Source of the DNA: Desulfurococcales archaeon | GTDB taxonomy: Archaea > Thermoproteota > Thermoprotei_A > Sulfolobales > NBVN01 | Reading direction: 5' to 3' | Assembly (NCBI GenBank): GCA_023255955.1 | Contig: JAGDWD010000006.1 | Location: 1 to 64,000, forward strand | Length of the DNA: 64,000 nt | Shown: positions 1 to 64,000 of the stretch, piece after piece | Numbering within the stretch: position 1 is the stretch's first letter | Layout: the number at the start of each line of letters is the position of its first letter | The notes under the pieces: generated by a model | The model's input: the letters and a program-made list of their open reading frames with translations, nothing else | The model's database searches: none | What the model was told of the DNA's origin: nothing | Translations under genes and position numbers: made by a program

Positions 1-308
1 GGAACACATCTAAGGTATGCCCAGTACATAAAGCTGAGATAACCTACAACTCCAGAGTAGGTAGGTGTAGCGTTGGTGGTGAGCTATGGCATAGAGACGT
101 AGTTGCCTGCTGGAACCTACTTTTTAGAGCCCTGGGAGGTGATGGGAGCAACGCTCCAAGCCTCTCAGGGCTAGACCTAGATGTGTCCCGCATGCCGTTC
201 GGGACGAACGCCACCCATGACCCCACAGAGGTACCGAAAACCCTGTGGACGAGGTGGAAGTCCCTAGATGCAATGAACAAACATGAACTCATATCAATGA
301 GCATCTAG
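1..308 (+). pseudogene. tnpB: IS200/IS605-type TnpB, C-terminal end (cut by window edge)
   Basis: Reading the frame whose stop is TAG 306-308 gives a TnpB-like C-terminus. It has a CPVH zinc-finger half (about 18-29), a degenerate second half (CSVGG, where the family usually has CxxCG), and the HRDVVACWN motif (about 96-122), corresponding to the HRDvnAaxN region near the RuvC active site. A low-complexity tail ending KHELISMSI follows. TnpB is the RNA-guided nuclease of IS605 elements. The 5' part lies outside the window, so whether this copy is intact cannot be judged. The annotated tail overlaps the right-end hairpin at 262-310, as expected for an element whose omega RNA comes from the 3' end. 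Confidence 0.75.
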
Positions 309-318
309 GGACAAACGG
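262..318 (+). repeat. IS605-type right-end hairpin, copy 1
   Basis: A perfect 10-bp inverted repeat, CCCTAGATGC at 262-271 and GCATCTAGGG at 301-310, encloses a 29-nt loop. It is followed by ACAAACGG (311-318). The same 10-29-10 geometry recurs at 7679-7727 and 19041-19089, and the ACAAACGG extension recurs in copy 2. The structure overlaps the tnpB stop codon. It is best explained as the transposon right end and probable omega-RNA 3' region. The exact cleavage point is inferred. Confidence 0.7.
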
Positions 319-851
319 ATGCTGTCGAAGCTCAGGAGATCTTCTATCCGTACTGGAGGCTTAAGGAGGAGGGGTTTGAGGTAGTGGTCGCAGCACCTTC
401 TAAGAAGGTACTAAACACTGTTGTCCACGACTTCGAGCCTGGGTGGGAGACCTACACCGAGAAGCCTGGCTACAGGTTCCTCTGGGTTGACCTAACATTT
501 AAGGAGGTTAAGCCGGAGGAGTTTGATGGACTCCTCATACCGGGTGGTAGAGCTCCCGAGTACATAAGGACATACCCAGAGCTGGAGGCGATCGTTAGGC
601 ACTTCTTCGAGAAGAGTAAGCCCGTCGCAGCTATATGTCACGGACCCCTAGTTCTAGCAGCTTACGGCCTCCTCGAGGGTAGGAAGTTAACTGCCTACGC
701 CGCTGTAGCTCCTGATGTTAGGAGAGCTGGTGCTACCTACGTAGACCAGGAGGTAGTAGTTGACGGTAACCTAGTAACCAGTAGAGCTTGGCCCGACCTA
801 CCGGCATTCATGAGGGAGTTCATAAAGTTACTTAAATCCAGGGTAAAGTAG
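319..851 (+). pseudogene. DJ-1/PfpI family protein, 5' end removed by IS605-type element
   Basis: The reading frame begins inside the protein (DAVEAQEIFYPYWRLKEEG...) directly after the transposon end. The first roughly 10-12 residues and the start codon are missing. The rest is a normal DJ-1/PfpI (class I glutamine amidotransferase-like) domain: FDGLLIPGGR at about 528-557 and the nucleophile elbow AAICHGPLVLA at about 630-660 with its catalytic Cys. The C-terminus is intact (stop at 849-851). Family members are deglycases, chaperones or proteases acting on damaged proteins. A GTG at 384 could restart translation but would drop the first strand and helix. I treat it as a recent pseudogene because the remaining frame has no other lesion. 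Confidence 0.75.
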
Positions 852-991
852 TTAATTTTTAGTTGTACCTCTCCGGCTAGATAAGCTACCATCCCATTCC
901 ATCTATTTGGTAGTACTTGGCTAGGTACCCTAGTTGGGGATCTAAGCACTCGGAACCTGAAAGCTTCTAAGTTTCAGAACCGAGTCCGTGG

Positions 992-4441
<3,450 letters not shown>

Positions 4442-4456
4442 ACCGTCCCTCCTAAG

Positions 4457-4753
4457 CTAGTCAGCTACATATGTCTCGAGATGTTGCTCCTCATCTATAG
4501 CAGTACCTAAGGACAGGGTATGCCCCTTCCTGTAATGCTCCTCTAACTCCTCCCTACTAGTCAGAGTTAACCTACAGGTGATACAGTAGGCACACCCTCT
4601 AGCTTCCAGAGAATTAAGTAACTCGTTTAACGAGATTTCCCTAAATGAGTTACATCCCCCAGCTTCCCCTACTACTCTACCTACCATAGGACAGTATCCT
4701 ACCCATGGAAAAGATATGTGAGGACTGAAAAACACGCATTTCCCACACTTCAA
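4457..4753 (-). CDS. small cysteine-rich, zinc-finger-like protein
   Basis: A 98-residue protein of unknown role between ferredoxin and korA. The N-terminal half has spaced cysteines (CGKC at 3-6, then YCPM and GGCNSF). The C-terminal half resembles a C2H2 finger, with CAYCITC followed by LTSREELEEHYRKGH. Together they could bind one or two zinc ions or an Fe-S cluster. It sits 14 bp from ferredoxin and 15 bp from korA, so it is co-transcribed. An assembly, regulatory or electron-transfer accessory role for the oxidoreductase is an inference from position only. Confidence 0.75.
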   Translation of the reverse strand: MKCGKCVFFSPHISFPWVGYCPMVGRVVGEAGGCNSFREISLNELLNSLEARGCAYCITCRLTLTSREELEEHYRKGHTLSLGTAIDEEQHLETYVAD

Positions 4754-4766
4754 ACCGCGTCACCCA

Positions 4767-5012
4767 CTACTCTACCTTCTCAATACGTATAGCTGATACA
4801 GGGCAGACCTCCGCCCCGTTCTTAGCACACTCGTATAGCTCCTCAGGTATTATACCAATCGAGATCTCGGGGGTCAACTCAACACTGTACTTCGCTACGA
4901 CTCGGTTTTTTCCATTATCGTCTCCCAGTTCATATACGTCACTACAAGCTGCGGGAGCCGCTCCACAAGCTATGCACGTAGAACGATCTACTATTACTTT
5001 ATACTTAACCAT
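4767..5012 (-). CDS. ferredoxin, Thermococcus/Pyrococcus-like single-cluster type
   Basis: An 81-residue ferredoxin, the likely electron acceptor of the adjoining KorAB. Cysteines occur in CIACGAAPAAC (13, 16, 23) and in the C-terminal CAKNGAEVCP. Compared with the single-cluster P. furiosus ferredoxin, the C-x2-C/D-x2-C motif has Ala at the third ligand position. The following Cys and the first Cys of the C-terminal motif correspond to the family's disulfide pair. Either C23 serves as a ligand or the cluster is unusual. It is the first gene of the operon. The TATA-like element at 5035-5052 lies about 25 bp upstream of the ATG, so the message is probably leaderless. Confidence 0.85.
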   Translation of the reverse strand: MVKYKVIVDRSTCIACGAAPAACSDVYELGDDNGKNRVVAKYSVELTPEISIGIIPEELYECAKNGAEVCPVSAIRIEKVE

Positions 5013-5034
5013 AGTTTCTACCGTATAGTAACAT

Positions 5035-5052
5035 GTTTTAAAGATTTTAAAG
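5035..5052 (-). promoter_or_regulatory. TATA-like promoter of the ferredoxin-korAB operon
   Basis: On the minus strand two overlapping A/T boxes read CTTTAAAAT and CTTTAAAAC, with their centre 25-30 bp before the ferredoxin ATG. That is the archaeal TATA distance to a transcription start at or very near the start codon. Inferred from sequence only. Confidence 0.5.
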
Positions 5053-5139
5053 TTATGTGTTTAGAGTTTAAGGGATCCTGTTTTCAAAATATTATCTTTA
5101 GGATTTACTACCTTAAGTGACTTCAGTGACAAGGTTTCT

Positions 5140-5425
5140 TAAGGTATGTGAATTACTTCAGAAGCAGTAAATAGAATATCTGCTTCCTCCGGCTTCAGAG
5201 ATAGTTCTTCAGCTAATGAATCCGGCGGGTCTAGAACTAGAATGCTAATGCAGTTACGGCCTCAGCTGTAACAGGTGATCCTGGAGAATCTAATGCCACT
5301 GAAAAAGCTTTTCTTGAAGTAGATGGTAAAACGTCTAAGATCTTTCTAGAGTACACACGAGTATAAACTTTATATAAAAGATCTGAACTCTTTGTTATTA
5401 CACTTAAATCTATGGCTATGCACAT
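5140..5425 (-). pseudogene. degraded coding sequence, unknown family
   Basis: On the minus strand an open stretch (5237-5425; ...DLSVITKSSDLLYKVYTR...SPGSPVTAEAVTAL) continues in a shifted frame as LDPPDSLAEELSLKPEEADILF down to a stop near 5140. The amino-acid composition looks protein-like across the frameshift, which suggests a decayed gene rather than chance. I do not recognise the family. The rest of the 5013-5550 gap is AT-rich and holds nothing else I can support. Confidence 0.35.
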
Positions 5426-5550
5426 CTATCGTAGGCTTCAGTTTTAAATTGTACATTGTTAAAGCAGTTAAAGCATCTATGGAGGTATTATAATGTTAAT
5501 CATAATATAAAAATTTGGAAATCTAAGCTCTAAGCATGAGGTTGCTATAA

Positions 5551-6807
5551 TTATTGACTTAATGTAATTCGATGCAGTATTATATATATAATCATTGTCG
5601 ATAATATTGTTGGCAGTGTTCCGCCAATCCATGGCACAGTATATGTTATTGCTATATATATAGCAAAGCCTATTGCCCATGATGCTATACCTGCTATGTT
5701 GTATTCTGGGCTGTTCAATATTTTGTTTGGTTCATAACTACCTTTTTCTATTATGTAGCAGTCTGCTATTATTATCGATGTTAGTGGGATGAATGCTGCG
5801 CCTATGAATAGTAAGAAATGTTCGTATTTGTCTATTGGGAAAACAACAGCTATTATTGTTCCCAGTAACCCTGCTAAAAGTGTTTGCTTTGTAATGTTTC
5901 TTCTAGGGTCTATATTTATTATTGATACTGCTGCACTATATATATCCATGAAGGTTGTTGTAGTTGTGGAGAGTATTATTATTATCATTGCTGGTATTCC
6001 CAGTCCATAGAACGCTATTATTTTTATTGGGTCTGGAGCTCCAAGAAAAGCATTTGTTGTCGAACCTATGAAGTAGAATAAACCACTTGATGCGAAGTAT
6101 CCTAGTGCAGTAGCGAAGAAAACTCCTTTTTTATTGCTTTTTACAAACCTTGAATAGTCTGCTACTAGAGGAATCCATGAAACTGGCATTGCAACTACAA
6201 GATCTAAAGCTGTTGTAAATGGCATTGTACCTTCACCTATATTCCAGTCGAAGCTACCTACACTTTTTATTGTTACTACCGTAAGCCATGATATAAGTAC
6301 TAGAAGGAGTGAGGCAGATATTTTTCCTATGTACCTCCATTTTTCGGGTCCTGCAATAGCCCATAAAGTATTTAGCAACCCCATTAACACAACAGCTAAA
6401 GTGTAATCTAAGTTTACATCGAATGTAGAGAATACTTCTTGAAGTGCTCTCGCGGCAACGATATTCATTACAGCTGTCCACCCAATAAGCTGAATATAGT
6501 TTAGTGCAGACGCTATGAAAGAACCTCTCAAACCTAGAGATTTTCTAAACAAGACCATTGTTGGGAGTCCAACGGTAAAACCTATTATGGCGACTAATCC
6601 TAGGAGTGTATTTCCAATTACATGACCTATTACGTTAGCTAGAAAACCTTTGAATAGAGTTGTACCTGGAGTTAGAAGTGCCCCAGCCCAGAACTCTGCT
6701 ATTGATATTCCAGCTCCAAACCATATAGCTGTCAAATCCCATGCACCAAGCTTTCTCTCACTAAATTCAACAGGTTTAATGCTCCCCATGTAGACCACCC
6801 CAAACAT
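5551..6807 (-). CDS. NCS1-family permease (cytosine/purine/thiamine-type)
   Basis: A 418-residue integral membrane transporter with about 12 hydrophobic segments. The N-terminus, FSERKLGAWDLTAIWFGAGISIAEFW, carries the tryptophan- and glycine-rich first helix of the nucleobase:cation symporter-1 (CodB/cytosine permease-like) family. SWIPLVADYSRFVKS matches the conserved aspartate/tyrosine region of helix 6. Family substrates include cytosine, purines, allantoin, hydantoin and thiamine precursors. With ThiC and ThiDN elsewhere in the window, HMP or thiamine is possible but unproven. Codons are markedly A/T-ending (ATT, TTT, ATA) unlike the flanking korAB genes, and gene fragments lie on both sides, so lateral acquisition is likely. 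A second ATG lies at codon 7. Confidence 0.85.
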   Translation of the reverse strand: MFGVVYMGSIKPVEFSERKLGAWDLTAIWFGAGISIAEFWAGALLTPGTTLFKGFLANVIGHVIGNTLLGLVAIIGFTVGLPTMVLFRKSLGLRGSFIASALNYIQLIGWTAVMNIVAARALQEVFSTFDVNLDYTLAVVLMGLLNTLWAIAGPEKWRYIGKISASLLLVLISWLTVVTIKSVGSFDWNIGEGTMPFTTALDLVVAMPVSWIPLVADYSRFVKSNKKGVFFATALGYFASSGLFYFIGSTTNAFLGAPDPIKIIAFYGLGIPAMIIIILSTTTTTFMDIYSAAVSIINIDPRRNITKQTLLAGLLGTIIAVVFPIDKYEHFLLFIGAAFIPLTSIIIADCYIIEKGSYEPNKILNSPEYNIAGIASWAIGFAIYIAITYTVPWIGGTLPTILSTMIIYIILHRITLSQ

Positions 6808-6905
6808 TTTGTAGTCTGATTATAAGTTATTCAATAACCTGGTTATATTTGGAGTAACACAAACACACTTGAGAAACAGATTAGTTCTGTGTTTATGCTA
6901 TGACA

Positions 6906-7069
6906 TGTATAGATGTCGAGAATCTAAATGTTGAAAGTTTAAACGGTTTAAAATACTTGAAGATATAACTTTTTCGCTGGATTGTGGATAATTTTTGGTT
7001 GTTGCTGGAGGGGGTGGTAATGAAAAGTCAACACTTTTAAAGGTTTTGCTAGGTTTAAAAGATGTTTAG
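6906..7069 (+). pseudogene. remnant of an ABC-transporter ATPase N-terminus
   Basis: Broken plus-strand frames spell the start of an ABC ATPase: IDVENLNVESLNGLKYLK, then after a stop/frameshift DITFSLDCG and VVAGGGGNEKSTLLKVLLG, ending in DV-stop. The second part is a degenerate Walker A (normally GxxGxGKST) followed by the typical LLKxLxGL. No Walker B, signature motif or remainder exists. It lies in the same AT-rich patch as the NCS1 permease, so it may be debris of the same acquired segment. Confidence 0.5.
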
Positions 7070-7135
7070 TTGTTGATGAGGCTCCAAAGCATTTCAGCAT
7101 CTATCTAAGCCTTAAATATTAAAATCATACTTATT

Positions 7136-7265
7136 TCATCCGGTCCAAAAGACAAAAGTTGTCTTCACATTGTTTATATACGACTGGCTATAGCTATTCG
7201 ATATAAATTCAACAAACTTTTCTATAGTTTCATTTCCAGGCTCAGCACTATTTGATTCATACCAC
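7136..7265 (-). pseudogene. C-terminal fragment of an unidentified gene
   Basis: The minus strand carries a short protein-like tail (WYESNSAEPGNETIEKF... ending FVFWTG-stop at 7136). Its upstream part is replaced at 7266 by the duplicated korB segment. AT-rich codon use resembles the neighbouring permease. Family unknown. Confidence 0.3.
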
Positions 7266-7558
7266 TCTAGAATATATGACCTACAGAAAGCTGGTTGGGA
7301 TCCTGTAGTTGAAAAACCTGAGGAGGCTGTGGAGAAGCTGTTGGGAGCACTGAAGCTATCTCTCGAGGAGGATAAGATACCTATCGGCATATTCTACGTG
7401 AATCCCCACGTACCACCATTTGAAGAAAGGTTGAGTGTGGTTTTGAGGGAGTACCCCGAGGTAAATCCAGCTAACTCACCGATAGAGAGGGACGGTGCCC
7501 CACTAATATCCTCCAAGGTCTTCGAGAAACTATTTAGCGAGTATATAGTGGGGAGCTA
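7266..7558 (+). pseudogene. duplicated 3' fragment of korB
   Basis: This stretch encodes [20 protein letters not shown] through [12 protein letters not shown]-stop, the last third of the KorB protein. It is a copy of 1631-1917 in opposite orientation; I saw no difference over 7266-7552 (287 bp). It lacks the TPP and cluster-binding parts and cannot work as a beta subunit. The absence of any drift means the copying was very recent or the copies are homogenised. The downstream junction gives a different C-terminus (GS-stop). Confidence 0.85.
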
Positions 7559-7584
7559 GCCCTTCCGCAAACCCTGGAACGTAC

Positions 7585-7672
7585 CTAGCTCTCCTTCCTT
7601 ACTACCACCGCCGTACCGTAAGCTACTACCTCCGCCGCACCACTCATTATGCTAGCCGTGGTTAGCCTGACC
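7585..7672 (-). pseudogene. YbjQ/UPF0145 family protein, C-terminal remnant
   Basis: The minus strand reads LTTASIMSGAAEVVAYGTAV VVRKES-stop (stop at 7585-7587), closely matching the conserved end of the YbjQ/UPF0145 family (…FDTSSI…GxxEVxAYGTAV). The remaining, upstream part is missing: the frame runs straight into the IS605-type right end at 7671-7727. A second gene broken at such an element supports insertion-driven decay. Confidence 0.55.
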
Positions 7673-7727
7673 GTTTGTCTCTAGATGCTCGTTGATGTGG
7701 GTTTATGTTTGTTCATCACATCCAGGG
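7671..7727 (-). repeat. IS605-type right-end hairpin, copy 2
   Basis: Arms CTCTAGATGC (7679-7688) and ACATCCAGGG (7718-7727) enclose a 29-nt loop. Next to them lies the complement of ACAAACGG (7671-7678), as in copy 1. The arms carry mismatches relative to copy 1, so this copy is older. Confidence 0.6.
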
Positions 7728-7877
7728 ACTTCCACCTTACCCACAGGGGTTTTTCCCTACCCCTGCGGGTCGTGGGTGGCTGTCGAGCTCAACGGCATGA
7801 GGCCCCCATCTACACCTAACCCCGCAGAGCTCGGAGCACTGCTCCCATCACTCAGCAGGGTATCAAAGCTACCTACA
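7679..7877 (-). pseudogene. tnpB: tnpB C-terminal tail remnant, copy 2
   Basis: The minus strand encodes LLSDGSSAPSSAGLGVDG, then LMPLSSTATHDPQG-stop. This aligns with GDGSNAPSLSG and RMPFGTNATHDPTE of the tnpB tail at 170-230. An in-frame stop and lost spacing show decay. No zinc-finger or RuvC part remains, because the sequence upstream is already the 3' end of the next gene. Confidence 0.55.
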
Positions 7878-7895
7878 GGAATGAAGTTAGTAAGC

Positions 7896-8576
7896 TTAAC
7901 GTATAATCCCAGGAGACAGAACCCTAAAAACCATAAACACAACACCACCAATCAAAAACAGAACAGCCCGCTTCCTCGCTAGGGTCGTTGCTAGTGCTAG
8001 TAAGACTACAGCTACCACTAAGAGCAGTCCCTCAACTACCCACACGTTATTGAATATAGTTAGGGAGGCTATAGCTAGGCAGTTCACAGTTGTGTGTAGA
8101 GCTATTGCTGTCATCAGGAGCCTCAAGCTCCCGGGATTCGTAGATATCAGTAGAGCTAGAGACGTGTGTATAGCCACAGCGGAGTTCCTCTCGATGGCTC
8201 CTGGTAGTAGCTCGGCTAGCCCGTAACCCCCAGCGACCACTACTGGTAAGGCGTAGATTAGAACTGCTTCAGCTAACCCCCACCCAAGCCCCAATGACGT
8301 AGCACCCCTCCTAGATAACCTCCTCACAAACTCTGTGCGTAGTAGGGTGAACCTCACGGACTCCTCGAAGAGTCCTGCTAGTGCGGAAGCTACGTACCCG
8401 GAAACCACCAGCCTAGGGTCTAGAAACGCGAGGATTGGTGCTCTAAGAACTAGAGCAAGTAGCCACCCACCACCACCTACGAGAGCTACTAACCAGAGAC
8501 TCACCCTCCTACCGCAGACAGCTACTAGGGCTGCGAAAGCCGGTAGTAGAGCAATTAATATAGCTACCACGACCAT
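7896..8576 (-). CDS. YhfC-like intramembrane metalloprotease family protein
   Basis: A 226-residue membrane protein with about seven hydrophobic segments. Three motifs fit the YhfC family, related to CPBP-type proteases: GLFEESVRF (EExxR, about 69-77), ERNSAVAIHTSLALLI (ERxxAxxxHxxxS, about 127-142) and ALHTTVNCLAIA (about 161-172, with Asn where an acidic residue is often found). Glu and His would coordinate the catalytic metal within the membrane. The substrate is unknown. The last codons abut the tnpB relic, and a 49-bp piece of its 3' end (7921-7969) recurs inverted at 9728-9777, so the native C-terminus may have been altered. Confidence 0.65.
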   Translation of the reverse strand: MVVVAILIALLPAFAALVAVCGRRVSLWLVALVGGGGWLLALVLRAPILAFLDPRLVVSGYVASALAGLFEESVRFTLLRTEFVRRLSRRGATSLGLGWGLAEAVLIYALPVVVAGGYGLAELLPGAIERNSAVAIHTSLALLISTNPGSLRLLMTAIALHTTVNCLAIASLTIFNNVWVVEGLLLVVAVVLLALATTLARKRAVLFLIGGVVFMVFRVLSPGIIR

Positions 8577-8850
8577 ACCCTGACCCTCAGCTTAAAACCA
8601 CCTTCAACCGTTCTACCCACCACCTCATGTTGGACACGGACTACGGATACCGTGAGCGTATCAGCCCTGGGACATAGTTAGGTAAAGCTTATAACCCTAC
8701 TTGAGGGTGCCTTACTATATTTTGACAGAATTAGTGGATGGGCCGGGGTAACCTTGAGACTTTAGGTCACGTCCTGAGTGGGTTAGCTAATGAAGAGGGA
8801 CGTGGGCAGGTTCCCGGGATGGTTAGGGAGGAGCAGTTAAGGAAGGGAGA

Positions 8851-9294
8851 TCAACCAGTTCTCAGCTTTTCCCATCGCTCGACACCACCTTCAACCACTC
8901 TAAAAACTGGGTTGGGCTCGACGTCCTTAGGGTTCAAGTTCTTTAATTCCTCAAACTTTCTTCTATCCCGGACTTCAAGCTTTTTCAGTAGGTGGATGAA
9001 CTCGTACTCTAACTGCCCGCGGGTCACCGCTACAACTCCCTGGAGCTCGATGACCCTTATCTTAGAGTAATTAAACGAGTAACCTCTCCTCCTCGCTTCA
9101 AGGTATATCTGGAAGAGGTAGGCATCGATTAGGTCGACCGGCTTCTCGTACTCCTTAAATCTTATAAGTTGGGGGTGGTTGCGGTAGCCCCTCGTCCTAC
9201 CCTCGAGAACCCGCTTAGCTAGGAGCCCCTCCCTCCAAACAGCGACCAAGCCGATACGATCCAGGTACTTAGGGTGGATCGACCACAACCTCAA
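8851..9294 (-). CDS. pyrimidine dimer DNA glycosylase family protein (Pyr_excise / T4 endonuclease V-like)
   Basis: A 147-residue protein starting MRLWSIHPKYLDRIGLVAVW, then LLAKRVLEGRTRGYRNHPQL. This is the N-terminal signature of the Pyr_excise family, whose T4 member cuts the glycosidic bond at UV photoproducts and then nicks the strand. The Arg-rich GYRNHPQL segment matches the DNA- and dimer-contacting region. Length fits the family. A role in UV or damaged-base repair is inferred from the family. It stands alone, facing the decayed region. A plus-strand open frame overlapping its end (8738-9070) is regarded as non-coding. Confidence 0.75.
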   Translation of the reverse strand: MRLWSIHPKYLDRIGLVAVWREGLLAKRVLEGRTRGYRNHPQLIRFKEYEKPVDLIDAYLFQIYLEARRRGYSFNYSKIRVIELQGVVAVTRGQLEYEFIHLLKKLEVRDRRKFEELKNLNPKDVEPNPVFRVVEGGVERWEKLRTG

Positions 9295-9335
9295 CTAGAC
9301 TCCCTCATACATATCGCAGAAACACCCTATAATAA

Positions 9336-9560
9336 CTCACCCACTCAACAACCACCAACATTAAGTTCTACGGGTCGTCTCCAGGAGATTATGTGGAGAA
9401 GGTCCTTGACTACGCCTTCAGCATGCTGAGGAACAGGGTGAACGTAGCGGGACGGACAATGCACAACATCTGTGAGGCAGTAGTGCTGGAGACTGCGTAC
9501 ACCCTACCCAAGGCCTTGGAGCTAATCCTGATGGCTGCACCGCCCCCGGAGGTGATCTAG
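9336..9560 (+). pseudogene. Alba-like nucleic-acid-binding protein fragment
   Basis: The open frame 9336-9560 reads GDYVEKVLDYAFSMLRN, RVNVAGRTMHNICEAVVL, then TLPKALELIL. This resembles the Alba fold's YVxxVLxxF helix and its GRGxxIxxAVxxxE strand-helix. It has no start codon before the conserved part and the basic loop is altered (GRT instead of ARG/GRG), so I take it as a truncated relic. The similarity is weak and needs a profile search. Confidence 0.35.
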
Positions 9561-9727
9561 GACCTCGTTTTGGTTTTAAAGAGTTCTCAGCACCTAATTG
9601 GTATACTCCCAGCAGACCATATAAAGACACTGGGAGCTGGACTTCCCGCGGATAACTCATGCAGGAGCGATGGAAGCCGCACATTTGTGGGTGCTAATGC
9701 CTGTGGAGAAATCCTCCACGAAGCCTA

Positions 9728-9777
9728 GGGCTGTTCTGTTTTTGATTAGTGGATGTTGGGTTTATGGTTTTTAGGGT
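9728..9777 (+). repeat. 49-50 bp inverted copy of the yhfC-like gene 3' end
   Basis: From GGGCTGTTCTGTTTTTGATT to GGTTTTTAGGGT this matches the complement of 7921-7969 with about three differences and one inserted base. The source is the C-terminal coding part (KRAVLFLIGG...) of the membrane protease gene. Immediately upstream, 9655-9727 looks like another transposase-type tail, but I cannot assign it firmly. Confidence 0.55.
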
Positions 9778-9892
9778 GCGAGCTCTAGGTGATCGAGCAA
9801 GCTCTTGGTCTTATTTGAGGTCGTGATGTGCTTCTCTGAAGCTGATAGATGATATAACTCTGCGGAGCTGAGCTCTCTTGAGTTGGTCGCTG

Positions 9893-10951
9893 GTCTGTTA
9901 GTTTTAGTAGTAGCAGATTTACTTCTAGAAGTGCCTACGTTTCAACATCTATAATGCTACTAATAGCTGCTATAGTATTCCTACTAATTGGGAGTTACGT
10001 ATCCCTAAGGCAGTATGCTATGCTTAGTAAAGGAGGTAGTTGGTCTCCGAGAATTAGGAGGGTCCACGGACTTGGGAAGGTAGTTGTACCACCACTAATA
10101 GCTTTAGTAGTACTAATTACATCCTTCCCTTAGATCGGTATGGCTGTATGGCCTCTCTAACTGGTCTATAGCAGGTACAGCTTCAACAGAATTTAGGGTA
10201 GAGTACTTCCTAAGTATAGTTAGAGATGCAGATATGGTTAGAGCTGCTATTAATAGTATAAGGTACTCAGCACTAGCTCTCCTACTCATGCTAGTTGTAG
10301 GTAGTGGACTTACCTACATAACATCACGTAGGAAGATGCCAGACCTTAACAGCTTTTGTTTACTCTATGAATGAGGTTAGTACTAGCTTACTACTAGGTG
10401 CTAGAGACCCTGAGAAAGCTCCACTAACGTACTGGATAAGTGATGGAGTAGGAGGTCAAGCTCTAGGGTCTGCTGCAGCAACTGCGGCAGCCTGCTTTCT
10501 ATTGATGACCTTACAGATAATTTCCATAGCTAGAGCTTTAGTAGTTCAGCCAAAGGTTCTACTACTAGATGAACCTCTAAGTAACTTAGATGCTAAGCTT
10601 AGAGTTGAGATGAGGGAGGAGCTTAAGAGGCTTAGAGGAAGTTAAGGATAACAACGATCTACGTAACCTACGATCAGGGTGAAGCCACTATTCTCTCAGA
10701 TAGGATAGCTGTAATGAACCTCATAGAGTTATCGAGATAGGTAGGCTGGATGAGCTCTATGGGAGACCTAAGAGCTTCTTTGTAGCTACCTTCATAGGTA
10801 GGTCTAATGTACTAGAGTGTAGGGTTAGCGATGCACATAGAGAGGAGGTCCTACTACCTCCTGAATCTAAGGTCTCAGTAGGTGATAGAATTAGATTCTA
10901 CCTAAGTCAAGACGATATTCTTGTGTACCTAGCAGTGGAGGGTATGTATTA
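9893..10951 (+). pseudogene. collapsed Fbp/iron-type ABC transporter (permease plus ATPase)
   Basis: Plus-strand pieces of a binding-protein-dependent transporter survive out of frame. There are permease segments (SYVSLRQYAMLSKGGSWSPR at about 9990-10050; FRVEYFLSIVRDADMV... at about 10195-10330; [14 protein letters not shown]...PLTYWI at 10367-10440). These run directly into the C-terminal half of an ATPase ([25 protein letters not shown], with Walker B and D-loop, about 10530-10605). After a frameshift come VTYDQGEA, LSDRIAVMN and a TOBE-like end to 10951. The ATPase Walker A and signature are gone, so an internal deletion fused permease to ATPase. The arrangement resembles FbpB-FbpC iron(III) or related anion transporters. 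Not functional. Confidence 0.65.
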
Positions 10952-10954
10952 GCT

Positions 10955-13624
10955 TTAGGAAATTCTAATCCCTAGAAGCTTCCTAAGCTCATCTGCTAGA
11001 AGTACTACTAGTGGAGCTAGAGCAATGAGAGGCCATACATCTAAAGGTAGGGGCATCGTCTTAAAGACTGTGCTTAGAGGGGTATAGATAGTTAGTAGCT
11101 GTAGACCTAGAGATGCAAGTAGAGCTGGTAGTAACCACTTATTCATAGGTAATTTCCAGAACGAGATGTTCTCACTCCTAGATGATAGAGCTCTTCCAAA
11201 CTCAGTGAGTACTATGGCTGTGAAGGCAGCTGTTCTAGCTAAAGCTACGGAGTGTGTAAAGTACGTACGGAATATCGCGAGTGCCGTTATACCTATTAAG
11301 GACCCCATCACTATGTAGTACACCAGCTTCCTTCTGTTTATAAACCTCTCGTTAGGTGCTCTTGGAGGTCTATCCATCAACCCCGGCTCAGGTGGTTCTA
11401 CTCCTAGTGCTGCAGCTGGTAGAGCGTCTGTTACTACGTTAATCCAGAGTAGGTGAATAGGCTCTAGAGGTGGTGGCATTAGGAGAAGCTGCGATCCGAA
11501 AATAGTAGCTACCTCACCCATATTAGCTGAGAGGAGGTAGTTTATAGGCTTCTTCAAGTTCTCGAAGATGGTTCTACCCTCCTTAATAGCTTCTACAATT
11601 GTTACGTAGTTATCGTCTAGTAGTACTAGTTGGGAGGCTTCCTTAGCTACATCAGTACCTCTAATACCCATAGCTATACCTATGTGAGCTTCCTTGAGTG
11701 CTGGCGCATCATTAACTCCATCACCAGTCATTGCTACCCGGTAGCCCTTAGCTTTAAGAGCTCGTACTATCCTAGCCTTATGCTCCGGCGTAACCCTCGC
11801 ATAAACTACAACCTTATCTACTACTTCAACTAAGTCCTTATCACTCATCTTATCTAAATCCACACCTTCAAGTGCGAGCCCTCTATTGACATCTAATCCG
11901 ATCATCTTTGCTACTGCCATAGCTGTAAGTTTATGGTCACCCGTTATCATAATGGTTTTAACCCCAGCTTTACGGGCTAGAGCGATAGCCTCAGTAATAC
12001 CCTCTCTTGGAGGGTCTATGATACCAAGTACAGCGTAGAAAGTTAGGTCCCTCTCAACTTCATCTACCTCTAAATCACTACTAAAGCTATCTAGTATTCT
12101 GTATGCTATACCTAAAGTTCTATAACCCTGTGAAGCAAGTTCCTCTATACCCCTAGCTATACTGTACCTAGTAGTACCATCTAACTCAACTGCGGAACCA
12201 TCCCGATGTACATACTTCGATAGCTGTAGTAAGATCTCTGGAGCACCTGTAACTATAGCTAAGTACTTATCCCCATACCTATGTATAGTTGTCTTCCTCT
12301 TCCTAAATCTATCGAAGGGGTATACCTTAACTATAGGTAGCTCCTCTAAAGCTCTTCTAACACCCTCCTCACTCAACCCCTTATAGGCTAGTACTAGTGC
12401 GGCACCCTCGGTTGGAGGACCTTTGATGACCCACTCACTACCTTCTCTAACTAACTTAACATCAGTAGATGTATGTGAAGCTAGCATCTTAAGTAGCTGA
12501 CTTATGTCTACACTATCTCTACAGCCTATCCTACCGGTTGGTGTATAGCCTACTCCTTCAACTAAACACTCTGTAGAGCTAAGTCTAACTACCTTAACGG
12601 TCATCTCGCCCTTAGTTATAGTACCAGTTTTATCGGCGCATATTACGTCAACAGCTCCAAGAGTCTCTACTGCAGATAGCCTCCTTACGAGAGCTCTCTT
12701 CTTAGACATGCGGTAAGCTCCTATAGCTAGAACTGCTGTAGCTATAGCTGGAAGCCCTTCAGGAATTGCTGCTACCGCAAGTGCTACTGAAACCATAAAT
12801 GATTCAAGAAGCCCTGCCCAACCCTCAATTATCGAGGTAATGAATACTACCGCAGCTATAGCTATTACTATGAGACCTACTCTCCTACCGAAGTAGTCTA
12901 GCTCTAACTCTAGAGGGCTTTTCTCCTCCTTAGCTTCAGCAACAGCCTTAGCTATCCTACCAAGCTCTGTTTTAACTCCAGTAGCTACTACAATACCACG
13001 ACCTCTACCACGAACTACGTAGGTACCCATAAACAGCATGTTAACTCTCTCGGCTACAGGTACAGTCGGGTCTAGAACTGAGTTCGGATCCTTCTCCACA
13101 GGTGTTGATTCCCCAGTTAACGACGATTCATTAACCTCAAGTTCATCAGCTTCAGTAAGTCTTATATCTGCAGGTACTCGATCCCCCTCCCTTACTAGAA
13201 CTATATCCCCTGGAACAAGCTCAGTTACAGGAATTTCGAGCTCAGTACCATCGCGGATAACCCTACAATAAGGAGTTGCGAGCTTCCTCAAAGCTTCTAA
13301 GGTCTTCTCAGATCTATATTCCTGTACAAAACCGAAAGTCCCCATCATCAGGACTATTAGAGCTATAGCTAGAGCATCAATTACTTCCCCAAGAGCTGCT
13401 GATATAGCTGTAGCAGCAAGTAGTATAAGAACTAAAAAGCTAGTAAACTGCCTTAAGAACATCAAGATAGGACTCCTCCTCTTCACAGCTATTTCATTTA
13501 GACCGTAGAGAGATAGCCTACGAAGAACTTCATCTCTAGCTAACCCGTAAACCAGGTCTGTTCCTAAGACCTTAACTACCTCGCTAACTGGTAATGAATG
13601 CCAGGGAGTCTCCATAGCATCCAT
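10955..13624 (-). CDS. P-type Ca2+-transporting ATPase (type IIA-like)
   Basis: An 889-residue P-type ATPase that would pump cations, most likely Ca2+, across the membrane. Domain signs in order: an N-terminal cation-ATPase domain, M1-M2 (about 50-95), the actuator loop TGES (about 170), M3-M4 with PEGLPA (the calcium-binding kink), and the phosphorylation site DKTGTITKGEMT (about 332). The ATP-binding domain and TGDGVNDAPAL hinge (about 620) follow, then M5-M10 with NVVTDALPAAALG (the M6 N/D ligands). Length and motifs match SERCA/PMR1-like archaeal and bacterial enzymes. It is transcribed toward the dead ABC transporter, with a TATA-like TTAAATTT stretch about 35 bp upstream. Confidence 0.9.
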   Translation of the reverse strand: MDAMETPWHSLPVSEVVKVLGTDLVYGLARDEVLRRLSLYGLNEIAVKRRSPILMFLRQFTSFLVLILLAATAISAALGEVIDALAIALIVLMMGTFGFVQEYRSEKTLEALRKLATPYCRVIRDGTELEIPVTELVPGDIVLVREGDRVPADIRLTEADELEVNESSLTGESTPVEKDPNSVLDPTVPVAERVNMLFMGTYVVRGRGRGIVVATGVKTELGRIAKAVAEAKEEKSPLELELDYFGRRVGLIVIAIAAVVFITSIIEGWAGLLESFMVSVALAVAAIPEGLPAIATAVLAIGAYRMSKKRALVRRLSAVETLGAVDVICADKTGTITKGEMTVKVVRLSSTECLVEGVGYTPTGRIGCRDSVDISQLLKMLASHTSTDVKLVREGSEWVIKGPPTEGAALVLAYKGLSEEGVRRALEELPIVKVYPFDRFRKRKTTIHRYGDKYLAIVTGAPEILLQLSKYVHRDGSAVELDGTTRYSIARGIEELASQGYRTLGIAYRILDSFSSDLEVDEVERDLTFYAVLGIIDPPREGITEAIALARKAGVKTIMITGDHKLTAMAVAKMIGLDVNRGLALEGVDLDKMSDKDLVEVVDKVVVYARVTPEHKARIVRALKAKGYRVAMTGDGVNDAPALKEAHIGIAMGIRGTDVAKEASQLVLLDDNYVTIVEAIKEGRTIFENLKKPINYLLSANMGEVATIFGSQLLLMPPPLEPIHLLWINVVTDALPAAALGVEPPEPGLMDRPPRAPNERFINRRKLVYYIVMGSLIGITALAIFRTYFTHSVALARTAAFTAIVLTEFGRALSSRSENISFWKLPMNKWLLPALLASLGLQLLTIYTPLSTVFKTMPLPLDVWPLIALAPLVVLLADELRKLLGIRIS

Positions 13625-13795
13625 ATCAGACCCCGGTCTAGATCTAGCGATGTAGTAAATTTAAGCAGGTATTTTGAAGTATCTATAGAAGAGATTACCT
13701 ATAGCAGCTACTTAAGTAAGGATACGCTACTAAGATCTAAAGGTAATTAAAGATATTCCCTAGATGAAGTAGATATTCTAGATAAAGAACTACAT

Positions 13796-14011
13796 ATTCA
13801 ATTCATTCTTATTTGATACTCGTAGTCGTCCACCAACTTCTTCAGCACCATAGCCTCCTATTCAATTCATTCTTATTTGATACGGAGATCGAGGCATGAT
13901 GCTCAGAGCTCTGTTCATGACCCATTCAATTCATTCTTATTTGATACGTGAAGGTATGCTTTAACTTGCTAGAGCCAGGAACATATCATTCAATTCATTC
14001 TTATTTGATAC
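13796..14011. CRISPR. orphan CRISPR mini-array, 4 repeats and 3 spacers
   Basis: Four identical 24-bp repeats start ATTCAATTCATT and end CTTATTTGATAC: 13796-13819, 13860-13883, 13924-13947 and 13988-14011. The three spacers are all exactly 40 bp and differ from one another. The complement (GTATCAAAT...GAATTGAAT) has the crenarchaeal ATTGAA-type 3' end, so the array is probably transcribed on the minus strand, with a leader at 14012-14350. No cas gene is present in the window, so any interference machinery would act from elsewhere. Confidence 0.93.
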
Positions 14012-14426
14012 TGAGATCTCCCTCGTTTTCTTTGGGAGGGTTTCTCGGTTCTTTAGTGCTCCGCTCCCGTATTTATTTAGCTACACCTTGAGGAGTGGTT
14101 TCTGGTTCTCTACTGCTCCCGGGTTTACTCCTTAAATAGAGTCATAAGCCTTACTAAACCTAATGCCTTTAAGAAGACTGAGTTAGAGATATCTACAGAT
14201 GCTAGGCTCTCTACATGTGGGAGTGGAACCTACCTAGAGACCCATCTAGGAACTTTCCTATCTCCTCTAGAAATGCGAGGACTATCCGGAGACTCACTCT
14301 CACTGGGCAGGTAATTGATATATGGAACTTACTAACTCACCTCTGAGGGTGATGCTTTAGTTATTCGAGGAGTTCCTACATAAGATTTTTTCTGAGTTAG
14401 CGTACTAGAGGGGTGGTGGGTGGTCT
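14012..14426 (-). other. probable CRISPR leader and intergenic region
   Basis: There is no gene. Adjacent to the last repeat is a T/C-rich sequence with two related blocks, TTTCTCGGTTCTTTAGTGCT (near 14041) and TTTCTGGTTCTCTACTGCTC (near 14099), about 58 bp apart. This is the side where a leader should lie for minus-strand transcription. Fragments of open frames further right (for example FEEFLHKIFSELAY near 14360) are too short to call. Confidence 0.35.
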
Positions 14427-15518
14427 ATGCTTAGATTTCCGGAGGACTTGTTGCGTAGTAGGTATAGGAGGTTTCAGGAAGCTATAAGGTCTAGAGGACT
14501 TGATGCTGCTGTTGTGAGGACCTTATCGACGTTCATATACCTAACCGGTATTAAGTGGCTGAGACCGGCTCTCATAGTGCCAGCTGAGGGGGACCCCGTA
14601 GCTTTCGTTGCTAGGGGTGAGGAGGTAGGTTTTAGGGAGATGACGTGGGTTAGGAATGTTGAGACGTTTACTGAGGGTGGTGAGCTAATGGGGAAGGTCT
14701 CGGGTTTCTTACGTAGTATAAACGCTAAGAAGGTCGGCTTGGAGTTCGGTGTTGAGAGGGATGCCTACATATTCTTCTACGAGACATTTAAGAGGCTGAA
14801 CAAGGACGTTGAGGTCGTCGATATAAGCGACGTAGTTGACGGACTCAGGATATATAAGGACGACCTCGAGAAGCAGTACATTAGGGAGGCTGGTAGAAGA
14901 GCTAGGACAGCGCTAGAGAAGGCCGTAGACACCGTTAAGCCGGGTGTGAGTGAGACTGAGATCGCTGCGGAGGCTTACAGTGCGCTCTACAGGTTAGGTT
15001 CTGAGGAGCCCTTAGTGTACGTTAATGCCGGTCCCCATCCGAGGATACACGGTGAGCCTCTATCAACAGTTAGAGTTCGTGAAGGAACTACCGTAACCAT
15101 AGTGGTGAACGCTGACTACTTCAGGTACTACGCAAATAAGTCCTTATCCGTTCCCGTAGGTGAACTAAGTGAAGTTGGTAGGAAAGCCGTGAAGTGTATG
15201 GATGAAGCCTTCGAGGTAGCTGTGCGGGAGACTAGACCTGGTGTAAAGTTCGTTGAGGTCATGAAGAAGCTTGATGAGGTCTACACTAGGTACGGAATGC
15301 TAGAGCATAGAGTTCTAGGCTACACCCACTCAGTGGGGCTCAAGGTCGAGGAAACCCCTATAACAACTATAGTACCTAAACATAGGTTTATGGAGGTCAA
15401 ACCGTCCATGACCCTAGCCTTCATACACGCACCAATAGTGATACCGGGAATAGGGCAGGTAAAGAAAGAAGAAACATTTATAGTTAGAGAGGACGGTAGC
15501 TTAGAGCAGGTAACGTAG
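14427..15518 (+). CDS. M24-family (prolidase/creatinase-fold) protein lacking key metal ligands
   Basis: A 363-residue protein with the creatinase-type N-terminal domain (about 1-135) and a pita-bread C-terminal domain. In M24 metallopeptidases two Asp, one His and two Glu bind the metals. Here the Asp-x10-Asp segment reads IVVNADYFRYYANKS (Val/Asn instead of both Asp) and the EPG Glu is replaced in FIHAPIV. The His (THSVGL) and the last Glu (KKEETF) remain. It is therefore probably not a classical dinuclear aminopeptidase; it may be metal-independent like creatinase or a non-catalytic binding protein. The YHS-domain gene 9 bp downstream is likely co-transcribed. Confidence 0.8.
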   Translation: MLRFPEDLLRSRYRRFQEAIRSRGLDAAVVRTLSTFIYLTGIKWLRPALIVPAEGDPVAFVARGEEVGFREMTWVRNVETFTEGGELMGKVSGFLRSINAKKVGLEFGVERDAYIFFYETFKRLNKDVEVVDISDVVDGLRIYKDDLEKQYIREAGRRARTALEKAVDTVKPGVSETEIAAEAYSALYRLGSEEPLVYVNAGPHPRIHGEPLSTVRVREGTTVTIVVNADYFRYYANKSLSVPVGELSEVGRKAVKCMDEAFEVAVRETRPGVKFVEVMKKLDEVYTRYGMLEHRVLGYTHSVGLKVEETPITTIVPKHRFMEVKPSMTLAFIHAPIVIPGIGQVKKEETFIVREDGSLEQVT

Positions 15519-15526
15519 GTGTAACT

Positions 15527-15700
15527 ATGGTTAAGGCCGTGGACCCGGTCTGCGGTATGGAGGTAGATGTCGAGAAGGCTAAGCACGTCTCCCTGTATAA
15601 GGGGAAACTATACTACTTCTGCAGTCCTCACTGTAAAAAGAAGTTCGATGCCGACCCTGAACACTACCTGAAGCACGGACCTGAAGGAATGCAACCCTAA
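15527..15700 (+). CDS. small YHS-domain metal-binding protein
   Basis: A 57-residue protein containing one complete YHS domain. The N-terminal DPVCGMEVD (Cys at 9) and later YYFCSPHCKKKF (FCSxxC) supply the cysteines. YHS domains occur alone or in copper P-type ATPases and other metal proteins and are thought to bind transition metals. It starts 9 bp after the M24 stop, so the two form a transcription unit. A metal-sensing or delivery role is inference. Confidence 0.85.
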   Translation: MVKAVDPVCGMEVDVEKAKHVSLYKGKLYYFCSPHCKKKFDADPEHYLKHGPEGMQP

Positions 15701-16099
15701 ACCGTGACGTGAAGACCGAGGTACTGTACCGCAATTAATCGTCCCCTCTGCACGTATCTCATTCACTGCTAACACCACGTACATGCTGCTAGCCCCGTCA
15801 ATAATTAGGTTAATCCCGCTTAGAAGCTCTCAAGTACCGGTTGAGGCAGATTTCGTAGCTACCGGCTTGGCTTCTACGCAAGACAGCTACTAATCTAGCG
15901 TAGGTTACCTTAATATGGATAGCACCTCAGCCAGAGATTGGAAACCACCAGATATCTATAACGTGTCTATAGCAGAGTTAGATTAAGGTTCTAAACAGTT
16001 CTAAGGATTTTATAGGAGCTTGATGATCCGACTATAGCATGTGCTTTACTCTCTAGAGTAGCGGAGAGTATAATAACACTCTTAACTAAGTTATAGGTA
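15701..16099 (+). other. intergenic region with decayed sequence
   Basis: About 400 bp without a supportable gene. Short protein-like plus-strand pieces occur just before the TusA relic (LDDPTIACALLSRVAESI, about 16020-16075), but stops separate them, so this is probably further debris of a decayed gene. Confidence 0.3.
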
Positions 16100-16333
16100 G
16101 TGGACGCCGTGGAGTACACACCAAGCTTCCGAGGTGTTGGATGTCCTGAGCAGCTGGTGATGGCTACACACAATATTAGTGAGCTCTCAGTAGGTGACGA
16201 GCTTACCGTCCTAAAAGATTGCGTTGAACATCCTGACCTCACACTTGAGCCGGCTGGAACTAAACAATGTGGATGGGATAATCGTTCTCAGCAAGACAGA
16301 TATAGCAGAGTTGAAATCGTTAAAACAGCTTAA
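16100..16333 (+). pseudogene. TusA/SirA-like sulfurtransferase, damaged
   Basis: The first 45 residues match the TusA fold: RGVGCPEQLVMATHNISELS, with the Cys-Pro motif that carries the persulfide, then VGDELTVLKDC. After about 16225 the frame no longer resembles the family. A neighbouring frame continues as LNNVDGIIVLSKTDIAELKS, so a frameshift is likely. TusA proteins relay sulfur for tRNA thiolation, molybdopterin or sulfur metabolism. Whether the shortened protein works is doubtful. Confidence 0.5.
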
Positions 16334-16368
16334 AATAGCTGGAGAAGTCTAACATATAGTGAGGTGCC

Positions 16369-16716
16369 ATGGTTCTAAAGAAGGGATTTTGCGAGATCTT
16401 CGTTAGGAGGTACTTAACAGCAGTGAGGGTGGCTATAGCTAAGGAACTTATAGAGAGTTTTGGGTATAGCCAGCTTGAGGCAGCTAGGGCTGTAGGTATG
16501 TCTCAATCACTACTAAACTACATACTTCACGGAAGGAGGAGGAACACCTACTACATGAGGATAGTGGAGAATGATGGTGTGAGGAGATGGATCCAGGAGT
16601 TCGCTAAGATGTTAGCTGAGGGAAAGGAAGTACCTCTATGTTCTTTCTGCGCGATTATAGCAGGCTGTGAAGAGACCTCCAGATCCCGCCCGGATGATCA
16701 GAACTGTGGGGTCTGA
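16369..16716 (+). CDS. archaeal HTH transcriptional regulator (COG2522-like)
   Basis: A 115-residue DNA-binding protein. Residues about 10-60 form a helix-turn-helix: RVAIAKELIESFGYSQLEAA then AVGMSQSLLNYILHGRRRN. This is the xre-like arrangement of COG2522 predicted regulators, whose larger members (ThiR) fuse to ThiN. Here no ThiN domain follows. Instead there is a Cys-containing tail (LCSFCAIIAGC), perhaps an effector or metal site. A regulator of the nearby metabolic genes is possible; the target is unknown. Confidence 0.7.
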   Translation: MVLKKGFCEIFVRRYLTAVRVAIAKELIESFGYSQLEAARAVGMSQSLLNYILHGRRRNTYYMRIVENDGVRRWIQEFAKMLAEGKEVPLCSFCAIIAGCEETSRSRPDDQNCGV

Positions 16717-16837
16717 CGCTGTTTAATGCTTTATTGAAACCTCACTGACCGTTTAAGATCGAAGTGTTTTCAGCATCATATTTGTTTGTTAACTAACCAT
16801 TCAGGCTACTTTATTGTTCCCTGCTCGAGCAGTCTCC

Positions 16838-18229
16838 TCAGCCCTTTATGCTTCTATACCTTTCATACCACTCCACGGCTAGCTTTAGAGCTCTGACAGC
16901 TTCCTCCGGGGTTCTATAGTAGGGTATAGCTAGCTCCTTCTCCAGTTCCTTGGAGTGATTCATGGTGTAACTACCACCGGGTGCTACTAACACTACCGGC
17001 TTCTCCAGCTGGCTCCTCAACTCCTTCACTAGCTCAGCAAATCTTTTGGGGTCGAATGCTGGGGACTGCATGAGGGTTATAACGATTACTGAGTCTACGT
17101 TCGGGTCCTTAGCGACGGCCTCTATAGCCGTAACGTACCTCTCTGGAGGGGCGTCACCGAGAATATCCACCGGGTTGTTTGCTGATGCTGCTGCGGGTAG
17201 GGCCCTCCTCAGGTTTTCTACAGTACTAGCTTCTAACTTAGCTAGGCTTAGCCCTACGGACTCTACGGCATCTACTGATAGCACCCCAGCTCCCCCACCG
17301 TTAGTCACTATACCGACTCTCCTACCTCTGGGGATCTCACCCCGCGCGAACAGCTTGAGTACGTTTATTAGATCCCCTAAGCTATCCACAGCTACAGCCC
17401 CTGCCTGCCTCACCGCTGAGGAGAACACCTCACCTCTACCAGCTAGGGAACCTGTATGTGATGCTACTGCCTTCACACCGGACTCTGTTCTACCACCTTT
17501 GAGAATCACTACCGGCTTGCCTCCAGCTACAGCCTTCCTCACACTCTCCATGAACTTCCTACCGTCCTCAACCCCCTCAACATATAGTGCTATCACGGTG
17601 GTTCTAGGATCCTCAGCTAGGTACTCCACAAGCTCCCACTCCTTTATGTCAGCAGCATTACCGTAGCTTACAAACTTACTGAGTCCTATACCAGCCTCAG
17701 CTAACCAGTCAAGTATGGCAGCCCCGAGAGCTCCTGACTGAGATAGGAAAGCCACACCCCCAGCTCCAGGCTTTGCCTGCCTATCGTTAGGATTGAATAT
17801 GGTGTCGAGACCGCTCCAAGGATCGTACACACCCAGGCAGTTCGGCCCTAAGATACGCATACCACAAGACCTGGCAGCACTGACCAGCTCATCCTCGAGT
17901 CTAGCTCCGTCGGGACCTGTCTCCTTAAAACCAGCACTAATAACTATAGAGAACTTAACACCTAAGCTACATAGATCCCTCACTACCTCAGGTGTCGAGC
18001 TAGCTGGGACGGCTATTACCGCTAGGTCCGGAGCTTTAGGTAGGTCCCTAACACTCCTATAGCACTTTAAACCGAGGATCCTGTCGTACTTGTAGTTGAC
18101 AGGTAGTATCTCCCCCTTAAACGTAGTAATCAGGTTTTCGAGGATGGCCCTACCTACCGTACCAACCTTCTCTGAAGCCCCTACGACTGCCACACTTCCC
18201 GGGGTGAACAGCTTGTGTAGCTCCTCCAA
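16838..18229 (-). CDS. acdA: acetyl-CoA synthetase (ADP-forming), alpha subunit
   Basis: A 463-residue alpha subunit of the archaeal NDP-forming acyl-CoA synthetase, which converts acyl-CoA, ADP and phosphate to acid, ATP and CoA. It has the CoA-binding Rossmann domain (SVAVVGASEKVGTVGRAILE), two succinyl-CoA-ligase-like domains, and the phosphohistidine segment VASHTGSLAG (about 255). VTNGGGAGVLSVD is also conserved. Length fits separate alpha subunits (about 460); the beta (ATP-grasp) subunit is not in the window and must be encoded elsewhere. With the POR and KOR operons nearby it would complete substrate-level phosphorylation from 2-oxoacids. Confidence 0.92.
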   Translation of the reverse strand: MEELHKLFTPGSVAVVGASEKVGTVGRAILENLITTFKGEILPVNYKYDRILGLKCYRSVRDLPKAPDLAVIAVPASSTPEVVRDLCSLGVKFSIVISAGFKETGPDGARLEDELVSAARSCGMRILGPNCLGVYDPWSGLDTIFNPNDRQAKPGAGGVAFLSQSGALGAAILDWLAEAGIGLSKFVSYGNAADIKEWELVEYLAEDPRTTVIALYVEGVEDGRKFMESVRKAVAGGKPVVILKGGRTESGVKAVASHTGSLAGRGEVFSSAVRQAGAVAVDSLGDLINVLKLFARGEIPRGRRVGIVTNGGGAGVLSVDAVESVGLSLAKLEASTVENLRRALPAAASANNPVDILGDAPPERYVTAIEAVAKDPNVDSVIVITLMQSPAFDPKRFAELVKELRSQLEKPVVLVAPGGSYTMNHSKELEKELAIPYYRTPEEAVRALKLAVEWYERYRSIKG

Positions 18230-18441
18230 CTTTACTCATGATAGTTTTAAGGGCACATATAAAATAGTAACGTACTTCCCCCGATTAATCCACTTTAAAA
18301 ATAATGGAGTTACCCAGCATTAGGCAGCATGTATTATACGTCCTAGTTCTCGGTTAGGTAAGCTATCTCACCGCCTCAGGAGTAACCTCAAACTAATAAA
18401 CAACCCCGTACAGGGGTGTGTCGCGGCATCGTAGATATTCA

Positions 18442-19005
18442 CTATAGGTGGTCCATGTAGAACCATTCCCTATCCTTTGAGAGAAAGTCCTCCCTCTCCT
18501 TCTCCGTCGTCGGCCTCACAGCAAACTCGCAGTACCCATCGCCATCGAGAACGCACTTCACATGTACTAGCTTATACCTCGGGTTGTAAGCCATGTACTT
18601 AGCGACGTCCATGTAGCAGTAGAGACGTCCAAGCCTGTCCTCACCGAGCTCCTTCCAAACCTTTGCTAGCACACACCCGTACACTCTAGTCCTCAATTCT
18701 CCCCCAACCTCAACTACCTCAACCCGGTCGTGCATGCCGAAAGACGGGATCCTGTAGGTAGGGGCCTTATCGAAGTTCTCTGGGGAAGGTTCTAAACCCC
18801 TACTCAATACCTCCTCCCTCGTTCTCTCACCTATAATCCTCCCATACTCCTTTATGGCCCTAGCAATTATCCTTAACCCCTTCTCTTCACCAACCTCGTC
18901 GATTACTGCCTTAGCGTACGCTATGTGGAGCAGTGCCAGTCTCCTAGCTATACTCTCGATCCCCTGCCTCGCCTCATCGAGCTGAACTAACTCCCCATCA
19001 CACAT
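18442..19005 (-). CDS. L-2-amino-thiazoline-4-carboxylic acid hydrolase-like protein
   Basis: A 187-residue protein resembling the ATC_hydrolase family. The family-like features are a helical N-terminal half and the C-terminal segment LYCYMDVAKYMAYNPRYKLV followed by CVLDGDGYCEFAV, with its Cys and Gly-Asp-Gly-Tyr-Cys pattern. In Pseudomonas the enzyme opens 2-amino-thiazoline-4-carboxylate on the way to cysteine, but many relatives have unknown substrates. It stands alone between acdA and a transposon end. The general fold assignment is more certain than the reaction. Confidence 0.6.
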   Translation of the reverse strand: MCDGELVQLDEARQGIESIARRLALLHIAYAKAVIDEVGEEKGLRIIARAIKEYGRIIGERTREEVLSRGLEPSPENFDKAPTYRIPSFGMHDRVEVVEVGGELRTRVYGCVLAKVWKELGEDRLGRLYCYMDVAKYMAYNPRYKLVHVKCVLDGDGYCEFAVRPTTEKEREDFLSKDREWFYMDHL

Positions 19006-19029
19006 TCCAACCCCACCTCATAGTTCGAA

Positions 19030-19089
19030 CTACCATTTACCCCTAGATGCTCACTCATATTAACTTATGTTCGTACACCGCATCTAGGG
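19030..19089 (-). repeat. IS605-type right-end hairpin, copy 3
   Basis: Perfect 10-bp arms CCCTAGATGC (19041-19050) and GCATCTAGGG (19080-19089) surround a 29-nt loop, the same geometry as copies 1 and 2. The minus strand through it reads GGWRSLDAVYEHKLI-stop-VSI-stop, matching the tnpB tail RWKSLDAMNKHELISMSI. Beyond the arm the sequence GGTAAATGG resembles the ACAAACGG end of copy 1. Confidence 0.65.
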
Positions 19090-19576
19090 ACCTCCACCCA
19101 CCGATCGTACAGCTACCTCCTGCGCGGACTCACAGGACATCGGGACCAATAGCGCGGGGTCCTAGAGAGCTCCACGCTCTTAGGGCACGGCCCCCGCAAT
19201 ACCGCAGGAGAGAATACAAGAGATAATATATTTAATTCTACCACGGACTCTACAGCTATAGCCCTGCCAGTAAGGGTCTGAAACGCCGGGCAGACCTTAC
19301 ATGCCTTCAATACGCTAACCTCGTAATGTCTCATAGAAGTACTTATAGAAGTACTTACGTAACTATCTGAGAATCTATATAGTTCCAGCTCTAGCGGGTT
19401 GTATAAATAATGTGAGGAGCTGTGTAGTGAACTCAATGTTAATTTTAGATAGTGGTGTATATCTATCCTTAGCGTGGGAACAGACATCGTGGAATGGTAA
19501 CCGATTACAGCTACTTACACTAAGGCGGGCACTACCGTTCAGGTTATTAACTGTGTGCGAGTACCATACTTAGCTT
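19090..19576 (-). pseudogene. tnpB: tnpB 3' debris and unassigned intergenic sequence
   Basis: The minus strand from 19200 toward the hairpin gives ALRAWSSLGPRAIGPDVL-stop, comparable in place to the low-complexity tnpB tail, so degraded transposase sequence reaches at least 19200. From 19210 to 19576 I see nothing that supports a gene. Confidence 0.35.
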
Positions 19577-19596
19577 AATTGTTTATTTGATTTAAC
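19577..19596 (+). promoter_or_regulatory. TATA-like promoter of the porGD-A-B operon
   Basis: An A/T-rich box (TTGTTTATTTGATTTAAC) lies about 25 bp before GTG 19611/19614 but more than 110 bp before the probable PorGD start. A transcript starting here would be leaderless for the small upstream frame and would carry a roughly 100-nt 5' region for porGD. Confidence 0.4.
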
Positions 19597-19610
19597 TGGA
19601 AGTATACCGT

Positions 19611-19733
19611 GTGGTGACAATCGTGCAGGTTGTTTGTGGAGGCGAAGCTACTTCAGTTGTTGGCTTGATCTACCGTCGTGACGGAATCCCGGTAGTGTCT
19701 ACAGTTACTGTTGTGGGTGGTTCTGTTGCTTAA
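19611..19733 (+). CDS. possible 40-residue leader peptide overlapping porGD start
   Basis: A GTG-started open frame of about 40 codons (VVTIVQVVCGGEATSVVG..., ending TVTVVGGSVA) runs to TAA 19731-19733. It overlaps the TTG/GTG start candidates of porGD at 19711, 19717 and 19726. It begins about 25 bp after the TATA-like box, as expected of a leaderless message, and could couple translation to porGD. It has one Cys and no recognised family. It could also be chance. Confidence 0.35.
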   Translation: MVTIVQVVCGGEATSVVGLIYRRDGIPVVSTVTVVGGSVA

Positions 19734-20847
19734 AGAGGGTAGTTCAGGTCTGAGCTACCTGGAGGATCTTGTCTGGGTCGTGATACATGGGAGGGGTGTA
19801 TGGCATACAGGCCCCGCATCATTAATTGCTAGAACCCTCGCTATGGCTGGTATGTTAGCCGGCCGTGAATCTTACTACTACATGAGGTACGATGACTCCC
19901 CTGAGAGAGTTAACATACCGATGATGTTCTACGTCGTTATGGGCAGCCCTAAAGTCGGGGTACTTCTACCAGAAGAGGTTGAGCCTGTTGGGAAGCTCTT
20001 CAGTGCTGTGATAGTTATGGACTCGGTTCTCCTACTTAAGGAGACGTCACAGAGGGCTACACTCCTCGACGGAGTGAAGAACGGTGCGGTAATTGTGGTG
20101 AACACAGGGCTCGCTCCCAGTCAGGTAGCTGCTCTACTCAGGAAGTACCAGCTATCACGTAGCTGGTCTGGTAAGCTCGTAACAGTTAGTGCGAGTAGAT
20201 ACCACAACAACATAGCATTCGGCCTCATGGGTGCCTTACTCAAGGCTTGGAACATTGTGAGCTTAGATCACGTACTGAATGCTCTGGAGGTCCTAAATAT
20301 CGATGAGGGAGCTAGGAGGGTGGTTGCCTCAGCCTACAGAGATGCTCTAGTCACGGAGGTGAGGCTCGATGTGGAGGAAGTGAGGAGAGAGCGGGAAAAG
20401 ATCGAGATCCCCGAGTTCAGGGCCGGACCTTGGGACATTGAGACGTATAGGAAGTACCAGAAAGCTCTCTCGCGGGCTAGGAGCTATGAGGATAGGATCA
20501 GGATCATGCCTAGATGGGAGGCCATAGCCCCGGGACTAATAGAGTTCGGTCCGCGCCCGGGTGAGAAGAACCTGGGGTTTAAGACAGAGTTCGCTAGGAT
20601 TGAGGCACCGATAGTGGATAAGGCTAAGTGCGTGGACTGTAAGCTGTGCTCGTACTACTGTCCTGATGGGGCCATAGACTTCAAGAGCATTGAGGTGGAC
20701 TACGAGTACTGTAAGGGTTGCGGTATATGCGCTCGTGTATGTCCTGCTAAGGCCATCAGGATGGTCAGTGAGTTGGAGAGGGTTGAGGGGTTGGAGGATC
20801 CAGAGCTCAGGAAGCTCTCCCTAGCTGTTAGGGAGTACGGCTACTGA
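19711..20847 (+). CDS. porGD: pyruvate/2-oxoacid:ferredoxin oxidoreductase, fused gamma-delta subunit
   Basis: A 378-residue fusion. The N-terminal gamma domain (about 15-185) has VIHGRGVWHTGPASLIARTLA, a variant of the usual GRGGQG motif. The C-terminal delta domain holds two [4Fe-4S] motifs, CVDCKLCSYYCP and CKGCGICARVCP (about 305-350), with a charged linker of about 100 residues between. Delta passes electrons from the TPP centre to ferredoxin. The start is uncertain: TTG 19711, GTG 19717 or TTG 19726 (which overlaps the upstream frame's TAA). It is followed at 11 bp by porA. The weak GxGGxG motif suggests a divergent gamma; the substrate may be pyruvate, oxalate-like or another oxoacid. 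Confidence 0.85.
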   Translation: MWVVLLLKEGSSGLSYLEDLVWVVIHGRGVWHTGPASLIARTLAMAGMLAGRESYYYMRYDDSPERVNIPMMFYVVMGSPKVGVLLPEEVEPVGKLFSAVIVMDSVLLLKETSQRATLLDGVKNGAVIVVNTGLAPSQVAALLRKYQLSRSWSGKLVTVSASRYHNNIAFGLMGALLKAWNIVSLDHVLNALEVLNIDEGARRVVASAYRDALVTEVRLDVEEVRREREKIEIPEFRAGPWDIETYRKYQKALSRARSYEDRIRIMPRWEAIAPGLIEFGPRPGEKNLGFKTEFARIEAPIVDKAKCVDCKLCSYYCPDGAIDFKSIEVDYEYCKGCGICARVCPAKAIRMVSELERVEGLEDPELRKLSLAVREYGY

Positions 20848-20858
20848 GGTGGCTAGCC

Positions 20859-22094
20859 GTGAAGGTAGTTACGAGGGTTTCCGAAGCTCTTCAGATACCT
20901 AGGAAGAAGCCTATCACTGGTGCTAGAGCTATTGCTGAGGCCGTTAAACTAGCTGACGTAGATGTGATAGCTGCTTACCCGATAAGACCCTACACCGGCA
21001 TTATGAACGCCCTTGCTGAGATGATAGCTAACGGGGAGTTCATGGCCGAGATAATAGTTGCTGACTCAGAACACTCACAGTTCGAGATAGCTAAACACGC
21101 GTCAGCTGTTGGAGCTAGGACATTCGTAGGTAGCTCCGGGGTCGGACTCGCCTACGCGACCGAGGCAATAATAGTCACAGCAATGGATCAGCTACCCGTG
21201 GTAGCTATAGCTGGCTGTAGAGCGCTTGACGACCCCGGGAACTTCGGGATGGAGTGGAACGACGTGCTTCTCTTCAGGGACTCAGGGTGGCTCATATCGT
21301 GGGCTAAGGATCCTCAGGAGGCCTTAGATATGACCTTAGTCGCTTACAGGGTTGCTGAGGATCGTAGGGTAATGCTACCTCACTTCATAGCAGTTGACGG
21401 TGCTACTATAACCCACATAGCGGCACCAGTTGACGTACCGTCTAAGAAGGACGTCACGGAGTTCCTTCCCCTGTACAGACCTCCCTACCCGCTCGACCCG
21501 GCTTACGGGCCGGTAACTAAGGCACAGCACATAGCTCCCTCACTAATAGGCCCTGAGCAGAGGAAGCATGTCGATGTCGCTATGAAGAGAGCTAGGGAGG
21601 TTATTGTCGAGGCGTGGAAGGACTACGCGAACTATGTTGGGAGAGAGTACAGTCCCTTCATAGAGGCTTTCCACATGGATGATGCTGAGGTAGCGTTAGT
21701 GACGATGGGTGCTTACACGATTAACGCGTTACATGCTGTGGAGAAGGCTAGGAAGGACGGGGTTAAGGCCGGCTTAATACGTTTAAGGTACTTCAGGCCC
21801 TTCCCGTTCTGGGAACTTAGGAAGGTCTTAAGTAGTGTGGAGGGTGTTGGGGTCCTAGACTTCTCCTACTCCTTCGGCTCCCCAGATAGCGGTGGGGTCC
21901 TATTCAACGAGGTGAGAGCAGCTATGTATGAGAACCCGAAGCCTGCTCTGGACTTCCTATTCCTAGGTGGTAGGGAACCTAAGCCAGACGACTTCGTTAG
22001 AGCCCTGAAGATACTGTACGAGTATGTGAGAACCGGGAAGACACCTGGGAATAAACGCGTGTTCTGGTTAACACTGAGAGGTGAGGACGTGTGA
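20859..22094 (+). CDS. porA: pyruvate/2-oxoacid:ferredoxin oxidoreductase, alpha subunit
   Basis: A 411-residue alpha subunit, domains I and II of the oxidoreductase. VIAAYPIRPYTGIMNALAEM is the YPITP-type substrate/TPP motif with Arg for Thr, an uncommon change. FVGSSGVGLAYATEA follows, then the C-terminal VALVTMGAY and the transketolase-C-like region. It is the second gene of the operon, and its stop overlaps the porB start by 4 bp. The Arg in the YPIRP motif sits at the 2-oxoacid site and may shift specificity. Confidence 0.9.
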   Translation: MKVVTRVSEALQIPRKKPITGARAIAEAVKLADVDVIAAYPIRPYTGIMNALAEMIANGEFMAEIIVADSEHSQFEIAKHASAVGARTFVGSSGVGLAYATEAIIVTAMDQLPVVAIAGCRALDDPGNFGMEWNDVLLFRDSGWLISWAKDPQEALDMTLVAYRVAEDRRVMLPHFIAVDGATITHIAAPVDVPSKKDVTEFLPLYRPPYPLDPAYGPVTKAQHIAPSLIGPEQRKHVDVAMKRAREVIVEAWKDYANYVGREYSPFIEAFHMDDAEVALVTMGAYTINALHAVEKARKDGVKAGLIRLRYFRPFPFWELRKVLSSVEGVGVLDFSYSFGSPDSGGVLFNEVRAAMYENPKPALDFLFLGGREPKPDDFVRALKILYEYVRTGKTPGNKRVFWLTLRGEDV

Positions 22095-23092
22095 GCGGTG
22101 AGGTCAGGTTGTTCAGGTCCGTTAAGGAGATCCCTCCCGAGGACTACTACACAGCAGGTAGGAGAACCTGTGCTGGGTGCGGACCTGCGTTAGCGTATAG
22201 GCTGGTTCTGAAGGCTGCCGGCCCGAACACTGTGGTTCTAGGACCTACCGGCTGTATGTATGTAGCTAACGCACATCAGTTCCTTACCTCACCGTACGCA
22301 CTACCGTGGTTCCACACGCAGCTAGGTGGTGGTGGGGCGGCTGGTATAGGTACTGCCGCAGCTTTCAGGGCGCTAATGACGAAGAGGAAGAGAATCCCGG
22401 AGGAAATCAATGTGGTTGTCTTCGGTGGTGATGGAGGCTTCGCGGACATAGGTTTTGCCGGGCTGTCCATGGGGGTGAGCTACGACTACCCCAGACTCCT
22501 CTACGTACTATACGACAACGAGTCCTACGCTAACACCGGGATACAGGCTTCGAGCACGACACCGTGGGGAGCTACGACCACCTTCACACCGTCAGGTAAG
22601 GTGAAGAGGATAGGTAACGAGAGGTTGAAGAAGAACGTTGCTTTAATTATGGCTGCACATCCGGGAGTTAAGTACGTCGCTACAGCAACTCTATGGCCTC
22701 CCCTAGACCTCCCGAATAAGGTAAGGAAAGCACTTGAGAGTGGTGGTCCCTCATTCATACATGTACTGACTCCCTGCCCTAAGGGATGGTTCACACCGCC
22801 CGACCTAGCAGTTGAGCTCTCCAGGCTCGCAGTAGAGACAGGACTCTGGGTCTTATGGGAATATGAGAACGGTAAGTTTAAACTAAACTACAAGCCCTCC
22901 CCCAGAAAACATGTTAAGCAGTACCTGCAACTACAGGGGAGATTCGCCCACTTAACAGCTGACGATATCGAGGTAATCGAGGAGAGGACAAAGAAGGAGT
23001 GGGAGATGTGGATGGAGATGGAGAGAACCGGTAGGCTGATAATTCCATGGCCGTCTTCACCGGGAGACAGTGGAGATAATATGACCCTATGA
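22091..23092 (+). CDS. porB: pyruvate/2-oxoacid:ferredoxin oxidoreductase, beta subunit
   Basis: A 333-residue beta subunit that binds TPP and a proximal [4Fe-4S] cluster. Features are CAGCGPALAYRLVL near residue 28, GPTGCMYVAN, the TPP motif GDGGFADIGFAGLS with DNESYANTGIQ, and LTPCPKGWFTP near residue 230. It starts GTG within the porA stop (GTGA). It is the last gene of the unit; a T-rich stretch near 23200 separates it from the convergent sod gene. The three-gene gamma-delta, alpha, beta order is the heterotetrameric archaeal POR/VOR type, unlike the two-subunit KorAB at 1.6-4.4 kb. Confidence 0.92.
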   Translation: MSGEVRLFRSVKEIPPEDYYTAGRRTCAGCGPALAYRLVLKAAGPNTVVLGPTGCMYVANAHQFLTSPYALPWFHTQLGGGGAAGIGTAAAFRALMTKRKRIPEEINVVVFGGDGGFADIGFAGLSMGVSYDYPRLLYVLYDNESYANTGIQASSTTPWGATTTFTPSGKVKRIGNERLKKNVALIMAAHPGVKYVATATLWPPLDLPNKVRKALESGGPSFIHVLTPCPKGWFTPPDLAVELSRLAVETGLWVLWEYENGKFKLNYKPSPRKHVKQYLQLQGRFAHLTADDIEVIEERTKKEWEMWMEMERTGRLIIPWPSSPGDSGDNMTL

Positions 23093-23250
23093 CACGGTAC
23101 TTTCGAGGAGTCTAAACTGTTCGGTGAAGCCTGTACCCCCACTGCTTCAAGATGCTTCAGCTCTGAAATCCTAGGGTTGAGTGAAAAAGGGCTTGACTTT
23201 CTTTTATTCTTCTCACACTATTTCTCCGGGTTCGTGACTCCGTATGTTAC

Positions 23251-23862
23251 TTAGGTTGTTACCAACCTAGAGAACCTTCTCTCTACCTCATCCCAGTTAA
23301 CTAAGTTCCACCAGTTCTCTAGGTACTTTCTCCTATCGTTCTTGTAGTCTATGTAGTAAGCATGTTCGAAGACATCTACTACTAGTAGTATCGGGAAGGC
23401 CGGGTACAGGTTTACGTTATGTTTCTCTACCTGAGCTATTATCAGCCTATTAGCTAGCCGGCAATAGGTTAGCGCTGCCCAGCCGGAGCCTTCCACTGTG
23501 AGAGCAGCCTCCGTGAACTCATTCCTAAACCTCTCGAAGCTACCGAAATCCTCCACTATCTTATCTCCGATCCTACCGCCCGGTACGCCACCACCTTTAC
23601 CTGTTGGCGCCATGTTGTGCCAGTACATAGTGTGTAGAACGTGGCCACCTATATTGAAAGACAGTAACTTCAGTGTGGCTTTAACGTCGAACGCCCTACC
23701 CTCCGCCCTGGCCTCATCCATCATCTGAAGTAGTTTGTTAGCTCCATCAACGTATCCCTTGTGGTGAACCTCATAGTGAATTCTGAGCTGCTCTCTAGAT
23801 ATGTAGGGTTCTAGAGCATCGTAGCTGTAGGGAAGCTGAGGTAACTCATATAATTTCTTCAT
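23251..23862 (-). CDS. sod: superoxide dismutase (Fe/Mn)
   Basis: A 203-residue Fe/Mn superoxide dismutase that disproportionates superoxide. I chose ATG 23862, which gives the family start MKKLYELPQLPYSYDALEPY; the open frame extends further upstream without family support. The metal ligands are visible: His in QLRIHYEVHHKGYV, His in HVLHTMYWHNM, and Asp/His in VVDVFEHAYYIDYKNDR. GSGWAAL is the usual mid-protein signature. Fe versus Mn cannot be settled by eye. It is convergent with the POR operon, whose products are oxygen-sensitive. Confidence 0.95.
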   Translation of the reverse strand: MKKLYELPQLPYSYDALEPYISREQLRIHYEVHHKGYVDGANKLLQMMDEARAEGRAFDVKATLKLLSFNIGGHVLHTMYWHNMAPTGKGGGVPGGRIGDKIVEDFGSFERFRNEFTEAALTVEGSGWAALTYCRLANRLIIAQVEKHNVNLYPAFPILLVVDVFEHAYYIDYKNDRRKYLENWWNLVNWDEVERRFSRLVTT

Positions 23863-24018
23863 ATTCGAACTACACCCAAGACATAATCTAAGCGAGGTTA
23901 ATATGTACATTAACCAAGCAATCAAATGTAACTAACTAGTTTCTCGGCTCGCACTGATCTAGGTATTTAATGGTGTGTTTACTCAGTAACTAAGTAGAGG
24001 AGGTAGGTCGGAAACGCT

Positions 24019-24786
24019 ATGCCAGCTGTTTCTGTAGTCTTTGTCGGGCCGGCAGGTTCTGGAAAGAGTAGTTTAGTAGCTACATACACGTCCTGGGCTA
24101 CTAGGAAGCTACTTCTTAGAGTAGCACCTGTGAACCTAGATCCCGGAGTGGAGGAGCTTAAGTACAAACCCGTCTTCGACTTAAGGGAGCTCTTCACCCT
24201 CAAAGACATAATGAGGATGTATGGGCTCGGACCGAACGGAGCGTTCATAAAGGCTTCAGAACTCCTAGCTGAGAGGAGCCGTGAGATCCTGTCGAAACCT
24301 CCTTTCTCGGAGCTAGATAAGTGGGATCTCGTCTTAGTGGACACCCCAGGTCAGATGGAGGCATTCCTCTTCAGACCTTCGAGTAACGTCTTCCTCAGTA
24401 ACCTGAGGAGAGCTAGCAACACCGTTGTAGCTTACGTTATAGATGCCTCAGCTGTAGCTAAGATTACCGACGCGGTCTTCCTCTGGTTCCTCTACGTGCT
24501 CATCCAGATTAAAACAGGCTTACTAATAGTCCCAGTAGTAAACAAAAGCGATATCGCGCTCAATCCCCAAATCATACAGACACTGATAGAGGACCCACCG
24601 AGACTAATGGAGGAGGTCGATGGTGAAGGCATAGCATCTGAGATAATCCCAGAATTAATTGAGATCGCGGAGAAGACTAGAGGACCTCTAAGAACCGTGA
24701 TGGTCTCAGCACTCAGAGAGGACGATATGGAGAAGCTTCACACACTACTACATGAAGCTTTCTGCGTCTGTGGGGACCTGACATAA
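24019..24786 (+). CDS. GPN-loop GTPase
   Basis: A 255-residue GTPase of the GPN family (Pyrococcus PAB0955 type; eukaryotic GPN1-3 assemble RNA polymerase II). It has the P-loop GPAGSGKSSLV (about 10-20), the family-defining Gly-Pro-Asn loop in YGLGPNGAFIKASELL (about 73-88), the G3 motif DTPGQMEAF, and NKSDIAL as the NKxD guanine motif. In archaea it is a homodimer of uncertain role, perhaps in assembling macromolecular complexes. GAGG-type spacing before the ATG and the good match of MPAVSVVFVGPAG support the start. Confidence 0.93.
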   Translation: MPAVSVVFVGPAGSGKSSLVATYTSWATRKLLLRVAPVNLDPGVEELKYKPVFDLRELFTLKDIMRMYGLGPNGAFIKASELLAERSREILSKPPFSELDKWDLVLVDTPGQMEAFLFRPSSNVFLSNLRRASNTVVAYVIDASAVAKITDAVFLWFLYVLIQIKTGLLIVPVVNKSDIALNPQIIQTLIEDPPRLMEEVDGEGIASEIIPELIEIAEKTRGPLRTVMVSALREDDMEKLHTLLHEAFCVCGDLT

Positions 24787-25142
24787 CCCGACCAGATATG
24801 TTGGTACAGTGTCGCAGCTCGTCCCTAGATGCTCTTTCCCCTGGTAGCTCAGCTACCTCGATGCGGAGCTCACAGGCTGTTGGATCTGACAGCGTGAGGC
24901 TCTATCTACGCTAGCTTAGCTCCCGAAGTCTATCTACGAAGTAGCCTGGTAACGAGAAATTATTGGTGGAAGAAACTAATTACCTTCGTGTGCGATAATA
25001 CTGGTAGAGACGGCATAGTGAGCTAGATCTAATACTAGGTTTATATCCACCGGGGCGAGTAATGAGAGGAAATGCTTTGAGGGCTTCAGATATCGGTGGG
25101 GGTTGATGCTACCTGAGGAGGGTATTTTTAGAGCGGAGCATA
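24787..25142 (+). other. intergenic region with half of an IS605-type right end
   Basis: CCCTAGATGC at 24823-24832 matches the outer arm of the tnpB right-end hairpins (minus-strand orientation), but the second arm expected at about 24862 is absent (GATGCGG only). This is the most eroded copy. The rest of the 356-bp gap shows no gene. A TAGCTCAG string near 24845 is tRNA-like, but no cloverleaf forms. Confidence 0.4.
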
Positions 25143-25976
25143 GTGTTCGGTCTAATCCCCGCTCTCGGTACGAGCTTGAGGGGCTTGATAGGGGTTTTAG
25201 TGCCTCACTCTAAGGATCTCTACCTAGATTTTGGACTGAGTTTCGCTGCTGGCTTAATGCTGGTAGCCTCCTTCACAAGTCTTCTCCTACCGTCGATAAG
25301 TCTCTCTAACATTTACGTAGCGATTGCTGGCTTTATCGCGGGTGTGTTACTAATCCTCATAGTCGATAAGTTAACCCCCCATGAACACCTGGAGGAGAGG
25401 TTTGAGGGTCCGATAAGGTTTAAGGGTAGGGTTAAAGCCATCTACTTAATGGTTCTAGCACTGCTGATTCACAACATACCGGAGGGGATGGTTGTTGGTG
25501 CTGGGTCAGCCCTAACCTTCGAGAAGGGCCTGGCACTAGCGATAGCAATAACCCTTCAGGACATCCCCGAGGGATTCGCTGTCTCATACCCGTTAATAGG
25601 TTTAACCGGGAAGAGATCTAAGGCATTAGCGATAGCTGTGCTGTCCGGCTTCAGTGAGACGTTGACGAGCTTCCTAACTGGGCTAATAATAGAGGTTAGT
25701 CACCGGATAACACCGTTTCTCCTAGCCTTAGCAGCAGGGACCATGACGTACGTTGTAAGTGATGAAGTCATACCGGAAACCCATAAGCGCGGGCATGAGG
25801 ATATCTCGACTCTAGGCTTCATAGCGGGTTTCATAATAATGTTATTTCTAGATCTACTACTAGTAGTAGCTCTAGAAGCCCTCTACCTCCTAGCCTACCT
25901 ACGACTACCCATAAAGACGCTTTCTATAACTAGAGAATTCTCTAGTAAGAGTATTTTATACTTTATATACATGTAA
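25143..25976 (+). CDS. ZIP-family metal transporter
   Basis: A 277-residue membrane protein with about eight helices. The paired metal-binding motifs are HNIPEGMVVGAG in helix 4 (about 110-121) and QDIPEGFAVSYPL in helix 5 (about 140-152), characteristic of GufA-like ZIP transporters for Zn2+ or Fe2+. A His/Glu-rich loop, PHEHLEERFEG, lies between helices 3 and 4. GTG 25143 is the first usable start. It leaves a short first helix, and an ATG in another frame at 25106 hints that the 5' end may have suffered a frameshift. The last residues run into A/T-rich sequence. Confidence 0.85.
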   Translation: MFGLIPALGTSLRGLIGVLVPHSKDLYLDFGLSFAAGLMLVASFTSLLLPSISLSNIYVAIAGFIAGVLLILIVDKLTPHEHLEERFEGPIRFKGRVKAIYLMVLALLIHNIPEGMVVGAGSALTFEKGLALAIAITLQDIPEGFAVSYPLIGLTGKRSKALAIAVLSGFSETLTSFLTGLIIEVSHRITPFLLALAAGTMTYVVSDEVIPETHKRGHEDISTLGFIAGFIIMLFLDLLLVVALEALYLLAYLRLPIKTLSITREFSSKSILYFIYM

Positions 25977-26285
25977 TATATGTATACACTTCCTACCCTC
26001 CCTAACTACTGGGTCTGAAGCTAAGCCTCTAGCTTTAGCTAGGCTTCTAAGAGGTTTTAGGAGATTACTCTACCTACCTCTAACTAAGCTTATCCGGAAA
26101 CCTACTGGGTTAACTAAGCTAAACCCTACGAGTAGCCTCTAGAGCCACCAGTACCCAGAAGCCCCTTTACTACTCTAGTTACCTTAGCTACGTAAACTCC
26201 AAGAGGAACTACAGACCTATCTACCTCAAGTAGAGAACTTAACTCCCTACAGTACTTCTCATACATAGCTAACCCTAAAAGTACT

Positions 26286-26358
26286 CTTTAATTCCATCTT
26301 TTAGATTTATATGTCCTCAGAAGACCATCACACCCCTCAATTCTATCATTTAGACTTA
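26286..26358. repeat. two degenerate CRISPR-like repeats
   Basis: Two related 24-25 bp blocks, CTTTAATTCCATC...TAGATTTA (26286-26309) and CCTCAATTCTATC...TAGACTTA (26335-26358), are about 49 bp apart. Both resemble the clean copy at 30076-30099. The roughly 25-bp interval is shorter than an intact spacer, so this is a shrunken relic of an array with a different repeat from the 13.8-kb array. Confidence 0.45.
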
Positions 26359-26506
26359 TGTTAAGGTATTTCTTAAGTTTAGGTATTTAAGCTCCTCCTC
26401 TACGTGGGGCTTCTACCTCTCTAGAACCCGGTCTTTATGTAGTTCCCGAACTCTACCCTTATCTAAAGTAGCTAACTAGCTACAGGTCTGTACCCTCGTA
26501 AACTAC

Positions 26507-27500
26507 TTAACTTCTTTTCTTCGCAAACCTATCGAGAGCTATATGAGGGCTAGGCAGAGGCTTCACATCTTCCTTAAATCCCCTCCCCGAGACGGTAACG
26601 TAAATCAATTCACTCTTAATCGCTTCAGGTCTAACTACTGTTCTTGATAGTCTACGTCTTACCAGGTCTAGGAGCATCGCCCTTACGATCTCTACCACCT
26701 CCTCGAGACCCAGTATTCTTGCGATCTCGTAGTCTATCTCCCTTATTACAGTATTCCACAGACCCTCGACCCCCTAACTTGCTTACCCGTTAGCTCCCTA
26801 GCTAGCTCATCCAGCTCCTGATAGTACTGCTTATCGTTCTCCAGCTTATACCTTAGGTAGTCCCTAACGAAGTACTCGTCTAGGCGATCGATGACCGATT
26901 CCTAAGTTGTTCGATAAACCATAGGTCTGGGGGTGCATAATCCTCTCGAGTTCCTTGCTCCAGTAGCTTTGGCCTGTATATCTCAACAGCTCTAAGCCAA
27001 GTTCTTGAGACATAGTCTAGTACCTTCTGAAGGTCCTCCCTCTTTAATGAATGTATAGACCACTCTTTTTATCGTGCTCTCTAATTTTAATTAAAATTAA
27101 AATACTGTATGCTTCATGGTTTAAGGCGTTCTCGTAGTCCCCCTCCTTACATTTCCATATATTAACAAACTTATCCGGTTCCTCAATCGGGGGAATAGAA
27201 CCAAGATATTTGGATCGGTCGTTGTGAAGAACGCTGTAACCGGTAGGCCGAAGCGTCTCTTGATTAGGGTAGCGTAGCACGGTGCCTGACCTACTGAAGG
27301 GGTCTACCCTCCCCCTAGAGCTCGTGACGTACTTATCCTCCCTCTTCGCTTCGATAATTAATATCGGGATCCCTCTCAGCTTTAGTAAAACAGCTATATC
27401 GACCCTCTTAAGGTCCACTTGAACTTCTTCCTAATCTCAACCTCAGCTCCATCAAATCTAAAACTACGAGCTAACTTTCGTAGAATATTCGCTAAGCTAT
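26507..27500 (-). pseudogene. degraded restriction-modification-like nuclease gene
   Basis: At least four minus-strand pieces in different frames form one protein trace. First is DSLANILRKLARSFRFDGAE (about 27500-27425). After a frameshift comes VDIAVLLKLRGIPILIIEAK (27044-27418), whose D...ExK pattern is that of a PD-(D/E)XK nuclease. Then come DRLDEYFVRDYLRYKLE... (about 26880-26790) and IDYEIARILGLEEVVEIVRA...DRFAKKRS-stop (to 26507). The last piece resembles the closing region of type IIG restriction/methyltransferase proteins. Several frameshifts exclude a functional product. Confidence 0.45.
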
Positions 27501-28422
27501 CTTCCTAAAAGCCATTGAACTACCCTAAGCTATTCTACCGAGAGATATTTGAAGTAGCCCGAAGCTTCTATGGGCGTATGTAGAGAGGTTAGTAAGAACT
27601 CAGGTGGAAGTAAGTTAACTAAGAACCTCGAACTCCTCCTAAGGTTGCTGACGACTATCCTTATCTACAACTACGTGTTACTAGTAACCTATATCTGTAA
27701 ACAGCTTTAGATTATTATTAACCTACATCAAGATCTCGTGTTCTTCTCAGCTTCCCTCTCCAGCTTCGCGATTATGCTTAGACTTACACCTAGCCGTAGT
27801 AGGTACGTAATGAAGAAGTACCTTAAGTTGTAACCCCCATCCTCATCATCTTTAAGTCAAGTAGTTTATAGCATAGCTCTAGGTATACCCGCAGTAGCTC
27901 ACGAGGTACTAACGGTTAACCTACGCTCCTCAAGCTTCTTCCTAGATACCTCTACCTCTAACTCTAGGGATCTCCTTACTAGAAACTCCCTAAACGTTCT
28001 CACATCTTCAGATACCCTAGCACCATTCCTTAGCTATATCAAAGTAGTTTCTTATGTCTATGCTCTACGGTCCTTGTATAGTACTGTAACCTTAAGAGCC
28101 CTAGAGTTACAACTACAACGCTTCTGTACTAGGTACTACTCCAGGATCCTACCCTGTTTTCAGTAACTCCATAAGTAGCTCGTAGAGGCGTGGGTAGATA
28201 ACATATGGTAGTAGGCTGGGATGCGTATCCTCCTGTACTTTCTCCTCACGGTATGGTCTCTTAAATAGTGTAGGTAGGTTACATCTCTTATAGTAGCTAC
28301 TTACCTCTCTACTAGTACCTCAGGTATTGGAGAGGTAGCTATAGAACGTAAGCGATTTTGAGTAAGGTAGTGGTAGGTGCTAATGAGGGCCGCAGGTCTT
28401 TGTATGTGTAGAACTCCACTTT
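27501..28422 (-). other. heavily decayed region
   Basis: No intact gene. Short minus-strand protein-like runs occur (LRYFFITYLLRLGVSLSIIA then KLEREAEKN at about 27735-27820; VRTFREFLVRRSLELEVEVS at about 27930-28000). Stops and frame changes separate them, so more relics of the restriction-like locus or a mobile gene are likely. Nothing further can be identified. Confidence 0.35.
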
Positions 28423-29997
28423 TTAGTTTACTAATAGGTAGGAGGGTATTTCACTTAAACCTCTCTGTAGTTTTCTAAGACCAACTGATGCAGCGAAGAA
28501 TAGTATAGCGTTAAGTACTTGTTTAATAGGTGGTGGTGCTCTCGCAACAAGTTTTCCTGAGAGCCTCCTGATCTTATCTATAGCATCGTAGACTGCTATT
28601 GCTATAAGCTCTACGTTCCTCGGGTTCTTCGGTAGTATATCCTCAGTCCTCAACCCCTTCGCTTTCCTAAGGCTTCCAGAGGGTATGAATGGTAGAGGGA
28701 ATATGAATACATCGTATCTACTTAACCTCTCGACCATCCTTATATTAGCCTCCACATCCCCCTCCGTCTCTCCCGGGAGTTCAACGATAATTGTTGCACA
28801 TACCCACCAACCAGCTTCATTAAGTATCGAGATAGCCTCCTCAACGATATCCGGCCAGGCTTCCGCATCGAATGGTTTAGGTTTTCCTGGTGCTATCCTC
28901 CTTATCATCCTCGGGCTAGCACTTTCAATACCTACCTCTATTATGGATGGGTTTCTCTCGCTAAACCCTAGGAGATCGCCACACGCCTTCACTAGCTTAG
29001 GGTTTACAGCAACTGTTGACGGTGTTGCGAAATCTGCAGATACCCCCTCCACTTCCGGTATCTTGATAACCTTGGCAAGGAGGTTTACCACCTTCTCCTC
29101 GTCCGGTATAAGGCCTCTAGATCCGTACCTTAGGAAGTCCTCGGAGTGGAGAGTTATATGCCTCTCCCCACCTAGGGTGTTGACCAGAATCTCCCTAGCT
29201 ATCTTCTCGAGAGGTATTGACCTAAACATTAGGAGAGTAGGGTTGCAGAAGAGACACCCTCTACCACAACCTCTCGTTATCTCAACTATACCTCTAGAGG
29301 GGGTTCTTATAACAGGTATCTTATCAGCAGGTACAGGCTTCCCTCTTATATAGGGTGGGAGCTCCTCCCCTTGAACGGCTTTCCTGAAGAGCTCTGGAGC
29401 TACTAGCTCCCCCTCCCCCTCAACTAGGGTATCTATCCCCAACCTCCTCTGAAGCCCACTATCGACTATCTCCCAAACCCCCTGGCCACCGACAACTACC
29501 TTTAGATTCCTACGGTACCTCCTAATAGCGGGATTTTCAAGAATCCTCATCGTAGCCCACGACATGTAGGATTGTAGCTTAGTGTTGATACCCATAAGCT
29601 TTAGTACAACCCTAAGTAGAGCTGTTCCATAGTTAATCCCTAGAGGATCTAGAATACCTATACCTACAACCCTCGTTTCAGAACCAACACCCTCCTCAAG
29701 CCTCCTAGGGTCAACTATAGCTACATCATCTCTAGAGAAACCACTCTCTAAAAGAGAAGCCTCAATCTTACACAACCCATACTGACTCGTAAGCATCCTA
29801 CCATACCTACCGCTCTTAGTTGGAAAGACAAGGTACTCTAAAAACCTCGGAAACACATCCATAGGAAGCGCAGAAGCAAACCCAAGCTGCGTTCCGTGAT
29901 AAGTAGAAACAAGACCTTCATCTCCCGTTAAAACAACCTTAAAACCTTTAAACACCGCAGTACCCCCACCTGCAGACACGCAAACCCTACCCCACAT
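28423..29997 (-). CDS. radical SAM protein with B12-binding-like N-terminal domain
   Basis: A 524-residue radical SAM enzyme. The N-terminal ~200 residues look like a cobalamin-binding-type Rossmann domain (VVGIGILDPLGINYGTAL, VVVGGQGVWEI), typical of class-B type proteins. The radical SAM cluster motif EITRGCGRGCLFCNP (CxxxCxxC, about 246-254) follows, with further barrel motifs (EVGIESASPRMIRRI, TIIVELPGETEGDVE). Family members perform methylation or other radical chemistry; the substrate is unknown. It faces the decayed region and lies alone. Confidence 0.8.
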   Translation of the reverse strand: MWGRVCVSAGGGTAVFKGFKVVLTGDEGLVSTYHGTQLGFASALPMDVFPRFLEYLVFPTKSGRYGRMLTSQYGLCKIEASLLESGFSRDDVAIVDPRRLEEGVGSETRVVGIGILDPLGINYGTALLRVVLKLMGINTKLQSYMSWATMRILENPAIRRYRRNLKVVVGGQGVWEIVDSGLQRRLGIDTLVEGEGELVAPELFRKAVQGEELPPYIRGKPVPADKIPVIRTPSRGIVEITRGCGRGCLFCNPTLLMFRSIPLEKIAREILVNTLGGERHITLHSEDFLRYGSRGLIPDEEKVVNLLAKVIKIPEVEGVSADFATPSTVAVNPKLVKACGDLLGFSERNPSIIEVGIESASPRMIRRIAPGKPKPFDAEAWPDIVEEAISILNEAGWWVCATIIVELPGETEGDVEANIRMVERLSRYDVFIFPLPFIPSGSLRKAKGLRTEDILPKNPRNVELIAIAVYDAIDKIRRLSGKLVARAPPPIKQVLNAILFFAASVGLRKLQRGLSEIPSYLLVN

Positions 29998-30481
29998 AAA
30001 TACCTCAATAACTTTATTTAACGCCTAGTTACTCTTTTAAACTCTGTCAAAAATCAGACTCACTATTTTAATTATCTTTCAATTCTATCTTTTAGATTCA
30101 GTAGCTCTAGTAGCAGCTAAGACCGTAGGGTAACGCTAGGCTAGAGGGTAGCTACCTATACACACCCTAGAGAGGCTTAGTAGCAATGTGTGGGAGGAGA
30201 ACCCTAGTAGTGTGGGCCCCCTCTACCTTCTAAGGTGGTTAGTACACTGGTAGTCTCAACTAAGCATGCGGAGCCTCAACTAAGACCCTCAGGAAGGTGT
30301 TTGGACTCGAAAATTTGTGGGTCTGAACTCCCCACGTAGTAGCAGCTCTAGATAACCTAATTTGAGGGGTCCCCCCACCTAATCTAGGCTGAGGAGAGGA
30401 CTAATGTCTCGGAATTTTAGAGGGACTAAATAAAATAGCTGGGAAGTAGGCCCATAACCACTAAAACGAGCTCTTCACGTA
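29998..30481. other. intergenic region with one solitary CRISPR-like repeat
   Basis: The only feature I can support is a 24-bp block at 30076-30099 (CTTTCAATTCTATC...TTAGATTC). Its complement ends in ATTGAAAG, the classic crenarchaeal CRISPR repeat end. No second copy is adjacent. Two degenerate relatives lie at 26286-26358. The remaining sequence shows no gene. Confidence 0.45.
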
Positions 30482-31441
30482 CTAGAGTCGTAGGCCTCTA
30501 GGGCTCTTAAACCTCTCCTCCAGGTATACGTTTCCTCTCTCATGGTAGCCGAGAGCCTCCCAGTACCCGTCAACATATCTGTCTGTGAAGACTATCTGGG
30601 TGACCCACTTAACTCCCTTCCATCCGTAGAGATGGGGTATGACCACCCTAGCCGGGAAGCCCTGCTCTATGGAGAGGGGTTTATCACCGACCTTAAGTGC
30701 CAGCAGAGCCTCGTCAGAGATGAAGTCCTCGAGTGGTACGATCGATGAATACCCATCAAGCCCTGTAGAGACCACCCACTTCACACTACTAAGAGGTCTA
30801 GCCATCTCAGCAATCAACCTCAGCCTAACACCCTCCCACCTAACATTCGCGACAGACCACCCAGTTACACAGTGAAAGTCCCGAACCACCACGGTCTTCG
30901 GTAACCTGTCTATATCCTCCAGGGACAGCTCGAGAGGGTTCTCTACGAGGCCTCCCACCCTCAACCTCCACGTTCTCGGATCGACCTTAGGAGTTCCGAG
31001 GATCCTGTATATTATAAAGTGACTTATGTAGAACTGCCCGGGGGGAGCCCCGCAAGTTGGGGGATTAGCCAGAAGCTCAGGCTCGGGCAACTCCTTAGGG
31101 AGAGCTCTGACTAGCTTAACCTCGCAAGACTTATCGAAAGTACATACTACCTCCTCCAGAACAGAGCCCCTGAGGACAGCTCTACATGAGCAGAGGAACC
31201 TGCCCTCAGTAAGTACATGGTACTTGTAGAGTAGGTAGTTAGTCCCTATAGCCTCGTTCTCCGTGAACTCTATGCTCAACCCAGCAACATCTAGGTAGCT
31301 CCCTAAGATCTCCCTGAGAACCTCCTTAACATCTGAGATCGGGTCAGTTACGTGGATACCTACATCAACACAGCCGAAGACAGTGCCTATACCCTTCGGC
31401 TCTAGCGGGGGTGATGTCCCCATATAGCACCTCAACATCAC
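30482..31441 (-). CDS. sulfite-oxidase-family molybdopterin oxidoreductase with N-terminal extension
   Basis: A 319-residue protein. From about residue 145 it matches the oxidoreductase molybdopterin-binding domain: RLRVGGLVENPLELSLEDI, RDFHCVTGWSVANVRWEGV with the Cys that ligates Mo/W, ARVVIPHLYGWKGVKWVTQI, and a DGYWEALGYHERG end. The first ~140 residues, with cysteines in LCSCRAVL and VVCTFDKSC, are not part of that domain and I do not recognise them. No Tat signal is seen, so it is probably cytoplasmic. The reaction (sulfite, nitrate or another oxo-transfer) is unknown. In a hyperthermophile the metal may be tungsten. Confidence 0.75.
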   Translation of the reverse strand: MMLRCYMGTSPPLEPKGIGTVFGCVDVGIHVTDPISDVKEVLREILGSYLDVAGLSIEFTENEAIGTNYLLYKYHVLTEGRFLCSCRAVLRGSVLEEVVCTFDKSCEVKLVRALPKELPEPELLANPPTCGAPPGQFYISHFIIYRILGTPKVDPRTWRLRVGGLVENPLELSLEDIDRLPKTVVVRDFHCVTGWSVANVRWEGVRLRLIAEMARPLSSVKWVVSTGLDGYSSIVPLEDFISDEALLALKVGDKPLSIEQGFPARVVIPHLYGWKGVKWVTQIVFTDRYVDGYWEALGYHERGNVYLEERFKSPRGLRL

Positions 31442-31696
31442 AACACCTCCAAGGTAATTCCATACCTGTAAGTAATAAAGATGTCAAAGCATTATGATGG
31501 TATCTTCATTGAAGGGTCAGTAAGGATCTATAAGAATCAACGAAAGGAGCCTGGTTAGCAAAACTATGAGAATACTCTGAAATCAGGATATCAAAAACAG
31601 AGAATAAGCACCTTAAAACTCCGGATTCCCTTACTTAGCTGTATTAGTGAAAATACCCTTGAGTTTCGTGCTAAGAGCCTCTACTTTCAATAATGT

Positions 31697-32491
31697 TTAG
31701 AGTACCTTATAGAGAGAAAGACTTAGACATGTAACGCCCCCATCGCATTTCTGAAACTCAGACACATCTACCTTTACCACCTCATACCCAGCCTTCCTTA
31801 GAACATCCTCTGTTTTTCGATATCCCTTGGGGATTAGAACCCTCCTATCTCCTAGGTAGAGCATGTTCGCAGCGTACGCCTCCTCATACGGGATTTCCAG
31901 GATCTCAAAACCTCTGAAGACTTCAGGGGTTACTAGCTCCGGGACCAGGGCTAAGGTCTTATTACCGATGTAGTTAACAGCTGAGAGTAGGTGGAAGACC
32001 CTATCTACACGAACGGGGTATACCTTAACGTCGTTGAATACCTTAGTAAGCCTATCTACACCACCTAAGCTAGTTCTACTAGTAACACCTACGTAAACGT
32101 AGCCTACATCAGTAACTAGAACATCACCTCCCTCCAGAGTACCGGGCTCCTCCACGAAGAATACGTTAAAGCCTTCCCTAGCTAACCTCTCTGCAACGCT
32201 CAGCTCCTCACCTCTTCTACTTTCCACACCGAATCTCGAGATTACAGCTCTACGAGACCTTAACCCGACAACAGCAGTATCTTGAATAAATACAGCATCC
32301 GGAAACCCCTCTAGAGGTTCTAGCTCTACTACCTCTACACCCTCATCTCTAAGAACTCTAACGTACTCCCTATGCTGCTCTAAGGCCTTCTCAAAGTTCA
32401 CAGTATGCCTTAGAGGATGTGTAGAGACACACCTAACTATATCTACTGTAGGAGGTCTAACTAAGACCTTATCGAATAGTCTATCACTCAC
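31697..32491 (-). CDS. dimethylarginine dimethylaminohydrolase / arginine deiminase-type amidinohydrolase
   Basis: A 264-residue pentein-fold enzyme acting on guanidino compounds. It shows the FPDAVFIQDTAVV segment (substrate Asp), LEGGDVL, the catalytic His in FHLLSAVNYIG, and the nucleophile Cys in DGGVTCLSL near the C-terminus. These fit DDAH and related archaeal proteins that hydrolyse N-methylarginines or arginine to citrulline. Exact substrate unknown. It lies just downstream of the broken antiporter gene in the same orientation, with a 15-bp gap. Confidence 0.85.
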   Translation of the reverse strand: MSDRLFDKVLVRPPTVDIVRCVSTHPLRHTVNFEKALEQHREYVRVLRDEGVEVVELEPLEGFPDAVFIQDTAVVGLRSRRAVISRFGVESRRGEELSVAERLAREGFNVFFVEEPGTLEGGDVLVTDVGYVYVGVTSRTSLGGVDRLTKVFNDVKVYPVRVDRVFHLLSAVNYIGNKTLALVPELVTPEVFRGFEILEIPYEEAYAANMLYLGDRRVLIPKGYRKTEDVLRKAGYEVVKVDVSEFQKCDGGVTCLSLSLYKVL

Positions 32492-32506
32492 TGAGTTTCC
32501 CCAGTA

Positions 32507-34266
32507 CTACTCAAGTATGTAGTTAGGTACAACTGGAGGTAGTTTCTGCCTTCTAGAGCTTATTAGGTTAAGTACTCTACGGGCTACCACTAAGAGTACT
32601 ATACCTGCGGGTAGTAGTATAAACCACTGAGTTAAGTTTAGCGCAAATAGAGCATAGAGGATAATACCTATTAAACCAGCTGTAAGTGCGTAAGGTAGCT
32701 GTGTTATAACGTGGTCTATGTGATCGCTAGCTGAGAACATTGAGGACATTATTGTTGTATCACTAATTGGTGAGCAGTGGTCTCCGAATATACCTCCCCC
32801 GAATACGGCCCCAATAGATGCGAAGACTGTGAGGTAGGCTATCTCTAAGTTATTCGGGTAGTGTAGTAGTGATATACGCCAAGCCATCGGGACAGCTATG
32901 GGCATCATAACTCCGAATGTACCCCAGCTGGTTCCAGTATTGAACGATATGAACATGGAGACGGCATATATGATTAGTGGGACCAGCAGGGGTGTTAAGC
33001 CGGCAACTATAGCACCATGTATTACGTAATCTGCTGTCCCCACAGCGTCTGTAGCTGACTTAATAGTCCATGCGTGAAGTAGTATTGTGTTAGGGAGAAC
33101 CATTAGGTACATTCCCCGCATGGTCTGCTTCATAACCTCTCGGAAGGTCATTATCTTACCTAGCAGGATCCAGGCGAAGGCAACGAAGTACGCTGCCATA
33201 CCGCCCCAGAAGAGGGCTTTAGCTGTGTCAGCATTCATTAATGCCTCCCCGAATGGTGTCTCCCAGAATCTAGTTAACTCAGCAGCACCTGTAGCCCAGA
33301 GTCCTATAAGCATTACAACAACTAGAACAAGCATCGTAGTTAAGAAGAGCCATCCGGAGGCTTGCTTCTTACCTGTCGGCTCGGCCCCGAGGACCTCCTC
33401 AGTAGGTAGTAGCGGTGTAGCATCATCCCTCAAGACCTTACCCTCCCTTACAGCCCTATGCTCAGCCCTCAACATGGGTCCGTAGTGTCTCCTAGTCCAA
33501 ACAACTATGAGAAGCAGTAGGATAGCGAGTATGGAGTAGAAGTGGTAGGGTACGGCATTCAACCACATTACGTAAGCACCGAGCTCTGGTGCTGAAGGTA
33601 TTAAGCCGGCAGCTACTTGCTCAGATAGGGACTCTATGGAATCCCTTATGAGGCTGACCTCATAGCCTATCCAGGACGATATTAAGGCTATACCCGCTAC
33701 CGGGGCTGCCGTACTATCAACTATGTAGCTCAGTAGCTCTCTACTAACCCTTAACCTATCTGACACAGGCCTCATACTCGTACCTACTATGACGGTGTTA
33801 CCGTAATCGTCGAAGAAGACTGCTAGGCCTAGTGCTGCGGATGCTAAGCTAGCCCCTCTAGCAGTCCTTATCCTCCTCGTTATAGCTCTCGCAGCGGAGT
33901 GAACTGCTCCTGAAGTGTATAGAAGCCCCATGAACGCACCTAACACGAAGTCGTAGAGTAATATCGTCGCATTCCAAGAATCCGTTGCGTTCTCTATGTA
34001 TCAATCAATAACTTGGACAGTTGCTTGAAGAGGGTTGTAGCCAACAACCATTAGGGCACCAACCCAGATACCTGCGAAGAGAGCTGGAACAACTTCCCCA
34101 GTCACCATACACAGTACTATAGCTAGTATGGGAGGTAGTAGCGGAAAGTAACGTATGGAAACCTCTTCTCCTTCGGCATGAACTCAGCATTCGGTGGGAC
34201 GAGAGCAACTAAAGCTAAGGCTATTATAACGACTATCACCACTAACTTCACATACTTCTTATTCAA
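32507..34266 (-). pseudogene. NhaC-family Na+/H+ antiporter with 5' frameshifts and an in-frame stop
   Basis: The long open part (32507-33946) encodes 479 residues of an NhaC-type antiporter with about ten helices, including SFNTGTSWGTFGVMMPIAVP and GGGIFGDHCSPISDTTIMSS. Upstream, the same protein continues in pieces. A TTG start near 34266 gives NKKYVKLVVIVVI...RFPYVTF; a frameshift near 34140 leads to LLPPILAIVLCMVTGEVVPAL; another near 34085 leads to AGIWVGALMVVGYNPLQATV; then TGA at 34001-34003. GTG 33946 lies mid-protein and would lose about 105 residues. Either a young pseudogene or assembly errors; several independent lesions favour the former. Confidence 0.65.
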
Positions 34267-34585
34267 TTACATACACCACCGAGATTCTACATGTAAGGTT
34301 TAAAAATCTTCTACTATCTCCCATATCTCAGCTTCTAAGTTCTCAAATGCTAGTACCGGAAAACTTGAAATTTATGTGAGCATAGAGTACTCAACATAAT
34401 TTAAATTCTTAGTAAGAAAGCAGTGTCCAGACCTACCTAGAACATCACGTATGTCGAGACCTAAACATAAGTGAGGAGTATTCAACGTAAATCTCGATGA
34501 AGCTGTGGAGATGTGTTGTGGGCTGTAGCTAGGAAATAGTTGAGACGCCCTTAAGAGTTTCCGTGTATATGTTTTCGGGGACAGT
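34267..34585. other. intergenic region between divergent genes
   Basis: 319 bp between the antiporter pseudogene and the divergent alcohol dehydrogenase. A/T-rich around 34300 and 34395. No gene, RNA or strong repeat was recognised. Confidence 0.4.
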
Positions 34586-35635
34586 ATGCGGGCAGCTATT
34601 GTGCGTGAAATTTCTGAGATCAAGGTTGAGGGGTTACCTAGGAGGTACCCGCACCTACCTTGGCGGGAGGAACCTCTGGAGCTCGTTGATATGCCTATCC
34701 CCGAACCAGCTAGTGGGCAGGTGCTTATTGAGGTTCTAGCATGTGGGGTTTGCTATACTGATGTAGACATAGTTGAAGGTAGGGTGAGATGTAAACTACC
34801 TGTAATTCCGGGACACCAGATCGTCGGTAGGGTAGTTACCTCAGGTTCCGGGAAATTACAGAGGTTTTCTGAGGGGGACTTAGTAGGTGTGGCTTGGATC
34901 GGGAAAACGTGTGGTAGGTGCCGCTTCTGTGTTACCGGGATGGAGAACCTGTGCGACGAGTTCCAGGCAACTGGCTGCGATATTAACGGTGGCTACACGG
35001 AGTACACCGTAGCATACTCAGACTTCGTCTACAGGATACCTAAGAACGTTGACCCGGTTCACGCGGCCCCCCTCCTATGTGCTGGTGCTGTAGGGTATAG
35101 AGCACTTAAACTTACGGACCTGAGGAACGGTATGAGGTTAGGGCTCTTCGGATTCGGAGCTAGCGCCCACATAATCCTCCAGGTAGTTAGGAAGATCTAC
35201 GAGGACGTCGAGGTCTACGTCTTCAGTAGGAGTGAGGAACATAGAGAACTAGCCCGAGCTCTAGGAGCTGACTGGACCGGACATCCGAACGATGACCCAC
35301 CGCGGAGGTTGGATAGAGCCATAGACTTCACACCCGTCGGTGAGGTCACAGCCCGAGCTCTGGAGCTTCTAGATAGGGGAGGGATCCTCGTAATGAACGT
35401 CATCAGGAAGCAGACTCCTATCAACCTCGACTACGAGAAGCACCTGTGGAGTGAGAGAGTAGTGAGGAGCGTTGCTAACGTCACGAGGAGGGACGTTGAG
35501 GAGTTACTCAGCGTGGCGGGGAGGTACAACATTGAAACACATGTCCAGACCTACAGCCTAGAGGAAGCAAATAAAGCACTTAGAGATCTGAAAGCAGCCC
35601 GCATCCGGGGATCAGCTGTCCTGAGGATATCCTGA
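34586..35635 (+). CDS. zinc-containing alcohol dehydrogenase family protein (MDR)
   Basis: A 349-residue medium-chain dehydrogenase. The catalytic-zinc ligands are CGVCYTD (about 51-57) and the His in PGHQIVG (about 75). The structural zinc cysteines lie in CGRCRFCVTGMENLC. The cofactor Rossmann motif is GLFGFGASAHI (GxGxxxH), with SRSEE after the second strand. Family members oxidise alcohols or reduce aldehydes with NAD(P). The dehydrogenase equipped with GxGASAH is common in archaeal/bacterial broad-range ADHs. Single gene, good start ATG. Confidence 0.9.
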   Translation: MRAAIVREISEIKVEGLPRRYPHLPWREEPLELVDMPIPEPASGQVLIEVLACGVCYTDVDIVEGRVRCKLPVIPGHQIVGRVVTSGSGKLQRFSEGDLVGVAWIGKTCGRCRFCVTGMENLCDEFQATGCDINGGYTEYTVAYSDFVYRIPKNVDPVHAAPLLCAGAVGYRALKLTDLRNGMRLGLFGFGASAHIILQVVRKIYEDVEVYVFSRSEEHRELARALGADWTGHPNDDPPRRLDRAIDFTPVGEVTARALELLDRGGILVMNVIRKQTPINLDYEKHLWSERVVRSVANVTRRDVEELLSVAGRYNIETHVQTYSLEEANKALRDLKAARIRGSAVLRIS

Positions 35636-35727
35636 ATACTTCCTAAGTTACCTCAAACCTCGGAAACAGCTAGAATGTGGTGCATCCGTTAAGTACTTGT
35701 AGATTTAGTAGTTAGAATGTGGTGTGT

Positions 35728-36195
35728 ATGGTAGTACCTCCTCAGCACCTAGCCTACCTAGGCTACAGCCCCAACTCACTTGACTGTGCCGGACTGAAGC
35801 TCACGTTATGTGAGGTTCTCACACCTGCAGGGCCCGGGGAGGTTCTGCTGGGAGGTAAGAACGTACCCGACTACGAGAAGATACCGCCAGCTGACGGCAG
35901 GATCTACCGCCTGGTAGAGGGGGCCTACATTGTTAGATACTGCGAGTATGTGAAGATCCCTGAGGACTCGATGGCTATAGCCCTCCCCAGATCTACGTTA
36001 ATTAGGTCAGGAGCTACTCTATTCTCAGCTGTGTGGGATCCTGGATACGAGGGGAGGGGATTCGGGCTACTCCTAGTCCTAAACAAGTACGGAATTAGCT
36101 TGGAGGCTGGTGCTCAGATAGCTCAGCTTGTCTACATAAAACTAGCTGAGAAAACATTACTGCCTTACCGAGGGACATACTACCTGGAAAAATAG
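35728..36195 (+). CDS. dut: dUTPase / dCTP deaminase-like nucleotidohydrolase
   Basis: About 155 residues of the trimeric dUTPase superfamily, which removes dUTP (or deaminates dCTP). PRSTLIRSGATLF is the motif-2-like region, followed by AVWDPGYEGRGFGLL and later GAQIAQLVYIKL. I choose ATG 35728; GTG codons at 35719/35722 are possible. The start region repeats a TAGAATGTGGTG string (35671 and 35712). The dUTPase versus dCTP deaminase call is not fully certain, but the short length favours dUTPase. Confidence 0.8.
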   Translation: MVVPPQHLAYLGYSPNSLDCAGLKLTLCEVLTPAGPGEVLLGGKNVPDYEKIPPADGRIYRLVEGAYIVRYCEYVKIPEDSMAIALPRSTLIRSGATLFSAVWDPGYEGRGFGLLLVLNKYGISLEAGAQIAQLVYIKLAEKTLLPYRGTYYLEK

Positions 36196-36218
36196 AGAGT
36201 AGTTCAGCACGTCTTTGA

Positions 36219-37595
36219 TCATCTATATACCTCGCTCACTATCTTGAGGACCTTATCTATGACCTCGCTGGGGGTCCTACCGAAGACTCTGATCATCGGC
36301 TCCTTCCCGATATCCCCGGTATCAGCTAGTAAGTCAGGGACTCTCCCAACTTGCTCTACAGCCTTCCTCAAGATCCAGGGCAGGGAAGAGCCCTCAACCC
36401 TCTTCACCTCCTCAGGTTCCTCCCGCCTATCAACTACAGCTACACACATCCCGAGCTTCCCAGCTACTCTCAGAAGATCCTCGGAGTAGCGGATATTCAT
36501 TGCGGACCTGATCGTAGGGTCCACCTTCATGGCCTCCAGGACGAGCCTAGCTATATGTTGTGAGGCTCCTGGCTGTGGATACCCGAACACCTTAACCGTA
36601 TCGAAATACCTTACAATCCTACCTGGAACACCCACGACGTCGGCAACGCTCTTAGCTAGGTGTCGCGGTATTGCGTACACTAGGTTCGACTGGACCTCGG
36701 GAATTACCTTAGCTAATAACCTGGAGACAGGTTCGGACTCTACCCTCCCTAGCGCTGAGGCTAGAGCCTTCTGAGCTCTGTAGAGCTCGGCATCGAGCTC
36801 TAAGTAAGCTGTGGGATTAACCGGGCACGAACCCTTACCAATCTTATATGCCCTAGATATTGCTATGGTTATGAACTTCTTAGCCTCAACCACGGAGTCA
36901 AGTATTGGTAGGCCCTTAGCTAGGTTAGCAGCTATAGCGGCTGAGAAGGAGCATCCAGTACCGTGGGTACATCCCTCCACAACCTCACTTTCAAGTCTCT
37001 TGACGGTGTCGTTTATGTACAGTACGTCGACGACCTTATTGCCCGTAGGTAGGTGGCCTCCCTTAACGACCACTGCCTCCACACCCAGATCGCGAGCTAT
37101 TATCTTAGCGGCTGCCTCAGCGTCCTCCAGCTTCTCTATCTTCATACCCGAAAGTATCTCAGCCTCGTACTTGTTGGGTGTAACGACCTTCGCTACCGGG
37201 ATGAGCTCCCTCTTTAAAGTGTCGATAGCTTCATCAGCTAGGAGCTTCGCACCACTCTTAGCCACCATTACCGGGTCTACTACTAGCGGAAACCCGTAGC
37301 TTTTGACGATCTTCGCGACAGATCTGACTATAGGGGAAGAACTCAGCATACCGGTCTTAGCAGCATCTATGCCCATATCCTCCCACACGGCCCTGACCTG
37401 AAGCTCTACGAACTCTGGCGGTACCTCGTGTACCCCTATCACCGAGTAAGTATTCTGTGCTGTTAGTGCTGTCACAGCTAGAGTTCCGTGAACTCCTAGA
37501 GCCGCGAAAGTCTTTAGGTCAGCAGCTATACCTGCCCCACCACCTGAGTCTACTCCAGCAATTGTCATAGCTACGGGAACCTCCCACTTCCTCAC
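36219..37595 (-). CDS. thiDN: bifunctional HMP/HMP-P kinase and thiamine-phosphate synthase (ThiD-ThiN)
   Basis: 458 residues. Residues about 1-260 are ThiD, a ribokinase-fold kinase that phosphorylates hydroxymethylpyrimidine twice: [54 protein letters not shown]. Residues about 285-458 are ThiN, the archaeal thiamine-phosphate synthase that replaces ThiE, with [17 protein letters not shown] and the SLPWILRKA end. With ThiC at 45.9 kb it covers the pyrimidine branch and the coupling step. It is divergently transcribed from leuS. Confidence 0.95.
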
Positions 37596-37702
37596 GACAT
37601 ACCCCGAGAAGATAAGGTAACGTTAAGTTAAAGAATATTGTGGCTGATGTACGTACATCAACTCCACAGCTAGCTCTACCTGAATGGGTGCAGTCATCTA
37701 CT

Positions 37703-37724
37703 TCATTAACTCTATTAAAGTAAT
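37703..37724 (+). promoter_or_regulatory. TATA-like promoter of leuS
   Basis: The A/T-rich box CATTAACTCTATTAAAG lies about 26-40 bp before ATG 37750. It sits inside the upward extension of the open frame and thus argues for the internal ATG as the true start. Confidence 0.35.
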
Positions 37725-37749
37725 CTTTGCGATATATGGTGGTGCTAGA

Positions 37750-40686
37750 ATGAGCACCGTCGAGGAGTTCATAGCTTTCCTGAGGAGCCTGTCAGATAAG
37801 TGGTCGCACCGGTATGAGGAGGACAGGGTCTTCGAGTCAGACCCTGCTGACAGTGTCCCGAAGTACTTCGTGACAGCTGCTTACATGTATCCAAGTGGGC
37901 CGATACATGTAGGTCACGGTAGGACATATCTGGTAGCTGATGTAGTAGCCAGGTTCAAGCGCTTACTCGGCTACAACGTACTTTTCCCCATGGGGTTCCA
38001 CTACACGGGAACACCTGTTCTGGTTAGGGTCGAGGCTATAGTTGAGAATAACACCAAGGAGATAGAGTCCATGTCGAGGGCTTTCAACGTGGATGTCGAT
38101 ACCTTGAGGAGTTTGAGGGACCCTGTATCGTTCGCTAGATTCTTTCACGAGCTCTCCAAGGAAGTGATGAAGAGGTACGGACTCAGCATCGACTGGAGGA
38201 GGGAGTTCACCACCATAGACCCGGAGTACAGGGACTTCATAAGGTGGCAGTTCTATAAACTACTTAAGCTCGGGCTACTGATTAAAGGAACGCACCCGGT
38301 AGGTTGGTGTCCTAGACATAACATGCCGGTCAGCATGCACGATACTGAGGGTGATGTAGAGCCTGAGATAGGTGAGTTAACACTAATAAAGTTCCGGGAT
38401 AGTGAGGGCATCATATACCCCGTAGCTACCTTAAGGCCGGAAACAGTCCTCGGAGTTACTAACGTCTGGGTGAACCCGGATGTAAGGTACTGCCTCACGG
38501 AAGTAGATGGGGAGACGTGGCTTATCTCATGTAGTGCTGTCCATAAGTTGAGGTACCAGCTGAAGAAGGTTGAAGTCTTGAAGGAGGTGGAAGGTGCTAC
38601 CTTAGTCGGCAAGACCCTGCAGAACCCGGTAACCGGAGATGAGGTCAGAGTGCTACCAGCCCCATTCGTGAGCCAGAAATTCGGTACGGGTGTCGTTATG
38701 TCCGTACCGGCACACGCCCCATACGACTTCGCCGCTCTCAGAGATTACGTTAATACAGTACTGCAGGGTTCGTGGCCTGACGAGTTACGGCCGCGGCCGC
38801 TGATAAGGGTTCAAGGTTACGGTGATATCCCAGCTAAGGACGTTGTTGAGGCTCTCGGGGTGTCGAGCCAGAAAGACGTGGAGAAGCTTGAGGAGGCTAC
38901 TAGGAGGGTCTACAGGGACGAGTTCGAGCGTGGTGTTATGCGTGATGACGTAACTACGTACGTTAAGATCGCTAGGAGGGACGTCATCGACTTCCTCAGG
39001 GACAACGTAGCTGGAAAGCCTGTACGTGAAGCTAGGGAGAACGTGAAGAAGTTGCTAACAGCTCTCGGATCTTTTGACCGAATGTATGAGGTGCTTAACG
39101 CCCCGGTTTACTGCCGTTGCGGTACTGAGATCGTTGTTAAGATACTTGAGAATCAGTGGTTCATAGACTACGGGAACGAGTCGTGGAAGAGGTTAGCTAG
39201 GGAAGCTCTTGCCGGGATGCGTATAGTACCGGAAGAATCTAGGAAGGGTATTGAGGCCACCATAGACTGGCTGAAGGAGAGGGCGTGTGCCAGGACGAGG
39301 GGCTTGGGAACCGAGCTACCGTGGGAGCCTGGGTGGGTTATTGAGTCGTTAAGCGATTCAACGATATACATGGCGTTCTACACAGTGATTCACAGGATTA
39401 GATCCCTCGGGATAAGCCCTGAAAGGTTAGGTGAGTACTTCTGGGACTACGTGTTTCTGGGTGTGGGGAACCCCGCGGAGGTTGCTGCGAAAGCTGGGAT
39501 CAGTGTTAGTGACTTGGAGTCGATAAGGAGGGAGTTCACCTACTGGTACCCGCTGGATTCCAGGCACAGCGGTAAGGACCTCATACCTAACCACCTAACC
39601 TTCTTCATATTTAACCATGCCGCGATATTCCCTAAGGAGCTGTGGCCTAGGCAGATAGTAGTAAACGGTTGGGTGCTTGTTGAAGGAGCTAAGATGTCTA
39701 AGTCGAAGGGTAACGTCAAGCTACTAGGTAACCTGATTAACGCATACTCACCTGACGCGCTACGCTTAGGGATAGCTCTAAGTGCCGAGGTCGAGCAGGA
39801 CTTAGACCTCAGTGAGGACATAATACTGTCCGCGGCAAGACAGTTAATGAGGATCTACAACACGATTCGAGAGCTCTCTGAGAGGGTACGCGCTATCGAC
39901 GGGAGACCGCAGGACAGGTGGTTGAGGGGTGTCCTGCGGCAGCACGTATCCAGCTACATCGAGGAACTCGAGAACGTGAGGTTAAGGTCTGCCGCGATTA
40001 GGGTTTACATGAAGATGCTTGAGGATTTGGAGACGTACCTGAAGTGGGCTGGCGAGCCTGGAGTAGCTGTTAAGGAGTATCTAACTACTTGGGTGAAGCT
40101 CATGTCCCCATTCACACCGTTCATAGCTGAGGAGCTTTGGAGCACGCTCGGAGGGCAGGGCTACGTCGCGAAGGCAACAATAGATAAGGAGATCGCGACT
40201 AGGGATCCGATATTCGAAGTAGAGCGGAGATATGTAGATCTCGTAGTGGAGGACATAAGGTCTGTTCTAGAGGTAGTGAAGGGAGACTCAGCAGTACTCT
40301 ACGTCTCGGATAGGAGCTCCTCACACATAGTTAGAACTGTGGCTGAGATGATGATGCAGGGACATGAGATGAACTCCATACTTCGGAAAGTATCCAAGGA
40401 CATGGCTAGACTAGGCATAAAACAGGTTGACAGAGCCTTGAGATCCATCCATGAAGCTGTAAACTATATAGGCCCTGAGAACATATTGAGGTACTACGAA
40501 GAGAAGGGGGAGTTCGACGAGTTCGAGGTAATTAATAGATACGGAGGGCTGATAGCTTCTAAGCTAGGATTAAAGAACATCACCGTATACATGGCTTCAG
40601 ACCCTAACGCCCCTGACATCGCTGGCAGGAAGCAGAGAGCATTACCGTTGAGGCCTGGAATATATGTAGGATCTAACACCACATAG
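37750..40686 (+). CDS. leuS: leucyl-tRNA synthetase
   Basis: A class Ia aminoacyl-tRNA synthetase of the archaeal/eukaryal LeuRS type, about 978 residues from ATG 37750 (MSTVEEF). An upstream in-frame ATG at 37684 would place the promoter box inside the gene. HIGH signature: GPIHVGHGR. The CP1 editing domain contains LRPETVLGVTNVWVNPD and VMSVPAHAPYDF. KMSKS signature: AKMSKSKGNV. The C-terminal anticodon-binding and extension domains are present. It charges tRNA-Leu and clears misactivated amino acids. It is a single gene with an intact frame. Confidence 0.97.
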   Translation: MSTVEEFIAFLRSLSDKWSHRYEEDRVFESDPADSVPKYFVTAAYMYPSGPIHVGHGRTYLVADVVARFKRLLGYNVLFPMGFHYTGTPVLVRVEAIVENNTKEIESMSRAFNVDVDTLRSLRDPVSFARFFHELSKEVMKRYGLSIDWRREFTTIDPEYRDFIRWQFYKLLKLGLLIKGTHPVGWCPRHNMPVSMHDTEGDVEPEIGELTLIKFRDSEGIIYPVATLRPETVLGVTNVWVNPDVRYCLTEVDGETWLISCSAVHKLRYQLKKVEVLKEVEGATLVGKTLQNPVTGDEVRVLPAPFVSQKFGTGVVMSVPAHAPYDFAALRDYVNTVLQGSWPDELRPRPLIRVQGYGDIPAKDVVEALGVSSQKDVEKLEEATRRVYRDEFERGVMRDDVTTYVKIARRDVIDFLRDNVAGKPVREARENVKKLLTALGSFDRMYEVLNAPVYCRCGTEIVVKILENQWFIDYGNESWKRLAREALAGMRIVPEESRKGIEATIDWLKERACARTRGLGTELPWEPGWVIESLSDSTIYMAFYTVIHRIRSLGISPERLGEYFWDYVFLGVGNPAEVAAKAGISVSDLESIRREFTYWYPLDSRHSGKDLIPNHLTFFIFNHAAIFPKELWPRQIVVNGWVLVEGAKMSKSKGNVKLLGNLINAYSPDALRLGIALSAEVEQDLDLSEDIILSAARQLMRIYNTIRELSERVRAIDGRPQDRWLRGVLRQHVSSYIEELENVRLRSAAIRVYMKMLEDLETYLKWAGEPGVAVKEYLTTWVKLMSPFTPFIAEELWSTLGGQGYVAKATIDKEIATRDPIFEVERRYVDLVVEDIRSVLEVVKGDSAVLYVSDRSSSHIVRTVAEMMMQGHEMNSILRKVSKDMARLGIKQVDRALRSIHEAVNYIGPENILRYYEEKGEFDEFEVINRYGGLIASKLGLKNITVYMASDPNAPDIAGRKQRALPLRPGIYVGSNTT

Positions 40687-40829
40687 CCCTCACCACACAC
40701 CAATAATACTTCCCCACTCAAGCTTCGCTGGGACGGTACCAGATTTAAGTTAGTCGGTAATTAGCGTAGAGCTGAGCTCGTAAGTCATGGAATAAAGATA
40801 ATATTCTTCGGCTACCTAAAGATCCGTGG

Positions 40830-41954
40830 GTGGCTTGCTTGCCCCGTGTTCGGGATGTGCTCGACGTACCTTACTGGAACGTGAGGACTGGTCCGAGGAA
40901 CTCCATATCCGATGTTCCCGGAGTTCTAGTGGGTCATGTCACCCTCATTGAGGGTTCAGGGCCTTTAATACCTGGGAGGGGGCCTGTAAGGACTGGTGTA
41001 ACGGTAGTTCTCCCACATAGCGGGAATATCTACAGAGAGAAAGTTATTGCTGCTGCTCACGTCATTAACGGCTTCACTAAGGCTGTCGGGCTGGTTCAGG
41101 TCGAGGAGCTCGGGCTGATTGAGACTCCCATAGCCCTAACTAACACCCTGAACGTGGGGATAGTTGCTGACGGGTTAATCGAGTACTCCATTAGGCAAAG
41201 CCCTGAGATCGGGATCTCAGCCCCAACCGTTAATCCGGTAGTCCTTGAATGTAATGATGGTTATCTAAACGATATACAGGGTAGGCACGTTAAGCAGTAC
41301 CACGTCCTCAAAGCGGTAGAGGAGGCTAGTGAGAGCTTTAGTGAGGGGTCTGTCGGGGCTGGGACCGGTACCATAGCTTTCGGCTTTAAGGGAGGTATCG
41401 GCACCTCATCTAGAGAGGTCACAACGTCCTTCGGGACCTACGTGGTTGGGGTGCTAGTGCAGACTAACTTCGGCAGGACGGAGGACCTTGTAATTGCGGG
41501 GGTTCCGGTCGGGAAGTACCTTACCGGGGTTCAGAGATCGGGATCTTCAGGCTCCGTGAATGTTGTGGTAGCTACGAACGCCCCGCTAACACCTAGACAA
41601 TTAAAGAGGCTAGCTAGGAGGGCTCAGTCAGGACTAGCTAGGGTAGGTGGCTACGTATACCACGGTAGCGGGGAGGTCGTTCTGGCCTTCACGACAGCGT
41701 TCAGGGTTAGGACCGGGGTTAGGGAGCTGGTTAACCTGGAGGTCCTACCCGATGAGGAGCTGAACAGCCTCTTCAAGGGGGTAGTGGAGGCTACTGAGGA
41801 GGCAGTACTGAACTCCATGTTTAACTCCACCACTATGGATGGGAGGGATGGTCGGGTAGTTCCTGGGATACCGGTCGAGAAGATTGCTGAGTTAGTTAGG
41901 GGTTTCTGGGGCTATCATAGCAGTAAAAACTCATTAAAATCCTCGAAACCGTAG
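40830..41954 (+). CDS. P1-family (DmpA/S58-type) peptidase
   Basis: A 374-residue N-terminal-nucleophile-like hydrolase. WNVRTGPRNSISDVPGVLVG is the typical beginning. SVGAGTGTIAFGFKGGIGTSS contains the region where family precursors cleave themselves to free the catalytic Ser/Thr. VVVATNAPLTPRQLKRLARRA is the conserved C-terminal segment. DmpA hydrolyses peptides from the N-terminus and some relatives are beta- or D-aminopeptidases. GTG start. The downstream phosphoesterase follows at 5 bp, suggesting co-transcription. Confidence 0.85.
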   Translation: MACLPRVRDVLDVPYWNVRTGPRNSISDVPGVLVGHVTLIEGSGPLIPGRGPVRTGVTVVLPHSGNIYREKVIAAAHVINGFTKAVGLVQVEELGLIETPIALTNTLNVGIVADGLIEYSIRQSPEIGISAPTVNPVVLECNDGYLNDIQGRHVKQYHVLKAVEEASESFSEGSVGAGTGTIAFGFKGGIGTSSREVTTSFGTYVVGVLVQTNFGRTEDLVIAGVPVGKYLTGVQRSGSSGSVNVVVATNAPLTPRQLKRLARRAQSGLARVGGYVYHGSGEVVLAFTTAFRVRTGVRELVNLEVLPDEELNSLFKGVVEATEEAVLNSMFNSTTMDGRDGRVVPGIPVEKIAELVRGFWGYHSSKNSLKSSKP

Positions 41955-41959
41955 GAAAC

Positions 41960-42517
41960 ATGATGAGGATACTGGCAATATCGGATTCGCATGTACCTAC
42001 TAGAGCTACCTGGATACCTAAACCTATAGAGGAGTTTATGTTGAGTGGGAAGTTCGATATCGTCGTTCACGCAGGTGACGTCACGGATGTAGAGCTGGTG
42101 AACTTCATTAAGGAGAATACCGGGGCATACGTCTACGTAGTGAGGGGGAATATGGACACAGCTAAATTCCCTAGATACATCAAGGTGGTAGCTGAGGAAG
42201 TGTTACTAGGTGCTGTACATGGAGATGGTATATACCCGCGAGGAAACATAACGGCCCTAACCAAGATAGCGGCCAAGATGGGGGTTAGACTACTCATATC
42301 TGGACATACCCACACACCATTCATAGTCTACGACAAGATCGGAATTCTACACGTAAACCCAGGAAGCGTTACAGGGGTTGTAGGTGGAGGTGGCGGAAAC
42401 GGCATACCCTCACTGGTAGTCCTCCAGGTAGAGTCTAAGAACGTTACTGTATCACTATACGAACTAGTAGGGAAAGAACTTGTGAGGAGGAGTCTAAACA
42501 ACTTCTTCATACCGTAA
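41960..42517 (+). CDS. YfcE/MJ0936-type metallophosphoesterase
   Basis: A 185-residue calcineurin-like phosphodiesterase. The full ligand set is visible: ISDSHVP (D-x-H), VVHAGDVTD (GD), VVRGNMDTAKF (GNxD), AVHGDG and LISGHTHTPF (GHTH). Members hydrolyse phosphodiesters such as bis-pNPP or 2',3'-cyclic nucleotides with Mn/Ni; the physiological substrate is open. Start at ATG 41960 or the next ATG 41963. Confidence 0.9.
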   Translation: MMRILAISDSHVPTRATWIPKPIEEFMLSGKFDIVVHAGDVTDVELVNFIKENTGAYVYVVRGNMDTAKFPRYIKVVAEEVLLGAVHGDGIYPRGNITALTKIAAKMGVRLLISGHTHTPFIVYDKIGILHVNPGSVTGVVGGGGGNGIPSLVVLQVESKNVTVSLYELVGKELVRRSLNNFFIP

Positions 42518-42844
42518 ATAACTAAGTAATTGATGTACCGCCACGAGGATGAGAGAAGATTAAGACCTCTTCATAGCTAATTATTGAGGATTAAATCCGT
42601 AGATCCAGGTCTGTGTCTTGCTAATAACGTAGGGTTACATCCAGTGCTATACTCTTAGGATCTTATTCTGTCAGGTCAGATACCTGCGAGCTCGCGGTAG
42701 GGTACTGTCAGTAGGTGATGAGGAAGTTCTTAGGTCGGTAAACATATATTAAGCCGGTGGTCATCTACAGATAAATAACCTGTCATTAGCATCATCTTAT
42801 TGTTCTTATATTTCAATCCTTGACTCCCTAGGTGGAGTAGCATA
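42518..42844 (+). other. intergenic region upstream of the phosphate transporter
   Basis: 327 bp. A TATA-like TTCTTATATTTCAA lies at about 42802-42815, some 30 bp before the transporter ATG. A 39-codon open frame (about 42633-42751) has no recognisable family. Nothing else was seen. Confidence 0.35.
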
Positions 42845-43879
42845 ATGAGTGATGCTATCTTAGCTATCGGGCTAGCGCTCTCAGCGTGTGTAGCGTGGTC
42901 TATTGGAGCTAACGATATGGCTAACTCAACTAGTATAGCAGTAGGTTCCGGAGTCTTGAAGATCAGGAAAGCTATGTTGCTATTCTCGGTGATGCTGACC
43001 TTGGGAGCTTTACTTCAGGGGTATATGGTTATGAAGACCTTGGGGCATGGTGTTGTGGAGAACGTGGACCTAGCATGTGCTGTCTCATCATCCCTAGCGG
43101 CATTCACCTGGGTTACTCTCGCAACACTTCTCGGGCTACCGATCTCCACAACACACTCCATAACAAGTGCTGTAGTTGGTGTTGGATTAGCTAGGGCTGC
43201 GTTAGTGGGGTACGGGAGGGTGAACCTAGGAGTCTTCGGGACTATAGTTTTAAGTTGGGTTGTGTCCCCCCTAGCTGCTATGGGACTCGCTGTCCCCGTG
43301 TACTTCCTCCTAGAAAAAGTCCTCGGTAAACACTCAGGTGCTCAGGATAGGGTAGTCAGGCTCGTAGTAATAGCTTTCTCAGCTTTCTCAGCATACTCCT
43401 TCGGTGCTAACGATGTCGCAAATGCTTCAGGTGTTTACGTAACGACCGTGTCCCGCTACTTTGGCACTCCCGATGTAGATACCATGAGGCTCCTCGCACT
43501 ATTCTCATCTATATTCATAACCCTGGGAGGTATAACCATGGGTAAGAAGGTCCTTGCTACACTAGCCTATAGAATTACTAGGCTAGACATACTGACGGCT
43601 GTAGCCGCCGGCTTTGCTAACTCGTTCACTGTCTGGATCTTCACCACGATTCCTTACCTACTGCTAGGCTACGGACTACCGATATCAACAACATACGCAG
43701 CAGCTGGATCGATCATCGGGGCGGCAGTAGCTAGGAGTAGGGGGCTTCGAGGCATTAGCCTACGTTCAGTTCTCATAGTTATCTCCGCGTGGATGTTTAC
43801 CCTACCTATCACAGCATCGATGGGGGCAGCCTTCTACTACCTTATATACTCCTTAACACCTTCACTTTTAGGTGCCTAA
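42845..43879 (+). CDS. pit: PiT-family inorganic phosphate permease
   Basis: A 344-residue membrane protein with about ten helices and the inverted duplicate signatures of PiT transporters: SIGANDMANSTSIAVGSG near the N-terminus and SFGANDVANASGVYVTT in the second half. GLPISTTHSITSAVVG and GLPISTTYAAAGSIIG also form a pair. It moves phosphate with H+ or Na+. The DUF47 gene starts 3 bp after its stop and is the usual partner. Confidence 0.93.
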   Translation: MSDAILAIGLALSACVAWSIGANDMANSTSIAVGSGVLKIRKAMLLFSVMLTLGALLQGYMVMKTLGHGVVENVDLACAVSSSLAAFTWVTLATLLGLPISTTHSITSAVVGVGLARAALVGYGRVNLGVFGTIVLSWVVSPLAAMGLAVPVYFLLEKVLGKHSGAQDRVVRLVVIAFSAFSAYSFGANDVANASGVYVTTVSRYFGTPDVDTMRLLALFSSIFITLGGITMGKKVLATLAYRITRLDILTAVAAGFANSFTVWIFTTIPYLLLGYGLPISTTYAAAGSIIGAAVARSRGLRGISLRSVLIVISAWMFTLPITASMGAAFYYLIYSLTPSLLGA

Positions 43880-43881
43880 GT

Positions 43882-44544
43882 ATGTCCACATGGACCTGGA
43901 TTTCCGGAGCTAGGAAAAGGGAGTTGTTCGGACTATACCTTAAGCACGTGAGGGAGGTGGAGAGGGTTATCGAGAAAGCTAGGGATGTGATAGGTGAGCT
44001 AGTGAGAGGGAGTGAGGAGACAGTGGCAATTCTCTGGAACGATGTTTTCGAGTCTGAGAGGAGGGCTGACGAAATTAAGAGGAAGATCCTGCACGAGCTG
44101 GCAAGCGAGGTTTTCCACCCGATAGATAGAGAGGAAATAGTTAGGCTAGTCCTCACAACAGATGATGTAGCTGCTTACGCTAAGGCCTGGAGCCGTAGGG
44201 CCGTGCTCTACCTACCTGAGAGGCTCCCAAAGGATATAGGTGACACACTCTACATGATGGCCTCCAAGGTACTCGAAGCAGTCAAGTTATTAGGGCAGGC
44301 CGCTGAGCTCATGCCGAGTAAACCTAGGGAAGTCCTCGAGATAGCTAATAAGGTTGAGTCGATAGAGGAGGAGATCGATGACATACGTCATGAAGTCTTC
44401 AAAAACATACTCAAGTTCTGTGAGACCAGCAAGGTTTCTGAGTGTTTACTGCTGAAGGAGATAATGGACTCCGTAGAGAACGCATCGGATCGTTGTGAGG
44501 ACGTCGCGGACGTACTGAGAGGTATAGCTCTACTCTCGATATAG
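43882..44544 (+). CDS. DUF47/PhoU-like Pit accessory protein
   Basis: About 220 residues, all helical, of the DUF47 family related to PhoU. Features are FESERRADEIKRKILHELA, EVFHPIDREEIVRLVLTTDD and DSVENASDRCEDVADVLRGI, which carry the acidic metal-binding motifs of the fold. I chose ATG 43882, directly after the pit stop, because the upstream open frame lies inside pit. These proteins probably regulate or assist PiT transport. The CETSKVSEC segment has two extra Cys. Confidence 0.9.
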   Translation: MSTWTWISGARKRELFGLYLKHVREVERVIEKARDVIGELVRGSEETVAILWNDVFESERRADEIKRKILHELASEVFHPIDREEIVRLVLTTDDVAAYAKAWSRRAVLYLPERLPKDIGDTLYMMASKVLEAVKLLGQAAELMPSKPREVLEIANKVESIEEEIDDIRHEVFKNILKFCETSKVSECLLLKEIMDSVENASDRCEDVADVLRGIALLSI

Positions 44545-44824
44545 ATACTCGATATAGATATATACTTAACATCAAATATCTCAGCCTGTTATTGATCTGT
44601 TGATACCTTTAAATAGCTTTAAATAGCTCCCGATATCTGAGACCCCGTTACCTCACGTATCAATAACCCCTGCGGGGCGATCCCTGAGGGAGGATCCCTA
44701 CGAGACTTTCGAGAACAACATAGCGGAGCTTCATACTGGTACATGAAATCAGTCGGACTACACTAACTAAGATGGGTGGGGAAAGTATGCTGATATACAG
44801 GTATTGAACTGATCTGAACCCCTA

Positions 44825-45757
44825 TTACCTGGTGGAAGGATTTAATGGTAAGGACCGCGTGAAGACGTGCCCGGAAAACTCGAACGTTATCTTAACCCCC
44901 GTAGCTGGAGGGCTAGGGTTATCCAAGACTACCTCAATGTTTCCTCCAGGCATTAGATAGCTCAGCCCAGCCCTACCCACCGTGGAGGTACCTCTAAGCA
45001 GTCTCACATCGACATTACTTACCTTATAACTACCTGGGTTAGCTAGTAACAGCCTGATCTTGCCGTTAGCTACGGAGATCTCCCGCACTAGCACATCTGG
45101 AGCTATACCTACATACTTGTTTACAACGATTGCGTATATGTCTAGCGGACCCCGTAGTTGAATTGTGTCACTAGTTACCACATCCGAAAACTCGAAGGAT
45201 CCTCTTACCTCCCTAGTAGCACTTCCAAGAGTTATTATACCTCCCCTGCCCTGACCTACGATACTGATGACTGAGAAGCCGTCCCCGCTTACCGTTAATC
45301 TATGTTCTCCCTCAACATTTGAAATCCCGAGGTATATGCTCACATCACTCCCGAACTCCTCTGGAATTAGGAGTGTTAGGCCGGCTACCTCCACGTGGGT
45401 GTCGGGAGCATGGCACTTAATGACTAGATCTATACTTGTCGAGCCCTTCGTTACCGGCGTGATATCGGCTACGTAGGCGTAGTAGTAATCACTTTGGGTC
45501 CTTACTACGTGTTGCGGTTTAAAGACTCTCGATACTTTAACATCGTTGACGTAGACTCTCCAGCTCACGTCCTCGATCCTTGACCGACCCCTCAGGACTA
45601 CGAAGAGTAAGGAGCTCTCAGGAGCTCTACTTAGAGACGTTACGTACCTTGCTGGATTATCAAACGATAAACATACGTGGGGGTATTGAGGGGTCGCTAC
45701 TAGCTGAGCATAGCCGCTGTAGCTCTTACTTAGGTAGACCTCAAGACCTGGTAGCAA
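44825..45757 (-). CDS. hypothetical beta-rich protein
   Basis: A 310-residue protein of no recognised family. Strands dominate. The C-terminal ~100 residues (LLLANPGSYKVSNVDVRLLR and LSYLMPGGNIEVVLDNP) look like a CARDB/Ig-like adhesion or scaffold domain. No membrane span or clear signal peptide is present from this start, though the true start is uncertain. It is a lone minus-strand gene between the DUF47 gene and thiC. No catalytic motif is visible. Confidence 0.6.
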   Translation of the reverse strand: MLPGLEVYLSKSYSGYAQLVATPQYPHVCLSFDNPARYVTSLSRAPESSLLFVVLRGRSRIEDVSWRVYVNDVKVSRVFKPQHVVRTQSDYYYAYVADITPVTKGSTSIDLVIKCHAPDTHVEVAGLTLLIPEEFGSDVSIYLGISNVEGEHRLTVSGDGFSVISIVGQGRGGIITLGSATREVRGSFEFSDVVTSDTIQLRGPLDIYAIVVNKYVGIAPDVLVREISVANGKIRLLLANPGSYKVSNVDVRLLRGTSTVGRAGLSYLMPGGNIEVVLDNPSPPATGVKITFEFSGHVFTRSLPLNPSTR

Positions 45758-45897
45758 TACTTACACCAGAACACTGTAAATCTAAGCATAAATAAGCTGA
45801 GAATGACGCTCTGATTTCCTATCCTGAGGGGGACGCCCTGGTAGGCATCACTAATTCCCTGGAAGTACGTACTATTTTAGCTGTTTGAAATATAGCG

Positions 45898-47247
45898 GTG
45901 GTGGACGCGGAAGTGGCCACTAAAGCTGGAAGTGATATCTCCGATGAGGAGCTACGTGAGGTAGCTAGGATTGAGGGGATTGATTACGAGTATCTGCGGA
46001 GAGGTATAGCTACGGGTAGGATCGTAGTGGCCAGGAATAGTAGGAGGCATCGGGTAAAGCTCGTAGCTATCGGGGAGGGACTTAGAACAAAGGTGAACGT
46101 AAACGTCGGAACCAGCGGGACTGTAGTTAATCCAGAACTTGAGGTCGAGAAGGTCAGGGTAGCAGTTAAGTACGGTACGGACACCATAATGGATCTGAGC
46201 ACTGGTGGGAACCTCGACGAGGTTAGACGTAGGTTGATGGATGTCTCTGAGGGAACTCCCTTCGGTACTGTCCCAACCTACCAGGCCTGGATTGAGGGTG
46301 TAGCTAAGTTCGGTGGGACGAATATACCGTCCGACTGGTTCATACAGGTAGTTGAGAGGCACTTAAGGGATGGAGTAGACTTCATGACCATCCATGCCGG
46401 GATCACCCGCGAGCTAGCCGTGAAAGCTTTGAGGAGTGAGAGGATAGCTCCTATCGTGAGTAGGGGAGGTAGCATGCTAGCTGTATGGATGATTGAGAAC
46501 AACGACGAGAATCCTTACCTGAAACACTGGGATTACCTACTAGAGCTTTTCAGGGAGTACGGCGCGGTCATAAGCCTCGGCGACGCGTTACGGCCTGGTG
46601 CTACAGCAGATGCTCACGACGATCTCCAGATCGGGGAGTTAGTGAATAACTCTAGGCTGGCTAGAGATGCTGTAGCTAAGGGTGTTCAAGTAATGATCGA
46701 GGGTCCCGGCCATATGACCCTAGATAAGGTCGTAGCGGACGTTAAGCTGATGAAGTCTCTGAGTGGTGGAGTACCTTACTACGTACTTGGACCTCTCGTG
46801 ACGGACATAGCTTTAGGGTATGATCACATAGCAGCTGCTATAGGGGCGGCCATCGCCGCAGCTGCTGGGGCAGACATAATATGCTATCTAACACCTTCAG
46901 AGCACCTAGGACTACCAAGCGTTGAGCAGGTTAAGGAGGGGCTTATAGCTGCTAAGATAGCTGCTCACGCTGGAGACCTAGTAAAGCTCGGTAAGAGGGC
47001 TGCCCGTGAGGATGTTGAGGTAAGTATTAGGAGGGCCATGCTAGACTGGGACTACCAGATCTCCAGGTCTTACGACCCGGAGAGAGCTCTGAGAATCAGA
47101 ACTCAGTTCCAGCAGAGCATCTCGTCATGTACTATGTGCGGGCAGTTCTGTGTGTTTCTGTTACTACCTCGCTACATGAAGGATAGGAAGCCTGAGGTGG
47201 ATAAGCTACTTAACAGGTACGGGGAGGGCTGTGAGCTGAGGTGGTAA
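45898..47247 (+). CDS. thiC: phosphomethylpyrimidine synthase
   Basis: A 449-residue non-canonical radical SAM enzyme that turns aminoimidazole ribotide into HMP-phosphate, the thiamine pyrimidine. [49 protein letters not shown] and [17 protein letters not shown] are conserved. The C-terminal cluster motif CTMCGQFC (CxxCxxxxC-type) binds the [4Fe-4S]. The start is GTG 45898 or 45901, just after an A/T-rich promoter-like stretch. Its product feeds ThiDN. No TPP riboswitch could be recognised upstream. Confidence 0.97.
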
Positions 47248-47248
47248 G

Positions 47249-47767
47249 ATGGGCTGTGGTGAGTGTCCGTGGTTGTGGAGTACTTGGGTTAAGACACCTG
47301 TCCTGAGGAACTCGGATCTACTCATAGTTTCTGCCTGCCTACCGCTAATCAATGGCGGGTTGTTTGAGGAGTTAGCGAAGGATAAGGTAGTACTATTTGC
47401 TTGCCCTGAGAGGGAGAGCCCCACACACTACGGTAAGATAGCGAGTATCATCAGGTCCTCCAAACCCAGGAAGATAACGGTCGTTACCGTGGATGGGAGC
47501 CCCCACTGCTTCACACTACACGCAAGTGCTAACGAAGCTGAGTACATTCTAGGTGAGAGGATCAACAAGGAGCACTACGTAGTGGTGAACGGCAAGGAGC
47601 TTGTCAGGATATCACCAGACGCTGTGAGAGTTGCGAGGTACCTTAGCTTAGTTAACGAGATCCTGGAGAAGCACCCGGAGTTCATTAAGAAGCTGGAGAA
47701 TCTGAGTGAGGAGTACAGGAGGTATCTAGGCCTTAGCAGGGAAGGTGGATCTACCAATCAGGAGTGA
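47249..47767 (+). CDS. hypothetical protein with N-terminal CGxCP motif, thiC neighbour
   Basis: A 172-residue protein that starts 2 bp after the thiC stop, so it is translated from the same message. It begins MGCGECPW and later has ACLPLING, VVLFACPERESP and VDGSPHCFTLHASANEA, i.e. five to six spaced Cys/His that could bind an Fe-S cluster or metal. The middle looks like an alpha/beta domain (KITVVTVDG). I do not recognise the family. Supply or repair of ThiC's cluster, or another step of HMP formation, is speculative. Its 3' end overlaps the convergent radical SAM gene by 42 bp. Confidence 0.75.
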   Translation: MGCGECPWLWSTWVKTPVLRNSDLLIVSACLPLINGGLFEELAKDKVVLFACPERESPTHYGKIASIIRSSKPRKITVVTVDGSPHCFTLHASANEAEYILGERINKEHYVVVNGKELVRISPDAVRVARYLSLVNEILEKHPEFIKKLENLSEEYRRYLGLSREGGSTNQE

Positions 47768-48625
47768 GCCATCGCAACTAAATCCCTTACTACTTAGCTC
47801 CGGGAAACCCTCCCTGCACGTGTGGAAAGCCAGCCCCGCGGCTATGGCAGCCTCCCTCACTATTTTCATATATTCGAGGCGCTTCTTCTTATCCATATAG
47901 AGATAGCCACCAATACGCTCCCCCTCCCTGTAGATATCCCTCAACTCACTAGCTACTTGAGGGAAGGCCTTGGAAAGCCTGTGCAGGCTATCCAGCCTCG
48001 CCTTATACGTCGAGCCAGTAATCTGAGCAGCACCAGCTTTAGATGCCTCTATAACCAGCTTGTAGATATCTCCAGCGTCATCGTTAACTAGGGGTACTAC
48101 AGGGTCCAACCTCACAAGAACTGGTATGCCTGCCTGAGACAGCTTCCTAACTGCCTTAAGTCTCTCCGCTGGAGGTGGGGCCCCGGGCTCCATCACCGAA
48201 GCTATCTCCTGGTTTAAGGTCGTGATCGTCATAGCTACTGCTACCCTACCCCTATACCTGGTGAGGATATCTAGGTCCCTAACGACAAGGCTACTCTTAG
48301 TGGTTATGAGGAGCTTATGCCCGCTAGCTAACACCTTAGTAATGACCTCCCTAGTAAGCTTGAGCTCCCCCTCAGGGGGTGTGTAGGGATCACTACTAGT
48401 AGATAACTCAATCACACTCCCAGGCGGGACCCTCCCCAAACCTCTTACGAAGACAATCTCAGAGAACTTCTTAGGTCTCGGGCTGTAGAAGTTTTTAATG
48501 TAGCTACTTGCGTAACAGTAAAGACACCCATGCCCGCAACCCGTATAGGGATGAACTACGTACTTGGATGGACATGTACATAGAGGGGACCTCCAAGGAT
48601 CGAAAGGTTTTACTATTAACGACAT
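47726..48625 (-). CDS. radical SAM protein (SPL/COG1533-like)
   Basis: A 299-residue radical SAM protein with an early cluster motif, YTGCGHGCLYCYASSYI (CxxxCxxC, about 28-36), followed by FVRGLGRVPPGSVIELSTSSD, LITTKSSLVVRDLDIL and the C-terminal CREGF segment. These resemble the COG1533 group that includes spore photoproduct lyase, although archaeal members rarely have that activity. Chemistry unknown. Its 3' end runs 42 bp into the end of the CGxCP gene (convergent overlap). Confidence 0.8.
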   Translation of the reverse strand: MSLIVKPFDPWRSPLCTCPSKYVVHPYTGCGHGCLYCYASSYIKNFYSPRPKKFSEIVFVRGLGRVPPGSVIELSTSSDPYTPPEGELKLTREVITKVLASGHKLLITTKSSLVVRDLDILTRYRGRVAVAMTITTLNQEIASVMEPGAPPPAERLKAVRKLSQAGIPVLVRLDPVVPLVNDDAGDIYKLVIEASKAGAAQITGSTYKARLDSLHRLSKAFPQVASELRDIYREGERIGGYLYMDKKKRLEYMKIVREAAIAAGLAFHTCREGFPELSSKGFSCDGSLLIGRSTFPAKA

Positions 48626-49105
48626 TCTACCACCTCACTGGTCCTACTACGAGAAACACCTTCCTCACTATAGAGTTGACGGTTGTAGACGGTATTTAAC
48701 GAGTATATGAAGTAGCTTCTTTGAGCTCTACTATTAGCAAACCTGCTGAAGACCTTAAAGACTTTAGCTCGTCCTCGAATCATCACTTAAATCCCCCAAA
48801 GATCTTATACGAAGCCCCGTGAGCAGGTATTACCAGGATTTTTAAGCACGTCATCGAGTAATCGGCTCGGAAGTGTTGGATTTAAAGTGGGGAGATCGTT
48901 AGGTGCACATAGAACAGCTCTGAGCTACTTAATATGCTTTTAATGGGTAGCTTAGTCAGTAGACTACCTACATCATATCTCGAGATGTGTACTGTAGATG
49001 ATCTGTACTGTAGATCTTCACTGGCTGTATTGGCTAGAATAAAACAACTAATTGTTTTGAAGATTAAAAATAGAGTGTTTTGATTATCCGGCTCGATATC
49101 AGCTA
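48626..49105. other. intergenic region, possible terminator hairpin
   Basis: 480 bp without a gene. At 49041-49058 AAAACAA and TTGTTTT form a 7-bp stem with a 4-nt loop just beyond the end of the minus-strand gene at 49106; it could stop its transcription. A short direct repeat (TGTACTGTAGAT near 48986 and 49001) is the only other structure. Confidence 0.35.
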
Positions 49106-49567
49106 CTATTTTTCGATTACTGTGTACATGTAGATCTTTACTACCTTACCCTGCTCTATGTTGACTATTGCTAACGCCCTTCCGGTCCCACTCTTATTTA
49201 GCGTGACTATCGCCTCAACAGCCTTGAGGTTCACAGTCCCATCTGCTCCGACATATGCCTTGATCACAGGTCTTATGTTGGTGATATTGTAGCCCTCGGC
49301 AAGTAGTTTCGAGGTGTCCGCGTCGCTGGAGACTATTTTTACGACAAGCTCTTTAAACTCATCACTTACCTCCACCCGCGGTCCTATGTCTTTAGCTACC
49401 CCCCTCACAATGGCGTTCCTCCACATGATCCTTCTCCACATGTTCATGAACGGCCCTTCTACCTGGTCCGTACTCTTAGCCTCAACGTACGTAACTAATA
49501 TACCGACAGATATAGCTACTACTGCTACAGCAAGTAGAGCTAGTGCTACGATAGTCTTTCTTTCCAT
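49106..49567 (-). CDS. hypothetical secreted or membrane-anchored protein
   Basis: A 153-residue protein with a basic start (MERK), one hydrophobic segment (about 6-27), then an extracytoplasmic domain. The AEA motif after the segment could be a signal cleavage site. The exported part (EFKELVVKIVSSD, VGADGTVNLKAVEAIVTLN, VVKIYMYTVIEK) is an alpha/beta mix with no known motif. It is divergent from the five-gene membrane operon, sharing a 183-bp promoter region containing a long imperfect palindrome. Confidence 0.65.
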   Translation of the reverse strand: MERKTIVALALLAVAVVAISVGILVTYVEAKSTDQVEGPFMNMWRRIMWRNAIVRGVAKDIGPRVEVSDEFKELVVKIVSSDADTSKLLAEGYNITNIRPVIKAYVGADGTVNLKAVEAIVTLNKSGTGRALAIVNIEQGKVVKIYMYTVIEK

Positions 49568-49606
49568 TTATGCTCCCAAGATGTGAGGCAGTAAATTCGA
49601 ATATAC

Positions 49607-49669
49607 GTACCACTCTGAGACTCACGTAGATACTTGTGTGAGACTCTGATACTCAGGAATATGTGGTAC
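49607..49669. promoter_or_regulatory. imperfect palindrome in a divergent promoter region
   Basis: GTACCAC (49607-49613) and its complement GTGGTAC (49663-49669) flank nested shorter inverted pairs (TCTGAG/CTCAG and CTCAC/GTGAG). The element lies 40 bp from one start and about 80 bp from the TTG of the operon, a fitting place for a dimeric regulator or a structured leader. Function inferred. Confidence 0.35.
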
Positions 49670-49750
49670 TACAATCCTGTAGGATCGCTCCGAGCATAAA
49701 AAGAATAAAGTATATTAACCTTCCTCAATTAAATTAGAGTAGGTGTAATA

Positions 49751-50635
49751 TTGAAAGCCGCTAAATCTCTTGCGGCAATCCTAGCTATATTATTAGTAAT
49801 AGCAATAATCTCATCTGCTGCTTGGTTCTTGAAGATCCAGCTGTACAACCCTAAGACCCCTCTCTCAGGTTTTTTGGTACTCGTAGGACTACTCGCTGCG
49901 GGCTATTACTTCATGAGTGAGGCTAGAGCTGGTGCTACATTCCCAGTTAGGAGGATACCGGCTTTTGATGCTATAGAGGAGGCTGTAGCTAGGTCAGTCG
50001 AGATGGGTAGGCCCGTCCACATGACCTTCGGATACGGAACCATATCCTCGTCGATGGCACCCCAATATATTGCTGGCCTGGGAGTACTTTCCCACGTAGC
50101 TAGGATGTGCGGTAAGTACGGAGCTAAGCTGATCGCTACCTTAGGTGTTCCGGAGGCTATCGCTACAACAGAGGAGATCGTGAGGGAGGGCTACTACTCA
50201 GCGGGGAGACCTGAGCTCTTCGACCCTGCCTACAACGTGAGGTACTTTACTGACCAGCAGTTCGCGTACGCGTCAGCTGTGCAGGCAACGCTGATCAGAG
50301 AAAACGTCGGGGCGAACATAGTGGTCGGGCCATTCTACGCCGAGTCTCTGATATTTATGGAGGCAGGTAACATGGTTAACGCCTTCCAGATAGCTGGAAC
50401 AGCTAGGGAGACTCAGGTACCGTTCTTCGTGCTCGTTGCTGACTACTCGTTTATTGGTGAGGAGATCTTCGCAGCTGGTGCGCTAGCTTCTGGCGATAAA
50501 GAGACCCTAGCATCGATAAGAGGTCAGGACATCGGGAAGCTGTTGGTGATAGTGCTGACGGTCATCGGTATAATTATGCTTCTAGGGGGCTTCAAGCTAG
50601 CAGATTACCTTAACTGGGTATGGAAGGTGGGGTGA
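49751..50635 (+). CDS. DUF6754-type membrane-anchored protein (gene A of the membrane cluster)
   Basis: 294 residues. Two N-terminal helices (about 6-28 and 37-55) and one near the C-terminus (about 260-282) enclose a soluble alpha/beta domain. That domain has RPVHMTFGYGTISSSMAPQY, LGVPEAIATTEEIVREGYY, NVGANIVVGPFYAESL and EETQ-like GTARETQVPFF stretches. I recall this arrangement as the DUF6754 family, whose function is unknown. The start is TTG 49751, about 35 bp after an A/T-rich promoter-like stretch. It is the first gene of a run of five with gaps of 5 bp or overlaps. Confidence 0.75.
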   Translation: MKAAKSLAAILAILLVIAIISSAAWFLKIQLYNPKTPLSGFLVLVGLLAAGYYFMSEARAGATFPVRRIPAFDAIEEAVARSVEMGRPVHMTFGYGTISSSMAPQYIAGLGVLSHVARMCGKYGAKLIATLGVPEAIATTEEIVREGYYSAGRPELFDPAYNVRYFTDQQFAYASAVQATLIRENVGANIVVGPFYAESLIFMEAGNMVNAFQIAGTARETQVPFFVLVADYSFIGEEIFAAGALASGDKETLASIRGQDIGKLLVIVLTVIGIIMLLGGFKLADYLNWVWKVG

Positions 50636-50639
50636 GATA

Positions 50640-51329
50640 ATGAGTTTAGTTATTAGGAAATACATCCCCCAGCTCATCGTCAGCGTAATAATAGTGCTCT
50701 CAGTAACATTCTATTATATCTACATAAACGACAGTATCGCGAAGGGGTTCTCCACAGCAGATAAAGCACTAAGTGATTGGGCAGTCATAGTAACAAGCTT
50801 CGCGCTGATTGTGGGAGGTGTAGACATACTCAGATTCCACCTGACTAAGATAAGGAGGGAAGGAATCAGACAAGCCCCATTCAGCACCGTTACGATAGCG
50901 TTACTCATCATCATGGTAGTCCTAGCTACAATAGGTTGGTACTATAGCTATGCTGACCCCAAGGCCGGCATAACCATAACCACACAACCACAGTTTAGAT
51001 GGCTCTACTCCAACCTGTATGCCCCAGCAGACTCCGCAATGTATTCCATACTAGTGTTCTACATAGCCTCCGCCTCCTACAGAGCCTTCAGGGTAAGAAA
51101 CCCACCAGCCTTACTACTCCTCGTTACTGCTGTCATCGTCATGCTTGGAAACACTACTATAGGTGGCCTAATATGGCCCGGCTTCCTGGGCTTGAGGGAC
51201 TGGATAATGACTGTTCCCAACACAGCCGCGTTCAGACCTATAACCATAGGTGCTGGCCTAGGTACCATCATACTAGGGCTTAGACTGCTTACCTGGAGAG
51301 AGATAAGTTGGATGGGGAGGCGTGATTAA
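50640..51329 (+). CDS. polytopic membrane protein (gene B of the membrane cluster)
   Basis: 229 residues, about six hydrophobic segments (roughly 12-28, 48-66, 82-104, 133-150, 160-185, 197-215). A motif-like short loop KIRREGIRQAPFS follows the second. No family recognised. It starts 4 bp after gene A and overlaps gene C by 8 bp. It is probably the membrane channel or scaffold partner of A and C; this is inference from gene order. Confidence 0.75.
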   Translation: MSLVIRKYIPQLIVSVIIVLSVTFYYIYINDSIAKGFSTADKALSDWAVIVTSFALIVGGVDILRFHLTKIRREGIRQAPFSTVTIALLIIMVVLATIGWYYSYADPKAGITITTQPQFRWLYSNLYAPADSAMYSILVFYIASASYRAFRVRNPPALLLLVTAVIVMLGNTTIGGLIWPGFLGLRDWIMTVPNTAAFRPITIGAGLGTIILGLRLLTWREISWMGRRD

Positions 51330-52182
51330 CATGAGTAGGTCCATATCTTTAGGTAAGATACTTGAATCTAGGGAGCTTCTATATACCTTACTACTGATCT
51401 CAGTTATATTGCCGATCATACACCCACTAGGAATACCGATAGCTGTTTCAGCAAGGACTAAGGCTGTGTATGACTACATCGAGAATAACCTAAAACCGGG
51501 ATGCCACGTATACTTCGAGATATACTATGAGGTAGCTGCTAGAGGTGAGTTAGAGCCGAACGTTGTGGCACTAACTAAACACCTCTTCGACAAGGGATGT
51601 AAGATAGTGTACGGATCGCTTGCCAGCTTCGGGGTTATAGTGTTTGAGCTGATGAAGACTACCGCAGCAGACGTATTCCAGGGTAGGGAGTACGGTAAGG
51701 ACTATGTCTTCCTTGGCTACGTAGCTGGCGGTGAATCAGCCGCAGCATCGTTAGCGAAGAGTATTAAAGGCACGGTAAGTGTTGATAACTACGGCAATAG
51801 AATCGAGAACCTCCCACTGATGCAGGAAGTCGATAAAGCAACAGACTTTGACCTAGTCATCATAGCTTCCTCCGGTACAGATACATTCGCGTACTATGTG
51901 AGACAGTGGTATACACCATATAACGTCCCACTACTCTTCGCAGCTCTAAGCATCATAGCTCCATCAATAGAGCCGTACGTGGGAGCTAAACAAGCTGTAG
52001 GGATGTTGGTTGGGCAGAGAGCTGGTGCTGAATATGAGACCCTGGTAGGTAGGCTAGGTCTAGGCATGGCATCCATGGACGCTCAGAGCACGTCCCACAT
52101 GCTGGTGCTGGTATTCATAGTCATAGGTAACGTAGTATATTGGAGCCAAAGACTTTCGTCTAAGAGAGGTGGTGGGAAGTGA
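51322..52182 (+). CDS. membrane-anchored alpha/beta protein (gene C of the membrane cluster)
   Basis: 286 residues. An N-terminal helix (about 18-38), a soluble domain and a C-terminal helix (about 258-275) mirror the layout of gene A. The domain has KPGCHVYFEIYYEVAAR, CKIVYGSLASFGVIVFELM, FLGYVAGGESAAASLAK and VIIASSGTDTFAYYVRQWY, suggesting an alpha/beta nucleotide- or small-molecule-type fold. The start is GTG 51322 or ATG 51331; GTG keeps the overlap with B. It overlaps gene D by 4 bp. Possible distant paralogue of gene A. Confidence 0.72.
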   Translation: MINMSRSISLGKILESRELLYTLLLISVILPIIHPLGIPIAVSARTKAVYDYIENNLKPGCHVYFEIYYEVAARGELEPNVVALTKHLFDKGCKIVYGSLASFGVIVFELMKTTAADVFQGREYGKDYVFLGYVAGGESAAASLAKSIKGTVSVDNYGNRIENLPLMQEVDKATDFDLVIIASSGTDTFAYYVRQWYTPYNVPLLFAALSIIAPSIEPYVGAKQAVGMLVGQRAGAEYETLVGRLGLGMASMDAQSTSHMLVLVFIVIGNVVYWSQRLSSKRGGGK

Positions 52183-52907
52183 TCAGTTGGGACATTCTCG
52201 GGGCTTGGCTCTCAGCTGCTATGGTTGTATGGATATACAGCTTCGCCTACCGGGATAACCTGTTCTACAAGCTAGCTGAGCACATGTTCGTAGGTGCTGC
52301 TGCTGGCTACTCGATAGCCCTAGCTCTAGATAGCTTGAATAGGGTAATGATAAAGCCCGCCATAACCACCCCAGAAACTTTCTGGACAACTTCGTGGCAT
52401 TACGTAGTACCAGCCATACTGGGTGTCCTCATGTTCGCTAAGTACTCCAGAAAATACTACTGGCTAGCTAGGTATGCCGTAGCAGTAAACATAGCTGTAG
52501 GTACCGGTCTCGCCTTAAGAACCGTTCCGATAGCTAACATAACGAGGCAGATCACAGCGACGATAGTCCCACTATGGGGCTCAGACCCGGTCACAGTACT
52601 CAATAACTGGTTACTAGTACTGATAACTATAGGAGCCCTCACCTACTTCCTCTTCACGATATTCCCGAGAAGAGCTGAAGGTGCTAGACCATCCCCTCTG
52701 TACTACGTCTATAGAACTCTCTACTACATAGGTATATACGGGATGATGGTCGGCTTCGGCGCTCTCTTCGCTAACACTATAATGACCAGGGTAGGCTTCC
52801 TAATATCGATATACCTAATATACCTACAGCCGCAATACTGGGCAACCATAGTTGCCGCGATACTTGCCGCTATAGCTATACTACTCCCCTTAATAAGGAA
52901 GAAGTAG
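52179..52907 (+). CDS. polytopic membrane protein (gene D of the membrane cluster)
   Basis: 242 residues with about seven hydrophobic segments. Notable is EHMFVGAAAGYSIALALDSL in helix 2 and a Tyr/Trp-rich linker KYSRKYYWLARY. GTG start overlapping the gene C stop (GTGA), 2 bp before gene E. Family not recognised. With B it would form the membrane core of the proposed complex. Confidence 0.72.
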   Translation: MISWDILGAWLSAAMVVWIYSFAYRDNLFYKLAEHMFVGAAAGYSIALALDSLNRVMIKPAITTPETFWTTSWHYVVPAILGVLMFAKYSRKYYWLARYAVAVNIAVGTGLALRTVPIANITRQITATIVPLWGSDPVTVLNNWLLVLITIGALTYFLFTIFPRRAEGARPSPLYYVYRTLYYIGIYGMMVGFGALFANTIMTRVGFLISIYLIYLQPQYWATIVAAILAAIAILLPLIRKK

Positions 52908-52909
52908 CT

Positions 52910-53164
52910 ATGAACTACACAATAAGCGAGGACGAGCTACTAGAAAAACTCGCGAGGAAGATCGTGGACGCGAAGCTCGATACAGTAGCTATTTTTTTAC
53001 TTAGTTCTTTCGGGCCTATGGGCCGCCTCTGGGCCCAGGTAGCCAGGCTCTACTTACAGCCTTTCCTGATACTACTCGGGGAGTACGGTGAGTACTTTCT
53101 TTCAGTTCTTCAGGACCCTGAGAAAGTAGAGAAGCTAGTGAGGAAGATAGAGGAGTTAAGTTAA
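52910..53164 (+). CDS. small helical protein (gene E of the membrane cluster)
   Basis: 84 residues: a charged N-terminal helix (EDELLEKLARKIVD), a moderately hydrophobic central part (AIFLLSSFGPMGRLWAQVAR, then LYLQPFLILLGEYGEYFL) and a charged C-terminal helix. It could be a peripheral or hairpin-type subunit. It ends the tight five-gene run. No family recognised. Confidence 0.65.
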   Translation: MNYTISEDELLEKLARKIVDAKLDTVAIFLLSSFGPMGRLWAQVARLYLQPFLILLGEYGEYFLSVLQDPEKVEKLVRKIEELS

Positions 53165-53269
53165 CACTGTGGAGAAGCACTCCATGGGAGCATCGCCTTA
53201 CAGTTAAAGCCCTACTGTCTGAGGTCTGGGGAGGTTAGTTAAGGTTATTAGCTTTTAGATGGATAAGTC

Positions 53270-53328
53270 ATGGATGATGTCGACGACGGGCGGCCTGATA
53301 CCTGATGAACCACTGTAGCGCTGACACA
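53270..53328 (+). ncRNA. C/D-box guide sRNA, predicted 16S rRNA 2'-O-methylation guide
   Basis: Boxes in order: C ATGATGT (53274-53280, last base off consensus), D' CTGA (53295-53298), C' TGATGA (53303-53308), D CTGA (53321-53324). The D' guide (53281-53294) contains CGACGGGCGG (53284-53293), complementary to the universal 16S CCGCCCGUCG. By the N+5 rule g53290 pairs with C1402 (E. coli numbering). The D guide (53309-53320, 12 nt) complements a CGCUACAGUGGU-like stretch, close to the conserved GCUACAAUGG of 16S rRNA. The D'-C' linker is 4 nt. Guide length and box spacing fit archaeal sRNAs. The RNA is unverified. Confidence 0.75.
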
Positions 53329-53540
53329 TTGTGAGCTTCAACTTACTGTTTCAGGTCTCACATGGTATCATAAACTAGAGTCTAGTGCGGGTAGATCCCT
53401 CGAGTAGCTCTAAGTATCTCAGATGCCGAGCAAGATTTCAAAGATGGTTAAAGTGAGAGAAGGAGGTGATGGCTGTCCACACAGGGAGATATATTTGAGG
53501 GAGGTAGGACATGTTTTTATTTGTTCTTTAACAGCGTACT

Positions 53541-55397
53541 GTGGCGATCAGAGAGTTGGCTATTGATAAGGAACCTAGGTACGTCCTTGCTACTGATGTA
53601 GGTAGTACTACCACTAAAGCGAGGTTCTTCGGTAAGGTGAATGGAGAGTGGAAGTTCCTCGCAAGCGGGGAGGCGCCCACAACCGTTGAGAAGCCTGTAG
53701 AGGACGTAACTAGAGGTGTTAGAAACGCTGTTAGGGAGGTTGAGGAGCTGACCGGCCATAAGATCCTCGACGACTCTACGGAGGAGCTTAGGTTTGTAAT
53801 GCCCTACCTAGGTGGTAAGGTAGGTATAGACGTATACGTCTCAACTAGCAGTGCGGGTGGAGGTCTCCAGATGCTCGTTACGGGAGTGGTGAAGAGCATT
53901 ACTGCTGAGAGCGCTCAGAGAGCTGCTCTAGGTGCTGGAGCTATAGTTATGGATGTACTAGCTGTCGACGACGGTAGGGAGATATATGAGAAGGTAAACA
54001 CCCTCAGGTTTCTGAGACCTGACATGATATTACTCGCAGGAGGTACTGACGGGGGCGATAAGGTACACGTACTGGAAATGGCTGAGGTAATAGCTGTATC
54101 GAAGCCCAGACCTCGTTTCGGTGTCTCATACAGACTCCCAGTAGTCTACGCCGGGAATAGAGACGCTAGGGAGGACGTGAAGAAGATACTATCTTCAGAC
54201 CTCTTCGACGTGAGGATAGTAGACAACATAAGACCTCAGATAGAGGTGGAGAAGGTTGAGCCGGCTAGAAACGCGATACTAGAGCTGTTCATGGAGCACG
54301 TCATGGCTCACGCCCCCGGCTACGAGAAACTCAAGAAGGTAGTGTCAACAGATATAATGCCGACCCCAGCAGCGGAGGGCTTAATGATTAGGACCTTCGC
54401 GGAGATGAGGAACGTCAATGTTCTCGGGGTAGGTATGGGTGGTGCTACTACAAACGTTTACTCAGTTTTCGACGGTAGGTTCCTGAGAACGGTTAGTGCT
54501 AATCTAGGTATGAGCTACAGTATCGGTAATGTCCTGAAGGAGGCAGGCCTCGATAACGTGAAAAGGTGGATACCTCTAGATATGTCCGACGACGAGATAA
54601 TGAGTATAATCTACAATAAGATGATAAGACCTACAACAATACCTATGACCCTCGAAGACCTTCTAGTGGAGCACGCTACTGCTAGGGAAAGCATAAGGAT
54701 GGCGTTTAATCACCACAAGTACCTAGCTAGAGAGCTTAAGGGGGTGAAGAAGGAGAGAACCATATCGGATATCTTCGAGGAGGTTAAGGCTGAGGAAACC
54801 TACATAGACATGAAGAGAGTGGACTACATAATAGGTACCGGAGGGCTGCTCTCAAGAGCCCCTAGAAGGGCCCAGTCAATGCTGATACTAGTAGATGCTT
54901 TCCAGCCTATAGGGTTTACCTACATAATGCAGGACAGTGTCTTCATGATCCCGCATCTCGGGGTTCTATCGAAGCTCTACAAGGAGATAGCCCTGGAGAT
55001 ATTTGAGAAGGAGTGCTTGGTACCTCTAGGAACAGTAGTAGCAGCAGCTGGAACCGGCACACCCGGTGAGAAGGTCGCTGACGTTACGGTAGAGTACTCG
55101 GAGGGGGAGAAAGAGAGATTCGAACTCACATTCGGGAACATTATTAGGATCCCAGTGTCCCAACATAAGGAGGTCTCCGTAACTGTTGAGCCAACCAAGA
55201 AGTTCGATTTCGGTCAAGGCTTCGGCAGGAAGGTCAGTAAGGTAGTAAAGGGAGGGATTGTAGGGATAGTTCTAGATGGGCGTGGAAGACCTATCTACGT
55301 ACCTCAAGACCTAGGAGAGAGAAGGAAGTTCCTGCTATCGTGGTTTAAAGCCATGGATATGTACCCGGAGAAATTCTTGGAGAGGATCGGTGGGTGA
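53541..55397 (+). CDS. MutL/GlmL-family ASKHA-fold ATPase (glutamate mutase-associated type)
   Basis: 618 residues of the MutL (GlmL) family, named after a protein encoded between the glutamate mutase subunits in Clostridium. The ASKHA phosphate-1 motif is VLATDVGSTTTKARFF (about 14-29). Other family segments are YVSTSSAGGGLQMLVTGVV, LLAGGTDGGDKVHVLEMAE and the phosphate-2-like GVGMGGATTNVYS. No mutase subunit (MutS/MutE, GlmS/GlmE) is in the window. Its neighbours are the membrane cluster upstream and the barrel-sandwich protein 6 bp downstream, so an ATP-dependent activator role in that system is more likely than B12 metabolism. GTG start. Confidence 0.85.
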   Translation: MAIRELAIDKEPRYVLATDVGSTTTKARFFGKVNGEWKFLASGEAPTTVEKPVEDVTRGVRNAVREVEELTGHKILDDSTEELRFVMPYLGGKVGIDVYVSTSSAGGGLQMLVTGVVKSITAESAQRAALGAGAIVMDVLAVDDGREIYEKVNTLRFLRPDMILLAGGTDGGDKVHVLEMAEVIAVSKPRPRFGVSYRLPVVYAGNRDAREDVKKILSSDLFDVRIVDNIRPQIEVEKVEPARNAILELFMEHVMAHAPGYEKLKKVVSTDIMPTPAAEGLMIRTFAEMRNVNVLGVGMGGATTNVYSVFDGRFLRTVSANLGMSYSIGNVLKEAGLDNVKRWIPLDMSDDEIMSIIYNKMIRPTTIPMTLEDLLVEHATARESIRMAFNHHKYLARELKGVKKERTISDIFEEVKAEETYIDMKRVDYIIGTGGLLSRAPRRAQSMLILVDAFQPIGFTYIMQDSVFMIPHLGVLSKLYKEIALEIFEKECLVPLGTVVAAAGTGTPGEKVADVTVEYSEGEKERFELTFGNIIRIPVSQHKEVSVTVEPTKKFDFGQGFGRKVSKVVKGGIVGIVLDGRGRPIYVPQDLGERRKFLLSWFKAMDMYPEKFLERIGG

Positions 55398-55403
55398 TGA
55401 TCC

Positions 55404-56537
55404 GTGAGTGAGGAGAGCTTCGCATACACACCAGGACTTGCTGTAACCTCCCTCACGTATATAGTCAAGGAGAGGTCACTGCCCATAAAGGGTGAGATAC
55501 TGGTAGAGGAGGGGCAGAAAGTAGATTTCGATACGATAGTTGGAAGATGCTATCTTGAGGGCCCCCCATATATAGTGAAGATAGCTGAGCTCCTAGGTAT
55601 AGAACCTGAGGAGGTGCCCAGGTACCTTAAGGTAAAAATCGGTGACGTCGTTAAGAAGGGGACAGTTCTAGCTGGGTACACAGCTTTCCTGGGTCTTATA
55701 AAGAAAACGGTTGAGTCCCCCGTAGACGGAGTCGTAGAGGGATTTAACGAGCTGACTGGGCACCTAACGGTGAGATCCCCGCCTCGAGTAATAGAGTTAT
55801 CAGCGTACGTGCGGGGTAAGGTAGTGAAGGTCGTGCCCGGAGAGTCCGTGGCTGTAGGGACCCCAGCAGCGTTTATTCAGGGGATAATAGGCTTCGGTGG
55901 TGAGAGACATGGAGTCATAGAGGTAGTGTCCTCGAGTAACCAGGACGTAGTCGGGCCTGAGCATATAGGGGAACACCATGCCGGTAAGATCATCGTCGGG
56001 GGATCATTGATAACGTATGAAGCGCTGGAGAAAGCTAGGAAGGTAGGTGTCGTCGGGGTTGTTGTTGGGGGAGCTAAAATAACTGATATAGAGAGGATTC
56101 TAGGCTACAGGATAGGTGTTGCGATCACAGGGAGGGAGAACATAGGATTTACTCTTGTCCTAACCGAGGGGTTCGGGAAGCTACCTATGTCGCAGAGAGC
56201 ATTCAAAATATTTAAAGAGCATGAGGGTATGGAGGCAGCAATAAACGGTACTACACAGGTCAGGGCAGGCGTCATCAGGCCGGAGATAATCATACCCAAG
56301 GAAGTAGAGGTACCTACCGAGGCTTTAGAGCCTCTTGGTGAAGGAAAGATGAAGGTCGGTAGCGTAGTTAGGATAATAAGGTACCCGTACTTCGGTGAGA
56401 TAGGTACTGTAGTGGAGCTCCCGATAGAGCTACATCAAATCGAGACAGAATCCCCTGTGAGAGTCGTTAAGGTACGCTTACAGGACGGTAGGGTCGTTAC
56501 TGTGCCTAGAGCTAACGTGGAGATTATTAGTGAGTAA
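55404..56537 (+). CDS. hypothetical protein with barrel-sandwich-like and KOW-like segments
   Basis: 377 residues, probably co-translated with the MutL-like gene (6-bp gap, GTG start). Residues about 20-190 look like barrel-sandwich/lipoyl-like halves: VKIGDVVKKGTVLAGYTAFL, ESPVDGVVEGFNELTGHLTV, and AYVRGKVVKVVPGESVAVG. They lack the modified Lys, as in RnfC/NqrA- or HlyD-type domains. Residues about 190-290 form an alpha/beta part (AGKIIVGGSLITYEALEKAR, VVGVVVGGAKI). The C-terminus (VRIIRYPYFGEIGTVVELP, VRLQDGRVVTVPRANVEII) resembles a KOW/SH3-like barrel. Function unknown. Confidence 0.7.
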   Translation: MSEESFAYTPGLAVTSLTYIVKERSLPIKGEILVEEGQKVDFDTIVGRCYLEGPPYIVKIAELLGIEPEEVPRYLKVKIGDVVKKGTVLAGYTAFLGLIKKTVESPVDGVVEGFNELTGHLTVRSPPRVIELSAYVRGKVVKVVPGESVAVGTPAAFIQGIIGFGGERHGVIEVVSSSNQDVVGPEHIGEHHAGKIIVGGSLITYEALEKARKVGVVGVVVGGAKITDIERILGYRIGVAITGRENIGFTLVLTEGFGKLPMSQRAFKIFKEHEGMEAAINGTTQVRAGVIRPEIIIPKEVEVPTEALEPLGEGKMKVGSVVRIIRYPYFGEIGTVVELPIELHQIETESPVRVVKVRLQDGRVVTVPRANVEIISE

Positions 56538-56886
56538 GTAGTTTACGGAGCTCCTCGGAGACCTTCTTTACTGACTTCCTGTCCCTAACTGAAACCTCCA
56601 TGAGCTGTCCCTCAATAGTTTCAACTACCAGTACATCCTCTTTCGTGGCTAGACACACTCCAAGCGTTATTAGGGTTAGTACCGTGTGGAGAAGCTCTTG
56701 TGTAAATATAGATATGACAGCCATAACTATTACGAGTATGACTAGGACTCTGCTGAATCTCCTCAGTACCCCAACTCTCTTTATTGACTGCAGTGGGACC
56801 TCAGATAGATCTTTAGATCCCGCTAAAACTAGTTTATCTCCTTCGACACGAACCCTATCTGCTCTAACCTTTCTAGTGGTTGACAC
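56527..56886 (-). CDS. small membrane protein with PH-like organisation
   Basis: 119 residues. A beta-rich N-terminus (VRVEGDKLVLAGSKDLSEVP), two hydrophobic segments (about 45-62 and 65-83), then a second beta strand pair (VLVVETIEGQLMEVSVRD) and a basic C-terminal helix. This resembles bacterial-type PH-domain membrane proteins, but the match is weak. Its end overlaps the preceding plus-strand gene by 11 bp (convergent). Relation to the cluster is unclear. Confidence 0.55.
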   Translation of the reverse strand: MSTTRKVRADRVRVEGDKLVLAGSKDLSEVPLQSIKRVGVLRRFSRVLVILVIVMAVISIFTQELLHTVLTLITLGVCLATKEDVLVVETIEGQLMEVSVRDRKSVKKVSEELRKLLTH

Positions 56887-57088
56887 AGGACCAGCCCCGC
56901 TACACTGTTTTCAAGTTTCATAAAGATTTATGTGAGAACCTGGTGTGATGGAATTGGAAAGCCTTAAGCAATGTCTTGAATATTCTGCGACATACTCAGG
57001 TGGAGTGAACCCAGAAATAATCCGGAAGCCATGAACAGACTACGAGCTTAAAATTAGGGTTGTCACTACCATGCTTAGAGCTGAATCC

Positions 57089-58351
57089 CTACTCGTGACG
57101 TACTATTACCCCCTCCTTCATCACGAACACGACTTTTCTGAGGCACTCAATGTCGGTAGCTGGATCTCCAACTACTCCAACTAGGTCAGCTACCTTACCT
57201 CTCTCAATAACACCTACCTCCTCCAAGCCTAGACACTCAGCAGCATTCCCAGTTGCCGCTATGAGTGCGTCTACGGGGTCCATACCGTACCTAACCATAG
57301 CTATAGGTTCGTCAGCATGGTTTCCGAAAGACCTCATCGGCGGTCCGTAATAGTCTGTCCCGGTAGCTATCTTCACACCTGCTCTGTAAGCCTCCCTGAA
57401 GCTCCTGGGCATGTGCTCTATGCAGAGCTCCTGCTTCCTTAACCTCCACTCTGGGACGCCTGGTGGTGGGTTCTCCACCATCTTCTTGTAGACCTCAACT
57501 AGGCAGAGTGTAGGTACGTAGTAAACTCCGCGCTCCTTCATTAACTCTATGGACTCCTCGTCCAGGAAGTACCCGTGCTCTATCGAGTCTACACCTCCTA
57601 AGACAGCTATCTTAACACCTTCAGCACCCTGAGCGTGTGACGCTACCTTCTTACCGACCCTGTGGGCCTCCATAGTGATGAACTTAACCTCAGCTATACT
57701 CATATGTGGGTGGCGAGGATCGTCCTTCTCAGAGCCTACACCACCGGACGTCATCACCTTTATGAAGTCTGCCCCCTCCCTCAGGACCGCTCTAGCAGCC
57801 TTTCTACATTCCCAGGGATCATCACACAGTATGGAGTTACCTCGCTTCTTAACCTCCTCTAACGGTAAGTAATGAATATCGCAATGACCACCTGTCTGAC
57901 ATATGGGCTTACCCGAAGCAAGTATCCTGGGCCCAAGGACAGTGCCCTCCGCTGTAGCTCTCTTAAGTGAGAGCGCTATCGTCCCACCACAGTCGCGGAG
58001 AGTTGTGAAACCTGAGTAGAGAGCTTTCTGCGCGTCCTGAGCTGCTCTCAGAACTCTCAGCTCGTAGGGGACGGTGAGGACCTCAGCTGGATTGTAGGAT
58101 CTCAACCCTGTGAAATGTACGTGCGCGTCAATGAGGCCTGGGAGTAGTGTGACCCCCCTCAACTCCACAAGTTTGTATGGCTCCCTCAGCTCGACTGAAC
58201 CCCTAGTTCCTACATCGTATATGTACCTACCTTCAACCACAACTACAGGGTTATTGATGAATCTCCCCCTACCATCGAATAACCTGTCTGGGAGTATAAC
58301 GTATCTCTCCAGCCTGGACAAGTTAAGGACACCACCACTAACTGCGGTCAA
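57089..58351 (-). CDS. amidohydrolase-superfamily protein (imidazolonepropionase/prolidase-like)
   Basis: A 420-residue TIM-barrel metal-dependent hydrolase. Metal ligands are visible: HVHFTG after GLIDA (about 80), FIKVMTSGGVGS (carbamylated-Lys region), ASHAQGAEG and IEHGYFLDE His residues, and Asp in ATGTDYYGPP. The N- and C-terminal composite beta domains are present (…ERGKVADLVGV). Relatives are Xaa-Arg/Xaa-Pro dipeptidases and other cyclic amidases, so the substrate is undetermined; peptide breakdown would suit the rest of the window. Start TTG 58351. Confidence 0.85.
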   Translation of the reverse strand: MTAVSGGVLNLSRLERYVILPDRLFDGRGRFINNPVVVVEGRYIYDVGTRGSVELREPYKLVELRGVTLLPGLIDAHVHFTGLRSYNPAEVLTVPYELRVLRAAQDAQKALYSGFTTLRDCGGTIALSLKRATAEGTVLGPRILASGKPICQTGGHCDIHYLPLEEVKKRGNSILCDDPWECRKAARAVLREGADFIKVMTSGGVGSEKDDPRHPHMSIAEVKFITMEAHRVGKKVASHAQGAEGVKIAVLGGVDSIEHGYFLDEESIELMKERGVYYVPTLCLVEVYKKMVENPPPGVPEWRLRKQELCIEHMPRSFREAYRAGVKIATGTDYYGPPMRSFGNHADEPIAMVRYGMDPVDALIAATGNAAECLGLEEVGVIERGKVADLVGVVGDPATDIECLRKVVFVMKEGVIVRHE

Positions 58352-58399
58352 AGTAAATATGTGCTACTATTATTCCAACCTTGCTCATTAACTCCCAGC

Positions 58400-59479
58400 T
58401 TATCCGCAGACCAACCTCTCCGTCGCTGCTTTTCTAAGTCTATTCATGACTGCCAGCCCTATCCCCTTCTCCTCGAAGCTCTCGCAAATACCTACTGAGA
58501 CCCTGTCGTTCTTATCTAGCTCTCTTAGAGAGTTAAATAAGTTCTTAGCTACCTCGTAGATATTGCTCCGTGATCCGAGAGTTATGTACGTGACCGCATC
58601 TCCTAGGAAACCTTTAACGTGATATATTGTTTCCTTAGATGCTAGGAGGGCTGGGCCGTTACTTAGATGAGCTTTCAGAGTCCTAACAAGAAAATCGATG
58701 TAGTCCCCGGCCCCGCAACTACCGAGCTCAACCAGTATGAGCTTCTTGTTGGGTGCGTAATGCCTGTACTTCATACCGGGTGAGGGAGGTCTATCTACGT
58801 CACTTAATATGCCTCGAACATGTTCCGGGACCTCCACATCGACCCCGAATATCTTCACTAGCTCCTCAGGACCTAACGGTCCAGGCCTCAGTATGCGGGG
58901 CTTAGGTGATAGTAGGTCGACAACGGTGGACTCAACTCCGAGGAAGGTCTCCCCAGCATCTAGAACCATCTCTATAGCGTCCCCAAGGTCCTCAACAACG
59001 TGCTCAGCTCTCGTGGGGGACGGTCTTCCCGAGAGGTTTGCTGACGGTGCAGCGATAGGCCCTCCGAACACTTCAATTAACTTCAGTGCTACCGGGTGTG
59101 CAGGGGATCTCACAGCCACAGTATCCAGCCCTCCACTAACTATCGGGGGAAGCTCTGGGTAGCGCCTGAGGATAACGGTTAGCGGGCCTGGCCAAGCTAT
59201 TTGGAGGATCCTCAGCACGTGTGGGGGAACCTCCGAAGCAACCCGGCTGAGCATGTTGAGGGAGCTTACGTGGACTATCAGTGGGTTATCCGGAGGCCTC
59301 CGCTTCACCTCGAAGACCCTTCGGACAGCCCTAGCATTAAACGCGTCCGCACCTAGACCGTAGACTGTCTCAGTTGGGAAAGCTACTAAACCACCACTAC
59401 GTAGAACTTCAGCAGCCTCCTCTATAACATCCTCATCCGGTGCCAGCGGATCGACTTTCACTACCTTAGCTCTAACCAT
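58400..59479 (-). CDS. sua5: L-threonylcarbamoyladenylate synthase (Sua5/TsaC)
   Basis: About 359 residues from ATG 59479 (MVRAKVVKVDPLAPDEDV); the open frame extends 24 codons further without family match. The YrdC domain (about 10-200) binds threonine, bicarbonate and ATP: GGLVAFPTETVYGLGADAFN, KRRPPDNPLIVHVS, PSANLSGRPSPT. The C-terminal Sua5 domain (about 240-359) follows a SPGMKYRHYAP linker that gates the active site. It makes threonylcarbamoyl-AMP for t6A37 of tRNAs. It starts divergently from the ABC operon region with the C/D sRNA. Confidence 0.95.
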   Translation of the reverse strand: MVRAKVVKVDPLAPDEDVIEEAAEVLRSGGLVAFPTETVYGLGADAFNARAVRRVFEVKRRPPDNPLIVHVSSLNMLSRVASEVPPHVLRILQIAWPGPLTVILRRYPELPPIVSGGLDTVAVRSPAHPVALKLIEVFGGPIAAPSANLSGRPSPTRAEHVVEDLGDAIEMVLDAGETFLGVESTVVDLLSPKPRILRPGPLGPEELVKIFGVDVEVPEHVRGILSDVDRPPSPGMKYRHYAPNKKLILVELGSCGAGDYIDFLVRTLKAHLSNGPALLASKETIYHVKGFLGDAVTYITLGSRSNIYEVAKNLFNSLRELDKNDRVSVGICESFEEKGIGLAVMNRLRKAATERLVCG

Positions 59480-59584
59480 ACCAAGAGTACTTAGGTGTAG
59501 TAGAGCCTTTATAGGTATCATAATACAGATACCTCCATCAAGGACCAACAAGGACCGATCCAGATCTCCGCTTGGAGCACCTCA

Positions 59585-59593
59585 AACTTAAAA
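59585..59593 (+). promoter_or_regulatory. TATA-like box for the second C/D sRNA
   Basis: ACTTAAAAC lies 25-30 bp before the proposed sRNA 5' end (about 59616), the normal archaeal distance. Inferred. Confidence 0.4.
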
Positions 59594-59615
59594 CATGTTC
59601 CGCACTTACTAGACT

Positions 59616-59668
59616 TGGTGAGGAAAGGCATCCTATCTGATAGCTGATGAACCGGACTCCACTGATGC
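59616..59668 (+). ncRNA. C/D-box guide sRNA candidate
   Basis: Boxes: C GTGAGGA (59618-59624, one base off RTGATGA), a 12-nt D' guide (59625-59636), D' CTGA (59637-59640), 4-nt linker, C' TGATGA (59645-59650), an 11-nt D guide (59651-59661), D CTGA (59662-59665). Box order and spacing are those of archaeal sRNAs, and a TATA-like box lies upstream. The guides AAGGCATCCTAT and ACCGGACTCCA were not matched to a target by eye. The rest of the 59480-59792 gap holds only promoter signals. Confidence 0.6.
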
Positions 59669-59755
59669 GGTGTACTAAGAAAGCCTCTGATTGCCGGGGG
59701 AATTGTATGGTTTTGGAGACCTAATTAACTTGTGGGACAGCTCACCCGAGGTAAA

Positions 59756-59763
59756 GCTTAAAA
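59756..59763 (+). promoter_or_regulatory. TATA/BRE promoter of the peptide ABC operon
   Basis: GTAAAGCTTAAAA (BRE-like purines then GCTTAAAA) ends about 30 bp before ATG 59793, predicting a transcription start about 7 nt upstream of the start codon. Confidence 0.5.
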
Positions 59764-59792
59764 CGATGTTTTTTAGTGTTTAGTGGATTAAA

Positions 59793-61439
59793 ATGCCACA
59801 AAGTAAGCTACTCGTGTCCGCCCTAGTTCTAATACTAGTTTTATTTGGTATCGCCGTATACGTCTTCATTAGCCCTACCTGGCTCCAGCAACCTACACCT
59901 GAGAGAAGAGTAGTGTATGCTTATAGGGACGCGATAACAGGTATAGACCCGTCGGTCGAGGACGATACAGGCATAATGGTCCTCCACCTAGTCTACGAGA
60001 CTCTCTTAAGATATGACCCAGCGACAGGTACGTACCAATATGTCCTAGCTAAGGAAGTTAGGAAAATCGATGACTACACGTGGAGGGTGGTCCTAAGAGA
60101 TGCGAAGTTCCATGATGGTTCTCCCGTCAGTGCCTACGATGTGAGGTTCAGTATCTTGAGGTCTAAACTCCTCTACGACGAGAAGGGTTTGGGAGCGGGA
60201 TACATATGGGAATGCCTGGAGGATGTTGAGGTAGTAGATGCGAAGACTGTGAACATCAAGACTAAGTACCCGTGCGACATTAGAATCATGCTAGCAGCAT
60301 CATACAATGCGTTCATATACAGCAGGAAAGTACTGGAACTCAGTGGTGTTGAAGACCCCCTATCCGAGAAACTTATTGAGTGGTTCAACTCCGGGAACGC
60401 TATAGGCTCGGGCCCGTACAAACTTGAGAAGTACGAACCGGATAAGATGGTTGTCCTCTCGAAGTTTAAGGAGTGGTGGGGGTGGGAGGTAATAAACAAC
60501 CCTAACGCCCCGGATACTGTGGTCATAAGGATAGTTGAGGATCCCGGTGAGCAGGAGAGGCTCCTCAGAACAGGCTACATAGACATAGCCTCCTCAGTAC
60601 CTAGAGCATCTATCGACACACTGAGGAGAGGTGGGTATGATGTAGTAGTTGCTGACACATTCCACAACTTCATACTCATGTTCAACACTAGGAGATGGCC
60701 TACCAACACGACGGAGTTCAGGTGGGCTATTGCCTACGCCATCCCCTGGGACAGCATAGTGGATCAGGCTCTCGGGGGTTACGGTAGGAAGGGTAGTGGG
60801 CTAATTCCCTACGGATTCCTCGGGTACGATCCCAAGTGGGAGCTCCACCAGGACATGGAGAAAGCTCGGGAGCTGCTAAACAGTATCGGTCTTCTAGGTA
60901 AGGATGTGGAGATCTCTATAGTGATAGTACAGGGCTACGAGGAGGAGGAGAGGTTTGCTGTGATGCTGAAGAACGCTCTAGCCAGTCTCGGAGTGAATCT
61001 CCGGATTGAGGCCCTCCCGTGGGAGCAGGTCAAGGAGAGGGGTTCTGCTGTCTGGAGTAACCCGGAGGAAGCTCCGCACTTGATAATGAACGACTGGTGG
61101 CCTACCTATATCATACCGTACGACTACTTCAGCCTACTAGAGTGTCTAGAGCCTGAGGAAGGAATCATCAACTACTGGAACTGGGCTGGTTACTGCAACA
61201 AGGACTTCGATGAGCTACTTTCAGCAGCATATGAGGAGTCACTACAGGATTTAGAGGGTTCTCTCCACCTCTACGACGAGGTTCAGGCAATTGTTTTCGA
61301 GGACATGCCGGCTGTTAATCTATGGGATATTCAGCACGTCTACCTGATCAACCCAGGCAAGATAAGGTTTAGAGCAGGCGCGCTGAATCCTCTCTATACG
61401 TACGTGATATTCTTCCAGTACATCGAGGTGTTAAAGTAG
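59793..61439 (+). CDS. ABC transporter substrate-binding protein (oligopeptide/nickel family 5)
   Basis: A 548-residue extracellular solute-binding protein, family 5 (DppA/OppA-like). It has an N-terminal hydrophobic helix (about 7-28) that anchors or exports it, then TGIDPSVEDDTG..LVYETLLRYD, RKIDDYTWRVVLRDAKFHDG with SAYDVRFSI, GSGPYKLEKYEPDKMVVL, and a long second lobe to LYTYVIFFQYIEVLK. It binds peptides or similar substrates outside the cell and delivers them to the two permeases that follow at 4-bp or overlapping distances. No lipobox is obvious, so a membrane-helix anchor as in many archaea is likely. Confidence 0.9.
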   Translation: MPQSKLLVSALVLILVLFGIAVYVFISPTWLQQPTPERRVVYAYRDAITGIDPSVEDDTGIMVLHLVYETLLRYDPATGTYQYVLAKEVRKIDDYTWRVVLRDAKFHDGSPVSAYDVRFSILRSKLLYDEKGLGAGYIWECLEDVEVVDAKTVNIKTKYPCDIRIMLAASYNAFIYSRKVLELSGVEDPLSEKLIEWFNSGNAIGSGPYKLEKYEPDKMVVLSKFKEWWGWEVINNPNAPDTVVIRIVEDPGEQERLLRTGYIDIASSVPRASIDTLRRGGYDVVVADTFHNFILMFNTRRWPTNTTEFRWAIAYAIPWDSIVDQALGGYGRKGSGLIPYGFLGYDPKWELHQDMEKARELLNSIGLLGKDVEISIVIVQGYEEEERFAVMLKNALASLGVNLRIEALPWEQVKERGSAVWSNPEEAPHLIMNDWWPTYIIPYDYFSLLECLEPEEGIINYWNWAGYCNKDFDELLSAAYEESLQDLEGSLHLYDEVQAIVFEDMPAVNLWDIQHVYLINPGKIRFRAGALNPLYTYVIFFQYIEVLK

Positions 61440-61443
61440 TAAA

Positions 61444-62460
61444 ATGATCACCATTAACTACATCCTAAAGAGAGCAATCCTCTCCCTAGTACTAATACTT
61501 GGAGTTATATCCCTAACGTTTATAGCTATGAACTTCATCCCCGGGGACCCGGCCTTCGTGTGGGCTGGGAAGCCTAGGGGTCCCGGAGCTGCTGTAGCTA
61601 TAGAGAGCGCTAGAGAGTACTTAGGGCTAGACCTCCCACTACATGTCCGCCTAGCTACATACCTCTACAGATTCTTCACCGGTGACTGGGGTATATCGGT
61701 AAGGTTTAAACAACCGGTACTCAGTATTGTTGTGAGGAGCTTCACCGCTTCCTTGGAGCTCGTCCTCTACTCCTTCGCTATAGCCACACCCTTAGCAATA
61801 TGGCTTGGAACTAAGGCAGCAGTATCCCGGGGTGGTACCGTCGATAGGGTCATCTACTACGTCTCAACTGTACTAGCAGGAAGTCCCAGGTTCCTCCTAG
61901 CTGGACTGCTCTACCTAGTTCTCTATATGGTTAACTACAACTACCTAGGCCTCCGCCTAGACCCGGCGTACTCAGTACTTAGGGGACCCACAGGGTTCGC
62001 AACTATTGACACTCTGATACTTGGGAGACTCGACGCCTTCGCGGACGCTTTACTCAGGTTGATACCGCCTGCTCTAGCTATATCAACATATCCACTAGGT
62101 GTCCTAGTCAGGGTTGTCAGGGTCACACTCTCCGAGGCCTTCGAGGAGGAGTATGTTAGGCAGGCAGCTTCCTTAGGGCTGGCAAGGAAGGTAATAGTCA
62201 GGAAGTACGCCTTCCCGAACATCCTCCCAGTAACCTCACAACTCTCCGGGCTGATGTTCACCTACATGTTAATTGATGCTATGGTGGTTGAGAACGTTTT
62301 CTCCAGGGAGGGTCTGGGGGAGGCCGTAGCTAAGGCTGTAGTATCATCGGACTACCCGCTACTAATAGGTGCGACCGTCTTCGTAGCGATAGTCCTCATA
62401 GTCGTCAACACAGTCGCGGACATAGTTCAAGCAGCTGTCGACCCTAGGGTGAGGCTATGA
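61444..62460 (+). CDS. dppB: peptide ABC transporter permease (DppB-type)
   Basis: A 338-residue inner-membrane permease with about six helices. It opens with the DppB-like RAILSLVLILGVISLTFIAM and FIPGDPAFVWAG. The EAA loop is near VRVTLSEAFEEEYVRQAASL then GLARKVIVRKYAFPNILP, which contacts the ATPase. It forms the pore with DppC. It starts 4 bp after the binding-protein gene and overlaps dppC by 4 bp. Confidence 0.9.
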   Translation: MITINYILKRAILSLVLILGVISLTFIAMNFIPGDPAFVWAGKPRGPGAAVAIESAREYLGLDLPLHVRLATYLYRFFTGDWGISVRFKQPVLSIVVRSFTASLELVLYSFAIATPLAIWLGTKAAVSRGGTVDRVIYYVSTVLAGSPRFLLAGLLYLVLYMVNYNYLGLRLDPAYSVLRGPTGFATIDTLILGRLDAFADALLRLIPPALAISTYPLGVLVRVVRVTLSEAFEEEYVRQAASLGLARKVIVRKYAFPNILPVTSQLSGLMFTYMLIDAMVVENVFSREGLGEAVAKAVVSSDYPLLIGATVFVAIVLIVVNTVADIVQAAVDPRVRL

Positions 62461-63362
62461 GTAGCCTACCACTACGTTCAACTATAGAGGACATTACCTC
62501 ACTACTCACTAGAACGTGGAGAAAGAGGCCTGGCTTCAGGGTTTCTCTAATCATTATGATAGTACTATTTACGGTAGCAGCTTTAGGTCCTTACATAGCT
62601 CCGTACCCTAGGCAGGGACTTGGAGTGGAGATAGATGTCACCAACGCCCTCCTACCTCCCTCCCCGAAACATATCCTAGGGACAGACAGCTTGGGTAGGG
62701 ACGTACTTAGTAGGGTGCTCTTCGCTCTCGGTAGAGGGCTATACCAAAGCCTGGTCGTAGTGGCGGTGAGCTTAGTTCTCGGTATAGTTGTCGGCTCATT
62801 CACAGCTCTAGCGCCTAGAAGCATCGAGGCTGTCGTCTCGTACGTTATAGAGCTTCTACTAGCACTACCCTCAATACTCTTAGCAGCTCTACTAGCTATA
62901 CTCCTTGGAGGTACCGCAACAAGCATCACTGTAGCTCTGATAGTTACGTGGTTTCCTTGGTATGCGAGGGTCTCCTACCTCCAAGCTAGGGGCCTTAGGG
63001 AGCTGGACTTCGTTAGAATACCCCTATACTACGGACTTTCGAGAGCCTATGTGGTGGTTAAGCATATAGGCCCTAACATTCTGGCACCCATGATTGTTGA
63101 AGCCTTGAGTGATATGGGTAGTGTAGTCCTGGAGATATCTTCTATAACCTTCCTCTTCGGGATAGGAATAGGCTCGTTTGAGGAGCCGGATCTGGGGATG
63201 ATGGTGGCGAACGGCCTCCGGGACCTAGTTAGAGCTCCGTGGGTCTTCACAGCACCGGCAGCTATCCTAGCACTGATAGCCATAGTCTTCACAGTTTTCG
63301 GTGAGGCTGTTTACGAGGAGCATCACCCGATACTGAGGAGGAGGTGGTGGCTCTGGTTTTAG
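62457..63362 (+). CDS. dppC: peptide ABC transporter permease (DppC-type)
   Basis: A 301-residue permease with an N-terminal helix and a DppC-like sequence: LPPSPKHILGTDSLGRDVLS, the signature between helix 1 and the core. The EAA-type loop is YLQARGLRELDFVRIPLYYG then KHIGPNILAPMIVEALSDMG, with family residues less conserved than in DppB. It starts ATG 62457 inside the dppB stop. The ATPase gene starts about 16 bp before its stop. Confidence 0.88.
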   Translation: MSSLPLRSTIEDITSLLTRTWRKRPGFRVSLIIMIVLFTVAALGPYIAPYPRQGLGVEIDVTNALLPPSPKHILGTDSLGRDVLSRVLFALGRGLYQSLVVVAVSLVLGIVVGSFTALAPRSIEAVVSYVIELLLALPSILLAALLAILLGGTATSITVALIVTWFPWYARVSYLQARGLRELDFVRIPLYYGLSRAYVVVKHIGPNILAPMIVEALSDMGSVVLEISSITFLFGIGIGSFEEPDLGMMVANGLRDLVRAPWVFTAPAAILALIAIVFTVFGEAVYEEHHPILRRRWWLWF

Positions 63363-64000
63363 TGGTGAGGAGTGAGGAGCTGGGCATAGGCTACGAGCAT
63401 GACGAGGGTGTTGCCTGGGTAGTTGAGGACCTCGACCTCGAGGTAGAGCATGGGGTGGTTACGTGCCTCATCGGTGAGTCCGGTTGCGGTAAGTCCACTA
63501 TAGGTAACGCTATCTCAGGCCTCCTACCACCATACGCTCGTACGTACGGTAGGTTAGTCGTTGCCGATAGGGTGGTAATCGATGGCGATAAGATGAACTT
63601 CACCGGTGTTAGGGGGAAGGTAGTTGTTAGGATAGCTCAGGATCCTGCCTCCGCGTTAAATCCCTATCTAACCATAGGTGAACAACTCTCCACCGCTATA
63701 AGAACTCACTTCCCCGGACTCTCTGAGCATGATGTTAGATCCAAGGCTCTGGAGCTACTATCGGACGTCATGCTCGGCGAGGACGTATATGATAGATACC
63801 CTCACCAGCTCAGTGGCGGGATGAAGAGAAGGGCCGCGATAGCACTAGCACTAGCACCGGAGCCTGAGGTGATAGTTGCTGATGAGCCGACTTCCGCTCT
63901 AGATGCGTACTTAAAGTACGCGGTGGCGTCACTACTCAAAAAACTTCAGAGGGAGTGGGAGCTTACACTGGTTTTCATAACTCACGATGTCTCCATTGCT
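63347..64000 (+). CDS. dppD: peptide ABC transporter ATPase (DppD-type), cut by window edge
   Basis: About 218 residues are visible. Walker A GESGCGKSTIG (near 63471-63503), Q-loop VRIAQDPASALNP, signature HQLSGGMKRRAAI, Walker B EPEVIVADEPTSALD and the H-loop VFITHD all follow in order. The start GTG 63347 (or 63344) gives ALVLVVRSEELGIGYEHDEG, the expected beginning, and overlaps dppC by 16 bp. The second half (oligopeptide/dipeptide C-terminal domain) and the probable DppF lie beyond the window. Confidence 0.92.
   Translation, partial: MALVLVVRSEELGIGYEHDEGVAWVVEDLDLEVEHGVVTCLIGESGCGKSTIGNAISGLLPPYARTYGRLVVADRVVIDGDKMNFTGVRGKVVVRIAQDPASALNPYLTIGEQLSTAIRTHFPGLSEHDVRSKALELLSDVMLGEDVYDRYPHQLSGGMKRRAAIALALAPEPEVIVADEPTSALDAYLKYAVASLLKKLQREWELTLVFITHDVSIA

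Follow-up and report, generated by a model that had tools for sequence, protein, structure and literature searches.

An unnamed gene system joining DUF6754 membrane cassettes to a MutL-family protein recurs in bacterial and archaeal lineages

MutL-family proteins are known as the GlmL/MutL accessory proteins (PF13941, NF040745, NF040744 and TIGR01319) of glutamate mutase and ornithine aminomutase loci. In ASKHA reactivases, an ATPase domain is combined with a swivelling domain, and ATP is used to reset the client (PMC7674605). Group II ECF transporters have one shared energising module, a pair of ABC ATPases, that serves many substrate cassettes, and in the Rnf and Nqr complexes a barrel-sandwich protein is peripheral to a membrane core of several subunits. 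The locus described here resembles each of these in part. For DUF6754, the open PMC literature contains no match and broader searches returned nothing relevant; most subscription papers and all preprints lay outside the scope of these searches.

The window, that is, the whole 64,000-nucleotide stretch of archaeal DNA that was analysed, contains seven genes, A to E followed by M and F, all on the + strand, and the layout, packing and coordinates that the earlier note had assigned to them are confirmed. The genes and two neighbours are as follows.

49751-50635, + strand: A, DUF6754 protein, 294 aa, TTG start
50640-51329, + strand: B, polytopic membrane protein
51322-52182, + strand: C, anchored alpha/beta protein
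52179-52907, + strand: D, polytopic membrane protein
52910-53164, + strand: E, small, mainly helical protein
53541-55397, + strand: M, MutL-family protein, 618 aa
55404-56537, + strand: F, barrel-sandwich/KOW-like protein, 377 aa
56527-56886, - strand: small membrane protein, PH-like domain (DUF6232-like; PF19744 and synteny), a possible accessory
57089-58351, - strand: amidohydrolase (PF01979, E 1.2e-48), context and not a component

A and B are separated by 4 bp, B and C overlap by 8 bp, and C and D overlap by 4 bp; the D-E, E-M and M-F gaps are 2, 376 and 6 bp, respectively. In a Pfam search, only A and M of the seven proteins match a family above cut-off, leaving B, C, D, E and F without one. 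The small membrane protein at 56527-56886 matches PF19744 only below cut-off (E 7.7e-4); its homologues adjoin F in most genus and family relatives, and comparable small proteins are found upstream of E in Planctomycetes and in one acidobacterial locus. A genome search shows that M is the sole MutL protein and A the sole DUF6754 protein of the 1.64-Mb source genome. DUF6754 is also present in 5 of the 6 other genomes of the genus that were examined and in two further genomes of the family. Across seven stretches from these genus and family relatives, the locus genes found are 63-87% identical to those of the window, and M-F adjoins ABCD in six of the seven, in the same direction as in the window or inverted.

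B, C and D follow on the same strand after 81 of the 101 DUF6754 genes in the fetched loci. The remaining 20 comprise 7 truncated at a sequence end and 13 with parts missing in simple gene calls, which were not checked individually. Because the genus and family relatives share the genes with synteny mostly kept, and the ABCD order recurs in this majority of DUF6754 genes, the arrangement of the locus is not a matter of chance. Most gaps within the cassettes (197/243) are 20 bp or shorter. The distances of A, B, C and D are strongly correlated (Mantel r 0.77-0.86, compared with at most 0.16 in 200 permutations), indicating that the four proteins travel together, and part of this correlation reflects species relationships. 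A-B-C-D is thus a coherent cassette.

M matches MutL (PF13941; E 1.1e-120, 404 bits, cut-off 27) over the full length of the model, with residues 15-492 spanning model positions 1-450. Like the GlmL/MutL accessory proteins, it therefore has a full MutL domain. Unlike them, it does not reach the cut-off of any of the three GlmL-type NCBIfam models (228, 228 and 161 bits against 475, 600 and 204) and carries a C-terminal extension of ~125 aa beyond the Pfam model. M is related to the GlmL and Or-4 models; against the GlmL model NF040745, it scores 228.3 bits and a bacterial M scores 240 bits, both below the equivalog cut-off of 475. GlmL/MutL accessory loci also have a mutase partner, whereas the glutamate mutase epsilon subunit (PF06368) is absent from the 15 system-bearing genomes searched, the source genome included. 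B12 dependence could not be judged by B12-binding domains, which occur in 15/15 system genomes but also in 12/14 controls, and this measure was set aside as uninformative.

The phosphate-1 motif of M, DxGSTTTK, is intact. In all of the bacterial M proteins that were compared, the phosphate-2 motif is GVDIGGATTD (or DVGG), and it is GVG(L/M)GGATTN in the M of the window and in every sampled archaeal M, so that both acidic residues are replaced in archaea, by Gly and Asn. The change is clade-wide and not a local error. Nucleotide hydrolysis by archaeal M is therefore doubtful; from sequence alone, it is possible that archaeal M binds without hydrolysing, or that it hydrolyses differently. The earlier suggestion of an ATP-driven machine accordingly goes beyond the evidence, as does the mention of similar neighbourhoods in Chloroflexota.

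A motif scan of GTDB contigs found at least 579 confirmed DUF6754 relatives. By their titles, the best 80 include archaea (Bathyarchaeota, Methanomethylicota and Culexarchaeum) and bacteria (Bacillota, with Fermentithermobacillaceae and Symbiobacterium; Zixibacteriota, Cloacimonadota, WOR-3/Stahlbacteria, Planctomycetota, Terriglobia, Neomarinimicrobiota, Armatimonadota, Coatesbacteria, Poribacteria, Eisenbacteria and Aegiribacteria), among others. DUF6754 is absent from all 14 well-known control genomes. In Thermoproteota, DUF6754 and full-length MutL above 400 bits each occur in 6 of 250 genomes, and the six are identical. In Planctomycetota, the two occur in 25 and 27 of 99 genomes and are found together in 21 (Fisher p 1.7e-12, uncorrected for relatedness). 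The Zixibacteria group, sampled as 118 genomes of the phylum to which the Candidatus Zixibacteriota bacterium G250 belongs, has DUF6754 in 118/118, usually in four to six copies, and MutL in 110/118, usually in one; a hand count places MutL within ~6 kb of DUF6754 in at least 40 of the 118. Genomes within one phylum are not independent in these counts. In these samples, the system is patchy in Thermoproteota and Planctomycetota, and DUF6754 is core-like in the Zixibacteria group. A second MutL-type protein, in a frame of ~930-980 aa and scoring 334-352 bits, was observed in six genomes of this group (G302, G304, G316, G363, G290 and G348).

The central claim of the earlier note, that MutL and DUF6754 are linked in a conserved but uncharacterised membrane system that lacks glutamate mutase, is upheld, with the linkage and co-occurrence seen in three separate samples. 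The note had also stated that the reading would fail if the pairing were confined to one genome, or if this MutL belonged to a glutamate mutase locus elsewhere in the genome and its linkage to DUF6754 were not conserved across phyla. Neither is the case, given the co-occurrence in three samples and the lack of the epsilon subunit in 15 genomes. The system is unnamed and of unknown function, and it recurs in many bacterial and archaeal lineages. It brings together seven co-inherited families, five of them without a Pfam family, and can now be searched for as DUF6754 followed by B-C-D, together with a MutL protein with a C-terminal extension and F. This makes it possible to test what DUF6754 does, and what role MutL-type ASKHA proteins have apart from B12 mutases.

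Genomes usually contain a single M-F pair and one to seven ABCD cassettes; G062, for example, has one MutL and seven DUF6754 proteins. Among 80 GTDB loci, 23 have M or F inside the fetched flank, often in the order E-M-F-A-B-C-D that is conserved in bacteria, and tandem ABCD copies occur. A cassette in a tandem is in some cases closer to one of another lineage than to the adjacent copy: the L066_6503 cassette is 61% identical to L135_13155 and 49% identical to its own tandem neighbours. This likeness across lineages points to old and differentiated cassette types. The presence in each genome of a single shared cytoplasmic module beside several cassettes with different neighbours is a likeness to group II ECF transporters; unlike in those transporters, the shared module is of the MutL type, the whole four-gene core is multiplied, and B and D have no Pfam transporter match. 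Among four Bacillota loci of Symbiobacterium (L068, L083, L128 and L129), L068, L128 and L129 have two M genes each and L083 has two F genes. One version of F in this group is longer (452-454 aa), with the barrel-sandwich segment apparently repeated.

The topology classes proposed earlier, with A and C as anchored alpha/beta proteins, B and D as polytopic proteins and E as a helical protein, are also upheld. A matches DUF6754 (PF20539; E 8.4e-69, 232 bits, gathering cut-off 27) and consists of N-terminal TM helices, an alpha/beta domain and a C-terminal TM helix (AlphaFold pLDDT 89.5). In many bacterial homologues of A, a signal peptide and an FN3-like domain come first, followed by a TM helix, basic residues and the DUF6754 domain; the L137 homologue matches PF00041 at 26.2 bits (cut-off 25), and FN3 is missing from archaeal and many bacterial A proteins. 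Because of this order of elements, the DUF6754 domain is read as cytoplasmic and the bacterial FN3 domain as exoplasmic, an inference from the positive-inside rule and FN3. Invariant charged or polar residues of the putative cytoplasmic domain are R81, E84, E198, Q222, D231, E238 and D260. A Foldseek search of the PDB with A gave only Rossmann-like background, with 4-phosphopantoate-beta-alanine ligase as the best match (E 6e-4, TM-score only ~0.3).

C has an alpha/beta (Rossmann-like) domain between N- and C-terminal TM helices (AlphaFold pLDDT 94.9). The C-terminal tail of C is basic, and few basic residues follow its first TM helix, so its domain is inferred by the positive-inside rule to be exoplasmic. 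For C too, Foldseek gave only Rossmann-like background and no convincing PDB fold match (query TM-scores ~0.2-0.34). The models of A and C both run from a helix through six beta-alpha units to a long C-terminal TM helix. Sequence comparison detects no homology of the two proteins (hhalign probability 4%), and this common order is therefore a structural observation only. B has ~6 TM helices by hydropathy averaged over 91 homologues and a conserved YRAFRAR motif, and D has ~6 TM helices by alignment and topology; neither has a Pfam family or a significant PDB match by profile. As far as the PDB searches show, no membrane protein of the system resembles any solved structure. E is a real family, with 20 members in an iterated HMM search; its homologues are 71-185 aa long and in bacteria lie beside M or at one end of ABCD.

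By PDB and Pfam profile leads, the N-terminus of F is weakly like the barrel-sandwich domains of biotinyl/lipoyl proteins, NusG and RNA polymerase beta-prime, and its C-terminus is KOW-like. A middle alpha/beta segment weakly resembles the RraA swivelling fold (E 0.05). Most of the 48 invariant columns in F are Gly; F is ruled out as a biotin or lipoyl carrier, since there is no conserved acceptor Lys. In having a membrane core of several subunits and a peripheral barrel-sandwich protein, here F, the system recalls Rnf and Nqr; none of A-F matches an RnfC/NqrA, flavin or Fe-S family in Pfam.

Of the 145 proteins encoded no more than two genes from a cassette, 13 match amidohydrolases, compared with at most ~1 of 145 control proteins at least six genes away (p 7e-4). 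In the control, they were not among the 25 commonest families, whose lowest listed count was 2. The p value assumes one control match, and it concerns one of many families inspected in a non-independent sample. The amidohydrolase of the window resembles Xaa-Pro dipeptidase (NF051886, 336 bits, below the cut-off of 500), and same-strand downstream amidohydrolases are found at L069, L075, L080 and L098. The gene after D in L131 was dropped as a candidate, since its Pfam assignment is DUF2092 plus AhpC-TSA. A D-aminopeptidase (PF04951) adjoins F in L143-L145, and a stand-alone Lrp/AsnC ligand-binding domain is encoded downstream of D in one cassette type (L032, L050, L051 and L046). Genes for an OADA-like carboxylase and for a biotin-dependent carboxyltransferase adjoin one cassette type, and an acyl-CoA dehydrogenase gene adjoins another. 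Loci of Planctomycetes lie next to plsX/fabH/fabD, and in Phycisphaerae loci lie next to lipid-synthesis genes. This amidohydrolase context, like the arrangement of one M-F with many ABCD, the FN3 domain on bacterial A and the conservation of E, goes beyond the earlier note.

The components, their order and co-occurrence, the coherence of the cassette, the one-to-many stoichiometry and the amidohydrolase-enriched neighbourhood are shown by the sequences. We propose that the seven genes make up one membrane system, in which ABCD would transport amino-acid or peptide compounds and share M-F; the physical complex, nucleotide use, transport and substrates are all inferred, and we consider the whole clearly more likely to be wrong than right. 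ABCD would form the membrane core, with B and D polytopic, the A domain in the cytoplasm and the C domain on the outer side. Each cassette may handle a different small molecule crossing the membrane, most likely a compound of amino-acid or peptide breakdown; it is the neighbouring genes that suggest amino-acid- or peptide-derived compounds. That many diverged cassettes stand against a single M-F pair suggests that the cores are specialised and the servicing module is shared; M, with its ASKHA fold, and F as adaptor would constitute this nucleotide-dependent module. By analogy with the reactivases that service B12 enzymes, M-F may load, activate or reset the cassettes. The likeness to the glycerol/diol dehydratase reactivase lies in the ASKHA fold of M, a possible swivelling-type segment in F and the proposed servicing role; the differences are that the proposed client here is a membrane cassette and not a dehydratase, and that the likeness of F to RraA is weak. 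Transport is preferred over other roles for ABCD, but it is inferred without transport data, and our confidence stays well under an even chance. Pfam and PDB profile searches revealed no transporter fold in B or D, which counts against transport, and neither the core-like presence in the Zixibacteria group nor the plsX/fabH/fabD context obviously fits a catabolic transporter. The lack of the phosphate-2 acids in archaeal M and the two M genes in L068, L128 and L129 also speak against the model. A bolder reading, which we consider clearly less likely than not, is a new class of transport machine with interchangeable ABCD cores and one MutL-type ASKHA module in both domains of life; it would have matching alpha/beta domains on both membrane faces and belong to the core genome of at least one phylum-level group.

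The locus could instead encode a membrane-integral enzyme or an energy-conserving complex. In that case, A and C would be catalytic on the two faces, F would serve as adaptor as barrel-sandwich subunits do in Rnf/Nqr, and M would reactivate a damaged centre. This possibility is supported by the invariant charged or polar residues of A, as an active site would have, by the pairing of an ASKHA ATPase with a swivelling domain in reactivases (PMC7674605) alongside the weak RraA-like segment of F, and by the carboxylase/carboxyltransferase and acyl-CoA dehydrogenase genes beside some cassette types. However, there is no conserved Cys/His cluster or haem, flavin or Fe-S motif among the invariant columns of A-F, and the locus proteins have no cofactor-binding Pfam family and no PDB relative by profile. 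It is also possible that the system is a sensory or envelope-organising scaffold, in which the FN3 domain of A and the C domain would sense the exterior, M would be a nucleotide switch and paralogous cassettes would recognise different surfaces. The fold superfamily of M includes FtsA, PilM and MreB. The inferred exoplasmic FN3 domain on many bacterial A proteins, the occurrence of DUF6754 in every Zixibacteria-group genome (118/118), the lipid-synthesis genes beside Phycisphaerae loci and the small PH-like membrane proteins nearby favour a scaffold. Against it, there is no consistently conserved partner of the kinase, cyclase, peptidoglycan or cytoskeletal kind, FN3 is missing in archaeal and many bacterial A proteins, and the amidohydrolase enrichment would not be expected.

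That M is a conventional GlmL of a B12 aminomutase, placed by chance beside an unrelated membrane operon, is all but excluded. Its membership in PF13941 and its relation to the GlmL and Or-4 models are in favour of this explanation, but PF06368 is missing from 15 genomes, linkage and co-occurrence extend over several phyla, and M both scores below the cut-offs of the three GlmL-type models and has an extra C-terminal region.

Further genes were observed near some loci. The M-F-ABCD locus is often near a glycine decarboxylase subunit gene (L114, L123, L130, L137 and L139), and in L114, L130 and L137 a lipoate-protein-ligase-like gene is also nearby; this proximity could be functional or could be inherited gene order. 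In the L032, L050, L051 and L046 cassette type, a radical SAM protein is also encoded downstream of D in three of the four loci. Divergently upstream of A, the same loci encode a cupin-like protein, a tubulin/FtsZ-family GTPase (PF00091) and a 94-aa protein that reads as MoaD-like.
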